A stretch of DNA of 56,573 nucleotides from Pseudomonadota bacterium (lineage in GTDB: Bacteria > Pseudomonadota > Alphaproteobacteria > Caulobacterales > Caulobacteraceae): contig JAKBBV010000015.1 in assembly GCA_021808285.1 (NCBI GenBank), forward strand, positions 1 to 56,573, in the 5' to 3' direction. Of this stretch, positions 1 to 56,573 are shown one piece after another. How positions within the stretch are numbered: position 1 is the stretch's first letter; each line of letters starts with the position of its first letter. A program made the position numbers and the translations under genes. The notes beneath the pieces were generated by a model. The model made no database searches. It was not told the origin of the DNA and saw only the letters and a list, made by a program, of their open reading frames with translations.

Positions 1-131
1 CGGCGCCCGCTAACCCCGGCGGTGAGCCGCCCGCACGTCCGGGCGCTCCCGGTCCCGCGAATTCGGCTGGCGCTCGCGCCCCTACCCCTAGCCCCACCCC
101 GGTCCCCTTCTAGACACCGCCACGCCACGCC
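1..131. other. Window edge, no gene assigned
   Basis: This GC-rich edge segment lies beyond the stop of the metallopeptidase gene. A stop codon at 11-13 in one plus-strand frame (Gly-Ala-Arg-stop) could be the tail of a gene entering from the left, but three codons are too few to identify it. The open frame that runs from here across the metallopeptidase gene is Pro/Arg-rich and looks like an antisense shadow. Confidence 0.3.
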
Positions 132-878
132 TCACTGTGCCTGCAGCATTCCTCTGAGCTCGGCTCCATGTCGGCGAAGCCAGGATCGAGGCGCCCTCTC
201 GTCCCTGACAAGGGTCCTGACCAGTCGCCAGAATTGAGGGCCGTGGTTCGCCTGCAGCAGGTGAGCGCATTCATGCGCGACCACATAGTCGGCGACGTCA
301 AACGGGGCTAAGGCGAGACGCCAGGAAAGCCTGATTCCGGGATTGCGCCCCGGCCCTCCCGGCGTGCACGAACCCCAGCGGGTTCTGGCGTCCATCAGGC
401 GAAGCGGCGGCGGCTCGCTCAGCCCTAGGGTGCGGCAGTGACTCCGGACGCGGCGTCCAAAGACGGTCAGGGCCTCTGATTTGATCGCTCGCCTCACGAG
501 CAGGGGATCCACGACGCCCGCGCCACAGCCGTGCAGTTCCCAAGCCCCCGCCTCAGCTCTCTGCGCCAGGGCAAGGCGACGCCCATCCGGGATCAACCTC
601 CAGGACTGGCCCAGAACGCTCAGAACGTCATCCTCGCACAAGATCCGGAGCGGGAGAAGTCGGCCAAGCTCACCTAGGATCCACTCGCGGCGGCTCGAAG
701 CGAAGTCCGCAGCCGCTTTGAGATGGCGGGCCGCAGGCGCCACGGCGACCACCTCGCGAGCGACAGGGTCAATCCTCAGAAGGATCCGGCGGGCGCGGCG
801 GTTGACCTTGAGGCGAACCCGCACGCCGCCCCAGGCGATCACATCGCCATCTGTATAGGATGGCCGAAGACGTGACAT
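132..878 (-). CDS. YgjP/DUF45-type zinc metallopeptidase-like protein
   Basis: The 248-residue protein ends with the layout of the YgjP (DUF45) family: a TRWGSC motif at 166-171, the zinc-binding helix HECAH at 202-206, and a likely third ligand at His212 in NHGPQFW. The family is predicted to be zinc-dependent hydrolases related to SprT and minigluzincins, and the physiological substrate is unknown. The N-terminal half is beta-rich and Arg-rich, as usual in the family. The ATG at 878 is the only good start. It is transcribed in the same direction as the PHB depolymerase gene and begins 22 nt after its stop, so the two may be cotranscribed. The family call is solid; the function is not. Confidence 0.85.
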   Translation of the reverse strand: MSRLRPSYTDGDVIAWGGVRVRLKVNRRARRILLRIDPVAREVVAVAPAARHLKAAADFASSRREWILGELGRLLPLRILCEDDVLSVLGQSWRLIPDGRRLALAQRAEAGAWELHGCGAGVVDPLLVRRAIKSEALTVFGRRVRSHCRTLGLSEPPPLRLMDARTRWGSCTPGGPGRNPGIRLSWRLALAPFDVADYVVAHECAHLLQANHGPQFWRLVRTLVRDERAPRSWLRRHGAELRGMLQAQ

Positions 879-899
879 CGACCCTCGTTCCGATCCCTG

Positions 900-2150
900 T
901 TAGACGAGCGTCTCGACGCGGTGCACGAAATCACGAATGCGCGGGTAGATCTCGGTCACGAAGCGTCGTCCGTTGAACACTCCGTAGTGGCCAACTCCGG
1001 GTTGGACATAAAGGTCACGGCGATCCTCGGCGAGGCGAGAGCAAAGACTGTGTGCCGCCTGGGTCTGGCCAACACCGCTGATGTCGTCCTTTTCGCCCTC
1101 CACAGTCATAAGAGCGACGTCCGTCAAGGCGCTCAAATCCACTCGGTGCCCCCGATGCCGAAACTCGCCCTTGGGGAGCAGGTGGCGCTGAAACACCTGA
1201 TCGATTGTCTCAAGGTAGAACTCCTCGGTCAGGTCGAGGACGCTGAGATACTCATCATAAAACTCCCGGTGCCGATCAGCGGAATCGCCATCGCCTGCGA
1301 CGAGGTTGTCGAAATAGCGCCTATGGGCCTCCTGATGCGCATCCGCATTCATGGACATGAAACTGTAGAGCTGCACAAAACCCGGATACACCCGGCGCAT
1401 CGCTCCCAGCCACGGCCAGGGAACCGTATCGATCATCTGGGTCTCGAACCAAGCGAAGGGTCGAGCTTCCGCCAGCGAGTTCACAGCTGTAGGCGCCAGC
1501 CGCGCATCAATGGGAGAGCCCATGAGGGTCACGCTGGCCGGCCGGGAGGGGTGCGCCTCTTCGGCCATGATCGCCGCCTGAGCCAGAACCGGGGGACCCG
1601 GTTGACAGACCGCAACAACATGCGCGCGCCGTCCGATATGGACCAGGATATCCCGCACGACATCCACATAATCGGCCAAGCCGAATCTTCCGTGGGTGAT
1701 CGGCACGTCCCGCGCGTTCGCCCAATCGGTGATGTAGACGTCAAAATCCTCTAGGAAGGCGCGAACCGTGCCGCGCAGCAGCGTGGCGTAATGCCCCGAC
1801 AAGGGTGCGACGATGATAAGCGGCGGCGCATCTGTCGTCTTGCCCAGAGATTCAAGATCCTCAGGGTTGCGGGAAAACCGTCGGAGCTTCACCCAGGGTG
1901 TGCTCCAAGGCGTATCGCAAATCACTCTGACCGGGGCGCCGTCCACTTCGACGGTGTCGATCCGCCAAGCCGGCTTGCCATAGCGACGCGTGAGACTCGC
2001 CACCACGTCCGCCGAGGCGAACATCGTCCGGCCCAGATCCGTCTCGCCCGCTGGATTGAGCGGAGAGCGCCAGAAAGCTCGCGCGGCCCGGGCCGTGAAC
2101 TGGATCGGTGCGGCCAGACCATAGGCCGCCTCGTGGAGGGCGTAGAGCAT
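900..2150 (-). CDS. phaZ: Intracellular polyhydroxybutyrate depolymerase
   Basis: An alpha/beta hydrolase of about 416 residues that hydrolyses stored PHB in the cytoplasm. It starts MLYALHEAAYG, the usual family N-terminus. The motif VCQPGPP puts a cysteine nucleophile at about residue 182, which matches the PhaZ1 class, where Cys replaces Ser. A His in VGHYGVFNGRRF near the end fits the catalytic histidine. I placed the start at the ATG at 2150 rather than the TTG at 2198, because GGAG lies five bases upstream and the extra 16 residues do not resemble the family. It lies downstream of the SCO1 gene on the same strand. With acetyl-CoA synthetase elsewhere in the window it suggests a carbon-storage lifestyle. 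Confidence 0.93.
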   Translation of the reverse strand: MLYALHEAAYGLAAPIQFTARAARAFWRSPLNPAGETDLGRTMFASADVVASLTRRYGKPAWRIDTVEVDGAPVRVICDTPWSTPWVKLRRFSRNPEDLESLGKTTDAPPLIIVAPLSGHYATLLRGTVRAFLEDFDVYITDWANARDVPITHGRFGLADYVDVVRDILVHIGRRAHVVAVCQPGPPVLAQAAIMAEEAHPSRPASVTLMGSPIDARLAPTAVNSLAEARPFAWFETQMIDTVPWPWLGAMRRVYPGFVQLYSFMSMNADAHQEAHRRYFDNLVAGDGDSADRHREFYDEYLSVLDLTEEFYLETIDQVFQRHLLPKGEFRHRGHRVDLSALTDVALMTVEGEKDDISGVGQTQAAHSLCSRLAEDRRDLYVQPGVGHYGVFNGRRFVTEIYPRIRDFVHRVETLV

Positions 2151-2221
2151 CCCGTCTCCATTGAGTCCGGGATCGTCATGGAGGAGGTTGCCCGGCAAGT
2201 CCAGAGAAAGCGCCGCAGGGC

Positions 2222-2845
2222 TTAGGTTTGCCCGGCCATGGCGTCATCGATCTCACGGGCGATGTCAGCGGGGGGCTTGGTCACGTCAAGAGGCGCCACG
2301 AAGGCTCCATCGGGGTTCATCAGATAGACCACAGCGGTGTGATCAATCACATAGGAGCCGCCCTGAGGAACTTTCTGGTAGTAGACGTGATAGGCCTTGG
2401 CGACCTTCGTGATCTGACTTGGCGTCCCGGTCAGTCCGATGACGCCCTTGGGAAAGCTGTCCGCTGACAGATATCGCCTCAGCACATTGGCGGTGTCGCG
2501 CTCAGGGTCCACGGTGATGAAGATCACCTGAAAGGCCTTCGCATTCGCGGGGCTGAGGTCCTGCACCGCTCCGCCTAGCGCGGTGAGAGTGGTGGGACAG
2601 ACATCAGGGCAGAAGGTGTAGCCGAAGAAGACCGCCGTCCATTTGCCCTTGAGAAGCGTCTGATTCACCTTGGCTCCCAGGTCCGAGGTCAAGTCAAAGT
2701 CGCCTCCGATCGCCGGATGGCTGGAGATCGTCCGCACGGGTTGAGGACGCCTGGGTTGGAGCGCCAGGACCAGAGCCAGAGCCAGGACGAGTGTCGCCGC
2801 AAGGCCCATCCAGAGCAAACCGCGCCTCACGGCCTGATCTCCCAA
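2222..2845 (-). CDS. SCO1/SenC family copper chaperone
   Basis: A 207-residue thioredoxin-fold protein anchored by one N-terminal membrane helix (about residues 10-30). It carries the copper-binding motif CPDVCP (Cys79 and Cys83) and the third ligand His169 in VIDHT. SCO proteins deliver copper to the CuA site of cytochrome c oxidase in the periplasm and can act in redox signalling. The gene is divergent from regB/regA; senC next to regA/regB is a known arrangement in alphaproteobacteria. It starts one base after the stop of a small upstream reading frame, so translation may be coupled. All key residues are present. Confidence 0.93.
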   Translation of the reverse strand: MGDQAVRRGLLWMGLAATLVLALALVLALQPRRPQPVRTISSHPAIGGDFDLTSDLGAKVNQTLLKGKWTAVFFGYTFCPDVCPTTLTALGGAVQDLSPANAKAFQVIFITVDPERDTANVLRRYLSADSFPKGVIGLTGTPSQITKVAKAYHVYYQKVPQGGSYVIDHTAVVYLMNPDGAFVAPLDVTKPPADIAREIDDAMAGQT

Positions 2846-2846
2846 C

Positions 2847-3029
2847 TCATCGCTCTTCGTCCTTTTCGTCGTCGGGTAAGCGTGCGACCCTGACCTGAGC
2901 GCAACGACCGCACAAAGTCTGGCCGCTCACCTTCTGAGAAACCCCGGAAAAGATGGCTCCAAGAAACCCTCGCGCCGCCCCGAGTCCGAGGCCATTGTCC
3001 CACGACGACTCGGACGCTTTTGAACCCAC
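2847..3029 (-). CDS. Small 60-residue protein upstream of SCO1, function unknown
   Basis: This GTG-started frame encodes 60 residues with a Gly-rich N-terminal half, one CGRC pair near residue 41, and a highly charged tail (PDDEKDEER). A GGAG sequence lies eight bases upstream of the GTG, and the stop is one base from the SCO1 start. Both features suggest a translated gene and coupling. I do not recognise the family. The single CxxC could bind metal or be redox active, which would suit the neighbours, but that is inference. It could also be an untranslated leader of the SCO1 mRNA. Confidence 0.4.
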   Translation of the reverse strand: MGSKASESSWDNGLGLGAARGFLGAIFSGVSQKVSGQTLCGRCAQVRVARLPDDEKDEER

Positions 3030-3127
3030 CCAGTTGTCTCCGAGCGAACTTAAGATTTTTGCGGGTGAGAGTTGAAGCTGCTCTATGGGACCGGGAATCC
3101 AGTGTCTAAGTCGAAACCATAGACGTC

Positions 3128-4498
3128 ATGGCCCTCGCTGAATCGTTTGGCCCCGACAAGGCTCGCCCCACGACGGGGGTTGATACGGCACGTCTTGAAC
3201 CCGTGCAACCTTCGACATCGGCCACTTTGAGATCGACCGACCTCGGGGCCCTGGCGTTCGTCAGGGGCGTGCTCATCGGCATTGAGATTCTGGTGACGCT
3301 GGCGGTCAGTGTGGGCCTGAATTGGCCGATCAACGTGGCGATCTGCACGGCCCTCGTCCTGGTCTCGCTTGCCGTCGAGGGGCTGCTTGTGACGGCGCGG
3401 AATCACAATAGCCCCCGAGCCACCTTAATTGCCTTCTGGGTCCTGGCGTTTGACATCGTCCAGATGTCTGCCCTGCTCTACCTCACGGGAGGCGCCAGCA
3501 ATCCCTTCACTCTCTTGTTGATCGTGCCCCTCACGCTCGCGGGAGGGGCCCTTGAGGGCCGCCACATCGTCGTGCTCTTGCTGATGGCGGCGATCTGCCT
3601 GATTTTGCTGATTGTCGACCCGACGCTCCCGCCCTGGCCGGCGCCCGGACCTCAAGCGAATCGCTTGATCTTCCGCATCGGATTCGGCGCCGCGCTCGCC
3701 ATTGTCAGCGGGTTCGTTGTCGGTGTCGCCGCCTACGCCACGGGCCAATATGCCCGCTTCGAGATGGCCCTGCGGATCACAGAATCGGTGCTCGCCCGGG
3801 AACAGCGTCTGTCGGCGCTCGGCGCACTCGCCGCATCGGCGGCGCATGAACTTGGAACCCCGCTGGCGACGATTTCGGTCGTGGCCCGGGAAATGGCTCT
3901 GGAGGCGCCCGAGGGGTCCTTTCGCGACGACGCGTCTCTGCTGGTCGAGCAGGCTCAGCGCTGCCGCAACATTCTCAAGCGGCTCTCCGAACGCCCCGAA
4001 CAGACAGACGCGATGGTCGAGCGCATATCGCTCCTGAGTCTCATCCGCGAGGTCGTTGCGCCCTATATGAGCGCCTCAGAGGTCCGTGTGGAGGGGGTCG
4101 TCACCGGCACGCCCCACCTCCGTGCGCCCGACCTTTGGCGACGACAGGAAATCCTCCATGCCTTGGCGGCGTTGGTCGAGAACGCCTATGATTTTGCGAA
4201 AGGCGAAATTCTCGTTACCGGCAGGTTTGACGCTGACTTCGTCTCCATAGAGGTCCGGGATGACGGCCCGGGCTTCACGCCGAGCGTCCTTGCTCGGCTT
4301 GGTGAGCCCTATCTGACCAGCCGCCCCGGGGCCGAGGGATCCCGCACCGGCCACGTCGGGATGGGACTAGGGTTCTTCATCTCAAAGACGCTACTGGAAC
4401 GCACCGGCGCCGAGGTCGACTTCCGCAATGGCCCACGATCTGGCGCGATAGTCACCGCCCGTTGGCAACGGGGCCGTATCGAGGCGCGTCAGGCGTGA
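3128..4498 (+). CDS. regB: Redox sensor histidine kinase RegB/PrrB/ActS
   Basis: A 456-residue inner-membrane kinase with about six membrane helices (residues 40-205) and a cytoplasmic kinase core. The quinone-responsive GGASNPF motif is at 121-127. The phosphorylated His240 sits in AAHELGTPLATIS, the RegB form of the H-box. Cys279 in QRCRNIL matches the redox-active cysteine of RegB. The ATP-binding domain has the N-box ENAYDFA, the G1 box RDDGPGF and a complete G2 region. It should phosphorylate RegA in response to quinone-pool and redox state, controlling respiration and energy genes. The ATG at 3128 has no clear ribosome binding site, so the true start could be slightly further in. Confidence 0.95.
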   Translation: MALAESFGPDKARPTTGVDTARLEPVQPSTSATLRSTDLGALAFVRGVLIGIEILVTLAVSVGLNWPINVAICTALVLVSLAVEGLLVTARNHNSPRATLIAFWVLAFDIVQMSALLYLTGGASNPFTLLLIVPLTLAGGALEGRHIVVLLLMAAICLILLIVDPTLPPWPAPGPQANRLIFRIGFGAALAIVSGFVVGVAAYATGQYARFEMALRITESVLAREQRLSALGALAASAAHELGTPLATISVVAREMALEAPEGSFRDDASLLVEQAQRCRNILKRLSERPEQTDAMVERISLLSLIREVVAPYMSASEVRVEGVVTGTPHLRAPDLWRRQEILHALAALVENAYDFAKGEILVTGRFDADFVSIEVRDDGPGFTPSVLARLGEPYLTSRPGAEGSRTGHVGMGLGFFISKTLLERTGAEVDFRNGPRSGAIVTARWQRGRIEARQA

Positions 4499-4561
4499 GA
4501 TCGGGGGGCTGAAATCTGGCCGAGCGGCACACCTACGGAACGAGAGACGGGCAGGGTTCGC

Positions 4562-4641
4562 ACGCCTTGGGGCGTCTTGCGCGGGCGCGGCGCCGCGCGG
4601 CATAGTCAAATGGATCATCGTCCGTCAGAGGGCGTCTGACG
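4562..4641 (+). promoter_or_regulatory. Cluster of three inverted repeats between regB and regA
   Basis: Three inverted repeats follow each other in the 158-bp gap: ACGCC-TTGG-GGCGT at 4562-4575, a perfect 14-bp palindrome GCGCGGCGCCGCGC at 4585-4598, and CGTCAGA-GGGCG-TCTGACG at 4623-4641. The last ends two bases before the GGAG that serves regA (4643-4646). They could fold in the mRNA and tune regA translation or mRNA ends, or be protein-binding sites. There is no T-run, so a simple terminator is unlikely. In GC-rich DNA some palindromes arise by chance. Confidence 0.4.
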
Positions 4642-4656
4642 CGGAGAGTGTCCGTC

Positions 4657-5223
4657 ATGGCGCAGGAACATTCGACCCCGGCCCCGCAGCAGGGGGACAC
4701 GTCCCTGCTCGTGCTCGATGATGACCCCACCTTGAGAAACCGCCTTGGGCGGGCGCTTGAAGCGCGCGGATTCGAGGTCAGGCTCGCAGGCGGCGTGGCC
4801 GAAGCTCTGACTGCAATTGAGGAGTACGCACCCGCGTTCGCAGTCCTCGACCTCCGGCTGGAGGACGGGTCGGGCTTGACAGTGGTGGAAGCTCTGCGCG
4901 AGGCGCGACCGGACGCTCACATCATTATACTGACTGGTTATGGCAACATCGCCACGGCCGTCGCCGCAGTGAAGGCTGGCGCGATCGACTATCTCGCCAA
5001 ACCCGCCGATACGGATGACGTGGTCAAGGCCCTGCTAGCGGCCTCTAGCGGGGCCGCCTCACCCCCGCCGCCGGAAAATCCGATGAGCGCGGATCGTGTC
5101 CGCTGGGAGCATATCCAAAGGGTTTATGAGCTCTGTGATCGCAATGTCTCGGAGACGGCCCGGCGCCTCTCGATGCACCGCCGCACCCTTCAGCGGATTT
5201 TGGTCAAACGGGCGCCGCGATGA
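4657..5223 (+). CDS. regA: Redox response regulator RegA/PrrA/ActR
   Basis: A 188-residue response regulator paired with RegB. The receiver domain has the acidic pocket LVLDDDP, a phospho-accepting Asp at about residue 65 (VLDLRLEDGSG) and a conserved Lys at about 115 (YLAKPAD). After a short proline-rich linker, the C-terminal Fis-type helix-turn-helix ends in SMHRRTLQRIL, which is strongly characteristic of RegA. It acts as a global regulator of respiration and carbon fixation or energy genes in relatives. I prefer the ATG at 4657 to the GTG at 4648, because GGAG at 4643-4646 is too close to the GTG. It overlaps the next gene by four bases. Confidence 0.95.
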   Translation: MAQEHSTPAPQQGDTSLLVLDDDPTLRNRLGRALEARGFEVRLAGGVAEALTAIEEYAPAFAVLDLRLEDGSGLTVVEALREARPDAHIIILTGYGNIATAVAAVKAGAIDYLAKPADTDDVVKALLAASSGAASPPPPENPMSADRVRWEHIQRVYELCDRNVSETARRLSMHRRTLQRILVKRAPR

Positions 5224-6290
5224 GTCCTTCAAGCGGGGGAAGCCTTACCCCTGTAACCTCCGTCTCCCCCCGTCATCGCTTTGATGAGGCTCGTCTCGCC
5301 GGCTACCTGGCTGAGCGTCTGGAGGAGATGCATGGCGATCTGACGGTCCAACAATTCGCGGGTGGGGCCTCAAATCCCACCTTCCTCCTGACCGTCGCTA
5401 GCGCGACGGGCATCAGGCGTTATGTACTGCGGAAGAAGCCGCCTGGCCCCCTGCTGCCCAGCGCCCATCAGATCGAGCGGGAATTCCGGGTGATGGCTGC
5501 GCTGGGACGCGTCGGCATTCCCGTCCCGACGGTCCGGTTGCTGTGCGAGGATCCGGCCGTCATCGGGACCGCCTTCTATGTCATGGACTTTCTTGAGGGC
5601 CGGGTGTTCCGCGACGCGACGCTTCCGGGGCTTTCGGCGTTGGACCGCCGGGCGATCTATGACGAGCTGAACGCCACCCTCGCCAAACTCCATGGCGTAG
5701 ATATCGAAGCGGCGGGGCTGAGCGACTACGGTCGACACGGCGGCTATTTCGAGCGTCAGATCGCGCGCTGGACCAAGCAGTATCGCGGCGCCGAGACAGA
5801 GCCCATCCCGGCCATGGAGCGACTGATCGAGAGTCTCCCGGACCGCATTCCTCCTGGCGACGAGACGACGATCGCGCACGGAGACTATCGCCTCGAAAAC
5901 GTGATGTTCCATACGAGCGAACCACGCCTCATCGCAGTGTTGGACTGGGAGTTGTCGACGCTCGGCCACCCCCTGGCGGACCTGGGTTACAACGCGTTTC
6001 TGTGGCGCTCGGACAGCCCGGGATGGGGGTCCCTGGCCGGGGTCGATTTCGGCGCCAGCGGCATTCCCACCCAAGCCGACTATGTCGCTGCGTATTGCCG
6101 CCGAACCGGACGCGAGGGCATCCCCGACCTTGCATTCTACATCGCCTTTGGCGTCTTCCGACTCGCATCGATCTCCCAGGGGGTCTATCGGCGCGTACTC
6201 GATGGGGTGGCCGCCAGCCCTCGGGAGGCGATGAATGGCGCCCCGCATCTGGCCCAAACGGCGCTCGCCATACTCGAGGAGCGCGCTTGA
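5220..6290 (+). CDS. APH-type phosphotransferase family protein
   Basis: A 356-residue kinase-like protein of the aminoglycoside phosphotransferase superfamily, closest in style to the ACAD10/11-associated group. It shows the nucleotide-loop region FAGGASNPTFLL, the Lys pair in VLRKKPPG, the catalytic loop IAHGDYRLENVMF and the metal-binding motif VLDWELSTLG. It is unlikely to be an antibiotic resistance enzyme. Relatives are linked to acyl-CoA or hydroxy-fatty-acid metabolism, which is family knowledge rather than something visible here. Its start overlaps the regA stop (ATGA), so the genes are translationally coupled, which would tie its expression to the redox regulator operon. Confidence 0.88.
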   Translation: MSPSSGGSLTPVTSVSPRHRFDEARLAGYLAERLEEMHGDLTVQQFAGGASNPTFLLTVASATGIRRYVLRKKPPGPLLPSAHQIEREFRVMAALGRVGIPVPTVRLLCEDPAVIGTAFYVMDFLEGRVFRDATLPGLSALDRRAIYDELNATLAKLHGVDIEAAGLSDYGRHGGYFERQIARWTKQYRGAETEPIPAMERLIESLPDRIPPGDETTIAHGDYRLENVMFHTSEPRLIAVLDWELSTLGHPLADLGYNAFLWRSDSPGWGSLAGVDFGASGIPTQADYVAAYCRRTGREGIPDLAFYIAFGVFRLASISQGVYRRVLDGVAASPREAMNGAPHLAQTALAILEERA

Positions 6291-6313
6291 GGTTCGCCCC
6301 TGATCGCACGTCG

Positions 6314-6805
6314 TCAAGCTGGCGACGTTGCCGGTTCGCCGGGCCCCGCATTGGGCTGACTGTCGCTCTTGCGTCGAAATGGAGCGTCGCCCGGGCCAAC
6401 CGTCATATCGATATCGGAATAGACAGTCTGATCCTCGCCCGACCTATCGGAACCGACCTCTAGAATAACCACATCGACCCCTGAGCGATTGATCAGGTGA
6501 TGCCCATCGGGTCGACCCGCTGGGAAGGCTGCGCAGTCGCCCGCTCTCAGGACCGTCTCTCCGGCCTCCGTCACCAGAGCAGCCTCGCCCGACAGGACGA
6601 TGACGAATTCGTCTTCGTGGCTGTGTCAATGCCTCTGGCTCGACCAGGCGCCGGGGGGCAGGGTGAGCTCATTGACCCCGAACTGGGTCAGACCGCCCGC
6701 CGCGGCCAGCCGGCATCGGGAGCGGTTACGGCAAGGACCGTCGAAGGGGGCCGGGTAGCTCGATCCCCGCCTGACCTCGGCGGCGCTCTTGTCGATCAGG
6801 CTCAT
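6314..6805 (-). pseudogene. Cupin-domain protein interrupted by an in-frame TGA
   Basis: One continuous frame of about 163 codons encodes a single-domain cupin, except for one TGA at 6626-6628. The frame before it (ending WSSQRH) and after it (HSHEDEFVIVLSGEA) joins directly, and the cupin family usually has Trp at this place (RHWHxHEDEF). A single TGG to TGA change explains the break. The metal-binding His and Glu residues downstream are intact. The ATG at 6805 has GGAGG six bases upstream. It may be a recent nonsense mutation, a sequencing error, or a case of readthrough. No other damage is visible, which argues for a recent event. Confidence 0.8.
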
Positions 6806-6855
6806 TTCGCCCTCCAAGCTTGGTTCTTCTACGAGGTTGAGCTTATGGGGACACC

Positions 6856-8031
6856 ATGTTGAACGCCACGTCTCTAGATCCCGTCGCCATGTCGGCGGCG
6901 CTCATCCGCCGCCCCTCTGTGACGCCGGCGGACGCCGGCGCTCTGGATATCCTAGAGTCGGCGCTCGCGAGCCTGGGCTTTTGCTGTCGCCGCATGCCTT
7001 TCGCCGCCATCGATAACCTCTACGCCCGATGGGGAACGACCGGCCCACATCTGTGTTTCGCCGGCCATACGGATGTCGTACCCGCCGGGGCTGAAGGCGA
7101 CTGGAGCGCCCCGCCCTTCGCCGCGGAGATTCGGGATGGCGTCCTCATAGGTCGCGGGGCCGCGGATATGAAAGGCGCCATCGCCGCCTTTGTAGCCGCA
7201 GCGGCGCGGAAGCTCTCGGAAGGCGCCGTGTCCGGTTCGCTATCCCTGATGATTACCGGAGACGAGGAGGGCCTGGCGCTTCACGGCACCAAGGCGATGG
7301 TCGCGACCCTCGTCGCGGAGGGCGAGCGGATCGACCACTGTCTGGTAGGCGAACCCACGTCCCAGACGCGCCTGGGCGACATGATGAAGATCGGCCGGCG
7401 CGGGAGTCTCAATGCTCACCTGATAGTGGAAGGGGTGCAGGGACACGTGGCCTATCCTGATCGCGCGGCCAATCCCGCGCCGATTCTGGTTCACCTGCTC
7501 CACACCCTGATGAAACGACGTCTGGATGAGGGTTTCACCGCCTTTCAACCCTCCAATCTGGAGATCACATCCATCGATATCGGCAACCCGGCGACCAATG
7601 TCATTCCCGCACGGGCGGAGGCGCAGGTGAATATCCGCTTCAACCCGAACCACTCCGGCGCCGACCTAGCGCGCTGGATCGAATCCGAGGCGAAGCGCCT
7701 CGAGGAGGACTTTCGAGGATCAGTGCGGACAGAATTCCATGTCAGCGGCGAGGCCTTTCTCACCGACCCCCGAGGCTCAGGCGGAGCTTTCTTAGACCTT
7801 ATCGAAGAGGTGGTTGCCGCCGAAACAGGTCTGAACCCGGAACGCTCCACTACGGGCGGAACCTCGGATGCGCGTTTCATACGGGACATTTGCCCGGTGG
7901 TGGAATTCGGGCTCGTCGGAGCGAGCATGCACAAGATCGACGAGCAGGCGCCGGTGGAGGATATACTGCGCCTTGAACGCATCTATGCGCGACTGATCGG
8001 TGACTACTTCACCAGATTCTCAGCCGGGTAG
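6856..8031 (+). CDS. dapE: Succinyl-diaminopimelate desuccinylase
   Basis: A 391-residue di-zinc M20 family enzyme that removes succinate from N-succinyl-LL-diaminopimelate in lysine and peptidoglycan precursor synthesis. Visible metal and catalytic motifs: [20 protein letters not shown] (bridging Asp), GDEEG (catalytic Glu), the EPT ligand and the late His in [12 protein letters not shown]. The substrate-related [11 protein letters not shown] motif is characteristic of DapE within the M20 family. Length is typical. The last 28 bases overlap the 3' end of truA on the opposite strand. Confidence 0.95.
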
Positions 8032-8762
8032 CGGACACCCGCCAGATACAATCCAGTCGCCGGCGCAACTGGACCGCAAGCCGCCCGCCTTCTGGCGGCG
8101 AGTGCGACGACGAAATCGTCCACGCTCCATCGCCCGCGGCCCACCTCCACTAGCGAACCGGTCATCGAGCGAACCTGACGATGAAGGAAGGATCGGGCCT
8201 CAAAGATCAGCCGCAGCTCTTCGCCGTGGCGGCTCACCTCGGCGGTGTCGAGCGTTTTGACTGCCGTGCGGGCCTGGCAGTGGGCATCTCGAAAAGTCGT
8301 GAAATCATGGCGCCCGACCAAATGCGCAGCGGCGCTCGCCATCCTCTCCGCGTCCAGAGGCGCTCGGAAGGCCCAGACCCGCCCGAAGTCTAGCGTCGCT
8401 GGGGAATCCCTGTTGAGGATGCGATAAACATAACGCCGGGACTGGGCGGAAAACCGCGCATGGAAATCCGGGGCGGCGAGCGAGGCCTCGCGCACGGCCA
8501 CCGGGGCCGGGAGGAGATGAGCGTTGAGGGCGCGCTGGACTGTCCGGGCAGGAAAGTCGCGTTCGAGATCGAAGTGAATCACCTGACCCGTGGCGTGGAC
8601 GCCGGCGTCGGTGCGCCCCGCAGCATGAACGCGAACGATCTCTCCGCTAAAGGCCCCTATCGCCCGTTCGAGGGCGGATTGAACCGTCGGCAAGTCGCCC
8701 TGAGCCTGAAAGCCCGAGAAAGGGCCTCCATCATATTCGATAACGAGCCTGTAGCGCGGCAC
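8004..8762 (-). CDS. truA: tRNA pseudouridine(38-40) synthase
   Basis: A 252-residue enzyme that isomerises uridines 38-40 in the tRNA anticodon arm. The catalytic Asp lies in [17 protein letters not shown], the diagnostic TruA motif, and the N-terminal [12 protein letters not shown] motif is typical. The start is a GTG three bases after the fmt stop, so it is part of a def-fmt-truA run. The C-terminal codons overlap the convergent dapE gene by 28 bases. Confidence 0.96.
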
Positions 8763-8765
8763 GAT

Positions 8766-9692
8766 TCAGCCCAGTCTAACGCCAGCGACCAGGGGTAGCC
8801 CCCGCAGGAAGGCCTCAGCATCCTGGGGCGCACGCGCCTCACGCTGGACGCGTAGGATCCGCACTGCGCCTTCGCCGCAGGCCACGAGAAGCCGGTCATC
8901 AAGCAGTTCCCCGGGGCTTCCAGCTCCATCCTCGCAACGGCTAAGCAAGGCCTTGACCCGGATCGGCCCACGTTCGCCATCGACCACAAACCAGGCCCCC
9001 GGGGAAGGCGCTAATCCCCTGATCTGGCCATCAACTCGCCCAGCCGGGCGTTCCCAGACGATTCGGCATTCGGAGGGACGAATCTTCCTCGCATAGATGG
9101 CTCCCTCCATCGCCTGGGGGGCCTCAATCTCCTGGCGCCGCTCAACCTTGGCCAAGGTGGATATCATGAGCCCTGCGCCCATTCGCGCAAGGCGGTCATG
9201 CAACGTCCCGGCCGTATCCATCTGATCAATGCGCGTCTCGGCCGAGCCCAAGATCGGCCCCTCATCAAGGCCCGCGGTCATGCGCATGACCTGGACTCCT
9301 GTGATCCGATCTCCCGCCATGATCGCCCGTTGAATGGGCGCGGCGCCGCGCCACCGCGGCAGGAGGGAGGCGTGAAGATTAAATGACCCGAACCGTGGAG
9401 CCTCAAGAACGTCGGCGACCAGGATCTGACCAAAAGCCACAACGACGGCCGCGTCGAGATCAAGCGCGGCGAAGACCTGCACCTCGCCAGGGTCCCGCAA
9501 GCTGGCGGGCGTGCGCACGCTCAAGCCATGATCACGAGCGAACGCTTCCACCGGCGTTGGCTGAAGCGCCTGGCCGCGCCCCCGTCGCGCCGGCGGCTGA
9601 GCATAGACGCAGACGATGTCATGCCCAGCAGCCATGAGCCCCGCCAAGGTAGGCACGGAAAACTCCGGCGTGCCGAGAAAGGCGAGACGCAT
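8766..9692 (-). CDS. fmt: Methionyl-tRNA formyltransferase
   Basis: A 308-residue enzyme that formylates initiator Met-tRNA using 10-formyltetrahydrofolate. It has the N-terminal [16 protein letters not shown], the folate-binding and catalytic motif [17 protein letters not shown] with the catalytic Asn and His, and GLDEGPIL with the Asp partner. A C-terminal tRNA-binding domain follows from about residue 205. It lies 44 bases after def and directly before truA on the same strand, the usual linkage of start-codon formylation with deformylation. Confidence 0.97.
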
Positions 9693-9736
9693 GGCTTCAC
9701 CCCAGGCGGACAGCGGGACTGGCGTTCAGGGCGATC

Positions 9737-10258
9737 TCAGGCAGCTTCAGCCCGGGCCGCCTTTCGGACCTTGGCGATGGCGCGGTCTCGCTTCAGGCGG
9801 GACAAATGATCCAGAAACAGCACTCCTTCCAGGTGATCCATTTCGTGCTGGATACAGACCGCGAGCAGCCCCTCGGCTTCTTCTTCGACGAGGGAGCCAT
9901 GGTAGTCGAGGTAACGGATTCGCACCCGCGCCGGCCGCTCCACCTCGTCGTAGATCTCAGGAACCGAGAGGCAGCCCTCCTCGTAGGGCGCTGTTTCCTC
10001 GGATCGCCAAATGATCTCGGGATTAACGAAGAAGCGCGGCGCGCGCGGTTCTTCCTCTCGGGAGAGGTCCATAACAATGACGCGCTTGGGCGTCCCTACC
10101 TGGATCGCCGCCAGCCCGATGCCCGGGGCGTCATACATGGTTTCCAGCATGTCATCCATGAGCGCGCGCAGCGCATCGTCCACGGCCTCCACGGGCGCGG
10201 ATTTCTGCTTGAGCGTGGCCAGGTCGCTGTCCACCGTCAGAATGGGGCGGATGGTCAT
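9737..10258 (-). CDS. def: Peptide deformylase
   Basis: A 173-residue Fe/Zn metalloenzyme that removes the formyl group from nascent proteins. All three signature motifs are present: [18 protein letters not shown] with the metal Cys, and QHEMDHLEG with the two metal His residues and the catalytic Glu. The start at the ATG at 10258 gives [11 protein letters not shown], the standard N-terminus. It is the first gene of the def-fmt-truA group and begins 9 bases after the rmuC stop, so transcription may continue from rmuC. Confidence 0.97.
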
Positions 10259-10267
10259 GGGCCCGAG

Positions 10268-11488
10268 TTAGGGAGGAGGGTCGTTCGCGTCAAGGCGGCC
10301 GGGCGCCTCGGCGAGTTTGGTCAAGGGCCGAGGCGTGACCTCGACGCCCTTGAGTTCCTCGATTCGACTCGAAGCGTGGTCCGCCTTCAGGGCCTCCAGT
10401 CGCCGAGCCTGGGTCAGCACCTGGGTCTCCAGGGACCCGACAAAGGCGTTGTAACGACTGGTCGCGGCCCCCAACGCCTTGCCCAGCCCCGCCACATGGT
10501 CTCCCATGGTCGAGAGCCTGCGATAGAGCTCCTGGCCAAGCTCGGCGATTTGGCGAGCATTGACCGCCTGTTCCTCGGCGCGCCACCCATAGGCGACAGC
10601 CTTGCAGAGGGCGAAGAGGCCCGACGGCGCTACCATCACCACACGCCGGTCCATCGCCTGCACAATCAGATCGGGCTGCCTCTCCGCCGCCGCGGCCAGG
10701 ATCGGGTCACCCGGAACAAACATCACGACGAAATCTGGCGCGCGCTCAAACTGGGACCAATAGGCCTTCGCCGCCAAACTCTGCATATGCGCCCGAAGGC
10801 TCTGGCCATGGCGCAGATATGCCTCTTCACGAGCGGCTTCGTCGGCCTGCTCCTGGGCCTCGAGGTAAGCTGTCAGCGAGCATTTGGCGTCGATCACGAA
10901 CACGGCATTGCCAGGCAGACGGACCACCACGTCGGGACGAAGGCGGCCTTCCGAGGTCTCCAGACTTGTCTGTTCGTCGAAATCATATCCTGCGCGGAGC
11001 CCCGCCATCTCCAGAACATTTCGCAGCATCTGCTCGCCCCAGCGCCCCTGAACGCCGGCGCCGCGCCGCAGCGCCTGGGTCAGCCGTCGCGCCTCGGCCT
11101 GGGTGTCGGCGGTCGCCCTCATGAGGAGTTCGAGCTGGGCCTTGAGCCCTCCCGCATCCTCGGCGCGGGCCTTTTCAACCGAGGCGACGTGCTGCTGAAC
11201 CTTCTCCAGTGTCTCGGCGACGGGTTTCAGCTGCGCCTCAAGCTTGGCCTGGACGAGACGCTCCTGACTGGCGAAAGTGTCGTTGGCGCTCTGGATCAGC
11301 CTCTGCGCGACCTGTTCGGCGGATTGAGCGGCCTGGCCCGTGAGCAGTTCAGCGACGGTGGAGGCCTGCTCCCGCAAAAAGCGGGTTTCGCTTCGCGCGC
11401 GCTCGGCGCGGCCCCGTTCGATCGCCGCCCAGATGCAGGCTCCTGCGGCCAGGGCGAAGAGAGCGAAGAGCGGCAGCGTCTCGTTCAT
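10268..11488 (-). CDS. rmuC: DNA recombination protein RmuC
   Basis: A 406-residue protein with an N-terminal membrane helix (about residues 5-25), a long Arg/Glu/Ala-rich coiled coil (about 30-150) and the RmuC nuclease-like domain, recognisable from GVQGRWGEQMLRNVLE, RPDVVVRLPG and FVIDAKCSLTAYLEA. RmuC limits inversion at short inverted repeats and is linked to DNA degradation. The Asp and Lys of the VIDAK motif fit a PD-(D/E)xK-like active site. It lies between recR and def. Confidence 0.94.
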   Translation of the reverse strand: MNETLPLFALFALAAGACIWAAIERGRAERARSETRFLREQASTVAELLTGQAAQSAEQVAQRLIQSANDTFASQERLVQAKLEAQLKPVAETLEKVQQHVASVEKARAEDAGGLKAQLELLMRATADTQAEARRLTQALRRGAGVQGRWGEQMLRNVLEMAGLRAGYDFDEQTSLETSEGRLRPDVVVRLPGNAVFVIDAKCSLTAYLEAQEQADEAAREEAYLRHGQSLRAHMQSLAAKAYWSQFERAPDFVVMFVPGDPILAAAAERQPDLIVQAMDRRVVMVAPSGLFALCKAVAYGWRAEEQAVNARQIAELGQELYRRLSTMGDHVAGLGKALGAATSRYNAFVGSLETQVLTQARRLEALKADHASSRIEELKGVEVTPRPLTKLAEAPGRLDANDPPP

Positions 11489-11523
11489 GATCCGTTCGTA
11501 ACAGGATTCGCGGGCCAGCGCCT

Positions 11524-12123
11524 TTAGCCAGGCCGCCGCGCTCTCATGGCCTGGGCGATGGTTCCATCATCAAGCCAGTCCAGGTCTCCGCCCACGGGCA
11601 CGCCCCTCGCCAGCAGGGTCACCTGCACTTCACATACTGAAAGCCGGTCGATCAGGTAGTGAGCTGTGGTTTGACCATCCACCGTGGCGGGGAGGGCAAG
11701 GACAACCTCACGAACCTCCGGCGCAGAGGCGCGACGCGTCAGCGCGACCAGATTCAGGGCCTCAGGCCCCCGACCGTCCAGCGCCGAGAGCAGGCCTCCC
11801 AGCACGTGGTAACGCCCGCGGAAGGCTGCGGCCCTCTCCAGGGCCCAGAGCGCGCCTACCTCCTCCACGACGCACAGGGTCGAGGCATCGCGCGAGGAGT
11901 CCGTGCAGATCAGACAGGGGTCGCACGTGTCCAGGGCGCCGCACACCCCGCAGGCGCACACTCGCGCGCCAGCTTCCGCCAGAGCCTGACTGAGCGGCAA
12001 GAGCAGTTGCTCGCGCCGTTTGAGCAAGGCCAGAGCCGCGCGGCGCGCCGAGCGGGGGCCGAGTCCCGGCAGGCGGGACAGCAGAGCAATCAGGCGTTCG
12101 ATCTCCGGGCCGGCCTGGGGCAT
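11524..12123 (-). CDS. recR: Recombination mediator RecR
   Basis: A 199-residue protein of RecFOR recombinational repair. Visible parts are the N-terminal helix-hairpin-helix ([15 protein letters not shown]), a C4 zinc finger ([15 protein letters not shown]) and a Toprim domain ([13 protein letters not shown]) ending in typical C-terminal residues. I chose the ATG at 12123, because the 25 upstream codons are Arg-rich and would run into the previous gene; this start lies one base after the serine hydrolase stop. The dnaX and YbaB genes that often precede recR are absent here. Confidence 0.95.
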
Positions 12124-12124
12124 G

Positions 12125-13201
12125 TCAGCGAAACGCCTCCGCCAGATCGGCCACCCACGCCTGAGCCGCCGGCTGGGTCGCGAGCGGCGTGACGCCAAGA
12201 CGCACGATCACGAGGTCCCGGTCGGGACAGATGGCGATGTGCTGGCCTTCATATCCGCAGGCAGAGAATGATCCGGGCCCGGCGCGGTCAAGCCACCAGT
12301 GGGCGCCGTAGGGGCCATCCCCCTCGCCGCCCATCTGTTGCGGGGTCGATCGTCGAGCGTGCGCAACCCATCCCTCAGGCAGGAGCCTTCGGCCCTCCCA
12401 GACGCCATCGCGGGCATAAAACAGGCCAAACCGGGCGAAGTCCTCCGCAGTGCAGAAACAGAACGAGGAACCGATGAACGTCCCGGCCGCGTCCAGGCGC
12501 GGGACTGGGCTCACCATTCCCAGCGGCGCGAAGAGCCGCCGGCCCATCCAGGCCGCGAAGGCATCCCCAGACAGGCCGATGCGGCGGGCCAGGGCCGAGG
12601 CGATGATATTTGTCGTTCCGCTGGAGTAGTAGAAATGCTTGCCGGGCGGGTGAATGAGAGGCTTGTCCGCCGCGAATCTCGCCACGTCGGACTTGCCCGC
12701 GCCGAACAGCATCTCCAACACGTCAGACGGATGGCCGGGCTCGTAGTCCTCGACCCAGGCAAGGCCGCTGGACATGCGCAGCAGATGATCAAGGGTGATC
12801 TGGCCGCGTGCGTCACCTGGCCCGCGCCAGGTGGGAACATCCGCCGGCGCGGCCACGTCAAGCCCGGTCTCCGAGACCACCAGGCCGACCAGGGCGTGGG
12901 TCAGGCTCTTGGCCACGGACCAGGACGGCCGGGTTGAGTCCGAGGGAATGTCGGCGGCGTAGCGTTCCAGCACGAGACGACCGCCCTGCACTGCGAGTAC
13001 GGCGTGGGTCTCGCCCAGATCGTCGTCCGGCGCATCGAAGGCCCGCGCGATCAGAGCCGCTACGCGGCGCACATCCGCGCCCGAGGCGGCGAGGTCGCCG
13101 CGGGGCCAGACCTTGGTCGGCCACGGAACGCCGGCAGGCTGTAGAGACAGGTCGCTCAGATCGGATTCCTCCAGCTTGCCCAAATCACCCTGAGGCTCCA
13201 C
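12125..13201 (-). CDS. Beta-lactamase-fold serine hydrolase
   Basis: A serine hydrolase of the class C beta-lactamase / 6-aminohexanoate-dimer hydrolase type. The nucleophile is in [11 protein letters not shown] (SxxK), the second motif is YYSSGTTN (YxN-like), and HWW and GYEGQ segments follow near the end. Known members hydrolyse amides or esters; the substrate cannot be told. No signal peptide is evident, so it is probably cytoplasmic. The start is uncertain: GTG at 13201 with AAGG nearby, or TTG at 13243. The gene is divergent from acetyl-CoA synthetase with only about 70 bases between them. Confidence 0.82.
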
Positions 13202-13271
13202 CTTGCCTTCGCCTCGGCCCTTCGCATACTCGCGCTCGTCCAACGAGAAAACACATGAGGATACGCCAGCT

Positions 13272-15209
13272 GTGAGCGAAGGGCCCCTGTTCCCCGTGCC
13301 AGACGCCTGGGCAAAAAGGGCGCGTATGGACGCGGCCGCCTATGACCGCGCCGTTCGCATGGCCGTGGAGCAACCCGACGACTTCTGGAGCGATGTGGCG
13401 CGCCGCATCGACTGGATTGCGCCTTTCTCCCGGGTGAAGGATGTGTCCTTCGCCCGGGAGGACTTTCGCATCCGCTGGTTTGAAGACGGTGTCCTGAACG
13501 CTAGCGCAAATTGCCTGGATCGGCATCTGCCCGAGCGCGCCAACGATGTGGCCATCATCTGGGAGGGGGATGACCCTGCTGAAAGCCGCCGGATCACCTA
13601 TGCGCAGGCGCACGAGGAAGTTTGCCGCATGGCCAATGTCCTCAAGGCCAAAGGCGTCCGCAAAGGCGATCGGGTAACCATCTACCTGCCCATGATCCCC
13701 GAGGCCGCCTATGCCATGCTGGCCTGCGCGCGGATCGGCGCAGTGCATTCGGTGGTCTTCGGCGGCTTCTCGCCCGACGCCATAGCCGGGCGGATCGCTG
13801 ACTGCGGGTCGCGGTTCGTGATTACCGCTGATGAGGGCTTGCGCGGGGGGCGAAGAATCCCGCTGAAGGCCAATGTCGACGCCGCACTTGAGATGCATCC
13901 CGAGGTCGAGACCGTGCTCGTGGTGAGTCGGACCGGGGCCTCCGTTGCCATGAAAGCCGGGCGCGACTTCGCGTACAGCCCCTTGCGGCAGACCGCCTCC
14001 CTGCACTGCCCACCCGAGCCTATGGGCGCGGAGGACCCGCTGTTCATTCTCTACACCTCGGGATCGACCGGTAAGCCTAAGGGGGTGCTGCACACCACGG
14101 GCGGCTATCTCGTTTGGGCGAGCTACACCCACGAACTCGTCTTCGATTACCGACCCGGCGAAGTCTACTGGTGCACGGCCGATGTGGGCTGGGTCACCGG
14201 CCACAGCTACATCGTCTATGGCCCCCTGGCCAACGGGGCGACGACCCTGATCTTCGAGGGCGTGCCGACGTACCCGACCGTCAGTCGGTTTTGGGAGGTG
14301 ATCGACAAACATCAGGTCGAGATCTTCTATACCGCACCTACGGCGCTACGCGCCCTGATGCGCGAAGGCGAGGCGCCGGTCCGGAGCACCGCGCGCACCT
14401 CCTTGCGCCTGCTGGGCTCGGTCGGCGAGCCGATCAATCCGGAGGCCTGGCTGTGGTATCACCGAGTTGTCGGCGAAGGGCGCTGCCCGATCGTCGACAC
14501 GTGGTGGCAGACGGAGACCGGGGCCACCCTGATCTCCCCCCTGCCAGGGGCCACGGAGCTAAAGCCAGGCTCGGCGACGAGGCCTCTGCCGGGTGTCCAG
14601 CTTGAAATCGTTGATGCGGAGGGACGCCCCCTCCACGGAGCTGCAACCGGAAATCTCTGTCTGACCGACAGCTGGCCCGGACAGATGCGCACTGTCTTCG
14701 GCGACCATGACAGATTCATTTCTAGCTATTTCACGACCTATCCTGGCAAGTATTTCACTGGCGATGGCTGCCGTCGCGACGCCGACGGCTATTACTGGAT
14801 CACCGGGCGGGTCGATGACGTGATCAATGTCTCCGGCCACCGTCTCGGCACCGCAGAGGTGGAGAGCGCACTTGTCGCCCATCCGGCCGTCGCGGAAGCG
14901 GCGGTCGTCGGGTATCCGCATGACATCAAAGGCCAGGGCATCTGGTCCTACGTCACCCTGAAGGCGGATCAGTCTCCGTCCGAAGCCCTGCGCGCGGAGC
15001 TCATCGCCTGGGTTCGTAGAGAGATCGGCCCGTTCGCGCAGCCCGACGTGATCCAGTGGGCGCCGGGACTGCCCAAAACGCGTTCGGGCAAGATCATGCG
15101 TCGCATCCTGCGCAAGGTCGCTGAAGGCGATATCGGCAATCTCGGCGACACCAGCACACTCGCCGATCCGTCCGTTGTCGAAGACTTGGTCGCCCGCCGC
15201 GGCGCCTGA
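13272..15209 (+). CDS. acs: Acetyl-CoA synthetase
   Basis: A 645-residue AMP-forming enzyme that converts acetate, ATP and CoA into acetyl-CoA. It has the P-loop [20 protein letters not shown], the acetate-pocket Trp region [12 protein letters not shown], the AMP-binding TWWQTETG, the hinge region [20 protein letters not shown] and the C-terminal [15 protein letters not shown] with the catalytic, acetylation-prone Lys. I start it at the GTG at 13272 ([13 protein letters not shown] follows), because the 23 codons before it do not fit the family. Together with the PHB depolymerase it supports acetate and PHB turnover. Confidence 0.96.
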
Positions 15210-15293
15210 GCGGGGGACCGGGTCACGGAACCCTTCGCAGGGACCGCAGTGCACCCCCTGTGCGCGCCGGTCGCATCATAGAAATTCGGGTCT

Positions 15294-16364
15294 TTATGGG
15301 CCTGCCCGCGCCAAGTGAGGCCGACCATCGGACGACAATAGTATCGCGACCCATCGGGTCGCCCGGAATTCCGCGCAGACCGCCATCACAGCCACAGTTA
15401 GCGGGGTGGAGAGGAACGCCCCCGCGACCCCGAACATGGCGCCCCAGAAGCCGAGCGACAGCAGCACCACGATCGGGTCGATATTTAGGCTGGCGCCCTG
15501 TAGGCGAGGCTGCACCACATGGCTGACGGTGAAATGGACCGCCTCCAGGGCGACAAACAACAGAAGGGGTCTCCAAACGTCGTCCATGGTCACAAGACCG
15601 AACAGAGGCGGAAGCAGAACTCCGATCGCGGCGCCAATCGCGGGAATGTAATTGGCCAGGAAGATGATGAAGGCCCACAGAATTTTGTGGCCGACGCCAA
15701 GCGGCCACATGACGAGCAGCGAGGCGACGGCAATGATTAGCCCGACGACTGTCTGTATGAAGACGTAGCTCTCGACCCCCGATTGAATCCGGCGCACGAC
15801 GGCGGAGGCCTCCGCGTGGGCCCCTTGCTGGAACATCGCCGCCGTCTTCGCCCCAAAGCCGGCGCGAGACGCCAGCATGAAGGCCAGGTAGATAAGAACA
15901 AATACAGCGTCCTGTAGGAGGTGCTCCGCAGCACGCGCGACCTCCGGGGCATATCGCGCCGGATTGATGATCCTGATCAGTCCGTCGAGACTCGGCGCCG
16001 CTTGAAGCCCGAAGCGATCGGCGATCATCTGTAGGATCGCCGTCAGCCGCACGGCATAGCCCCCAGACTCGGCCACCAAGCCCGAGGCATTGCGCGAGAC
16101 GATCCAGAAAGAAACGCCGAAGACGGCCACGACAGAGATGATCGCCGTGGAAAGCGCGGCGGGTCCCGGAAGGCGAGCCCGCCGGGCCAGCGCCTTTTCC
16201 ATTCCGTCAATGACGAACAACAAGAAGAAGGCGAGAAGGAAGGGCACAAGAATGGCGCGTAGCGCATAGGCCGTGAACCCAACGGCAATGACCGCGAGGA
16301 TCACGGCGGAGCTCGTCAGGGCCTGGCCGCGCCGAGGCGGATCGCGAGGGGCGGCGCCGGCCAC
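15294..16364 (-). CDS. AI-2E family (PerM-like) membrane transporter
   Basis: A 356-residue multi-pass membrane protein. It has two N-terminal helices, a more polar middle region (about 110-190) and a C-terminal run of helices including FANYIPAIGA-type sequence (ANYIPAIGAAIGVLLPP) and a Gly-rich end (SLGFWGAMFGVAGAFLSTP). This arrangement is typical of the AI-2E/UPF0118 family, whose members export varied small molecules or exchange sodium and protons. The substrate is unknown. The GTG start at 16364 is the best available. The frame stays open upstream to a CTG overlapping the MaoC stop. Confidence 0.88.
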   Translation of the reverse strand: MAGAAPRDPPRRGQALTSSAVILAVIAVGFTAYALRAILVPFLLAFFLLFVIDGMEKALARRARLPGPAALSTAIISVVAVFGVSFWIVSRNASGLVAESGGYAVRLTAILQMIADRFGLQAAPSLDGLIRIINPARYAPEVARAAEHLLQDAVFVLIYLAFMLASRAGFGAKTAAMFQQGAHAEASAVVRRIQSGVESYVFIQTVVGLIIAVASLLVMWPLGVGHKILWAFIIFLANYIPAIGAAIGVLLPPLFGLVTMDDVWRPLLLFVALEAVHFTVSHVVQPRLQGASLNIDPIVVLLSLGFWGAMFGVAGAFLSTPLTVAVMAVCAEFRATRWVAILLSSDGRPHLARAGP

Positions 16365-16405
16365 CGAGGCTGAGCTTGAAGCGGAGCGTCTGGCGAAGGG
16401 GTTTT

Positions 16406-17284
16406 TCAGCGCAGCCTCGTCAGTCCGTTGCGGATTACCGTGGCCTGACGGGCCTCGACCCGAGCCTCGAACGAAATCTCCCGGCCGTCACGCCAGAGAT
16501 CCACAGCGATCGTGTCGCCGGGAAAGACCGGAGCGGAGAATCGGGCCTGATGGCTGAGGATCGGCTCCGGATCGTAATCTGTCACCGCCTGAAGTATCGC
16601 CCGGCAGGTGATTCCGTAGGTGCAAAGACCGTGCAGGATAGGGCGGGGAAATCCGGATTTCCGGGCGGAACCCGGGTCTGAATGTAGAGGGTTGCGGTCG
16701 CCGTTGAGGCGGTAGATCAGAGCTTGGTCGGGGCGGGTGGCGAAGCGGACCGTCATGTCCGGCGCGCGCTTGGGCGTCTCGTGGGGGACAGGCGCGCCCT
16801 CCGAGGGGCCTCCAAAGCCGCCGTCTCCGCGGGCGAAGGTCGATCCGGTCAGGGTCGCCACCTTGCGGCCCTCCGTATCAAGCCAGACGGTCTCGTTGAC
16901 GACGACCGCGCCCTTGTCTTGCCCTTTATCGAAGGCTCCGATCGTTCGGGTTTCGGAGGTGAACTCGCCGGACGGCGAGAGCGGCCGATGTAACTCCACC
17001 TTCTGTTCGCCGTGCACGACCATAAGATAATTGAGCTGGCTCTGGCGAAGGCCCGGCGCGAGCTGCGGCGCCGCACCCCGGGCGCGGGCGCCAGAGGCCA
17101 GAACGGTCGCGGCGGTGGGCACGACCTTGAGGTCCCTCTCGTAAACGAAAGCCAGTTCTCTCTCATCCATGGGATCCGCGCCCAGGCCGATCCCGAGGGC
17201 GTAAAGCATGACGTCCTTGTCCCCATAGGAGAAGGTTCGCGGCGCCGTCCTTTGTTCGAGAATGTCGGGATAGAATATCGGCAC
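16406..17284 (-). CDS. MaoC-like enoyl-CoA hydratase/dehydratase
   Basis: A 292-residue double hotdog protein. The C-terminal half carries the hydratase 2 motif: YRLNGDRNPLHSDPGSARKSGFPRPILHG, read as Asp and His catalytic residues in the form DxNPLH..FxxPILHG. It should hydrate trans-2-enoyl-CoA to (R)-3-hydroxyacyl-CoA. The start is the GTG at 17284, with a strong GGAGGAGG eight bases upstream; the 56 earlier codons are rejected. Proximity to PHB metabolism genes is loose, so a role in fatty acid or steroid-like side chain breakdown is equally possible. Confidence 0.88.
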   Translation of the reverse strand: MPIFYPDILEQRTAPRTFSYGDKDVMLYALGIGLGADPMDERELAFVYERDLKVVPTAATVLASGARARGAAPQLAPGLRQSQLNYLMVVHGEQKVELHRPLSPSGEFTSETRTIGAFDKGQDKGAVVVNETVWLDTEGRKVATLTGSTFARGDGGFGGPSEGAPVPHETPKRAPDMTVRFATRPDQALIYRLNGDRNPLHSDPGSARKSGFPRPILHGLCTYGITCRAILQAVTDYDPEPILSHQARFSAPVFPGDTIAVDLWRDGREISFEARVEARQATVIRNGLTRLR

Positions 17285-17583
17285 GGTGTCCTCCTCCGCA
17301 GGTCTCAAGCCCGCTGAGCCTCGCATTGAACCCGGAGCTGGCGCCGACAGCAAGCCGGCGCGAGAGGTCGTACGGGTCGCAGACGATAAATGCGGTCTAT
17401 GGAGCAGAGGACGTGTCCGGTTTGGCGGCTCGCCCGAGCGCGTCGTCGCCAAGCGGCAGCATGATATCGGTGCGGGCGGAAGGGGACATCCCGTCGGGGG
17501 ACCTCGGGCTGTCCTTCGCCAATTCCATTGGACCAGCGTCGGGGCGCGTCGCCAGGGACGCCAGGTCGTTCTATAAGGCGGAC
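17285..17583. other. Divergent intergenic region, no gene seen
   Basis: This 299-bp gap lies between the divergent MaoC and DsbD genes. The open frame in front of DsbD has no signal peptide or recognisable domain, and a 43-codon minus-strand frame has no ribosome binding site. The region should hold both promoters, but I could not pick convincing -35 and -10 boxes. Confidence 0.5.
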
Positions 17584-19755
17584 ATGAAGCGGCTTGCCTC
17601 TCTCCTCATCCTCTCTGGGGCCCTAGCGCTCGCCTCTGGCGCCTATGCCCAGGCGCTCGGCGGCCCTCACGCCCAGACCCGTCTCGTGGCCGCAACCCGG
17701 ACGGCGACTCCTGGAACGACCGTCAATCTGGCGATCATCCAGGACCTGCAACCTGGGTGGCACACCTATTGGCGAAACCCCGGCGACTCCGGAGAGGCCC
17801 CGACTCTCTCCTGGTCCCTGCCCGCGGGCTGGAGGCCGGGAGAAATTATCTGGCCAGCGCCGCGCCGCCTGCCGCTCGGCCCCATCATGAGCTACGGCTA
17901 TGAGGACCACGCGGTCATGGTCGTGCCCATGAACGTGCCAAGCTCCGCCCTCCGCCGGTCGCGCGGTCAGGTCAAGCTGCACCTCGACTATCTGGTTTGC
18001 GCTCAGGTCTGCGTTCCGGAGTCGGCGAATCTGAGCCTCAGCCTGCCGGTCGCCGCCGGGCCTGCAGCGCCCGACCCCACGGCCGGCCCGATCATCGCCG
18101 CCGCCCTGGCCAAGGCGCCGCGTAAGGGGGGGCTTGTCGGACGCGTCCTTAGAACCAAGACCGGGCTGTCTCTCGCGATCGCCGGCCCCGCGCTAAGCGG
18201 CGACCGTTTTGCCGATGCCTATTTTTATCCGAGCGACAGCGGCGTCATCGATCAGGCCGCCACCCAGTCCGTCCAGCGGGGACCCTCGGGGCTCACCCTG
18301 ACGCTGGCGGCCGGGCCCTCTCTGGGCAAATCCGCGCCGGCGCAGCTCGGCGGGGTGCTGGAGACGGGTGGGAGCGCCTATGAGCTTTCGGCGACGCCCG
18401 GGCCCGCCCCTGATGGCGCCGCAGGTCTTGGAGAGGCCAGCAGAGGGGGCGCGCAGGGCAAACAGGGCGTGGTTGTCGCAACGATCTTCGCCTTCCTGGG
18501 TGGCCTCATCCTCAACCTCATGCCTTGCGTCTTTCCCGTCCTGTCGCTGAAGGCCGCGGCGCTCGCCCGCCACGGAGGCGAGGACGCCTCACACGCCCGG
18601 GCGCAGGCTCTCGCCTTCCTGGCCGGAGTCATAGCGACGTTTCTTGGGCTGGCCGGAGCGCTGATGGCGACGAGAGCCGCCGGCGCGGCGGTGGGATGGG
18701 GCTTCCAGCTTCAGTCGCCCTACATCGTCGCCGGTCTGTGTCTCATCATGCTGGCCGCCGCTCTCAACCTTTCAGGCCTGTTCGAGATCGGAACCTCGCT
18801 TCAAGGACTGGGATCGGGTCTGGCGACGCAAGCTGGTCTGTCGGGATCCTTCTTCACCGGAGTTCTTGCTGTGGTGGTCGCGGCGCCCTGCACCGCCCCG
18901 TTCATGGGCCCTGCCCTTGGCTACGCCTTGACCTCACCGTGGCCCAACGCCCTTGCTGTCTTCCTCGCCCTGGCCCTGGGATTTGCCGCTCCCTTCACCG
19001 TGATCGCCTTCAGTCCGCCGCTTATCCGGGCGCTTCCCAGACCTGGGGCCTGGATGGAGACTTTCCGGCGGGCTCTCGCCTTTCCGATGTATGGGGCCGC
19101 TGCATGGCTCGCCTGGGTCCTGGCCCAGCAGACCGGCCCCGAAGGCCTCGCGCGTCTCTTCACGGCTGCCATTTTCATCGCTCTGGCCGCCTGGCTTTTT
19201 GGCCGGGTGCAGGCGCGCCGCGCAGCTGGCGGGGCGCCCGTTTTGAGCGCCGGAATCGCCGCCGCCGCCTCCCTTGTCGCCCTTGGCGCGGCCTTCGGGC
19301 TTCCCTACGCCCCGTCCAGCGATTCAAGCCAGTCGGCTCTATCGGCAGGTGCGCCCTCTCAACCATGGACGCCCGCGGCCGTGGACCAGATTCGCGCGAA
19401 GGGCCATCCGGTGCTGGTGAACTTTACCGCGGCCTGGTGCGTCACCTGTCAGGTCAATGAGAGGGTGGTGTTCACTAATCCAAGGGTCATCCGGGCGTTC
19501 AAACAGTCGGGTGTAGTTTATCTGGTCGCTGACTGGACCAAGCGCGATTCGACCATCGCCAAGGCCCTGGAAGCCCAAGGCAGAGACGGAGTCCCGCTCT
19601 ATCTTCTCTATGATGACAAGGGGGATCCGCCGCGGATACTGCCCCAGCTCCTCACCCCCGATCTGGTGATTCACGCCCTTGAAGCGTCGGGCGGGCGAGC
19701 CAAGTCTGCAACCGCCCTTGCGACCCGCCTTGCTCCGCGGCGCGGCGACGGTTAA
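17584..19755 (+). CDS. DsbD/ScsB-type thiol:disulfide interchange protein
   Basis: A 723-residue membrane protein. A signal peptide (about 1-23, ending AYA) leads to a periplasmic DsbD-alpha-like domain (to about 270). An eight-helix transmembrane domain follows with its two redox cysteines in MPCVFPVLSLK and APCTAPFMGPALG. The protein ends in a thioredoxin-like domain with CVTC at Cys619 and Cys622. It carries electrons from cytoplasmic thioredoxin to periplasmic partners. The start is the ATG at 17584, where the signal peptide begins. It is followed 12 bases later by hisS. The periplasmic domain differs from E. coli DsbD, so ScsB is possible. Confidence 0.9.
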   Translation: MKRLASLLILSGALALASGAYAQALGGPHAQTRLVAATRTATPGTTVNLAIIQDLQPGWHTYWRNPGDSGEAPTLSWSLPAGWRPGEIIWPAPRRLPLGPIMSYGYEDHAVMVVPMNVPSSALRRSRGQVKLHLDYLVCAQVCVPESANLSLSLPVAAGPAAPDPTAGPIIAAALAKAPRKGGLVGRVLRTKTGLSLAIAGPALSGDRFADAYFYPSDSGVIDQAATQSVQRGPSGLTLTLAAGPSLGKSAPAQLGGVLETGGSAYELSATPGPAPDGAAGLGEASRGGAQGKQGVVVATIFAFLGGLILNLMPCVFPVLSLKAAALARHGGEDASHARAQALAFLAGVIATFLGLAGALMATRAAGAAVGWGFQLQSPYIVAGLCLIMLAAALNLSGLFEIGTSLQGLGSGLATQAGLSGSFFTGVLAVVVAAPCTAPFMGPALGYALTSPWPNALAVFLALALGFAAPFTVIAFSPPLIRALPRPGAWMETFRRALAFPMYGAAAWLAWVLAQQTGPEGLARLFTAAIFIALAAWLFGRVQARRAAGGAPVLSAGIAAAASLVALGAAFGLPYAPSSDSSQSALSAGAPSQPWTPAAVDQIRAKGHPVLVNFTAAWCVTCQVNERVVFTNPRVIRAFKQSGVVYLVADWTKRDSTIAKALEAQGRDGVPLYLLYDDKGDPPRILPQLLTPDLVIHALEASGGRAKSATALATRLAPRRGDG

Positions 19756-19767
19756 GCGCGCTGACCC

Positions 19768-21228
19768 ATGTCTAGCGAGGATAGCCCACGTCCTGGCGCG
19801 CGAGCTCCGCGCGGTTTCGTCGACCGGCGTGGCCCGGCGCTGCAGATTGAACGGCGCCTCCTCGCAGCCGTGTCTTCGGTCTATGAGTCCTATGGATTTG
19901 AGGCTCTCGACACCGGCGCCTTTGAATACGCCGACGCCCTCGGGAAGTTTTTGCCTGACGCTGATCGACCCAATGAAGGCGTCTTCGCCCTGCGCGACGA
20001 CGACGATCAATGGCTGGCGCTGCGCTACGACCTGACCGCACCTCTCGCGCGTTATGCCGCGCAGAACTGGGGTGACCTCCCGAAACCGTTCCGACGCTAT
20101 GCCGTCGGTCCGGTCTGGCGCAACGAGAAGCCCGGACCGGGACGATATCGCCAGTTCATCCAGTGTGATGCCGACACTGTGGGTTCCGACCGTCCTGAAG
20201 CGGATGCGGAAATCATCGCGATGGCCTTAGCGGGCTACGCGGCGGCGGGGCTGGCCCGGGGCTCGGTCACCATAAGGATTAACGATCGCAACCTGTTGAA
20301 CGGTGTGCTCGCGGCCAACGACATTGACCATCCCGGCCAGAGGCTCGCCGCCCTGCGCGCGGCCGACAAACTTGACCGTCTTGGCCCTGGAGGGGTGGCT
20401 GACTTGCTCGGCGCCGGGCGGCTCGACGAGTCGGGAGCCTTTACTTCTGGCGCTCAACTCCCAGCTCGGGCGATCGACGCCATCCTGGCCTTCCTGGCCG
20501 CGGGACGCGGAGCGCGAGGGCCGACCCTGGATGCCATATCCACCGTGATCGGCCGCTCGCAAGAAGGCGATAAGGGGCTGGAGGCGCTGGCCCGTCTGGG
20601 GGCGGCGCTCGATCGTCTTGGCGTGTCCGAGGACGAGGCCCTTATCGAGCCGTCGATCGTGCGTGGACTGGAATACTACACGGGAGCTGTGTTCGAGGCT
20701 GAGTTGAGGCCGAACGGGGTTTCGGCAACTGACTTTGGAGCGATCGGCGGCGGCGGGCGCTATGATGACCTGATTGCCCGCTTTTCCGGAGAGCGGATCC
20801 CGGCGACCGGTTTCTCCTTCGGAGTTTCCCGCATTGCCGCCGCCCTCGCCATGTCTGAGGCGGCAGGGCCGCCGCCGCGAGGTCCGGTGGTGGTGTTGGC
20901 GCTGGATCCCCAGCTCATGGGTGAATACTTCGCCATGGCCACGGAGCTGCGCGCGGCGGGACTGGCCGCTGAGGTCTATCTCGGCGTCGCGGGCATGCGC
21001 GCCCAGATGAAATATGCGGACCGGCGGCTCGCGCCGGCGGCCGTGATCTTAGGCGAAGACGAGTTCGCCAAGGGCCTTGTCACCATCAAAGACCTAGACC
21101 TCGGGCGCGTGTTGGCCGTCGGGGTCAGGGATAATGCGGCCTGGCGCGAGGAGCGCCCCGGTCAGGTCACGCTTGGCCGCTCCGACCTGGTGGCCGAGGT
21201 GCGACGTATTCTAGGGGCAGCGCCGTGA
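19768..21228 (+). CDS. hisS: Histidyl-tRNA synthetase
   Basis: A 486-residue class II synthetase that charges tRNA-His. Motif 2 reads FRRYAVGPVWRNEKPGPGRYRQF; the histidine-binding VRGLEYYTGAVFE and motif 3 region IPATGFSFGVSR are present. The C-terminal anticodon-binding domain begins near residue 385. It overlaps hisZ by four bases (GTGA), so HisS, HisZ and HisG are translated from one message, linking histidine charging with the first step of histidine synthesis. This order is common in alphaproteobacteria. Confidence 0.96.
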   Translation: MSSEDSPRPGARAPRGFVDRRGPALQIERRLLAAVSSVYESYGFEALDTGAFEYADALGKFLPDADRPNEGVFALRDDDDQWLALRYDLTAPLARYAAQNWGDLPKPFRRYAVGPVWRNEKPGPGRYRQFIQCDADTVGSDRPEADAEIIAMALAGYAAAGLARGSVTIRINDRNLLNGVLAANDIDHPGQRLAALRAADKLDRLGPGGVADLLGAGRLDESGAFTSGAQLPARAIDAILAFLAAGRGARGPTLDAISTVIGRSQEGDKGLEALARLGAALDRLGVSEDEALIEPSIVRGLEYYTGAVFEAELRPNGVSATDFGAIGGGGRYDDLIARFSGERIPATGFSFGVSRIAAALAMSEAAGPPPRGPVVVLALDPQLMGEYFAMATELRAAGLAAEVYLGVAGMRAQMKYADRRLAPAAVILGEDEFAKGLVTIKDLDLGRVLAVGVRDNAAWREERPGQVTLGRSDLVAEVRRILGAAP

Positions 21229-22358
21229 AGTTGGAGTCTCCCATTCCCGGAGACGTTTACGACGCCATCAGCGCGCCCTTCCGCGAAGGCGCCGATCACG
21301 TCCTCGACGCGCCGGTCCTGCAGCCTCTGGGACTCTTGCTGGACCTCGCCGGGGAGATGCTGCGAGAGCGCCTCTTTGTGGTCCAGAGCACGGAAGCGGC
21401 CCCAGAATCCTGCTTGCGTACAGATTTCACCATCTCCGCCCTTACAGCCCACCTTGAGAGCGGTAGGAAAAGCGGACGCTATTTTTATAGCGGCCATGTC
21501 TTCCGCGTGGCGCCGCCTGGGTCCGAACGCGCTGAGGAGTTCCCGCAGGTCGGCGTCGAGGTCTTTGAACCTGGCGACCCGGCGGCAGCCGACGCCGAGA
21601 TCGCCGCAGCAGCATGGAGCGCAGCGCGCGCAGGAGGACGTACGGACCTCAGCCTTTTGCTGGGAGATGTGAGCCTCTTCGGCGCCGTCGTGGACGCCCT
21701 TGGATTGGCCCCGCCTCTTGCCGCTCGGTTGAAGCGCTCCGCGGCCAGTCCGCGTAAGCTTCGGGCGGAGTTGGAGGCCGCGGTTAAGGGCGAGCGCCCG
21801 GGTCGCGGCGGGGGTGGTCGTCTGGGCGCCTTGCTCGCCAAGTTGCCGGAGCCTGAGGCGGTCGCGGCTCTTCAGGAGATATGGGATCTGGCCGGGGTCG
21901 AGCCTGTGGCGAGTCGCTCGGCCGTGGAGATCGTGCATCGCCTCGCTGAGCGCTCCGCTCTGGCGGAGGCGCCACGACTCAGTCCTTCTCAAGCGGATCT
22001 CTTCGGCGCCTACATGGCGATCTCCGGCTCGCCCGAAGCTGCGCTACAGTCAGTGGAGAGCCTGGTCGGGGGCAAGGCTGCGGCCCTGGGGGCGGCGCGC
22101 GACTCGTGGATGCGACGCATAGACGCCATGGTGAAGGCCGGGGTACCGGCAGAGGCCATGCGCTTCTCCACCGCATTTGGTCGCGCCTTCGGTTACTACG
22201 ATGGCGCCATCTTCGAGATTCGGAGTGCGGCATTGGGTCCCGATCAGGCGGTGGGCGCCGGAGGGAGATATGATGGCCTCGCCGCGCGTCTGGGCGCTCA
22301 GATCGCGACCGGAGCGGTTGGCGCCATGGTCAGGCCGGGAAGGGCCTGGCGGCCATGA
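21225..22358 (+). CDS. hisZ: ATP phosphoribosyltransferase regulatory subunit HisZ
   Basis: A 377-residue HisS paralogue without aminoacylation activity. It keeps the class II fold and motifs such as YFYSGHVFRVAP and a C-terminal GGRYDGLAARLG but lacks the anticodon-binding domain and the complete histidine activation residues. In other bacteria HisZ forms a hetero-octamer with a short HisG and provides histidine feedback. It starts with the GTG at 21225, overlapping the hisS stop, and overlaps hisG by four bases. An Arg/Gly-rich loop around residues 185-200 is an insertion in GC-rich DNA. Confidence 0.93.
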   Translation: MKLESPIPGDVYDAISAPFREGADHVLDAPVLQPLGLLLDLAGEMLRERLFVVQSTEAAPESCLRTDFTISALTAHLESGRKSGRYFYSGHVFRVAPPGSERAEEFPQVGVEVFEPGDPAAADAEIAAAAWSAARAGGRTDLSLLLGDVSLFGAVVDALGLAPPLAARLKRSAASPRKLRAELEAAVKGERPGRGGGGRLGALLAKLPEPEAVAALQEIWDLAGVEPVASRSAVEIVHRLAERSALAEAPRLSPSQADLFGAYMAISGSPEAALQSVESLVGGKAAALGAARDSWMRRIDAMVKAGVPAEAMRFSTAFGRAFGYYDGAIFEIRSAALGPDQAVGAGGRYDGLAARLGAQIATGAVGAMVRPGRAWRP

Positions 22359-23323
22359 CGGGCGCGCCCCTGAGCCTGGCCCTGCCCTCCAAGGGGCGGC
22401 TGAAGGAACAAGCGGAAGCCTGGCTGCGCGACTGCGGGGTTCCGCTCAAGCTGCTCGGCGGTGCGCGAGGATATTCGGCCGTCCTTGAGGGCTTTGAGGA
22501 AGTCGAGGTTCGGCTCACCTCCGCGGCGGACATCGCCGCAGCTCTGGCCAGCGGCGAGGTGCATCTGGGCGTCTCCGGCGAGGACCTGCTTCGCGAGCAT
22601 GGCGAAGGCGCAGACGCGGCGGTGAGGACGCTCCTGCCGCTCGGATTCGGTCGTGCGGATCTTGTCGTCGCCACACCGCGCAGTTGGGTCGATGTGGAAA
22701 CCATGGCGGACCTGGATGATGTGGCGCAGTTATTTCTGGCGCGCACGGGCAGAAGGCTTCGCGTGGCCACCAAATACGCCGCCCAGACCCGCGCCTTTTT
22801 CGCCCGGCACGGCGTCGCGGATTATCGCATAGCGGAGTCCGCCGGAGCGACCGAGGGCGCGCCGGCCGCCGGGGCCGCAGAGGTGGTCGTCGACATCACG
22901 ACCACGGGCGCCACTCTGGCCGCGAATGGCCTGAAGACGCTGTCGGATGGTCTCATCCTGCGCAGCGAAGCTCAGCTCGCCGCCAGTCTGCTGGCCCCAT
23001 GGAGCGCGGCGCAACAAGCCGTGTGCCGACGCCTGATCAGCGTCTGGGAGGCGCGGGCGCGGGGCCGGCGGGTCTCCAGCCTATCCTGGCCGAATCATCA
23101 GGACGCCCAGGCGCGTGGCGCACTTGCGGACTTTGCTCTCGATCAGGGCGATTGGCGAACCGGAGGGGTGTTGATCGCACGCACCAGACTCTTGTCGGCC
23201 TGCGCGGCGCTGTCGGTGGCGGGCGTCGGTCCGGTCGCGGTCGCTCGCATCGAGCAGATTTTCGACCCCAGAAGCCCCGCCGCCGACGAGCTGGCTCAAG
23301 CGCTCGGGTCCAAATCCGCCTGA
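22355..23323 (+). CDS. hisG: ATP phosphoribosyltransferase catalytic subunit
   Basis: The enzyme of the first step of histidine synthesis, joining ATP and PRPP. It starts LALPSKGRLKEQAEAWL and carries the PRPP loop in VVDITTTGATLAANGL (about 184-200). HisZ-dependent HisG is usually about 210-230 residues, but this one is 322, with roughly 95 extra C-terminal residues after WEARARG that I cannot match to the regulatory domain of long HisG. Other Caulobacterales-type HisG proteins are of similar length as far as I recall. It is translationally coupled to hisZ. Confidence 0.94.
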   Translation: MTGAPLSLALPSKGRLKEQAEAWLRDCGVPLKLLGGARGYSAVLEGFEEVEVRLTSAADIAAALASGEVHLGVSGEDLLREHGEGADAAVRTLLPLGFGRADLVVATPRSWVDVETMADLDDVAQLFLARTGRRLRVATKYAAQTRAFFARHGVADYRIAESAGATEGAPAAGAAEVVVDITTTGATLAANGLKTLSDGLILRSEAQLAASLLAPWSAAQQAVCRRLISVWEARARGRRVSSLSWPNHQDAQARGALADFALDQGDWRTGGVLIARTRLLSACAALSVAGVGPVAVARIEQIFDPRSPAADELAQALGSKSA

Positions 23324-23359
23324 CTGGGGCGTCCCATCAGGCCCTGACCAGGAAGCACC

Positions 23360-23752
23360 ATGTACGACACACCGGCGGTGATGGAAGCCCTTGAGGCGGC
23401 GACAACGCTTGGCGATCCCACCGGAGCGATCTACCGTCATCTCTTCCTCTGGCGCCCAGAACTTGAGGCCTTGTTCGTGCGCGACCAGAACGGCGCGGTT
23501 CGCGGTGAGATGCTGGCCCGGACGATCGAAATGATCTTCGATCTGTCAGACCGTGTCTCCTACGCCCCACACATGGTGCGTTGCGAGGTCGTGACCCACG
23601 CAGGCTATGGAGTTCCGCCGGAGGACTTTCCGCTCTTCTTTCACGCGATAGCGGCCGGTCTTAAGGAAACGGCGGGTGAGGCCTGGACGGACCGCTTCGA
23701 TCAAGCCTGGTCGCGTCTGTTGCTGGAACTGGAACAGCTTTTGAAGGTCTGA
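23360..23752 (+). CDS. Small globin-like haem protein
   Basis: A 130-residue all-helical protein that fits the single-domain globin pattern. The candidate proximal haem ligand is His80 in VVTHAGYGVPPEDF, followed by a G-H helix pair ending EAWTDRFDQAWSRLLLELE, the usual globin tail. An AGGA sequence precedes the ATG. It follows hisG by 36 bases. Globins of this size bind oxygen, nitric oxide or act as sensors. A role linked to histidine synthesis is not implied; it may simply be cotranscribed. I am fairly sure of the fold and unsure of the ligand. Confidence 0.65.
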   Translation: MYDTPAVMEALEAATTLGDPTGAIYRHLFLWRPELEALFVRDQNGAVRGEMLARTIEMIFDLSDRVSYAPHMVRCEVVTHAGYGVPPEDFPLFFHAIAAGLKETAGEAWTDRFDQAWSRLLLELEQLLKV

Positions 23753-24258
23753 GTGGCCTCCACCTTCGTTCGGCGACTCAGAACGGGGAGAAGAGCCGGG
23801 TTAGCGCAGCAGGGGGGACCTCGCGCAGCAGGGAGAAAACAGGGTCGAAGACTGCCCCGAGGATGCGATCGATTTTGGCGGTCATGAAGGCCTCGTTGTG
23901 CAATGCAAAATTGCGAGTGCGAGATATGCGTTGCGGCGCAATAATTCAAGGGCGCTCGAGGCTCGCCTCGTTTAAGGAACTCGCCGCCTTGAAATCGCGA
24001 CTCGCGCACGCGGCGGCTCGCCGCCTGACGGCCTCCCGTTTCCAGCGTTGAATTGTTAAATTTTTCTGGCATATTGTGACGGCCGGCACGTGTCGGGTGA
24101 AATGCGGAAGCTGGGGATTCGGTCGATGGGCCAAGTCCATCAATCGATTCTGGTAGAGATTAACAGGTCGGGTGAAGGATCGGTGTCGATCCCAAAAGTC
24201 GTTGGCGGACGATAGATCTGATGACTGGCTTCGCCCCACTGGCTTGGAGAGGAAGGTC
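23753..24258. other. Intergenic region upstream of the OmpR-type regulator
   Basis: About 500 bases without a convincing gene. A short plus-strand frame at 23863-24051 has no ribosome binding site. Two small inverted repeats are visible: GCAAT-GCAAA-ATTGC near 23900 and TTGC-GGC-GCAA near 23930. The segment 24045-24080 is AT-rich and contains the promoter candidate listed separately. I see no tRNA-like or terminator-like structure. Confidence 0.5.
24048..24075 (+). promoter_or_regulatory. Candidate sigma-70-type promoter of the response regulator gene
   Basis: TTGAAT at 24048-24053 and CATATT at 24070-24075 are 16 bases apart, in the only AT-rich patch of this intergenic region. The site is about 180 bases upstream of the presumed TTG start. 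Both boxes match four of six consensus bases or better. It is a sequence resemblance only. Confidence 0.35.
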
Positions 24259-24972
24259 TTGAGCCGCATCGCCATCGTCGAAGACGAAGCTGACGCGCGG
24301 GATCAGCTTACTGAGATCTTGTCTCCCCGGCACAAGGTTGCGGCCTTCGCCGACGGCTCCTCATTCCTGAGGGCGCTTCATCGCGACACCTTCGATCTGG
24401 TGTGCGTCGACTGGGCTTTGCCGGACATGTCTGGCCAGGATCTGGTCACCCGAATCCGATCCGGGACGCTGGCCAAGACCGTCCCGATCATCTTCGTCAC
24501 CTCGCGCAGCGGGGATGATGACCTGGTCACGGGCCTGGTCTCGGGCGCCGACGATTTTGTCTCCAAACCCATCAGGGCCCCGATTCTCACAGCCCGGGTT
24601 GAAGCCCTGTTGCGTCGATCCACGCCGGAGTCGACCGAGCAGATCGAGACGTACGAGCCCTTCATCTTCGACCGCCTGCGCGAGACGGTGACCCATGGCG
24701 ATGAAGAACACACGCTCACGAGCAAGGAGTTTGCCCTCGCCCTGACCTTGTTCCGCAATATGCATCGTCCCCTGGCGCGGATTTACCTCATGGAGGAAGT
24801 CTGGGGCGCCGGGGCCAATGTGTCCTCGCGCACCCTCGACACCCATATCTGCCGACTGAAGAGCAAGCTCGGCCTTAACCCGCAAAACGGGTTCAATTTC
24901 GGGCCCGTCTATGGCTTCGGCTACCGGTTGGAGCGCGCCGGCGAGGTCGAGACGGGATTGAGCGCTGCCTGA
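24259..24972 (+). CDS. OmpR/PhoB-family response regulator
   Basis: A 237-residue two-domain regulator. The receiver shows IVEDEADARD (acidic pocket), the phospho-accepting Asp in VCVDWALPDMSG, FVTSR and the Lys in FVSKPIR. The C-terminal winged helix contains LTSKEFALALTLF and SSRTLDTHICRLKSKLG. The start is probably the TTG at 24259 (LSRIAIVEDE), with AGAGGA close upstream; the 29 earlier codons do not look like a receiver. It directly precedes and overlaps the CHASE2 kinase gene, so the two form a two-component pair. Confidence 0.88.
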   Translation: MSRIAIVEDEADARDQLTEILSPRHKVAAFADGSSFLRALHRDTFDLVCVDWALPDMSGQDLVTRIRSGTLAKTVPIIFVTSRSGDDDLVTGLVSGADDFVSKPIRAPILTARVEALLRRSTPESTEQIETYEPFIFDRLRETVTHGDEEHTLTSKEFALALTLFRNMHRPLARIYLMEEVWGAGANVSSRTLDTHICRLKSKLGLNPQNGFNFGPVYGFGYRLERAGEVETGLSAA

Positions 24973-27355
24973 CATAGCCAATCAAGGGGCGGGCCGCGGG
25001 GGGGCTGAGCAGGGCCGGGAGATCCCCTTCGCGGCTGACAGGCGCCGTCTCTGGCTGGAGTGGAGCGCCGCTGCGGTCTTTTCCGCCGTTCTTCTGGCTA
25101 CGCTGATCTGGACCGGGGCCACCGGACGGCTAGACGACGCCGTTTATGACTTCTCGATCAAGCTTCACCAGCTCAAGCCGCGTTCCGACATCGTGATCGT
25201 GGCGGTCGACGCCAAAAGTCTGCAGGACATTGGACCCTGGCCCTGGCACCGCGCCACCCAGGCGGAGCTTGTTCGCAAGGTGGGTGAACAGCATCCCCGA
25301 GCGATAGCTTACGATTTCCTAGTGACGAATTCGGAATCTCAGGCGGCCACTGTAGCATTTCGCGATGCCATGATGATGGCCCCTGTGTTTCTTGGCACAT
25401 ATCGCAATCCTGCACACACGGATCGTCCATGGCTCACTTATGCTCCTCTTCCATTAACAGCTGCAGTTGCAGCCGGATTGGGGCCTATGGATCCGGATAT
25501 GGACAACTTGTCCGTTGTTCGTCGAACATACTTGTTTCAGGGGCAGAAGGATCACCTTGTGCCTCTCGCAATTCTTCAGATGGCGAGGCTGGCGGGTGCG
25601 GGAGAGGGGCGAAGCGGAGATGAATACCCGATGCGCGGAGGCGAGGACCCGCTTTACCGATCAAACGAAATGCTTATTCCGTATGTAGGACCTCCCAAGA
25701 GCTTCATTCAGATTTCTGCATCTGATGTTTTAAATTCAAAGATCAAAGATAATTTTTTTAATGGAAAATTTATCCTCATCGGTCCCGCCTCTCCTGAGCT
25801 GCTAGACAATTTTCAAACACCCACCTCATCGGTTTCTGCAATGCCAAGCGTGGAGATACAGGCAAATATATTAAACGCTATTTTAAATAGTAATCGCGTA
25901 TATTCTGCTCCGCGCTCACTTATATTTATTGTTTCTATGTCTATGGTCGGGATTCTGCTCCTCGCCCTCGTCCGCCTCGGACCGCGCCAAAATCTCTGGC
26001 TCTCGGCCGGTCTGGCCGTGATCCCCCTGGCAATCTGCGTGCTTGGGGTGGCCCTGCGATGGTTCTGGGTTCCCCCCTCCCCCTATCTGACGACCCTGAT
26101 GATCATCGTTCCCTATTGGGGCTGGCGCCGGCTCAACGCCGCGAGTGTCTACTTCGCGCGGGAAATCCGCGCCCTGGAGGCCGAGAGCGGCGTCGATGCG
26201 CTCGGAGCGCGGAGGCTGCCGGTGGGCGGCGATGTGGTGCTCCAGCAGATGACTCTGTTGGAGGACGCCAAGCGCCGGATCTCCGATCTGCGCCAGTTCG
26301 TGGATGACATGCTGGCGAATTTCCCCGACCCTGTTCTCGTTGTGGACCGGCAGGGTCGGGTCGCCCGCGTCAATGCCGCGGCCGAGGATCTGGCGCGGGA
26401 TCTGCAGGCCTCCGTCGTGGCCGGTGCGCCAGTCACGGACCTTCTCAACCTCATCGGAGACGGCGGCGGAGATGCCTCTTGGCCGCCGCCCGACAACGCC
26501 AACCGTGAGGGTGAGGCGCCGATCGTCCGCGCGGGATCTGAGAATCGGGCTTTCGAACTGCGATTCACCCCGACGCGAGACGCTTCGGGCGAGGCCAGCG
26601 GCTGGATCGTCCACCTTGCGGACGTGACGCCCTTGGTCTCAGCGATGCGCCAGAGAGAGGAGGCCCTCCAACTCCTGTCCCACGACATGCGTTCGCCCCA
26701 GGCGGCGATCATCGCGATCCTGGATAACCCCGAATTCAAGAAGACGCCGCCGGGTCTGCGTGAACGCATCGAGGGCCAGGCGCGGCGAACCCTCGAACTG
26801 GCCGATTCCTTCGTCCGTTTGGCCCAGGCGGAATCCGCGCAATATGATTTTCAGCCAATCGATCTCACCCTGATTGTCCATGACGCCACGGACGCGGTCT
26901 GGCCCCTCGCCAGTTCCGCCGACGTGAGGGTCGTCTTTGAGCCCGACGAAGCCGAATATGTGGTCTGCGCCGATCGCCGCCTTCTCACACGCGCCCTGAT
27001 CAATCTGCTGGATAATGCGGTGAAATTCAGCCCTAAAGGCAAGATCGTTTCATGCCGGCTGTCCAAAGATAGCCTTGATGGCGTCGAAGCTGTCACCTGT
27101 GAGATCGCCGATAGCGCCGGCGGCATGGCCCAGGCTCAGCTCGCAGAGCTCTTCCACCGGTTCGCCACCTCTCGCGAGGATGTCAGCGGCTCCCAGGGCG
27201 TTGGTCTGGGCCTCGCTCTGGTTCACACTGTCGTGACCCGTCACAACGGCCGCATCCGGTGTGAGAGCGCCGAGGGCGAGGGCACTGTATTCACGGTCAC
27301 CCTGCCGATCCATCAGGACGTAGGCGCGGAGGCGCCGACCAGCGCGGCGGCCTGA
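24965..27355 (+). CDS. CHASE2-domain sensor histidine kinase
   Basis: An integral membrane kinase of up to 796 residues: an N-terminal helix (SAAAVFSAVLLATLIW), an extracytoplasmic CHASE2 domain, about three helices (25915-26130), a PAS-like region, and a kinase core with LSHDMRSPQAAI, N-box LINLLDNAVKFSPKG and GVGLGLALVHTVV. The G1 box is degenerate (DSAGGM). The frame continues upstream of the first GTG (25193) to the stop at 24959, and the extra part holds the first helix and the CHASE2 beginning, yet contains no ATG, GTG or TTG. The CTG at 24965, overlapping the regulator's stop, is my best start. Positions 25300-25950 are AT-rich, unlike the rest. Confidence 0.8.
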   Translation: MPDIANQGAGRGGAEQGREIPFAADRRRLWLEWSAAAVFSAVLLATLIWTGATGRLDDAVYDFSIKLHQLKPRSDIVIVAVDAKSLQDIGPWPWHRATQAELVRKVGEQHPRAIAYDFLVTNSESQAATVAFRDAMMMAPVFLGTYRNPAHTDRPWLTYAPLPLTAAVAAGLGPMDPDMDNLSVVRRTYLFQGQKDHLVPLAILQMARLAGAGEGRSGDEYPMRGGEDPLYRSNEMLIPYVGPPKSFIQISASDVLNSKIKDNFFNGKFILIGPASPELLDNFQTPTSSVSAMPSVEIQANILNAILNSNRVYSAPRSLIFIVSMSMVGILLLALVRLGPRQNLWLSAGLAVIPLAICVLGVALRWFWVPPSPYLTTLMIIVPYWGWRRLNAASVYFAREIRALEAESGVDALGARRLPVGGDVVLQQMTLLEDAKRRISDLRQFVDDMLANFPDPVLVVDRQGRVARVNAAAEDLARDLQASVVAGAPVTDLLNLIGDGGGDASWPPPDNANREGEAPIVRAGSENRAFELRFTPTRDASGEASGWIVHLADVTPLVSAMRQREEALQLLSHDMRSPQAAIIAILDNPEFKKTPPGLRERIEGQARRTLELADSFVRLAQAESAQYDFQPIDLTLIVHDATDAVWPLASSADVRVVFEPDEAEYVVCADRRLLTRALINLLDNAVKFSPKGKIVSCRLSKDSLDGVEAVTCEIADSAGGMAQAQLAELFHRFATSREDVSGSQGVGLGLALVHTVVTRHNGRIRCESAEGEGTVFTVTLPIHQDVGAEAPTSAAA

Positions 27356-27500
27356 CTTGCGAAGATTCAATCGAGACACATCGTCCTTCAGCCACACGCG
27401 CTGTACGGCCATGTGATAGTGATTTTCGCGCTTTGTTCCGGATCGCCTAGGTGGAAATCATATATCGGGGTGGAGCCCCTTGCCTCTTGAGGAGACGCCG

Positions 27501-28691
27501 ATGATCGACCTCACTCGTCCAGAGGTTTTCGGGGCCGGCCACCCCGTTCAGATCTATGATCGCCTGAGGCGTGAGGCGCCGGCCTACTGGAATGCCGAAG
27601 AAGGCGGGCCAGGTTTCTGGGCCCTGACGCGATACGCGGACGTGGTTGCGGTGGATCGGGATTTCAGCAGCTTCTCCTCATCACCAACCATCATGATTCC
27701 CGACCCGAGACCCGGCGAGCCGGGAGCATTCGGCGAAGCCAAGATGATGCTGATGATGGACCCGCCTCAGCACACCGCTTTTCGCAAACTCATTCGCGGC
27801 GCGTTCAGCCCGGGCGAGGCGCAGCTTCGGAAGGTAAGGCTGTCGTCTCTGGCGCGCGAGATCGTGGACGCGGTGATCGACAGGGGGGAGTGCGACTTCG
27901 TGTCTGACGTCGCGGGGGAGATGCCCTCGCTGGTCATCGCCGAGCTCATGGGCTTGCCGCGCGATGACGGGCGCGAACTCTATAAGCTCACCGAAACGAT
28001 CCATTCGGCCCCCGAGGCGGTGGGCGATGGAGCTGGGCGCGATGCGGTCATGAAGATGTTTGCCTATGGCATGGAGCTGATCGCGGAAAAGCGCGCCCGG
28101 CCCGGCGACGATCTGGCCAGCCTGTTGCTTCAGGTCGAGGTTGACGGTCGTAGGTTGACCGACCCGGAATTTCTGCTGTTTTTCCTTCTTCTCATTGACG
28201 CAGGCGGAGATACCACGCGCAACCTGCTCGGTTCGGGGATGATCGCGCTGCTTGAAAATCCAGACCAGCTCGCCTGGCTGAGGGCAGATCTCTCCTCTCG
28301 CCTGGAGACGGCCAGGGAGGAACTCCTGAGGTTCACCAGCCCCGTGATCTATATGCGGCGGACGGCCACCCGCCCTTGCCAGGTCAACGGCGCGCCTATC
28401 GCCGAAGGCGACAAGGTGGTGATGTATTTCGGCGCCGCCAACCGCGATCCGGCCGTCTTCCCGGTTCCTGACACTCTGGATCTTGGGCGCGATCCCAATC
28501 CGCATGTGGCGTTCGGCGGCGGGCCCCATCACTGCCTGGGGCGGCACATCGCGCGCCTGGAGATCGACGCCATCCTGAGCGAGGTCCTGACCCGGGTTGC
28601 GGATTTTGAACTCATCGGACCGCCGCAATGGCTGTCCTCGACCTTCATCTCAGGTCCCCGGGTCTTACCCCTGCGCTTCCGTCGCGCCTGA
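27501..28691 (+). CDS. Cytochrome P450
   Basis: A 396-residue soluble haem monooxygenase. The I-helix oxygen-activation motif is LIDAGGDTTRNLL, the ExxR motif is EELLR, and the haem-binding loop is FGGGPHHCLGRHIARLE with the thiolate Cys. It needs ferredoxin and a reductase encoded elsewhere. The start is the ATG at 27501, with GGAG seven bases upstream, in preference to the TTG at 27480. No terpene or fatty-acid gene adjoins it, so the substrate is unknown. It lies 695 bases upstream of the repeat-peptide gene on the same strand. Confidence 0.95.
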   Translation: MIDLTRPEVFGAGHPVQIYDRLRREAPAYWNAEEGGPGFWALTRYADVVAVDRDFSSFSSSPTIMIPDPRPGEPGAFGEAKMMLMMDPPQHTAFRKLIRGAFSPGEAQLRKVRLSSLAREIVDAVIDRGECDFVSDVAGEMPSLVIAELMGLPRDDGRELYKLTETIHSAPEAVGDGAGRDAVMKMFAYGMELIAEKRARPGDDLASLLLQVEVDGRRLTDPEFLLFFLLLIDAGGDTTRNLLGSGMIALLENPDQLAWLRADLSSRLETAREELLRFTSPVIYMRRTATRPCQVNGAPIAEGDKVVMYFGAANRDPAVFPVPDTLDLGRDPNPHVAFGGGPHHCLGRHIARLEIDAILSEVLTRVADFELIGPPQWLSSTFISGPRVLPLRFRRA

Positions 28692-28723
28692 AGCGATCTT
28701 CGGCCCCGCCAGGCGCGGCCGGA

Positions 28724-28740
28724 GCGCCTCGGCGAGGCGC
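28724..28740 (+). terminator. Hairpin 33 bases after the P450 stop
   Basis: GCGCCTC-GGC-GAGGCGC forms a perfect 7-bp stem with a 3-base loop. It could end the P450 transcript, but no T-run follows, so it may only stabilise the mRNA end. Confidence 0.3.
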
Positions 28741-29065
28741 CAGGGCCCGCGTGATCGGAACTGGGGCCAGACTTTCGTCGTCCCGTCCCACCCGCACGGA
28801 GGGACAAGGTCGTCCAAGGGACGCGATGCCTTGATGCCCTCCACAACGCGTCCGCAGATGCCGGGTCGTCCAGGCCCTTGCCCCGATCGCAGATCCGTCA
28901 GGCGACGGCTTACTCAAATCTGATCACCGCCGCCGCGAAAGGCCGAGATCGACCGGCCCCAGTGGAGTCACGAACGCGACTTGGCGTTTCGCGACTGTGA
29001 TCGGCGCAAACGATCGCCTTTGCGGAAGATGTGTCCGCACGATCGTTAACAATTCCCGCATCGGA

Positions 29066-29083
29066 GTCTGGACATCTCCAGAC
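29066..29083. repeat. 7-bp inverted repeat upstream of the candidate promoter
   Basis: GTCTGGA-CATC-TCCAGAC is a perfect inverted repeat with a 4-base centre, 30 bases upstream of the -35 candidate at 29113. Its place fits a regulator-binding site. The binding protein is unknown. It overlaps a GAGTC (GANTC) site. Confidence 0.4.
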
Positions 29084-29112
29084 AAGGAATCCGGCCGGGA
29101 TTCGCAATTGAT

Positions 29113-29142
29113 TTGACAAGCGCCTGATCTCATGGACATAAA
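29113..29142 (+). promoter_or_regulatory. Candidate promoter of the repeat-peptide gene
   Basis: A perfect TTGACA at 29113-29118 and CATAAA at 29137-29142, 18 bases apart, lie at the GC-to-AT transition. It would give a 5' leader of about 240 bases before the peptide start. Resemblance only; other AT-rich sites nearer the gene are also possible. Confidence 0.4.
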
Positions 29143-29386
29143 TGAGACTAACGGATGATCTCGAGGGTTAATGACCGTTAAAATGCCAGTAGTTGTCGGT
29201 CTCCTGGTGAATTTGGGGTCTATTCTACTCAAGAAAACTGGGCCTCGGTTCTGGTTAATTCGTGTTTTTGGGCGAGTTTGTCCAAAAATAGCGGACGAAA
29301 ACGAACCGGTAGCGGCGCAGTAAACTTCGGTTAACAGTTTGGAACATTCTGATTCTTAACTTTTGTCGCAAGATCGGAGAGTAATT

Positions 29387-29689
29387 ATGTCGAATTTTAA
29401 TCTTAATTCTGACGCCAGCGCTGAAGGCGAACTTGATCTGGGCATCCGCGCGGTGAGCAGCGGTCGGAAGCGCATCGTCTTCTCAACTGGGTCGGCCAGC
29501 GCAGCTCAGCGCATCGTTTTCTCGACTGGGTCGGCCAGCGCAGCTCAGCGCATCGTTTTCTCAACTGGGTCGGCCAGTGCAGCTCAGCGCATCGTTTTCT
29601 CAACTGGGTCGGCCAGTGCAGCTCAGCGTATCGTTTTCTCAACTGGCAGCGCCGGCGTGCGTAAGGAACGGCTCGCCCTCGCCGCCTAA
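29387..29689 (+). CDS. Repeat-core precursor peptide of a putative RiPP
   Basis: A 100-residue peptide started by an ATG with GGAG seven bases upstream. Residues 1-28 form an acidic leader-like part (MSNFNLNSDASAEGEL to SSGRK). Residues 29-93 are five tandem 13-residue units: four RIVFSTGSASAAQ and one RIVFSTGSAGVRK, then a short basic tail (ERLALAA). The units are rich in Ser and Thr, without Cys, so oxazole/oxazoline-type or other modifications are conceivable. All nucleotide differences between the four full units are synonymous. The SagB-type dehydrogenase begins 42 bases downstream. I do not recognise the sequence from any characterised peptide family; the RiPP role is inference from architecture and neighbour. 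Confidence 0.8.
   Translation: MSNFNLNSDASAEGELDLGIRAVSSGRKRIVFSTGSASAAQRIVFSTGSASAAQRIVFSTGSASAAQRIVFSTGSASAAQRIVFSTGSAGVRKERLALAA
29471..29665 (+). repeat. Five tandem 39-bp repeats inside the peptide gene
   Basis: Units start at 29471, 29510, 29549, 29588 and 29627, with no spacers. Units 3 and 4 are identical at the DNA level; units 1 and 2 each differ from them by two synonymous bases; unit 5 is divergent in its second half. The period is exactly 13 codons, so copy changes keep the frame. Confidence 0.97.
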
Positions 29690-29731
29690 AGCGGCTTGTC
29701 AGGAGGCCGGGTCTCCAGGCAATGAGCGCGC

Positions 29732-30796
29732 ATGCGCGTCAGGAGATCCGGCAGCCTCGTGATCTTGTTGGAGGGCGAAGACCTCGTCTTTCACAACTAT
29801 CTCGCCCAGAGCACGTTTCTGGCCAACCCCCAGGCCTTGGAGATCGTGCGCGCGGTGAGCGATTGGACGGACCTGGACGCGCTGAGCGCGCGGTTCCCGG
29901 GCTATTCGAAAGGGTCACTCCAGGGCGCCATATCCGATCTGGCGACCCTGGGGGCCTTAGTGATCGAAGGCGACGAGGAGGCTGAGGCCGATGCGCGCTT
30001 TCAGCGCGAGTGGCTTTGGGGGCCCTTCGCCGCCGCCTTCCACCACGCCACGCGCGTCGGGTCATTCATGAGCGAGGCGTCGGCCGTGGAGATGCTCCAG
30101 GACCGGGCGCACTTCACCCCCTCGCCGCCGCTCTATCTGACCAATTCCGACCCGGCGAACGACATCTCCCTGCCCGTTCGCAATGAATATGGCGAACCCT
30201 TCGCCACCATGTCGCGCCGCCGAACGCACCGCGCCTTCAGGCAGGCCCCGCTCTCGCTCCTGGAGATCGCGGATTGTCTGCTCTTCTCCATGGCGATCAC
30301 CGCGGTGATCGAAGACCCGGAGGTGGTGGACCTTCCGCTGAAAATGACCCCCTCAGGCGGTGCGAGGAACCCCTATGAGGCCTATGTCGCGGCGCGACGG
30401 GTCGAAGGCCTGGAGCCTGGCGTCTATCACTACTCAGCCATGGAGCGGACTTTGGGACGAGTTGGCGGCCCGCCACCCGCGTTCGGCGCGCTGCTGGCCG
30501 GCCAGGACTGGGCGGACGATGCTGCCGCCCTCATCTTCCTGGTGGCGAACTTCGAACGCACCATGTGGAAATACCACGACCCGATGGCCTACCGCGTGGT
30601 CGCCGTGGAGGCGGGCCACATCGGCCAGAACATCATGCTGACGGCGACCCATCACGGCTTTCTCGCCAATCCGACCGGAGCCATGGACTTCGAGGCGGTG
30701 GAGGCAACGCTCGGCGTCAGCGGGCCAACCAAGGGCGTGCTCTATTGCCTCATCCTTGGCCGGCCGGGCCCGCTGGAGACCCAAGTCCCCGCCTGA
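29732..30796 (+). CDS. SagB/ThcOx-type FMN dehydrogenase, putative peptide-maturation enzyme
   Basis: A 354-residue protein. Residues 1-85 look like a small winged-helix domain similar to peptide-recognition (RRE/PqqD-like) folds. Residues 155-345 form a nitroreductase-fold flavin domain with RRRTHRAF (FMN phosphate), TPSGGARNPYEAYV, PGVYHY and EAGHIGQNIMLTA, all typical of SagB-type azoline dehydrogenases. The Lys-Tyr pair reported as catalytic in azole-forming dehydrogenases is seen at 280-281 (WKYHDP). Such enzymes oxidise azolines to azoles on RiPP precursors. A stop at 29723-29725 limits the start to the ATG at 29732, which has a poor ribosome site. No YcaO or transporter gene adjoins. 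It is convergent with gyrB, four bases away. Confidence 0.85.
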   Translation: MRVRRSGSLVILLEGEDLVFHNYLAQSTFLANPQALEIVRAVSDWTDLDALSARFPGYSKGSLQGAISDLATLGALVIEGDEEAEADARFQREWLWGPFAAAFHHATRVGSFMSEASAVEMLQDRAHFTPSPPLYLTNSDPANDISLPVRNEYGEPFATMSRRRTHRAFRQAPLSLLEIADCLLFSMAITAVIEDPEVVDLPLKMTPSGGARNPYEAYVAARRVEGLEPGVYHYSAMERTLGRVGGPPPAFGALLAGQDWADDAAALIFLVANFERTMWKYHDPMAYRVVAVEAGHIGQNIMLTATHHGFLANPTGAMDFEAVEATLGVSGPTKGVLYCLILGRPGPLETQVPA

Positions 30797-30800
30797 GGCA

Positions 30801-33227
<2,427 letters not shown>

Positions 33228-34370
33228 CTAGTCATCCACCAGGAAAAGCCGCGACGCGTCCACGCGGACGCCCAGGGCGCGGCCTCTGAGGCCATCAAAC
33301 AACGAGTCGTCGGTGCCGGTGAGAAAGGCCTGCAGGCCCAGGTCGGCGATCTCGTCAAACAGCGCCGCCCTCCGGACCGGGTCCAGGTGCGCCGCCACTT
33401 CATCCAACAACAATATAGGAGTCGGGGCCGAATGGTCACGGGAAAGTCGCGCCGCCTGGGCCAGGATGAGATTGAGGATCAGAGCCTTTTGTTCGCCCGT
33501 GGAGCAATCCTGCGCGGGCCGGTCGCGTTCAAGATGGACGACGGCCAGGTCGCCGCGATGCGGTCCGCTCAAGGTTCGTCCCGCCGCCTTGTCGCGTGCG
33601 CGGGAGTCCGATAGCGCGACGGCCAGGTCACTCCTGATCTCGCTCTCCGATCGGCCGCCCAGCGCCTGACGCTCCCACTCTCCTGTCAAGTCGACACGCG
33701 CGTGGGGAAACGCGCCGCCATTGCGGGCGTCGATCTCTTGGACAAGTGACGTCACCGTGCGCGCCCGAGCCACGGCCAGCGCCGCCCCCGACTCCGCCAT
33801 CCGGGCCTCAAGAGCGGAAAGCCAGGATAGGTCTGCACGCTCCTCCGCCAGCAACCGGACACGTTCCCGAAGCGCACGCTCATAAGCCATCGCGACCGCG
33901 CCATGGGTCGGCTCTGCAGCCAGGACGAGGCGGTCAAGAAAGCGCCGACGCTCGGCCGGAGATTCAAGGAAGAGGCGGTCCTGCGCCGGGGTGAGCCAGA
34001 GGGGACGGGCGAAGTCCGCCAGTCTCGAGGGGGCGACGGGCTCTCCGTCAATTCGCACTGCGCGCCGACTGGCGCCCGGGACCTCCGTACCGACGCCGAC
34101 GGTATAGCGATCGCTCCCCACACGTAGGTCGACCGACACCGCCCAGGCGCCCCCACCCGCGGCCTCACCGGAGAGACGCCGCCCTATCTGTTCCAGCGCC
34201 GCACCGCGCAGGCCCCGCCCCGGCGACAAAAGGCTGAGCGCTTCAAGAAGGTTGGTCTTGCCGGCCCCATTGGCCCCGAACAGGAACACCGTCCGCCCGC
34301 AGCAGGCGAGCTCCGTCGTGTCATAGGCCCGAAAATTGCTCAGTCGCAGCCTCTCGACGGCGGAGCGCAT
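33228..34370 (-). CDS. recF: DNA replication and repair protein RecF
   Basis: A 380-residue SMC-like ATPase that loads RecA with RecO and RecR at gaps. It has the Walker A motif [14 protein letters not shown], an ABC-type signature region ([17 protein letters not shown]) and Walker [13 protein letters not shown]. The ATG at 34370 starts 39 bases after dnaN. The gene ends exactly before the gyrB start. RecR is encoded earlier in the window. Confidence 0.97.
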
Positions 34371-34409
34371 AGGTCTTCCCGATGTGTCGCGACGCGGACC
34401 CTGAAACGG

Positions 34410-35546
34410 TCAGGCGCGAAGCGGCATGAGCACGAACTGTGACGCCGCATCCGTGGGATCGAGCACCAGAACCGGGTCCAACATCGCCGTCTGAGCCGCG
34501 CGGTCGGCGAAGCGAAGTTCGATCATCTCGGCGCCCACCTGGGCGCTGACATCCAGAAGATAGCGGGAATTAAATCCGATCTCGAAGGGCGGGCCGTCAT
34601 AGTCGGCCTCGAGCTCCTCCTGCGCCTGCCCCGTTTCCATGTTTCGCACCGTGAGCACGAGTTTGCCGGGCTCGACCGACATCTTCACCGACCGGCTTTT
34701 TTCGGAGGAGATCGTCGCCACGCGGTCGACAGCCGCTGCGAAGATGGCGTTATCGGCGGTCAGGATCCGGCCATTGCCTTGTGGAATGACGCGCTTGTAG
34801 TCGGGAAACGATCCATCGATCACCTTGGAGGTGAGCGAGGCCCGACCGAAATCGAACCTTACTTTTTGCGGGCTGAACTGGACGAGAAGAGATTCGCCCG
34901 CGTCCTCCATGAGGCGCCGGGCCTCCTGCACGGTCTTACGCGGAATAATGACGCCCGGAGCCCCTGCAGCGCCCTCTGGCGCAGGCATATCGGCCATAGC
35001 CAGGCGGTGACCGTCGGTCGCCACGGCGCGCAGCACCGCCCGGCCATCCTCGATGATCGTGTGCAGATAGATGCCGGTGAGATAGTAGCGGGTCTCCTCG
35101 GTCGAAATGGCGAATCGCGTGCGATCGATAAGACGAATCAGCGAGGCGGCGTCGACTGTGACAGGCGCCGACAGACCGTCGGTCGGCATGGCGGGAAAAT
35201 CACCCGCCGGAAGGACAGGAAGGTTCACCTTATATCGTCCGGCGCGCACCTGCAGGCGCGGGTCCTCACCAGTGTAGCTGAGGGACACCTCCGCGCCCTC
35301 AGGCAGTTTGCGGACGATCTCATATAGCGTGTGGGCCGGCGCCGTGATCTGACCAGGCATCTCGACATCGGCGTCCGTGTGGTCGACGATCTCCATGTCG
35401 AGGTCGGTGGCCGACAGGGACAGGCCCTCCGGTCCGGCCGACAACAGAACGTTGGAAAGAATCGGGATCGTGTTTCGGCGCTCCACCACGCTTTGCACGT
35501 GACCGAGTGCCTTCAACAGCGCCGCCCGTTCGATGGTCAGTTTCAT
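34410..35546 (-). CDS. dnaN: DNA polymerase III beta sliding clamp
   Basis: A 378-residue three-domain clamp that tethers polymerase III to DNA. The start MKLTIERAALLKALGHVQSVVERRNTIPIL is the usual N-terminus, and the end VLMPLRA is the typical clamp C-terminus. It is the first gene of the dnaN-recF-gyrB run. No dnaA is present; the 229 bases upstream hold no gene and no clear DnaA-box cluster, so I do not call an origin here. Confidence 0.97.
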   Translation of the reverse strand: MKLTIERAALLKALGHVQSVVERRNTIPILSNVLLSAGPEGLSLSATDLDMEIVDHTDADVEMPGQITAPAHTLYEIVRKLPEGAEVSLSYTGEDPRLQVRAGRYKVNLPVLPAGDFPAMPTDGLSAPVTVDAASLIRLIDRTRFAISTEETRYYLTGIYLHTIIEDGRAVLRAVATDGHRLAMADMPAPEGAAGAPGVIIPRKTVQEARRLMEDAGESLLVQFSPQKVRFDFGRASLTSKVIDGSFPDYKRVIPQGNGRILTADNAIFAAAVDRVATISSEKSRSVKMSVEPGKLVLTVRNMETGQAQEELEADYDGPPFEIGFNSRYLLDVSAQVGAEMIELRFADRAAQTAMLDPVLVLDPTDAASQFVLMPLRA

Positions 35547-35775
35547 GTCTTATCCCGTCTTGAGGCCTCCTCCTCAGCGAACCCGGAGGAAGGCTGGCGG
35601 AGACTATCGCAATTGACGCTCGCGGGAAGGGGGCAGAGAGATGAAGGCCCCGAACGCCCTCCCGCTGACAGGGAACTCCTCAAGGCGGGCGGGAAGCGCT
35701 GTGGAAGACGATAATGGAGCGCGCAGAGAGTTCCGCGGTCCGCCATCAAGGCGTCGCGCCTTCATCAGGCGGGGC

Positions 35776-36342
35776 TCAAGCCCCACCCGATTCGGCCGGC
35801 GGCCCGCCAGTCGACTCGCGCGAGGTGACCACCACCATCGCCGCCCGAAGTGTTCGACCAAATAATTCGTATCCGGACTGGAGACACTGAATGATGCGTC
35901 CCGGCGCTAGCGTGTCGGAGGGTTGCTCCATCATTGCCTGATGCAGATGGGGATCAAAGCGGTCGCCCTGCTTTGGAGCGATCGCGTTCAGACCATTGCG
36001 GGCGAAGGCGTCGATCAGGGCCTTGTGAGTCATCTCCAGGCCGACGATGAGGTTGCGGGCGGCCGGATCCTCAGCATCGGCAGGGGCATGCTCAAGGGCG
36101 CGCGACAGGTTGTCCGCCACCGCCATGAGATCCTTGGCGAATTTAGATATGGCGTAGGCGCGGGCCTCGTTGGTCTCGCGTTCGGCTCGCCGTTTGGTGT
36201 TTTCGGCTTCGGCGGCATAGCGCAGCGCCTGATCCTTAAGCGCCGCCAGTTCCTGACGCAGGACAGCGATGTCCGCGTCGGCCTCAGGATCGGCCTCGGG
36301 TTCGAGGGCGAGGTCTTCGTTACTCATGCGGGAATCATCCAT
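35776..36342 (-). CDS. grpE: Heat-shock nucleotide exchange factor GrpE
   Basis: A 188-residue DnaK cofactor. An acidic N-terminus is followed by the long coiled coil ([18 protein letters not shown]) and the beta-wing domain with [31 protein letters not shown] and a C-terminal end with [15 protein letters not shown]. Its ATG at 36342 overlaps the end of hrcA by eight bases, so the two are translationally coupled. Confidence 0.96.
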
Positions 36343-37435
36343 TCATCAATCGTCCTAGGGTCTTGGCGGTGTAGTCCACCAGCGGGATGACCCGGGCGTA
36401 GTTGAGACGCGTTGGCCCGATCACTCCAATCGCACCCAGCAACTTGCGACGTCCGGACATATAGGGCGCGGCGATGAGGGCGGAACCCGAGAGTGAAAAT
36501 AGCGGGGCCTCCGAGCCGATGAAGATACGCACACCCTCGGCGTCCCGGACATGATCGAGCAGTCCGATCAGCTGTTCCTTCTGCTCAAGGTCGTCGAACA
36601 GACGTCGGACACGTTCGAGGTCAGCCGCCGCGTGCGGATCGCCAAGGAGGTTCGCGCGCCCTCGCACAATCAGAGTGCGGTCCGATCCCTCGCCTCCCCA
36701 AGCCGCCAGCCCCTCCTCGATCAGGCGTGCGGCGGCGGCATCAAGCTCGCGGCGGGCGCCGGCGACTTCCACGGCCACGTCCTGCTTCAGGTCGGCGAGC
36801 GAGCGGCCGCGCAGGCGAGCATTCAAGAAATTCGAGGCCTCGGCGAGGGCGGCGGGCGTCAGTCCAGAGGGACGCCGCATCAGGCGATTTTCGACAGCCC
36901 CGTTTTCCATGACCATGACGGCCAGGGCCTGGTCGATGCCAAGAGCGACAAACTCCACATGCTTGACGGCCGCCTCCTGTGTGGGCGTGACCACCAGGCC
37001 GGCGCCTCCCGCCAGCCCTGAAAGAATGGCGCTGGCTTCGTCAAAGGCCTCTTCGAGACTCCCACCGCGGGCCCCGAGGCGAGAGTCGATCTCCCGTTGT
37101 TCATCCTCGGGAAGCTCGCCCACCTCGAGCAGTCCATCGATGAAAAGACGCAAGCCCGCATGGGTGGGGCGGCGACCCGCGCTGACATGCGGGGCGTCGA
37201 GCAATCCGATCTCGGCAAGATCCTGCATCGTGTTCCGGACCGAGGCTGGAGACAAATGTACGCCGCCACGGGAGATAGTGCGTGATCCGACCGGCTCGCC
37301 CGTGGCCAGATAGGTTTCCACGACGCGTCGGAAGATGTCCCGGGCGCGGGCATCGAGCTCGGCAAGCGACGCGCTGGCCGCGAAACGCGATCCGGCCGCC
37401 GGCAGAACGAAGGGCGAAGACGATGGGTTGCTCAT
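36335..37435 (-). CDS. hrcA: Heat-inducible transcription repressor HrcA
   Basis: A 366-residue repressor of chaperone operons that binds CIRCE elements. The N-terminal winged helix contains [13 protein letters not shown] and [18 protein letters not shown]; the central and C-terminal region contains [14 protein letters not shown] and the final [21 protein letters not shown] start it at the ATG at 37435 ([10 protein letters not shown]), which leaves an 82-base divergent gap to rph; the longer frame would overlap rph. I found no CIRCE sequence in that gap. Confidence 0.95.
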
Positions 37436-37517
37436 GGACGCATCCTGGGCCCTAGAGGATAAGGCGCACCGAGCGCCATGCAAGGCTTGCTCGGCAGGGC
37501 AAGGAGGCCCCACACCC

Positions 37518-38249
37518 ATGTACGTCGAACGACCTTCAGGCAGAGACCGGGACGCCCTGCGGGAGATCACGATTGACACAGGCGTCAATCGATATGCCGA
37601 GGGCTCGTGCCTCGTCAGCTTCGGCCACACTCGGGTTCTCGCTACCGCCAGTCTCGAAGAGGGCGTTCCGGGGTTCCTTCGAGGTCGGGGACAGGGCTGG
37701 GTAACGGCGGAATATGGCATGCTGCCGCGCGCGACTCATACTCGCGGCCGCCGTGAAGCGGCCCAGGGGAAACAGTCCGGCCGAACCCAGGAGATACAGC
37801 GCCTCGTGGGCCGGTCGTTGCGGGCCGTCACAAACCTCAAGGCTCTCGGCGAGCGTCAGATCACCATCGACTGCGACGTCGTCCAGGCGGACGGGGGCAC
37901 CCGCACCGCGTCGATCACAGGGGGCTGGGTGGCGTTGCGCTTGGCCTGCGACAAGCTGATGTCGGCCGGTCTGATCACGACGGATCCCGTTCTCGATCAG
38001 GTGGCGGCGGTATCATGTGGCCTCTTTCGCGGAGCCCCCGTCCTAGACCTCGACTATGACGAGGACAGCGCCGCGGAGGCCGACGCGAATTTCGTCCTTA
38101 CCGGCCGCGGGGACATCGTCGAGGTTCAGGCGACCGGCGAGAAGAGAGGCATGACCTCCCGAGAGTTCGAGGACCTGTTCGCCCTAGCTCGCGCCGGAAT
38201 TCAACAGCTCATGGCCCATCAGCGCAGCGCAGTTCAGGCAGGCCCTTAA
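37518..38249 (+). CDS. rph: Ribonuclease PH
   Basis: A 243-residue phosphorolytic 3'-5' exoribonuclease that trims tRNA 3' ends. It shows the typical [13 protein letters not shown] start, [58 protein letters not shown] and LDLDYDEDS (metal site). AAGGAGG lies upstream of the ATG at 37518. In many relatives rph is followed directly by rdgB and hemW; here a three-gene insert intervenes. Confidence 0.97.
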
Positions 38250-38371
38250 AGACATCCCGTTCGGGTCGTGACCTTAGGCAGGTGAGCAAAGCCGCCCGGG
38301 AACTGAAGATCGAGCCGAAAGGTCCAACCGCTCGGGAGTCGGCCGTTGCGCGGGTTAGAAGCGCGGTCTGC

Positions 38372-38608
38372 TTAGTCCAAATCGTCCTCGACCTCATCGG
38401 AGGGGCCCGGATCAAAGCGCATAAGGTCCCCCGGCTGGCAGTCGAGCTCCCGACAGAGCGCCGCGAGCGTGGAAAATCGTACGGCTCGGGCCTTACCGGT
38501 TTTGAGGATCGACAGGTTGGCGATCGTTACGCCGACCCGGTCGGCGAGTTCGGTCAAGGACATCCGTCGCTCGACGAGGAGGCGATCAAGGCGAATGCGA
38601 ATCGGCAT
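38372..38608 (-). CDS. Small XRE-family DNA-binding regulator
   Basis: A 78-residue protein that is essentially one Cro/C1 helix-turn-helix (about residues 5-65: LLVERRMSLTELADRVGVTIANLSILKTGKARAVRFSTL, of which MSLTELADRVG and SILKTGKA are the core helices), with an acidic tail. This YozG-like type is commonly paired with a DUF2975 membrane protein, as here: its start is three bases after the stop of that gene. It probably regulates the pair itself. Confidence 0.87.
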   Translation of the reverse strand: MPIRIRLDRLLVERRMSLTELADRVGVTIANLSILKTGKARAVRFSTLAALCRELDCQPGDLMRFDPGPSDEVEDDLD

Positions 38609-38611
38609 GGT

Positions 38612-39151
38612 CTAGATCGTCAGCTCGGCTTCGCGGCGAAGGCGCGCGCCCTCACGAAACACCTCAGCCAGGACAACGATAACCAGAACAGAAAACCAGG
38701 TCGTCAGGCTTACCCCTCGCACCGCATGCCGATGGATCTCGTCGTGTGAGATCAGGTTAAGCGCCGGAACGAAGACGTAACGGCCGAGCTCAAGCCCGGC
38801 GAGCGTCCCCGCGATCAGCTGTAATCTTTGCACATTGTCAGGATGAAACGGATCCCCGGCGATCAAAGTCTGGAAGATGCGGCGCAAGCCCTCGACGATC
38901 AGGGTGGCGCCGCCGACGTAGAGGTCTGCGCCGACCAGTGCCGCGATTAGGAACGGCCCCAGCGGCGCTCCATGAAGATCAAGCTGATCGGTGAGGATCG
39001 GAGCATTCAGCAGATCGGGCCGGAAGCTGAGAAGCATCACCACGAACAAAGCGACGGTGATAGCGCCAGCGGATATGAAAAGCGCCCAGCGAACGACGTC
39101 CAGAATGGCCTTCAACAGGCTGGAGACCGACCCTGGGCCGAGAGCGCGCAT
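38612..39151 (-). CDS. DUF2975 membrane protein
   Basis: A 179-residue membrane protein with four predicted helices: about residues 12-45, 64-90, 112-132 and 148-170. The pattern of four helices with a short N-terminal segment and a partner XRE regulator matches DUF2975. Function unknown. The gene is followed three bases later by the regulator gene, so both are one unit. Its last residues are charged (REGARLRREAELTI). Confidence 0.75.
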   Translation of the reverse strand: MRALGPGSVSSLLKAILDVVRWALFISAGAITVALFVVMLLSFRPDLLNAPILTDQLDLHGAPLGPFLIAALVGADLYVGGATLIVEGLRRIFQTLIAGDPFHPDNVQRLQLIAGTLAGLELGRYVFVPALNLISHDEIHRHAVRGVSLTTWFSVLVIVVLAEVFREGARLRREAELTI

Positions 39152-39647
39152 GATCAGACCTTCGGATGACGTCTACAGGGGGCCTGGCGACCGCGGGTCA
39201 TCGCCTGCGGTCGCCCTCAGGTCGCTCGCCCGCAGATTGAACGTCGGACCGCCCCCGGTCCAGGCGTTGATCTAGCACGCTCCGGCGAATTTGGGCGATT
39301 CCCCTCATTGGTGTTGGGGCCATCAGTGTCTGAGCCATCACCCTTGCGCCACCAGGCTCAGGGCCACGAGCGAAACCCCGCCAAGAACGATGGTGTTGAA
39401 CAGCGGCAGCGCGATACGGTCGAAAGCGCTGATGAAACGTTGAACCGACATTGTCCTATCCTCTCACATGTCAGGCGCCGAAAGGGCGGAATGCCCGTTG
39501 TGCGCTTGCGAACGACTGCCGCCGTCCTTGTATGAGAAGGCATAGGATTTTGCCGCTTATCAATCAAATTACATATCGTTTAACAACATTAATCTTTTGC
39601 AATGCACAAGTCTTGAGGGCGCGGCCGCGTGGCTGTACGAGGCGCTC
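39152..39647. other. Intergenic region with a small membrane peptide gene
   Basis: Only the 37-residue gene at 39338-39451 is supported in this gap. The part 39541-39605 is AT-rich and may carry divergent promoters. On the minus strand, TTGATT (39562-39567) and TATGCC (39539-39544) are 17 bases apart, about 90 bases upstream of the small gene. Nothing else is recognised. Confidence 0.45.
39338..39451 (-). CDS. 37-residue single-helix membrane peptide
   Basis: A small gene that starts at the ATG at 39451 with GAGAGGA seven bases upstream, a good ribosome site. It encodes MSVQRFISAFDRIALPLF followed by NTIVLGGVSLVALSLVAQG: a short amphipathic head with charged residues and one hydrophobic helix of about 19 residues. 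Small membrane peptides of this type are common in Caulobacterales-like genomes as I recall, mostly without function. It is on the same strand as the DUF2975/XRE pair, about 190 bases upstream, and could be part of the same unit. Confidence 0.55.
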   Translation of the reverse strand: MSVQRFISAFDRIALPLFNTIVLGGVSLVALSLVAQG

Positions 39648-40250
39648 ATGCCCCTGAGCCTGCCCTCCGGCCAACGTCTGGTCGTCGCAACCCACAATCG
39701 CGGCAAGGCGCGTGAACTGGCGGCGCTGCTTGAGAGTCGCTTTGAGGTCATTTCAGCTGGCGAGTTGGGCCTTCCCGAACCGGATGAGCCTGAAACGACG
39801 TTCATCGGCAACGCTGTGATCAAGGCCAGAGCCTCCGCCGAAAGGAGTGGTTTGTTGGCCATCGCCGATGATTCTGGGTTGTGCGTCGCGGGTCTCGACG
39901 GAGCGCCTGGCGTCCACTCCGCGCGGTGGGCGGGTCCCGACAGGGACTTCGCGCGGGCCATGGACCGCGTCCAGAGCCGACTGGAGGAGATTGTCGACGC
40001 CGATGCCTCCGCGGCCTTTGTCTGTGCGCTTGCCGTCGCTTGGCCGCAGGGCCCGGTCGTCGCTTTTGAAGGCCGCATCGAGGGTCGGGTGAGCTTTCCG
40101 CCGCGGGGGGATCGCGGCTTTGGCTACGACCCGATCTTCATTCCAAAAGGGGGGCTGCAAACGTTCGGGGAGATGGCGCCTGAAGCCAAAGAGGCCATCA
40201 GTCATCGCTCCCGCGCCTTCGCCGCGCTGAAGGCAGCGCTGTTTGACTGA
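39648..40250 (+). CDS. rdgB: Non-canonical purine NTP pyrophosphatase
   Basis: A 200-residue house-cleaning enzyme that hydrolyses dITP, XTP and ITP. It has the N-terminal LVVATHNRGKARELAALL, the ADDSGLCVAGLDGAPGVHSARW signature and the C-terminal GFGYDPIFIPKG, TFGEM and SHRSRAF. The ATG at 39648 has GAGG five bases upstream; the earlier ATG at 39597 adds 17 residues that the family lacks. It overlaps the hemW start by eight bases. Confidence 0.96.
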   Translation: MPLSLPSGQRLVVATHNRGKARELAALLESRFEVISAGELGLPEPDEPETTFIGNAVIKARASAERSGLLAIADDSGLCVAGLDGAPGVHSARWAGPDRDFARAMDRVQSRLEEIVDADASAAFVCALAVAWPQGPVVAFEGRIEGRVSFPPRGDRGFGYDPIFIPKGGLQTFGEMAPEAKEAISHRSRAFAALKAALFD

Positions 40251-41406
40251 CACTCGCCGGCCGCCGTCAGAGGCGCCTGACCGCTCCCTCGGGCTCTATA
40301 TTCATTGGCCCTATTGCTCTCGGATCTGCCCCTACTGCGATTTCAACGTGGTGCGCGGGCGCGGTCGCACGCAGCAGGGCGAGGCGCTTCTTGAGGCCGC
40401 GGTGCGAGATATTGGCCGGCAGCGGTCGGAAGTCGGACCTCGTCGCCTGGTATCGATCTTCCTTGGGGGAGGCACGCCCTCGCTGTTACCGCCCGAGGCG
40501 TTGCGCCGCCTCATCTCAGAGTCGGTCGCGGCCTGGGACGCCGGTCTGGATATTGAGATCTCCCTTGAAGCCAATCCAGATGATGCCTCGATCGCCCATC
40601 TGAGTGAGATTGCGAAGGCCGGGGTCAATCGCCTCTCCCTGGGAGTTCAGTCCTTCCAGGATGAGGCCCTTGCTCTGCTCGGACGCAACCACAGCGGCGC
40701 CGCTGCGGCCGATGCCGTCGCCTTGGCTCGGGATCTCTTCCCGCGCGTATCCCTCGATCTCATCCACAGCTGGCCGGGCCAGACGCCGCAAATGTGGCGC
40801 GCTGACCTAGAGACCGCCATCGCGCTCGAACCCGAGCACATCTCGGCCTATGAGCTCACCTTCGAGCACAATACCGCCTTCGGCCGAGCCCGGGATCGCG
40901 GGCGTTTGACCCCGCCGGACGAGGCAAGGCGCGCCGATCACTTCGCTCTCACCGACGAGGTGCTCGGCGAGGCGGGGTTCGAGGCCTATGAGGTCTCTAA
41001 TCACGCCCGCGGGCGAGCGGCGCGCGCGCGCCACAATCTTCTCTATTGGCAAGGCGAGGACTACGTCGGGGTGGGCCCCGGCGCCCATGGACGCCTGATG
41101 CGCGATGGTATTCGCTTGGCCTCCGAGGCACCCCGCGCCATCGAACGCTATATCGCGGCGATCGCCGACGACGTCGCCACGCCATGGGAAGCTCTCTCGC
41201 CGGAGGACGCGGCGCTGGAGCGTCTGGCCATGGGGCTGCGCCTGAAGGAGGGGGTTCCTCTACGTGATCTCGCAGTCCTGGCCATCTCGGACCGGCGGAT
41301 CGCGGCGCTGGTCGACCATCTTGAGGTCAGGAACGAGCGAATCGCTGCGCGCCCACAAAGCCGCGCCCTCATCGATCGACTGGCCCTGGAGCTCGTTCGG
41401 GACTGA
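40243..41406 (+). CDS. hemW: Radical SAM haem chaperone HemW
   Basis: A 387-residue radical SAM protein formerly called oxygen-independent coproporphyrinogen oxidase-like. The 4Fe-4S motif is CSRICPYC (Cys25, Cys29, Cys32), followed by IFLGGGTPSLL, and LSLGVQSF and SLDLIHSWPGQT. It lacks the extra N-terminal residues of true HemN. HemW inserts haem into respiratory proteins. It begins at a TTG overlapping the rdgB stop. Confidence 0.93.
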   Translation: MTDTRRPPSEAPDRSLGLYIHWPYCSRICPYCDFNVVRGRGRTQQGEALLEAAVRDIGRQRSEVGPRRLVSIFLGGGTPSLLPPEALRRLISESVAAWDAGLDIEISLEANPDDASIAHLSEIAKAGVNRLSLGVQSFQDEALALLGRNHSGAAAADAVALARDLFPRVSLDLIHSWPGQTPQMWRADLETAIALEPEHISAYELTFEHNTAFGRARDRGRLTPPDEARRADHFALTDEVLGEAGFEAYEVSNHARGRAARARHNLLYWQGEDYVGVGPGAHGRLMRDGIRLASEAPRAIERYIAAIADDVATPWEALSPEDAALERLAMGLRLKEGVPLRDLAVLAISDRRIAALVDHLEVRNERIAARPQSRALIDRLALELVRD

Positions 41407-41574
41407 CCCGTCTGTGGAGAGAGCGCCAGCGCCGAATCTACGGCGGCGCGAGATATTGTCTAAGTGCGCCAAATGGCGCCGCCATGAGGACGCAGTAGGC
41501 GCCTGATCGCCTCGCTTGCCGTCCGTCGCCGAACATCCCTAGTCTCATGAACGAGGGCGGAAGCGAGCTTAGCG

Positions 41575-43383
41575 ATGGGTCGGCGGCTGGTTCGAGGCGT
41601 TAGGGGCATTGGCGCCCTCCTGGCGATGCTAGGGGCGATCGCCGCGCCCGCTTCGGCGCCCGCCGGCGCGTCGTGCCACATATCGGCGGCGTCGATCTCC
41701 GTGACCATAGACAACCTGCGTCCCCTCGTGAACGGCGAGATCAATGGATCACCGGTTCGATTTCTCGCGGATACGGGGGCGGCCTTCAGTCTGCTGCCGA
41801 ACGCCACGGCCGTCGCCTTCCATCTCCCGATATCTCCGGCCCCGATGGATCTTCGAATGACCGGCCTGGGCGGTTCGTTCAGGCCCAGCGTTGCGCGGGT
41901 TCAGAATCTGCAGATCGAAGGCGTCGCTCTCCACAATGTCGAGTTCCTCGTCGGCGGCACCGATGCGGATTTCAACGATGTGGGCATATTGGGCCAGAAC
42001 TTCTGGCATATTGACGATCTCGAACTCGACTTCGGCCATGGCGCTCTGAGGTTCGACAAGACCTCCGGGTGCGGCCGGCGAATCTTGGCCTATTGGGCCC
42101 GGCCAGGCGATGCGGTGATCGTTCTGGACCTTATCGGATCGTCGCGGTCGACCAGCAGCGCCATCGTGCCGGTTCTGATAAACGGCGTGCGGATGCGGGC
42201 CGAGCTGGACACCGGCGCATCGACCTCCGTCCTGACCTTTGCGGCGGCGCGACGCGCTGGCATCGACCCCAACGGGCCTGATGTCACGAGCCGCGGAGTG
42301 GGCCTGGGAGTCGGGCATCGCGGAGTCACATCGCGGGTTGCGCGGGTGAATCTCGTCGACATCGGCGGGGAGCGCGTGGAACACACCCGGCTTGGCCTAG
42401 TCGACGACCTGCTCCCCGATGTCGATATGCTCCTGGGCGAGGATTTCTTTCTCTCTCACCGCGTCTATATCGCCAGGGATCAGGGCAAGGTCTATGCGAC
42501 CTACGAGGGCGGTCCGGTGTTCAATCTGGGCGGCTCATCTGTGGCGACGACGGCGCGGCCAGAGGCGGCGAGCGAGACCAGAGCATCGACTGGCAAGGTC
42601 GCCGACGCGCTGGGATCCGACAACTCTCAGAGTCTTGGGCTGAAGGCCGCCGCGGAACTGAGCCGACTCGAATTCGAGGCCGCGATCGCGGATTTCAGTC
42701 GCGCCCTGGCGCTTGAGCCCCGAGATGCGGATTTTCTGCTCGGGCGGGGCGAAGCCTATGCGCGGAGCCGACGTCCAGGAGCGGCCCTTGCCGATCTCGA
42801 CGCCGCTCTCAGCCTTACGCCCGACGACATCGAGGCGCGTCTGACCCGGGCCGGGCTGAGGATCGGCTTGGGTGAACTCACCAAAGCCCGCGATGACCTT
42901 GACAGCGCCGCCGCCCTGATGCCGGAAGCCGCCAATACCCGCCTGGAGCTGGCCGAACTCTACAACCAGGCCGATGCCCCGCGGCGCGCCATGGCGTCTG
43001 AGCTGAGCTGGGCGCGTGCGCACGCCGACGATGCGAGGTCGCCCATCGCCCAGGGGGTCTACTGCCGCGCCTCGGCCGTCTCAGGAACCCAGCTGCTGCT
43101 CGGGCTCAAGGCTTGCGATCACGCCGTCAAGGCCAGTCCCAAGGCCCCTGGAACGCTGACTTGGCGGGGCGTGATCAGGCTGCGATTGGGCGATGCGGAG
43201 AGAGCGGCGGCCGACCTCTCCGACGCCGCCGACCTCGCTCCAAAATCCGCGATCGCGCGCTATTGCCTCGGCCTGGCGGACCAGAGACTGAACCTGCCAA
43301 GGGCCGGGCAGGATCTCGCCGCCGGACTTGCCTTGGACCCCGGACTCGCGGACTGGGCCAAGCGCCATGGCTTGACGAGCTAA
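41575..43383 (+). CDS. Tandem retropepsin-like aspartyl protease with TPR tail
   Basis: A 602-residue exported protein: signal-peptide-like N-terminus (about 1-30), a first retropepsin-type domain with DTG at Asp66 (FLADTGAAFS), a second with DTG at Asp212 (AELDTGASTS), then about five to six tetratricopeptide repeats (roughly residues 350-600). Each domain has the Gly-rich flap-like and ILGQNF / LLGEDF motifs that close retropepsin folds, so the two copies could form one active dimer within one chain. The substrate is unknown. A related gene ends the window at 56126-56573. Confidence 0.85.
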   Translation: MGRRLVRGVRGIGALLAMLGAIAAPASAPAGASCHISAASISVTIDNLRPLVNGEINGSPVRFLADTGAAFSLLPNATAVAFHLPISPAPMDLRMTGLGGSFRPSVARVQNLQIEGVALHNVEFLVGGTDADFNDVGILGQNFWHIDDLELDFGHGALRFDKTSGCGRRILAYWARPGDAVIVLDLIGSSRSTSSAIVPVLINGVRMRAELDTGASTSVLTFAAARRAGIDPNGPDVTSRGVGLGVGHRGVTSRVARVNLVDIGGERVEHTRLGLVDDLLPDVDMLLGEDFFLSHRVYIARDQGKVYATYEGGPVFNLGGSSVATTARPEAASETRASTGKVADALGSDNSQSLGLKAAAELSRLEFEAAIADFSRALALEPRDADFLLGRGEAYARSRRPGAALADLDAALSLTPDDIEARLTRAGLRIGLGELTKARDDLDSAAALMPEAANTRLELAELYNQADAPRRAMASELSWARAHADDARSPIAQGVYCRASAVSGTQLLLGLKACDHAVKASPKAPGTLTWRGVIRLRLGDAERAAADLSDAADLAPKSAIARYCLGLADQRLNLPRAGQDLAAGLALDPGLADWAKRHGLTS

Positions 43384-43395
43384 GGACCGACCTCA

Positions 43396-43827
43396 ATGCC
43401 TAAGACCACGAACCACACCTCTATCGCAGACCTCAACCAGGCGAACCTCGACAAGCTGCCAGGGCATCTTGGTCTCGTCATCACCAAGGTCGAGGATGGC
43501 TTGGTTGAGGGGCGCTTCGACGTCCGCCCTGACCTCGTGGCTCACACCGGATATCTCTTGGCTGGCGCGGTGCTAAGCATCGCCGACATCCTGTGCGCCT
43601 ATGGCGTCTCGACCTCCTGGCCCGATGGCGCGAATGGATTCACGACGGCAGAGGTCAAGTGCAACTTCATCGGCACGCTGCGGGAGGGCGGCGTGACGGC
43701 GACTGCACGGCTGCTTCATGGGGGACGGACCACCCAGGTTTGGGACGCTGAAGTGCGAAACGAGAGCTCCGGACAGCTGATGGCCGCCTTTCGCTGCACC
43801 CAGATCCTTCTCTACCCGAGAGCATGA
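43396..43827 (+). CDS. PaaI-family hotdog thioesterase
   Basis: A 143-residue single hotdog-fold protein. The motif LVAHTGYLLAGAVLSIADILCAYG carries the pattern of PaaI/4HBT thioesterases, and the later TTAEVKCNFIG is typical of hotdog CoA thioesterases. It hydrolyses small or aromatic acyl-CoA esters in relatives. It follows the retropepsin gene by 12 bases, but the link may be only positional. Confidence 0.88.
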   Translation: MPKTTNHTSIADLNQANLDKLPGHLGLVITKVEDGLVEGRFDVRPDLVAHTGYLLAGAVLSIADILCAYGVSTSWPDGANGFTTAEVKCNFIGTLREGGVTATARLLHGGRTTQVWDAEVRNESSGQLMAAFRCTQILLYPRA

Positions 43828-43848
43828 GCCGACTGCTCACCCCGGAAC

Positions 43849-45579
43849 TCAGTCTCCGCAGCAGCCCAGCGCCACGCCCTCTCGCCGGGGATCGGCGCCG
43901 CCCTGAAGGCGTCCGCCTCGCACGATGATGCCGTGGAGGCCAGAATCCTCGACAAAGGGGTTGGTGACCAGATTGACCCCGCGCGCTTTCAATCCGTCGA
44001 CCACGCCCGGGGCGAACTTCTCCGGCTCGGAAATGTAGGCTGGTCCAAAGGCCACCAGATTAGGCAGAGCGACCGCCTGCTGCATACTCAGGTTCCAGTC
44101 CAGAGCTCCGACGATTCCCTTAAGGACAAACGAGGGTATGGCTAGGCCCCCCGGGGAGCCGATACCGGCGACGAAGCGGCCTTCCCTGTCGAGAATAATG
44201 GTGGGCGCCATAGAGGACCGAGGGCGTTTGCGCGGGGCCACCGCATTGGCGGCGGGCCGTCCGTCCGGGTCGGTGGGAGCGAAGGAAAAGTCGGTCAACT
44301 GATTGTTGAGGAAGAACCCATCCACCATGCGGCCGTCCCCGAAGATGCTCTCCACGGTCGTCGTCATGGCCACGACGTTGCCCCACCGGTCCACAACCAC
44401 GAACGAGGAGGTGCCCCCGGGCTCCTGGGTATGGTCAGGACCGGGATTTGGCGCACCGGGAGGGTCGCCAGCCTGAGGCGGGGCGCCGGCCACAGGTCCG
44501 ATCAGCTTCGCCCGCTCATCCAGATAGCCCGAGCTCAACAGGCCCGCCGTCGGAACCTTCACGAAGGCCGGGTCGGCGTTATAGCGTAGGTCGTCGGCAT
44601 ACATCAGCCGCTCCGCCTGGGAGATTTCGTACCATCCCTGGGCGTCGGCTGGACCCCGCGAGGCAATGTCGGTACGCTGCAAGAGCCCCAGGCCCTCCAA
44701 CACGGCGACACCCCCAGAGGGCGGGTTCGGTCCGCAGACGGCATAGTTTCGGTAGGGTGCGCAGAGGGCCGCAGCGCTATGCGCCTGATAGGCGGCCAGA
44801 TCCTGCAGGGTCATGCTCCCGGGAATAGGGCCCTGATGAATCCTGTCGACGATGTCCTGGGCGATCTTGCCTTTGAGGATGGCGTCGGGTCCCTGCCTGG
44901 CGATCAGGCGCAGGGTGCGGGCATAGGCAGGGTTCTTCAGGCGCTCCCCCGCCTTGATCGGTCGACCCTTTTCGTCGCGGAAATAGGCGATCACGTCAGG
45001 CGCTCTGGCCTGGGGGGCATGGCCCTCCACCATCCCCTGAAGTCGCGGCCCCACCAAAAAGCCGTCATCCGCCAGCCGCTCTGCGTCGCCGAACAGTCCG
45101 CGCCAAGCCAGTCGTCCATGGTCCTTTTGGGCGAGGTAAAGCATCGCGATCGCGCCCGGCACGCCCGCCGAGCGCCCCGACAGCATGGCCTCGGCACGGG
45201 ACATGGGCTGGCCGGAGGGTGCGAGGAACATGTCGGGTGTGGCGCCGGCGGGCGCGAACTCGCGCCCGTCATAGGCAGTCACGGTATGGGACTTGGCATC
45301 ATACCAGAGCATGAAGGCGCCGCCGCCCAAACCTGAACTCTGAGGTTCCACAAGCCCAAGCGCCGCCTGGATCGCCACCGCCGCATCCGCCGCGTTTCCA
45401 CCTCGGCGAAGCACCGCCAGCCCCGCCTCCACCGCCTGCGGGTTCGCCGCCGCGACCATGGCCTTGGGGCCTTCCGTGATTGTTCCTCCAGGGGCCGGGG
45501 CGATCGCCATGGCCGCGCCTGCGGCCCCGGTCGCCACGCCGAGCAGGACAGCGCGAGCGAAGGCTGGAAAGAGACGCAT
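43849..45579 (-). CDS. ggt: Gamma-glutamyltranspeptidase
   Basis: A 576-residue exported Ntn-hydrolase of glutathione breakdown. A signal peptide (about 1-27) is followed by AAANPQAVEAGLAVLRRGGNAADAA and LGLVEPQSSGLGGG, the family signature. The autoprocessing nucleophile Thr lies in GGTSSFVVVDRWGNVVAMT. The end FGSPGG-like GIGSPGGLAIP is typical. The start is the ATG at 45579 with GGAG six bases upstream. The 107 extra codons of the long frame overlap the divergent P1 peptidase gene and are rejected. Confidence 0.95.
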   Translation of the reverse strand: MRLFPAFARAVLLGVATGAAGAAMAIAPAPGGTITEGPKAMVAAANPQAVEAGLAVLRRGGNAADAAVAIQAALGLVEPQSSGLGGGAFMLWYDAKSHTVTAYDGREFAPAGATPDMFLAPSGQPMSRAEAMLSGRSAGVPGAIAMLYLAQKDHGRLAWRGLFGDAERLADDGFLVGPRLQGMVEGHAPQARAPDVIAYFRDEKGRPIKAGERLKNPAYARTLRLIARQGPDAILKGKIAQDIVDRIHQGPIPGSMTLQDLAAYQAHSAAALCAPYRNYAVCGPNPPSGGVAVLEGLGLLQRTDIASRGPADAQGWYEISQAERLMYADDLRYNADPAFVKVPTAGLLSSGYLDERAKLIGPVAGAPPQAGDPPGAPNPGPDHTQEPGGTSSFVVVDRWGNVVAMTTTVESIFGDGRMVDGFFLNNQLTDFSFAPTDPDGRPAANAVAPRKRPRSSMAPTIILDREGRFVAGIGSPGGLAIPSFVLKGIVGALDWNLSMQQAVALPNLVAFGPAYISEPEKFAPGVVDGLKARGVNLVTNPFVEDSGLHGIIVRGGRLQGGADPRREGVALGCCGD

Positions 45580-45688
45580 GATCGGCTCCAGGTGATAGAA
45601 TTCTGCGAACCTAGAGGTCTTTGATCGCCTTGAGAACCGCACGAACGGGTTCCTGGACAACCTCGCCGAGCGAGCGCACCAAGCCGAC

Positions 45689-46714
45689 ATGACCCCGCGC
45701 ACCGGACCCCGAAACCTGATCACCGACGTTCCGGGTCTTAAGATCGGAAACGCCGAGGATGGGCTGTCCCGCACAGGGACGACCGTGATCGTCACCGAGA
45801 CCCCGGCAATCTGCGCCGTCGATGTCCGTGGGGGCGGCCCCGGCACACGTGAAACCGATGCCCTGGCTGCGGACACACTGGTGGAGCGAGTAGACGCCAT
45901 CGTGCTATCGGGCGGCTCGGTCTACGGCTTGGCCGCTGCGGATGGGGTCACCGCCTGGCTGGGCGCCCAGGGCCGGGGATTTGGGTTGGGGCGCGTCGCC
46001 GGAACACCCAAAGCGCCTATCGTGCCTGCGGCGATCCTGTTCGATCTGGCCAATGGCGGCGACAAGGCCTGGGGTATCGCCCCTCCGTATCGGGATCTCG
46101 GGCTTCGAGCGACCCAGACGGCTGGATATGAATTCGACATTGGGTCCGTCGGTGCGGGCGCAGGTGCGATGGCCGGAGCCCTCAAGGGCGGTCTGGGATC
46201 ATGCTCGACAGTTCTGGAGGACGGCGCCAGGGTCGGCGCCCTTGTTGCAGTCAACAGTTTTGGCTCGGTCGTCGCCCCAGGCGGGCGAGCCTTCTGGGCA
46301 GGCGCCTTTGAGATCGATGGTGAGTTTGGTGGAGTCGGTCCGCCCGAAACGCGGGTTAGCGACCGGGTCTGGGGCCTAGCGAAACGCAACCCTGGAGTAG
46401 GCGAAAACACAACTCTTGCCTGTGTTGCCGTCGATGCAGACCTTACTCCGGCGGAAGCGCGACGGCTCGCAGTCATGGCCCAGGATGGACTCGCCCGGGC
46501 CATCCGTCCGGTTCACACACCGTTCGACGGCGACCTGGTTTTCGCGTTGGCCACATGCTGCCGCCCCCTGCCAAACCCTCGACCTTTCGCTTTGACCCGG
46601 CTGGGGGCCGCGGCCGCTGACTGTCTCGCACGCGCCATCGCCCGCGGCGTATATGCGGCAACCGCCTGGCCTGGCGGCGGGGTTACGACCTGGAGAACCT
46701 TGCAGCGGCCCTGA
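45689..46714 (+). CDS. P1-family (DmpA-like) aminopeptidase
   Basis: A 341-residue Ntn-type hydrolase of the DmpA/ArgJ fold. It begins NLITDVPGLKIGNAED and has AVDVRGGGPGTRETDAL, VLSGGSVYGLAAADGV, and the likely self-cleavage point GENTTLACVAVD (cut before Thr, which becomes the nucleophile). The end HTPFDGDLVFALAT is typical. Relatives cleave D- or beta-aminoacyl peptides. It is divergent from ggt, 109 bases away. Confidence 0.92.
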   Translation: MTPRTGPRNLITDVPGLKIGNAEDGLSRTGTTVIVTETPAICAVDVRGGGPGTRETDALAADTLVERVDAIVLSGGSVYGLAAADGVTAWLGAQGRGFGLGRVAGTPKAPIVPAAILFDLANGGDKAWGIAPPYRDLGLRATQTAGYEFDIGSVGAGAGAMAGALKGGLGSCSTVLEDGARVGALVAVNSFGSVVAPGGRAFWAGAFEIDGEFGGVGPPETRVSDRVWGLAKRNPGVGENTTLACVAVDADLTPAEARRLAVMAQDGLARAIRPVHTPFDGDLVFALATCCRPLPNPRPFALTRLGAAAADCLARAIARGVYAATAWPGGGVTTWRTLQRP

Positions 46715-46844
46715 GCGCCTCTCCCCAAGGGGGCTTCTTCTTGACCCGCCCCTAGGCCAGGCTCCAAGCTATGTGAGGTGTCTGCAAAGACAGACTGCGG
46801 CTTCGGCGAGGTATCGTCACGTCCCGCGCCATGAGGAGATGTCC

Positions 46845-48665
46845 ATGTCCGTGGTCGACGAACCTGAGCCTCGCACCCAAACCTTCGACAAGGCGGCGCT
46901 GAAGCGCCGCTATCGCGAGGAGCGGGAAAAGCGCCTGAGGCCGGACGGGAATGCCCAATATCTGCCCCTCACAGGGCGGTTCGCGCACTACCTTACCGAC
47001 CCTTATACCCCTGTGACGCGACGCGAGGCGCGAGCCGACCATGTCACCTTCGCCTTCATAGGTGGTGGGTTCGCTGGCTTGGTGACAGGCGCGCGACTGG
47101 CTGAAGCGGGAATCCGGGACGTCCGAATCGTCGAAAAGGGGGGAGACTTCGGAGGCACCTGGTACTGGAACCGTTATCCAGGCGCGCAATGCGACACAGC
47201 CTCCATGGTTTATATGCCTCTGCTTGAGGAGACCGGCCATCGGCCCACAGAGAAATATGCCCATGCGCCGGAGATCCTGGCGCAATGTCAGCGTATCGGA
47301 CGACAGTTCGGTCTTTATGAGAACGCGCTCTTTCACACCGTGGTCGAACAACTCGCCTGGGATGATGAGGCCAAGGTCTGGGTGATCTCCACAGATCGGG
47401 GAGATCGCTTCACCGCCTCGTTTGTCGGGGTCGGCGCCGGACCGCTGCACGTTCCGAAACTGCCGGGCCTCGAAGGGATCGAGAGCTTCAAGGGACACGC
47501 CTTCCACACCAGTCGATGGGATTACGCCTACACCGGCGGCGACCCGAGCGGCGCGCCCATGGAAAAGCTCCGGGACAAGCGCGTGGGCATCATCGGCACA
47601 GGCGCAACCGCGGTACAATGTGTTCCACATTTGGCCAGGACCTCTGGGCGTTTGTTCGTCTTTCAGCGCACCCCGTCCTCGGTCGACACACGGGCCAATG
47701 CGCCGATCGACCCCGACTGGTTCGCCTCCATCGCGAGTCCTGGCTGGCAACGGCGCTGGCTGGAGAACTTCACCGCCAATCAGACAGGCGGCGGCGCCAA
47801 TGAAGACTTGGTGATGGATGGTTGGACCGACCTCTCGCGCCGCATCCAAGCCAGAATCGCTGGAATTCCTCGCGACCAGATGACCCCTGTCGCGATGATG
47901 GCGGCATTTGAAGACTCGGACTTCGAAAAGATGGAGGAAATCCGGGCGCGCGTGGATGCCGTTGTCACGGACCGCACAACGGCCGACAAGCTGAAGGCTT
48001 GGTATAACCAGCTGTGCAAAAGACCTTGCTTCCACGACGCCTATCTTCAGGCTTTCAACTCTCCCAATGTAAGCCTAGTCGACACCGACGGCCGGGGGGT
48101 GGAGCGGGTTATTCCTCGGGGCGTCATGGCGGCGGGCGTGGAATATGAGCTCGACTGCCTCATCTTCGCTTCTGGGTTCGAGGTAGGCACGCCCTTCGTC
48201 CAACGCGCCGGTTTCGATGTTGTCGGGCGCGACGGACTCAAGCTTTCGGACTATTGGGCCGATGGAATGCGCACCAAGCACGGCATCCATGTGCACGGAT
48301 TTCCAAGCCTGTTCTTCGTGCAACCGACCCAGGGCGCGAATCTGATCTCCAATGTGCCCCACAATCTCACCGAGGCAGGCCAGACCATTGCGGTGATGGT
48401 GAGGGAGGCGCTTGACCGCGGCGCCCGTGAGGTCGAGGTCACTAGAGAGGCGGAACAGGCCGGGATCGATCTGCTTCTGACGGGTCCGGGACGCATGATG
48501 CTGGGATCGCAGGACTGCACGCCGGGCTACTACAATAATGAAGGACAGGACCCTGGGCCGGCCGCGAAGCTCAATGTCGGCTACCCGGCGGGCGCCACGG
48601 CCTATTTCAAATATATTGATGCCTGGCGAAGTGACGGCGCCTTTGAGGGACTGAACTTCCGGTAG
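46845..48665 (+). CDS. Flavin-containing Baeyer-Villiger-type monooxygenase
   Basis: A 606-residue FAD/NADPH enzyme. The FAD site is FIGGGFAGLVTGARLAEAG, the NADPH site is VGIIGTGATAVQCVP, and between them lies FKGHAFHTSRWDY, the Baeyer-Villiger fingerprint. The N-terminal extension of about 65 residues before the first Rossmann motif occurs in the cyclic-ketone and steroid-type subgroup. I chose the ATG at 46845 (GGAG six bases upstream) over 46839. The substrate is unknown; ketones, cyclic ketones or steroids are possible. Confidence 0.93.
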   Translation: MSVVDEPEPRTQTFDKAALKRRYREEREKRLRPDGNAQYLPLTGRFAHYLTDPYTPVTRREARADHVTFAFIGGGFAGLVTGARLAEAGIRDVRIVEKGGDFGGTWYWNRYPGAQCDTASMVYMPLLEETGHRPTEKYAHAPEILAQCQRIGRQFGLYENALFHTVVEQLAWDDEAKVWVISTDRGDRFTASFVGVGAGPLHVPKLPGLEGIESFKGHAFHTSRWDYAYTGGDPSGAPMEKLRDKRVGIIGTGATAVQCVPHLARTSGRLFVFQRTPSSVDTRANAPIDPDWFASIASPGWQRRWLENFTANQTGGGANEDLVMDGWTDLSRRIQARIAGIPRDQMTPVAMMAAFEDSDFEKMEEIRARVDAVVTDRTTADKLKAWYNQLCKRPCFHDAYLQAFNSPNVSLVDTDGRGVERVIPRGVMAAGVEYELDCLIFASGFEVGTPFVQRAGFDVVGRDGLKLSDYWADGMRTKHGIHVHGFPSLFFVQPTQGANLISNVPHNLTEAGQTIAVMVREALDRGAREVEVTREAEQAGIDLLLTGPGRMMLGSQDCTPGYYNNEGQDPGPAAKLNVGYPAGATAYFKYIDAWRSDGAFEGLNFR

Positions 48666-48677
48666 ATTTTTTCGGAC

Positions 48678-49487
48678 TCAGGCGCGGCCACCGTTAGAGC
48701 CGACGAAGATCTCGCGATCGGCGCTGGCGGCATTCGGATCGCGGGGCGGCAAGGCTATGCCGGCCGCCGCGAACGCGCCGCGGACAGCAACATCAACGGG
48801 GGTCGATTTCAGGTTCGCCGACAGGGGCGTAAGGGGTTTGTTGAGGCTGGCGTAGACCGCGCGATCCACTTGCCAGCCCGCCTGGGCGAACAGGGCTTGC
48901 AGATCATCGGCGAAGGCTTCCGAGTCGGGACGTCCATCAGTTGTAATCATGATCATGGAAGGCGCGAGTGTGAGAATAGCCCCCATTCGCTGACGTTGAA
49001 GCGGCGTCAGTCGGTTGGGACGATGCGGAACCGACGCCAGGGCGGGTGTCCCCAGGGAGTGAATCGACGGGGCCCCTGCCGCCGAAGGGACGGCCTTGGC
49101 CCCGGAGGTCGCGCCCGATCCACGCGGCGCAGCCGGCGGGGGCAATGCGCCGGCCACGGGCTCCGCATGAGGAGGTGCGATCACACGGGCGCCGGCCGCG
49201 CCACCAAGGAAACCTAGGAGTTGGGCTTCGACCTGGGCCATCTGATGGGCCGCACCGGCTGTAGCCTCCGCCGCCTGCAGGCGAAGGGTCGCGATCTCGC
49301 GGTCTTTGGCGCGATCCACGGCGCGTCCGAGCATAAGCGATGTCATGCCCACGGCCACGGTCAGCGCCGCAAGGGCGACAAACAACACATTGGTCGCCAG
49401 CAGCGCGCCCTGAAGGCTCACCAGAGGTCTCCGTTCAGCGTCAGTGGGCGCACGGAACGAATGGCGGACAGGGATCATTTCGGACAC
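48678..49487 (-). CDS. Membrane-anchored protein of unknown function
   Basis: A 269-residue protein that I do not recognise. Residues about 25-55 form one membrane helix, followed by a short coiled coil (RAKDREIATLRLQAAEA and on), a Pro/Ala/Gly-rich linker (about 95-155), and a C-terminal globular part from about 160 to 260 (LAPSMIMITTDGRPDSEAFADDL and on). The C-terminal part reads like a small alpha/beta domain seen in many hypothetical alphaproteobacterial proteins. It may be a periplasmic sensor or cell-envelope protein. Its tail faces the monooxygenase gene 12 bases away. Confidence 0.65.
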   Translation of the reverse strand: MSEMIPVRHSFRAPTDAERRPLVSLQGALLATNVLFVALAALTVAVGMTSLMLGRAVDRAKDREIATLRLQAAEATAGAAHQMAQVEAQLLGFLGGAAGARVIAPPHAEPVAGALPPPAAPRGSGATSGAKAVPSAAGAPSIHSLGTPALASVPHRPNRLTPLQRQRMGAILTLAPSMIMITTDGRPDSEAFADDLQALFAQAGWQVDRAVYASLNKPLTPLSANLKSTPVDVAVRGAFAAAGIALPPRDPNAASADREIFVGSNGGRA

Positions 49488-49582
49488 GGTGCGCCCCGTC
49501 TATCCCAGGTTATGCCCTCCTATTGGCGACAAAGGCTTAAGAAAGGCTGTAGGATCCGTAGATTAGCTCGGTTGCCGGCGCG

Positions 49583-50956
49583 TCACGGCGCGTCAAGCGC
49601 GCGCTCCCTCAGAGCTGCCCGAACTTCGGCTTGGCGTTCAGCGTCAAGGCGCCAGCCCAGTACGCAGACGCCGCCCAGCATGACGAAGACGATCGGCCCT
49701 GCGATGAAAGCCACAGTCAGGTGATCCAGCGCGGCAGGGCTATTGGTCGCCCCGTCGGTGGGATCAAACCCCAGTCGTTGGAGCAGAGGAAACGTCAGCC
49801 CGATCGAAAGCGCACCGGCAAGTTTGGTCGCCAAGCCGTTGAGCGCATAGACGAGACTGGTGCGCTCCTGACCGTGCTCAAGACGCAACACATCCCCAAC
49901 GTCCGCCAACATGGCCTGAATCATCAGGCCGAAGCTCGCCGCGGTGAATCCGGCCCAGGCTACGGCGGGCGCCGCGGCGGCGACATTGCCCTTGGGCACG
50001 ACAAAGATAGAGAGGAGGCCAAGGGAGAAGCCGGTTGTGGCGGCGATCAAGGAGCGGTGCTTACCGATTCGGCGGGCGAGAGCGGCTGCGGCCATCGCCC
50101 CTGGCGCCGCGGCGATGACGTAGAGAGACAGCAGGAAAGACGCCTGCGCTTCGGTAAATCGCCAGGCTCGGGTGAAAAAGAACATATAGAGCGCGCTCAT
50201 CCATCCCGGCCCAAGAGACAGGGCCACCTGGGCTAGGAACAGGCGCAGCAATTCGGGCCGCCTGAAAACCGCCCAAAATCCGTTGAGGCCGCCCAAGCCC
50301 TCTGTCTTTCGCAGGCTCCCTAACGGCTCGGGTGTGAGGGGGGCCGCCACCGCCACGCTCAGCGGCGCCAGGGCGATCACGAACCAACCGAGGGCCTGAT
50401 CTGCGTTCAGACCGCCGAGCGTCTTGCCGAGCACGGGAATCAGGGTCACCGAGAGCGACCCCAGAACCCCCATGGCGCTGAGGACGCCAAACAGCCGTGA
50501 TCGCTCATGATATCGGGTCGCCAGGGTTGCGCCCCAGGCTGACACCGCGAGCGAATTCATCGACATTCCAAGATACAGAGCAAAGAGCCAGACAGTCAGA
50601 TAGCCTGCGCTGAATCCATAAGGGGCCGTAAACAGTCGCCAGAGCGGGATCATCAACGCTGGGGCGCTGAGCACCAACCAGAAACGATATCGTCCCAGAC
50701 GGGTCCGAGTGCGATCCATCAGCAGGGCGAGAACGACATCGACTGGGATATCGAATAGGCGCACGCCCATCCAGACGCCCCCGACAACGCTCATCGCGAC
50801 ACCTAAGCGCCCTGAAAAGAAGGCAGGAAGAAAGACGTAAACCGCGATCCCCATGGCGGCGGCGGGAAGGTTCGCCACCGAAAAGGCGAGGATCGTGGAC
50901 CAGGGGAGTTCGGGATCAGTCCCACTCGCAAGGACGGCTTCGCCGCCGGATCTCAC
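49583..50956 (-). CDS. GPH-type MFS transporter
   Basis: A 457-residue 12-helix transporter. The motif pattern FDIPVDVVLALLMDRTRTRLGRYRFW (Asp-rich loop 2-3) is characteristic of the glycoside-pentoside-hexuronide:cation symporter (GPH/MFS_2) family, which moves sugars or related anions with Na+ or H+. The substrate is unknown. The GTG at 50956 overlaps the Kdo-hydroxylase stop, so they are one transcription unit. Confidence 0.87.
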   Translation of the reverse strand: MRSGGEAVLASGTDPELPWSTILAFSVANLPAAAMGIAVYVFLPAFFSGRLGVAMSVVGGVWMGVRLFDIPVDVVLALLMDRTRTRLGRYRFWLVLSAPALMIPLWRLFTAPYGFSAGYLTVWLFALYLGMSMNSLAVSAWGATLATRYHERSRLFGVLSAMGVLGSLSVTLIPVLGKTLGGLNADQALGWFVIALAPLSVAVAAPLTPEPLGSLRKTEGLGGLNGFWAVFRRPELLRLFLAQVALSLGPGWMSALYMFFFTRAWRFTEAQASFLLSLYVIAAAPGAMAAAALARRIGKHRSLIAATTGFSLGLLSIFVVPKGNVAAAAPAVAWAGFTAASFGLMIQAMLADVGDVLRLEHGQERTSLVYALNGLATKLAGALSIGLTFPLLQRLGFDPTDGATNSPAALDHLTVAFIAGPIVFVMLGGVCVLGWRLDAERQAEVRAALRERALDAP

Positions 50957-51804
50957 GAGAGCATCCTCCCGGTCAGCCTCTCCAGAACCCGAAGCGGCGC
51001 CGCGCCGGGCGCCGCCATGGCCTCGACGGGGAGGTAGAATGTCTGTTCGAGCGCGAAGCGGCCCTTTAGCGCCGCGTGGACAGCGCTGTCGGTGAACACC
51101 ACCCAGCTTTCTCCCGCCGCAAATGCGATGTCAGTCGCGTTCGCCTCCCTTTGATAGTCAAGGTCGCCCTTGGCGGCATCGTGAAGGCCAAGCATCAGCG
51201 CGTCATATCGGGTGCGCCGTCCTCGGGTTAAGCCCAACGCATTCAGAATCTGGCTCTCCCCCGGCCAAAGGTCCCGCAGGCGCGGCAAGAAGCGACGCGC
51301 ATGAACCTCGAACGGTTCGGCCACCCGCCAGAGACGGGGCTCGCCCCAGGGGTTTATGTTGGCGAAGACCCGTAGGATCCGGCGCCCCCCGGTGGGTTGT
51401 GAGGCGAAGGCGTCGACGTGAAGTCGGCGATCATCCTTGCGCGCGCTCAGAGGCGCATCGGCCGCGTCGCGCAGACGCAGGCTGGCGCGCCCGGCCTCAA
51501 GAGCGTCGACATAGCGCGGCGCGAGATCGACGACCGTCGCCCGTGCCCAGTCCCCGAAGCGCCGCAGAAGCGACTCAATGTCGGTGACGACTGCCTGGGG
51601 CGCGACGACACCGCGAACCTCTCGGCCATCGAAACTGGCTGATTTCGCACGGAGTTGGCGCGTATCCAAAAACAGGAGTCGGCTCTCCTCCGGGCTGAGC
51701 CTGAAGGGCCGGTCGGGCAACCGAACCAGACTCTCGGCCTCGAGGCGCAGCGCCTGGAAATCTGGCGACGGGGCGGCCGCGCCCTTGATCGACGATGAGC
51801 TCAT
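50953..51804 (-). CDS. Kdo-hydroxylase-like Fe(II)/2-oxoglutarate oxygenase
   Basis: A 283-residue oxygenase that fits the Kdo hydroxylase (KdoO) family, which turns Kdo of lipopolysaccharide into Ko. Iron ligands are His129 and Asp131 (LHVDAF) and His243 (FTDSAVHAALKG), with FALEQTFYLPVEAM next to it, a typical ending. I start it at the ATG at 51804, because the 35 extra upstream codons are not family-like. Its end overlaps the GPH transporter start. Family call is good; the exact substrate is assumed from relatives. Confidence 0.82.
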   Translation of the reverse strand: MSSSSIKGAAAPSPDFQALRLEAESLVRLPDRPFRLSPEESRLLFLDTRQLRAKSASFDGREVRGVVAPQAVVTDIESLLRRFGDWARATVVDLAPRYVDALEAGRASLRLRDAADAPLSARKDDRRLHVDAFASQPTGGRRILRVFANINPWGEPRLWRVAEPFEVHARRFLPRLRDLWPGESQILNALGLTRGRRTRYDALMLGLHDAAKGDLDYQREANATDIAFAAGESWVVFTDSAVHAALKGRFALEQTFYLPVEAMAAPGAAPLRVLERLTGRMLS

Positions 51805-51986
51805 GCCCCTGTCTAAAGCGATTATTGAATGGATGGAATCACTCCCGAGGCCGCCATTCGCTCCAGTTTCAGGCCTCGGCGCGCGGCACAATCGTCTAGG
51901 CTGGTCCATCCTGGTCGGACGGCGCTCTCGCCTGTTCCGAAAGCCGTGTTAATCCGGGCCTTGGCTCAACAGAGGCGTCCACGGCC

Positions 51987-53204
51987 GTGACCGACCCTTC
52001 CGCTCGAATCCCTGAGGCGTCGGCGACCGACCATCGCATCCATGAAGCCTCGGGCCAGAGTTTCAACCCGAAGGAGGCCGCGGCCCTCATCGCGGTCGGC
52101 TGCAATTCCCTGCTCGTCCTTGGGGTCCTGCCGATCCTGCTGGGCGCCTTGGCCGACGCCGGGCGTCTGAGCAATTCCGAGATTGGTCTATCAGCCATGG
52201 TGGAGCTCCTCTCCATGGGCGCCTCGACGGGCCTCATGGGCCTTGTCCGCCGCCCGCGCCGCTTGAAGGGGATCGGCGCCGCTTTCAGCCTCGCCGTCGC
52301 ACTGGCTGACCTTACCAGCCTTCGCCTGTCTCATGGCCCGCTGATCCTGGCGCGCGGTGGGGCCGGCGCGTCTGAAGGGGTCCTGTTGTGGATCACCGTG
52401 GGCATGATCGCCCGTACGGCTACGCCGGAGCGATGGGCCGGCGTGTTTTTCACGGCCCAGACCGCCGCACAACTTGTGCTCTGCATCCTCCTGGCCCAGA
52501 TCGTGTTGCCCCGGTTTGGTCCCAACGGGGCATTTGTCGCCTTGGCGACTGTCGCCGCACTGGGTGTCGGGGCTGCAGTCTTCACGCCCTCAGCCTTTTC
52601 CCCTTTGACAGCTCGACCCGAGGATTCCGGGGCGCCTCCCCCTCGGGGCATCATAGCGCTTGTCGCGTGCCTTCTCTTCGTTGCTGGAGGCGGGGCCATC
52701 GGGGTCTATCTGGAACCGCTGGCGCATGAGGCGGGGTTGGGGGCTGGCGTTGCGGGCGCGGCTCTTTGGACCTCCCTCATTGGTCAGGTTATCGGCGGCG
52801 CCCTAGCCACGTTTTTGGCGGGTAGGGTGAGGTATGTCTTTGTCTTCGTGACCGGGGCCGCGATCAGTCTCGGCATCTGGGCCCTGCTCGGCCTTGATCT
52901 GCCCGGATGGGCGTTCATCACCGACAACGCGGTCTCCGGCGTGGTCGCCATGACATTGGCGCCGTTCATCGCGCCTATGACCATCGAAGCAGACCCCAGT
53001 CGTCGGGCGGCAATCCAATCAGGGGCCGCACAATTGCTCGGCGGCGCGCTTGGGCCCCTACTGTCCTCATTTGTCGTCGACGCGCAGGATGTGCGAGGCG
53101 TCCTCTGGTTGGGAGGGGGTCTTCTGCTTCTGGGCCTTGCAATCATCCTCTGGCTTCACGTCACCAACTCCGGACCGAAAACCACCCCAGCATCCATTGG
53201 GTGA
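51987..53204 (+). CDS. MFS transporter
   Basis: A 405-residue protein with 12 predicted helices, beginning after a polar N-terminus of about 35 residues. The GPLILARGGAGASEG region, the polar loop around residues 210-220 and the second half with GGAIGVYLEPLA are MFS-like, but no strong substrate-specific motif is seen. The start GTG at 51987 is the first in frame with a hydrophobic run following. It lies between the divergent Kdo-hydroxylase gene and the bc1 operon. Confidence 0.85.
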   Translation: MTDPSARIPEASATDHRIHEASGQSFNPKEAAALIAVGCNSLLVLGVLPILLGALADAGRLSNSEIGLSAMVELLSMGASTGLMGLVRRPRRLKGIGAAFSLAVALADLTSLRLSHGPLILARGGAGASEGVLLWITVGMIARTATPERWAGVFFTAQTAAQLVLCILLAQIVLPRFGPNGAFVALATVAALGVGAAVFTPSAFSPLTARPEDSGAPPPRGIIALVACLLFVAGGGAIGVYLEPLAHEAGLGAGVAGAALWTSLIGQVIGGALATFLAGRVRYVFVFVTGAAISLGIWALLGLDLPGWAFITDNAVSGVVAMTLAPFIAPMTIEADPSRRAAIQSGAAQLLGGALGPLLSSFVVDAQDVRGVLWLGGGLLLLGLAIILWLHVTNSGPKTTPASIG

Positions 53205-53380
53205 CACAGTCTGGACGCTCACACGCGGCGCCGAACCAAACCCACATGAAGGGTCGGGACGTTTTGGCTGGTTGAAAAAAGAGCGGGGACATTCTAGGTG
53301 CGGCGCAAAGCATCTTCGGTCAGGTCCAATTCGGACCCGATGTAGATTCAGAACCTCAGGACGAAGCGAGGATATCCGCA

Positions 53381-53926
53381 GTGGCAAACAGCGTGGCCAA
53401 GGCCGGCGCAGATGGGCCGGATGACGCAGGGCGTCGCGACTTCCTCTATCTGGCCACGGGCGCCGTTGGCGTCGCAGGTGTCGCGGCGGTGGCATGGCCG
53501 CTTATCGACCAGCTCAATCCGGCAGCCGACACCCTGGCCCTTGCTTCGATCGAGTACGATCTGACAAAGATCGCGCTCGGTTCGGAAGTCACCATCGCCT
53601 GGCGCAAACAGCCGGTCTTCATCCGCCATCGCACGCCCGACGAAATCGCCCGTGCGCGTGCGGACGACCATGCGCCGATGAAGGACCCGGCCACCGACGA
53701 GTCTCGGGTGAAGCCTGGACATGCGGAGTGGTTGATTATTCTGGCGAGCTGCACACATCTGGGCTGCGTGCCGACGTTTAAAGGCGGGGACTACGGGGGG
53801 TGGGCCTGCCCCTGCCACGGATCGGTGTATGACACCTCAGGTCGCATCCGGAAGGGTCCAGCGCCCAAGAACCTGTACCTTTTCCCTTATACCTTCCTGA
53901 GCGACACCAAGGTTAAGCTGGGCTAG
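53381..53926 (+). CDS. petA: Ubiquinol-cytochrome c reductase Rieske iron-sulfur subunit
   Basis: A 181-residue Rieske 2Fe-2S protein of the bc1 complex. The cluster ligands are Cys124 and His126 (CTHLGC) and Cys143 and His146 (CPCHGS), with Cys129-Cys145 as the stabilising disulfide. The N-terminus has an RRDF twin-arginine-like site followed by one membrane helix, as usual for Tat-exported Rieske proteins. The start is the GTG at 53381 with GAGG upstream. It is first of the petABC operon, 10 bases before petB. Confidence 0.97.
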
Positions 53927-53936
53927 GGGCGTATCC

Positions 53937-55229
53937 ATGAGCGAACATCAGAGCACCTACGAACCCAAGTCGGCGTTTGAACGCTGGCTCGACTCTCGCC
54001 TTCCCATCGTCCGCTTCTCTGCGGACCTGATGTCGTTCCCGACGCCGCGGAATCTGAATTACTGGTACACTTTCGGAGGCATTCTAGCCTTCTGCTTGAT
54101 GGTTCAGATCATCACAGGAATCGTCCTGGCGATGCACTACGACACCAGCTCGCATGGAGCGTTTATGTCGGTTCAGCGCGAGATCATGCGCGACGTGAAC
54201 TTCGGATGGTTGATCCGCGGGCTCCACGCGAATGGCGCCTCGATGTTTTTCCTCGCGGTCTATCTGCATATCCTGCGCGGAATCTACTACGGCTCCTACA
54301 AGGCCCCGCGCGAGGTGCTCTGGTGGCTGGGCTGCGTTATCTATGTCCTGATGATGGCCACCGCCTTCATGGGCTATGTTCTCCCGTGGGGTCAGATGAG
54401 CTTTTGGGGAGCGAAGGTCATCACCAATCTATTGGGGGCATTCCCGGTTGTTGGCGGCACGATCACGACGTTGCTTTGGGGCGGGTTCTCGGTCGGTGGG
54501 CCAACTCTGAACCGGTTCTTCTCTCTGCACTACCTCCTGCCGTTCGTGATCGCCGGCGTTGTTGCGTTGCACATCTGGGCGCTTCATGTTCCCGGCAACA
54601 ATAATCCGACAGGGGTCGAGGTTAAGGGAAAACAGGATACTGTTCCCTTCCACCCCTATTATACGGTGAAGGACCTTTTCGCGATCATGGTCTTCGTGAT
54701 CCTGTTCGCCGCCGTTGTTTTCTTCATCCCCGATGCCTTCGAGAAGGTCGACAATAACATCGAGGCCAATCCCCTCGTCACACCGCCACACATCGTGCCC
54801 GAGTGGTACCTTCTGCCCTTCTACGCCATTCTGCGAGCGATCCCCGATAAGCTCTCCGGCGTTTTGGCCTTGGCCGGAGCTATCGGGATGTTGTTCATCC
54901 TGCCATTCCTGGACCAGAACAAGGTCAAGTCCATGCGCTACCGCCCGGCGGCGCGGCTCTATTTTTTCATCTGGATCGCCTTCTGTCTGATCCTGGGTTG
55001 GTGTGGATCTCAAGAACCTCAGGGGACAGTGATCCCAGGGCCCGCGGGCCCGGTGATTATCGACTATGGCATAAACTCGGTAACGTGGCTGGCCCGTGTC
55101 TCAACGGCTTACTATTTCGCCTATTTCCTCATCATTACGCCCCTGTTGGCGATGACGGAGAAGACCCTGCCGGTGCCGGACTCGCTGTTCACCCCCGTTC
55201 TCGCCAAGTCCGCCGCGCCCGCCGAGTGA
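53937..55229 (+). CDS. petB: Cytochrome b of the bc1 complex
   Basis: A 430-residue eight-helix membrane protein that carries the two haem b groups and the quinone sites. Typical motifs are [30 protein letters not shown], the Qo-site [13 protein letters not shown], and the histidines in AMHYDT and [18 protein letters not shown]. It accepts electrons from ubiquinol and drives proton transfer. It is followed eight bases later by petC. Confidence 0.98.
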
Positions 55230-55237
55230 GCTGAACC

Positions 55238-56104
55238 ATGACCCATCACCCCTTCCTCGCAGCTGCAGCGCTCGCGGTCGGTTTGAGCCTAGCCTCAGGG
55301 TCGCTCGTTCCGGCTCAGGCCGATACGACTCAGGCCCCGCTGAAAGATGTTCACTGGTCGTTCGACTCGCCGGTTGGCATGTATGACCAAGAGCAACTCC
55401 AGCGGGGCTACAAGGTCTATCATGAGGTGTGTTCGGCCTGTCACTCGATGAATATGGTGGCCTTTCGGAACCTCGCCGATAAGGGCGGGCCGTTCTGGAA
55501 CCCCGCCTATCCCAATTCTAACGACAATCCGGTGGTGAAGGCCCTCGCCGCCCAGGCTCAGTACGACAGCATCGATACAGAGACCGGGCAGCCCGTTAAG
55601 CGGCCGGGAACCACGGCCGACTATTTTCCCAGCCCCTTCCCAAATGAGGTAGCGGCGCGGGCGGCCAACAACGGCGCCCTGCCGCCCGACATGTCCCTGC
55701 TCGCGGCGGCCAGGGAAGGCGGCGCCCGGTATATTTATTCGATTGTGACGGGTGACGGCACGACCCCACCTGCCGGGCTGACCGTTCCGGACGGCAAGTA
55801 CTATGACCCTTATATGCCTGGCGATCTGAGCTCATTCTGGAAGGGGGATCCGAACAAAGTGCCCGTGGGCGGCTTCATCGCCATGCCTCCGCCCCTCGTC
55901 GACGATCGGGTAACCTTTGATGACGGGACCAAGGCAACGGTGGCCCAGGAGGCGAAGGATGTGGCCGCCTTCCTGGAGTGGGCGTCGGACCCCAAGGCGG
56001 ACGAGCGTAAACAGCTGGGTATCGAGGTGATGCTGTTCCTGCTCGTATTCACCGGTCTGCTCTACGCCAGCTACCGAACTCTCTGGAGAAAGGTCGGGCA
56101 CTGA
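55238..56104 (+). CDS. petC: Cytochrome c1 of the bc1 complex
   Basis: A 288-residue periplasmic haem c protein. It has a signal peptide (about 1-28, ending AQA), the haem site CSACH (Cys65, Cys68, His69), the methionine ligand region FIAMPPPL near residue 220, and a C-terminal membrane anchor (VMLFLLVFTGLLYASYRTLW). It passes electrons from the Rieske protein to soluble cytochrome c. Last gene of petABC. Confidence 0.97.
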   Translation: MTHHPFLAAAALAVGLSLASGSLVPAQADTTQAPLKDVHWSFDSPVGMYDQEQLQRGYKVYHEVCSACHSMNMVAFRNLADKGGPFWNPAYPNSNDNPVVKALAAQAQYDSIDTETGQPVKRPGTTADYFPSPFPNEVAARAANNGALPPDMSLLAAAREGGARYIYSIVTGDGTTPPAGLTVPDGKYYDPYMPGDLSSFWKGDPNKVPVGGFIAMPPPLVDDRVTFDDGTKATVAQEAKDVAAFLEWASDPKADERKQLGIEVMLFLLVFTGLLYASYRTLWRKVGH

Positions 56105-56125
56105 ACCACGGGCCCGTAGTATCGG

Positions 56126-56573
56126 TCATCTCGCGGGCTGGAAGGTCAAGCGTTGAGCGATAGTGTCGAGGACAAGAACGCCGCCGCGCCAGAGGCTTGT
56201 TCCGAGGCCCGGCTTCTGGCCCTCGGCGGCCGCAATAATTCGGGCCGGAGCCTGTTCGAGAAACACGCCAGCGGCTTCGACCGCGCGGAGTCGGACTGGA
56301 TCTCCGTCTTGGGCGGTCCTTGACAACCGTCCCCCGACAACTGTCGTCTCGCTCCGATCCCCATCGATCCGGAACAGCCCCGATTGAACGGTGACGCCAT
56401 CAGTGATCCGGGCTGTGATGGCCCATCCTCCGTTCAAGCCGACCAGAGCGACGGCTCGACTGCGTCGAGCCAAGCTCCTGGCGTTTCGGTCCAGACTCAT
56501 ACGGCAGCCTCGCCTTAGATCGAGCGTAACGACCTGCCCCGCCAGAAGGTCGGCGCCGACGACGCCGATGGCC
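56126..56573 (-). CDS. Retropepsin-like protein, C-terminal part (cut by window edge)
   Basis: The frame is open to the right edge, so the gene starts outside the window. The visible 148 residues begin AIGVVGADLLAGQVVTLDL, the closing (GxDLL) motif of a retropepsin-type domain, and continue into a second domain-like part with GVLVLDTIAQRLTFQ at the end. The ATG at 56500 is internal. The DTG active site would be upstream or, in the last domain, is not visible. It resembles the retropepsin-TPR protein at 41575 in style. It is convergent with petC. Confidence 0.6.
   Translation of the reverse strand, partial: AIGVVGADLLAGQVVTLDLRRGCRMSLDRNARSLARRSRAVALVGLNGGWAITARITDGVTVQSGLFRIDGDRSETTVVGGRLSRTAQDGDPVRLRAVEAAGVFLEQAPARIIAAAEGQKPGLGTSLWRGGVLVLDTIAQRLTFQPAR

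Follow-up and report, generated by a model that had tools for sequence, protein, structure and literature searches.

Among the closest described counterparts of the locus studied here is PflD, an MNIO-nitroreductase fusion protein of the Pseudomonas pfl RiPP: According to a 2025 preprint, its nitroreductase domain converts the Phe of a ...AAIFDQ... core to Z-dehydroPhe, and this happens in a locus that lacks YcaO (PMC12636437). To the knowledge of its authors, this dehydrophenylalanine is the first in RiPPs, and they suggest that other nitroreductases without YcaO form other dehydroamino acids; PosD, a relative of PflD, was inactive in E. coli (PMC12636437). In another paper, the Os17 gene that occupies the position of PosD carries the annotation of a protein with a SagB-type dehydrogenase domain (PMC7726476), and from the gene order we infer that Os1351 of that paper is PosD. 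A second chemical precedent comes from the cyclodipeptide oxidases (PMC11760959). In the TvgA/TvgB poly-cyclopropylglycine RiPP, finally, losses of 2 Da are reported in the repeats (PMC9062424).

The window, i. e. the whole stretch of 56,573 nucleotides analysed here (contig JAKBBV010000015.1 of a bacterium of the Caulobacteraceae), contains a repeat peptide gene and a dehydrogenase gene that resemble these systems in part. As in the case of PflD, the enzyme belongs to the nitroreductase family and its presumed RiPP locus lacks YcaO, and PflD forms Z-dehydroPhe in a peptide where an Ile precedes the Phe (PMC12636437). In contrast to the window enzyme, PflD contains an additional MNIO domain and modifies one Phe of a single core, and its locus also encodes a HEXXH enzyme and transporters. 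The azoline oxidases ThcOx/CyaGox, McbC and SagB have the FMN domain, the Lys-Tyr motif and, judged from the model, the fold in common with the window enzyme; however, they act together with YcaO (PMC12636437), and none was found in the window genome. TvgA/TvgB shares the short repeated core and the single oxidising maturase with the window pair, but this maturase is a radical SAM enzyme, the repeats are TVGG and the product is a cyclopropane (PMC9062424). The cyclodipeptide oxidases NdasCDO and AlbAB differ in being two-subunit filaments that act on cyclodipeptides with no leader.

Results

The repeat gene

A sequence-only reading of this DNA had described a 100-residue peptide 42 bases before a SagB-type dehydrogenase, and both reading frames do lie there (Table 1), with 42 bases between the stop codon of the first and the ATG of the second. 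The precursor consists of MSNFNLNSDASAEGELDLGIRAVSSGRK, followed by five RIVFSTGSA units (with the spacer SAAQ four times and then GVRK) and the end ERLALAA. Units 1 to 4 are identical (RIVFSTGSASAAQ) and unit 5 reads RIVFSTGSAGVRK. With TRF at the default score, a single tandem array was found in the window, at 29469-29646, with a period of 39, 4.6 copies and 96% matches. Thus, the five units stand as first described, whereas their uniformity over 13 residues does not: The conserved part comprises the nine residues RIVF[SA]TGSA, and the adjoining four-residue spacer is variable.

Table 1. Features of the locus; positions refer to the window unless other loci are named.
Feature	Position	Strand	Basis
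Response regulator (receiver + Trans_reg_C), adjoins kinase, possible partner	24172..24972	+	Pfam
CHASE2-PAS sensor histidine kinase, proposed to regulate precursor and dehydrogenase	25193..27355	+	Pfam
Ribosome-binding site GGAGAG of precursor	29376..29381	+	Read from sequence
Precursor peptide gene, 100 aa, multi-core	29387..29689	+	ORF reading (ATG at 29387, TAA ending at 29689); counterpart at same place in 7/7 genus genomes with full-length dehydrogenase
Leader motif ELDLGI, proposed recognition sequence	29429..29446	+	[ED][LM][DE]L[GE][IV] in 7/7 precursors
Core unit 1, RIVFSTGSA + spacer SAAQ	29471..29509	+	
Core unit 2	29510..29548	+	
Core unit 3	29549..29587	+	
Core unit 4	29588..29626	+	
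Core unit 5, RIVFSTGSA + spacer GVRK	29627..29665	+	
SagB/ThcOx-type FMN dehydrogenase, 354 aa	29732..30796	+	
Fused RRE-like leader-binding domain (predicted), dehydrogenase residues 1-80	29732..29971	+	Predicted fold
Trp-Lys-Tyr, residues 279-281, Lys-Tyr motif of azoline oxidases	30566..30574	+	Invariant in 11/11 aligned enzymes; aligns with WKY of CyaGox 5lq4
Jiella-family micropeptides, 25-36 aa	L065, L086-L100, L102; start 118-239 bases before locus position 1501	match orientation	

The units 1 to 4 differ in their DNA at third codon positions alone, and every one of these differences is synonymous. When every unit of the window and of genome G001 was compared, in unit comparisons that are mutually non-independent, pN/pS of the nine core codons was 0.09 within species and 0.20 between species, and that of the four spacer codons was 0.74 and 0.62, respectively. 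On this codon evidence, the core codons are under purifying selection, and the spacer codons much less so. Since the unit differences are exclusively synonymous, pN/pS of the core is low and counterparts are found at the same place throughout the genus genomes that carry the enzyme, we conclude that the repeat ORF is a real gene. The GGAGAG sequence upstream of the precursor is also present at the counterparts in L009, L011 and L014; L010 has GGAGAA and L013 other sequence, and L012, where the contig end cuts, gives no reading.

Distribution in the genus

A full-length dehydrogenase is encoded in seven out of 16 genus genomes, i. e. in the window genome and in six others; six of the relatives are listed as Caulobacteraceae metagenome assemblies in public records, and the enzyme of G001 is 87% identical to that of the window. 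Two weak matches were not counted as carriers: a partial one in G013 (36% identity) and one in G255, the latter being the one further match outside the genus at E <= 1e-10 in a family-wide search of 390 genomes. Contig C122 of G013 carries a YcaO gene and a SagB-like fragment about 1.3 kb apart, so that this genus may also contain an azole RiPP locus of the classical type.

The layout of precursor and maturase with a short leader and a multi-copy core, as proposed from the sequence, recurs in the homologous loci: In all seven of them a peptide lies directly upstream of the dehydrogenase, with a common leader motif and one to five cores (window, five; G001 and G014, four each; G012 and G002, three each; G010, two; G008, one). 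With the precursor itself as the query, clear relatives were found only in G001 and G012, and the other precursors were found via the enzyme; no publication describing these precursors was recognised in the literature searched. Leaving out G008, whose contig breaks off where the leader begins, R-[IM]-[VLP]-[FWY] is present in 21/21 units of six loci, with Phe as the aromatic residue in nine units, Trp in three and Tyr in nine. The single core of G008, TPWGSM, has the aromatic residue without the Arg.

The aromatic residue is followed by Ala in 14 of the 21 units, by Ser in five and by Cys in two (both cores of G010, after Tyr). This does not support the oxidation at Ser or Thr suggested earlier, and a Cys, Ser or Thr conserved at the modified place, as in azole-type RiPPs, was not found in these units. 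The comparison of the units across the seven precursors thus identifies the aromatic residue, accompanied by Arg in six loci, as the constant core feature rather than Ser, Thr or Cys. The cut between Gln and Arg considered possible in the sequence-only reading is not supported either, since the spacers vary among units and loci (SAAQ, GVRK, AANQ, GSSK, SSAQ, GAKR, QSNS, QSNP and GSAK were observed).

The dehydrogenase

The assignment of the enzyme to the SagB/ThcOx-type FMN dehydrogenases holds, with 92.2 bits against TIGR03605 (cut-off 78.4), a cut-off that was passed by all 12 enzymes tested, that of the window included. Its best NCBIfam match is TIGR04511 (8.1e-45), yet membership in this family of putative peptide maturation dehydrogenases, raised as a possibility before, was not borne out: The score is 153.5 bits as compared to a cut-off of 240, and all 12 enzymes, again including the window's, remain below it at 133-159 bits. 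No mention of TIGR04511 was found in the literature searched. The Lys-Tyr motif, which has a catalytic role in azoline oxidases, is kept, and Pfam revealed no MNIO domain in the window enzyme.

For the first approximately 80 residues, an RRE-like fold is predicted. The top structural matches listed are RRE-bearing RiPP enzymes; the NRPS oxidase BmdC shares the fold. TigE, MibB, MccB and NisB are RRE-bearing enzymes, and entries for these four proteins stand in the list of PMC12710340.

Neighbouring genes

All seven genus genomes with a full-length dehydrogenase also encode a relative of the CHASE2-PAS kinase with at least 50% identity, and the nine other genomes do not; this line was set after viewing the table, and the next matches have 42-47% identity. 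So clean a split would arise by chance once in 11,440 cases with a threshold fixed in advance, whereas the threshold was post hoc. In G014 and G002 the kinase gene immediately precedes the pair, and in the window a P450 gene (27480-28691) intervenes, as it does in G001 and G010. The kinase and the pair of G008 are near the ends of two contigs, and in G012 they are on separate contigs, with about 1.4 kb upstream of the precursor that contain no kinase. The kinase probably controls the gene pair. The response regulator is found beside a paralogous kinase instead in six of the ten other genomes with a match, and in these six genus genomes the paralogue retains the adjoining regulator (compare window positions 24172-27355); perhaps, a duplicate kinase was recruited to the peptide locus. 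The five stretches read around the paralogous kinase revealed no repeat-core peptide.

On the other side (30801-35546), gyrB faces the dehydrogenase, followed by recF and dnaN, all three named by eye without a family search. The same arrangement is present in G012, and these neighbours are absent from the compared stretches of G014, G002 and G010.

Relatives outside the genus

The enzyme is encoded in 18 of 394 genomes of the family of Jiella (E <= 1e-60). When small ORFs of 18-45 aa with a ribosome site were screened within 300 bases upstream, 17 of these 18 loci, that of Jiella included, had one ORF of 25-36 residues that ends with an aromatic residue and two or three further residues (examples are FFSQGMHYNKR, AFVSKGALFNKR and FVKPGMIFDKR). 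Dinucleotide shuffles of the same stretches gave an expectation of 0.005 loci, for a pattern that was written after seeing the peptides. Of the seven micropeptide pairs compared, five are close and have mainly synonymous differences in their codons, and in the two with L096 amino acid changes outweigh these. A helix-turn-helix regulator like that of Jiella lies upstream in 15 of the 18 loci, again including Jiella. The lone locus without a micropeptide has a 104-aa MHHP-rich repeat ORF upstream (L101:1118-1432, reverse complement). The DNA of L086 is identical to that recorded for 'Roseateles sp. XES5' (L069), and the peptide is missing from the PLSDB gene table, which is itself incomplete. 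This record, of the Betaproteobacteria by its name and flagged UNVERIFIED_ORG, has the same DNA as G1266, a genome that groups with the Jiella family, and it is probably mislabelled.

The enzymes of Filimonas and Pedobacter (35% identity) are encoded downstream of a peptide of 65-66 residues that contains GG and ends with ...INLIAC or ...VNVIAC. The Pfam and NCBIfam models identify a Flavoprotein-family (PF02441) enzyme, a C39 peptidase-exporter and a LanB N-terminal domain among the Filimonas genes, and a radical SAM/SPASM protein that comes near the RiPP maturases but below their cut-offs; the Pedobacter counterparts are 39-84% identical. The cluster thus contains an unusual mix of maturation enzymes (L017:7641-17056 and L018:7575-17050), of which the Flavoprotein-family enzyme could be EpiD-like. 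Starting from Pedobacter, a search of 251 genomes on the Sphingobacteriaceae side gave two genomes at E 1e-40, including that of Pedobacter.

Homologous loci without a peptide, named as counter-evidence in the sequence-only reading, were encountered among distant relatives only and not in the genus: In Sinorhizobium medicae (36% identity) the enzyme belongs to an NRPS-like cluster in which no peptide was seen, and none was seen beside the enzyme of Rhizobium leguminosarum either. The Sinorhizobium cluster, on a plasmid, combines the dehydrogenase with AMP-binding, cobalamin-dependent, dehydroquinate synthase II, HpaB-like and PPTase genes (L072:1-7841). Therefore, a RiPP role is not required of every relative. 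The Rhizobium and Priestia loci do not fit cleanly to the pattern of peptide and enzyme. Two Rhizobium plasmids encode a 113-aa protein upstream of the dehydrogenase (L070:5540-5881 and L071:5533-5874), with SMPFVKPALHVH near its end that resembles some of the micropeptide cores. Among the plasmid records, 33 had a match, and six of them were examined. A class search revealed no convincing precursor in the 11 of 19 loci that were examined, a weak check because in about half of these a neighbouring frame had been picked instead of the dehydrogenase. The phage search gave one partial match of 30%. In the tree, the multi-core enzymes form a group (seven rows, 100/99), as do the short-peptide enzymes (three rows, 100/99), and the order among the multi-core, short-peptide, Bacteroidota and NRPS-like rows is unresolved, with a long-branch warning.

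Discussion

The gene pair, the selective constraint on its cores, the motif common to the leaders, the RRE fold predicted for the enzyme and a genome in which no YcaO was found can all be read from the DNA, and taken together they point to a leader-guided oxidation of the core. That the precursor and the dehydrogenase form a RiPP pair is in our view very probable. We propose a minimal RiPP locus: The leader with its ELDLGI-type motif, the presumed recognition sequence, would be gripped by the dehydrogenase's own N-terminal RRE domain, and an FMN-dependent reaction would desaturate the C-alpha/C-beta bond at the aromatic residue of each core, i. e. Phe here and Trp or Tyr in the relatives. The expected change would be -2 Da per core, and at most -10 Da for the window precursor. 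Proteases or exporters encoded elsewhere would then free short peptides, and the upstream CHASE2 histidine kinase would control the pair. For this proposal as a whole, including its chemistry, we see somewhat more in favour than against; by analogy, the desaturation of the aromatic residue with its loss of 2 Da per core is our best guess. We rank the formation of dehydro-aromatic residues before an oxidation of the Arg or of another core position because of the precedents provided by PflD, by the annotation of PosD in Os17 and by the cyclodipeptide oxidases.

An oxidation elsewhere in the core of a real RiPP pair, at the conserved Arg (giving dehydro-Arg), at the residue after the aromatic or as a bond between two side chains, seems rather unlikely to us, even though it would account for the constancy of the Arg in all units of six loci, for the Cys that follows Tyr in both cores of G010 and for the Bacteroidota peptides, which are devoid of such an aromatic motif. 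The core of G008 has kept its aromatic residue but not that Arg, the Jiella-family peptides retain a C-terminal aromatic residue with no Arg at that place, and Phe is the target of the characterised nitroreductase without YcaO (PMC12636437). It is improbable that the P450 acts as a second tailoring enzyme, so that the product would also be cross-linked or hydroxylated: Its location between the kinase and the precursor in three loci would suit this role, but 65-75% identical P450s are present in 11 other genus genomes, seven of them without the dehydrogenase, and the gene does not adjoin the pair in G014 or G002. Given this genus distribution, the P450 was set aside as a dedicated tailoring enzyme.

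The dehydrogenase might also act on a small molecule or a carrier-bound substrate, with the repeat peptide as an unrelated neighbour. The Sinorhizobium relative among AMP-binding, HpaB-like and PPTase genes is in line with this idea, which is nevertheless very improbable in view of a peptide that adjoins the enzyme in all genus loci and in 17 of 18 Jiella-family loci, and of cores that are under selection. Least probable of all is a classical azole pathway in which a YcaO protein encoded elsewhere cyclises Ser, Thr or Cys of the core and the window enzyme oxidises the azolines. The window enzyme does pass the SagB domain model and keeps the Lys-Tyr motif, and G002 and G014 encode a YcaO protein elsewhere in their genomes. 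However, the YcaO search of the 16 genus genomes gave no PF02624 match in the host genome G000, which is 97.75% complete, nor in G001, G008, G010 and G012, and Ala-Ala follows the aromatic residue in 7/7 units of G014 and G002, where a YcaO protein is encoded. Azole chemistry was thus rejected for the window genome, which shows the PflD-type pattern of a nitroreductase without YcaO and an aromatic residue kept in the core.

Returning to aromatic desaturation, it is possible, if slightly doubtful, that the multi-core peptides of the Caulobacteraceae and the 25-36-residue micropeptides of the Jiella family belong to one RiPP family, whose stand-alone SagB-type enzyme, fused to an RRE and working without YcaO, would desaturate aromatic residues, so that one precursor could contain as many as five dehydro-Phe, -Trp or -Tyr residues. 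This family may be under-counted, since gene callers may miss such short micropeptides. If the proposal is true, SagB-type enzymes are more than azoline oxidases, and one of their branches would act directly on ribosomal peptides and desaturate aromatic residues there without YcaO. The natural Phe, Trp and Tyr cores would then provide a series of substrates ready for use, and two genes may suffice for the system.
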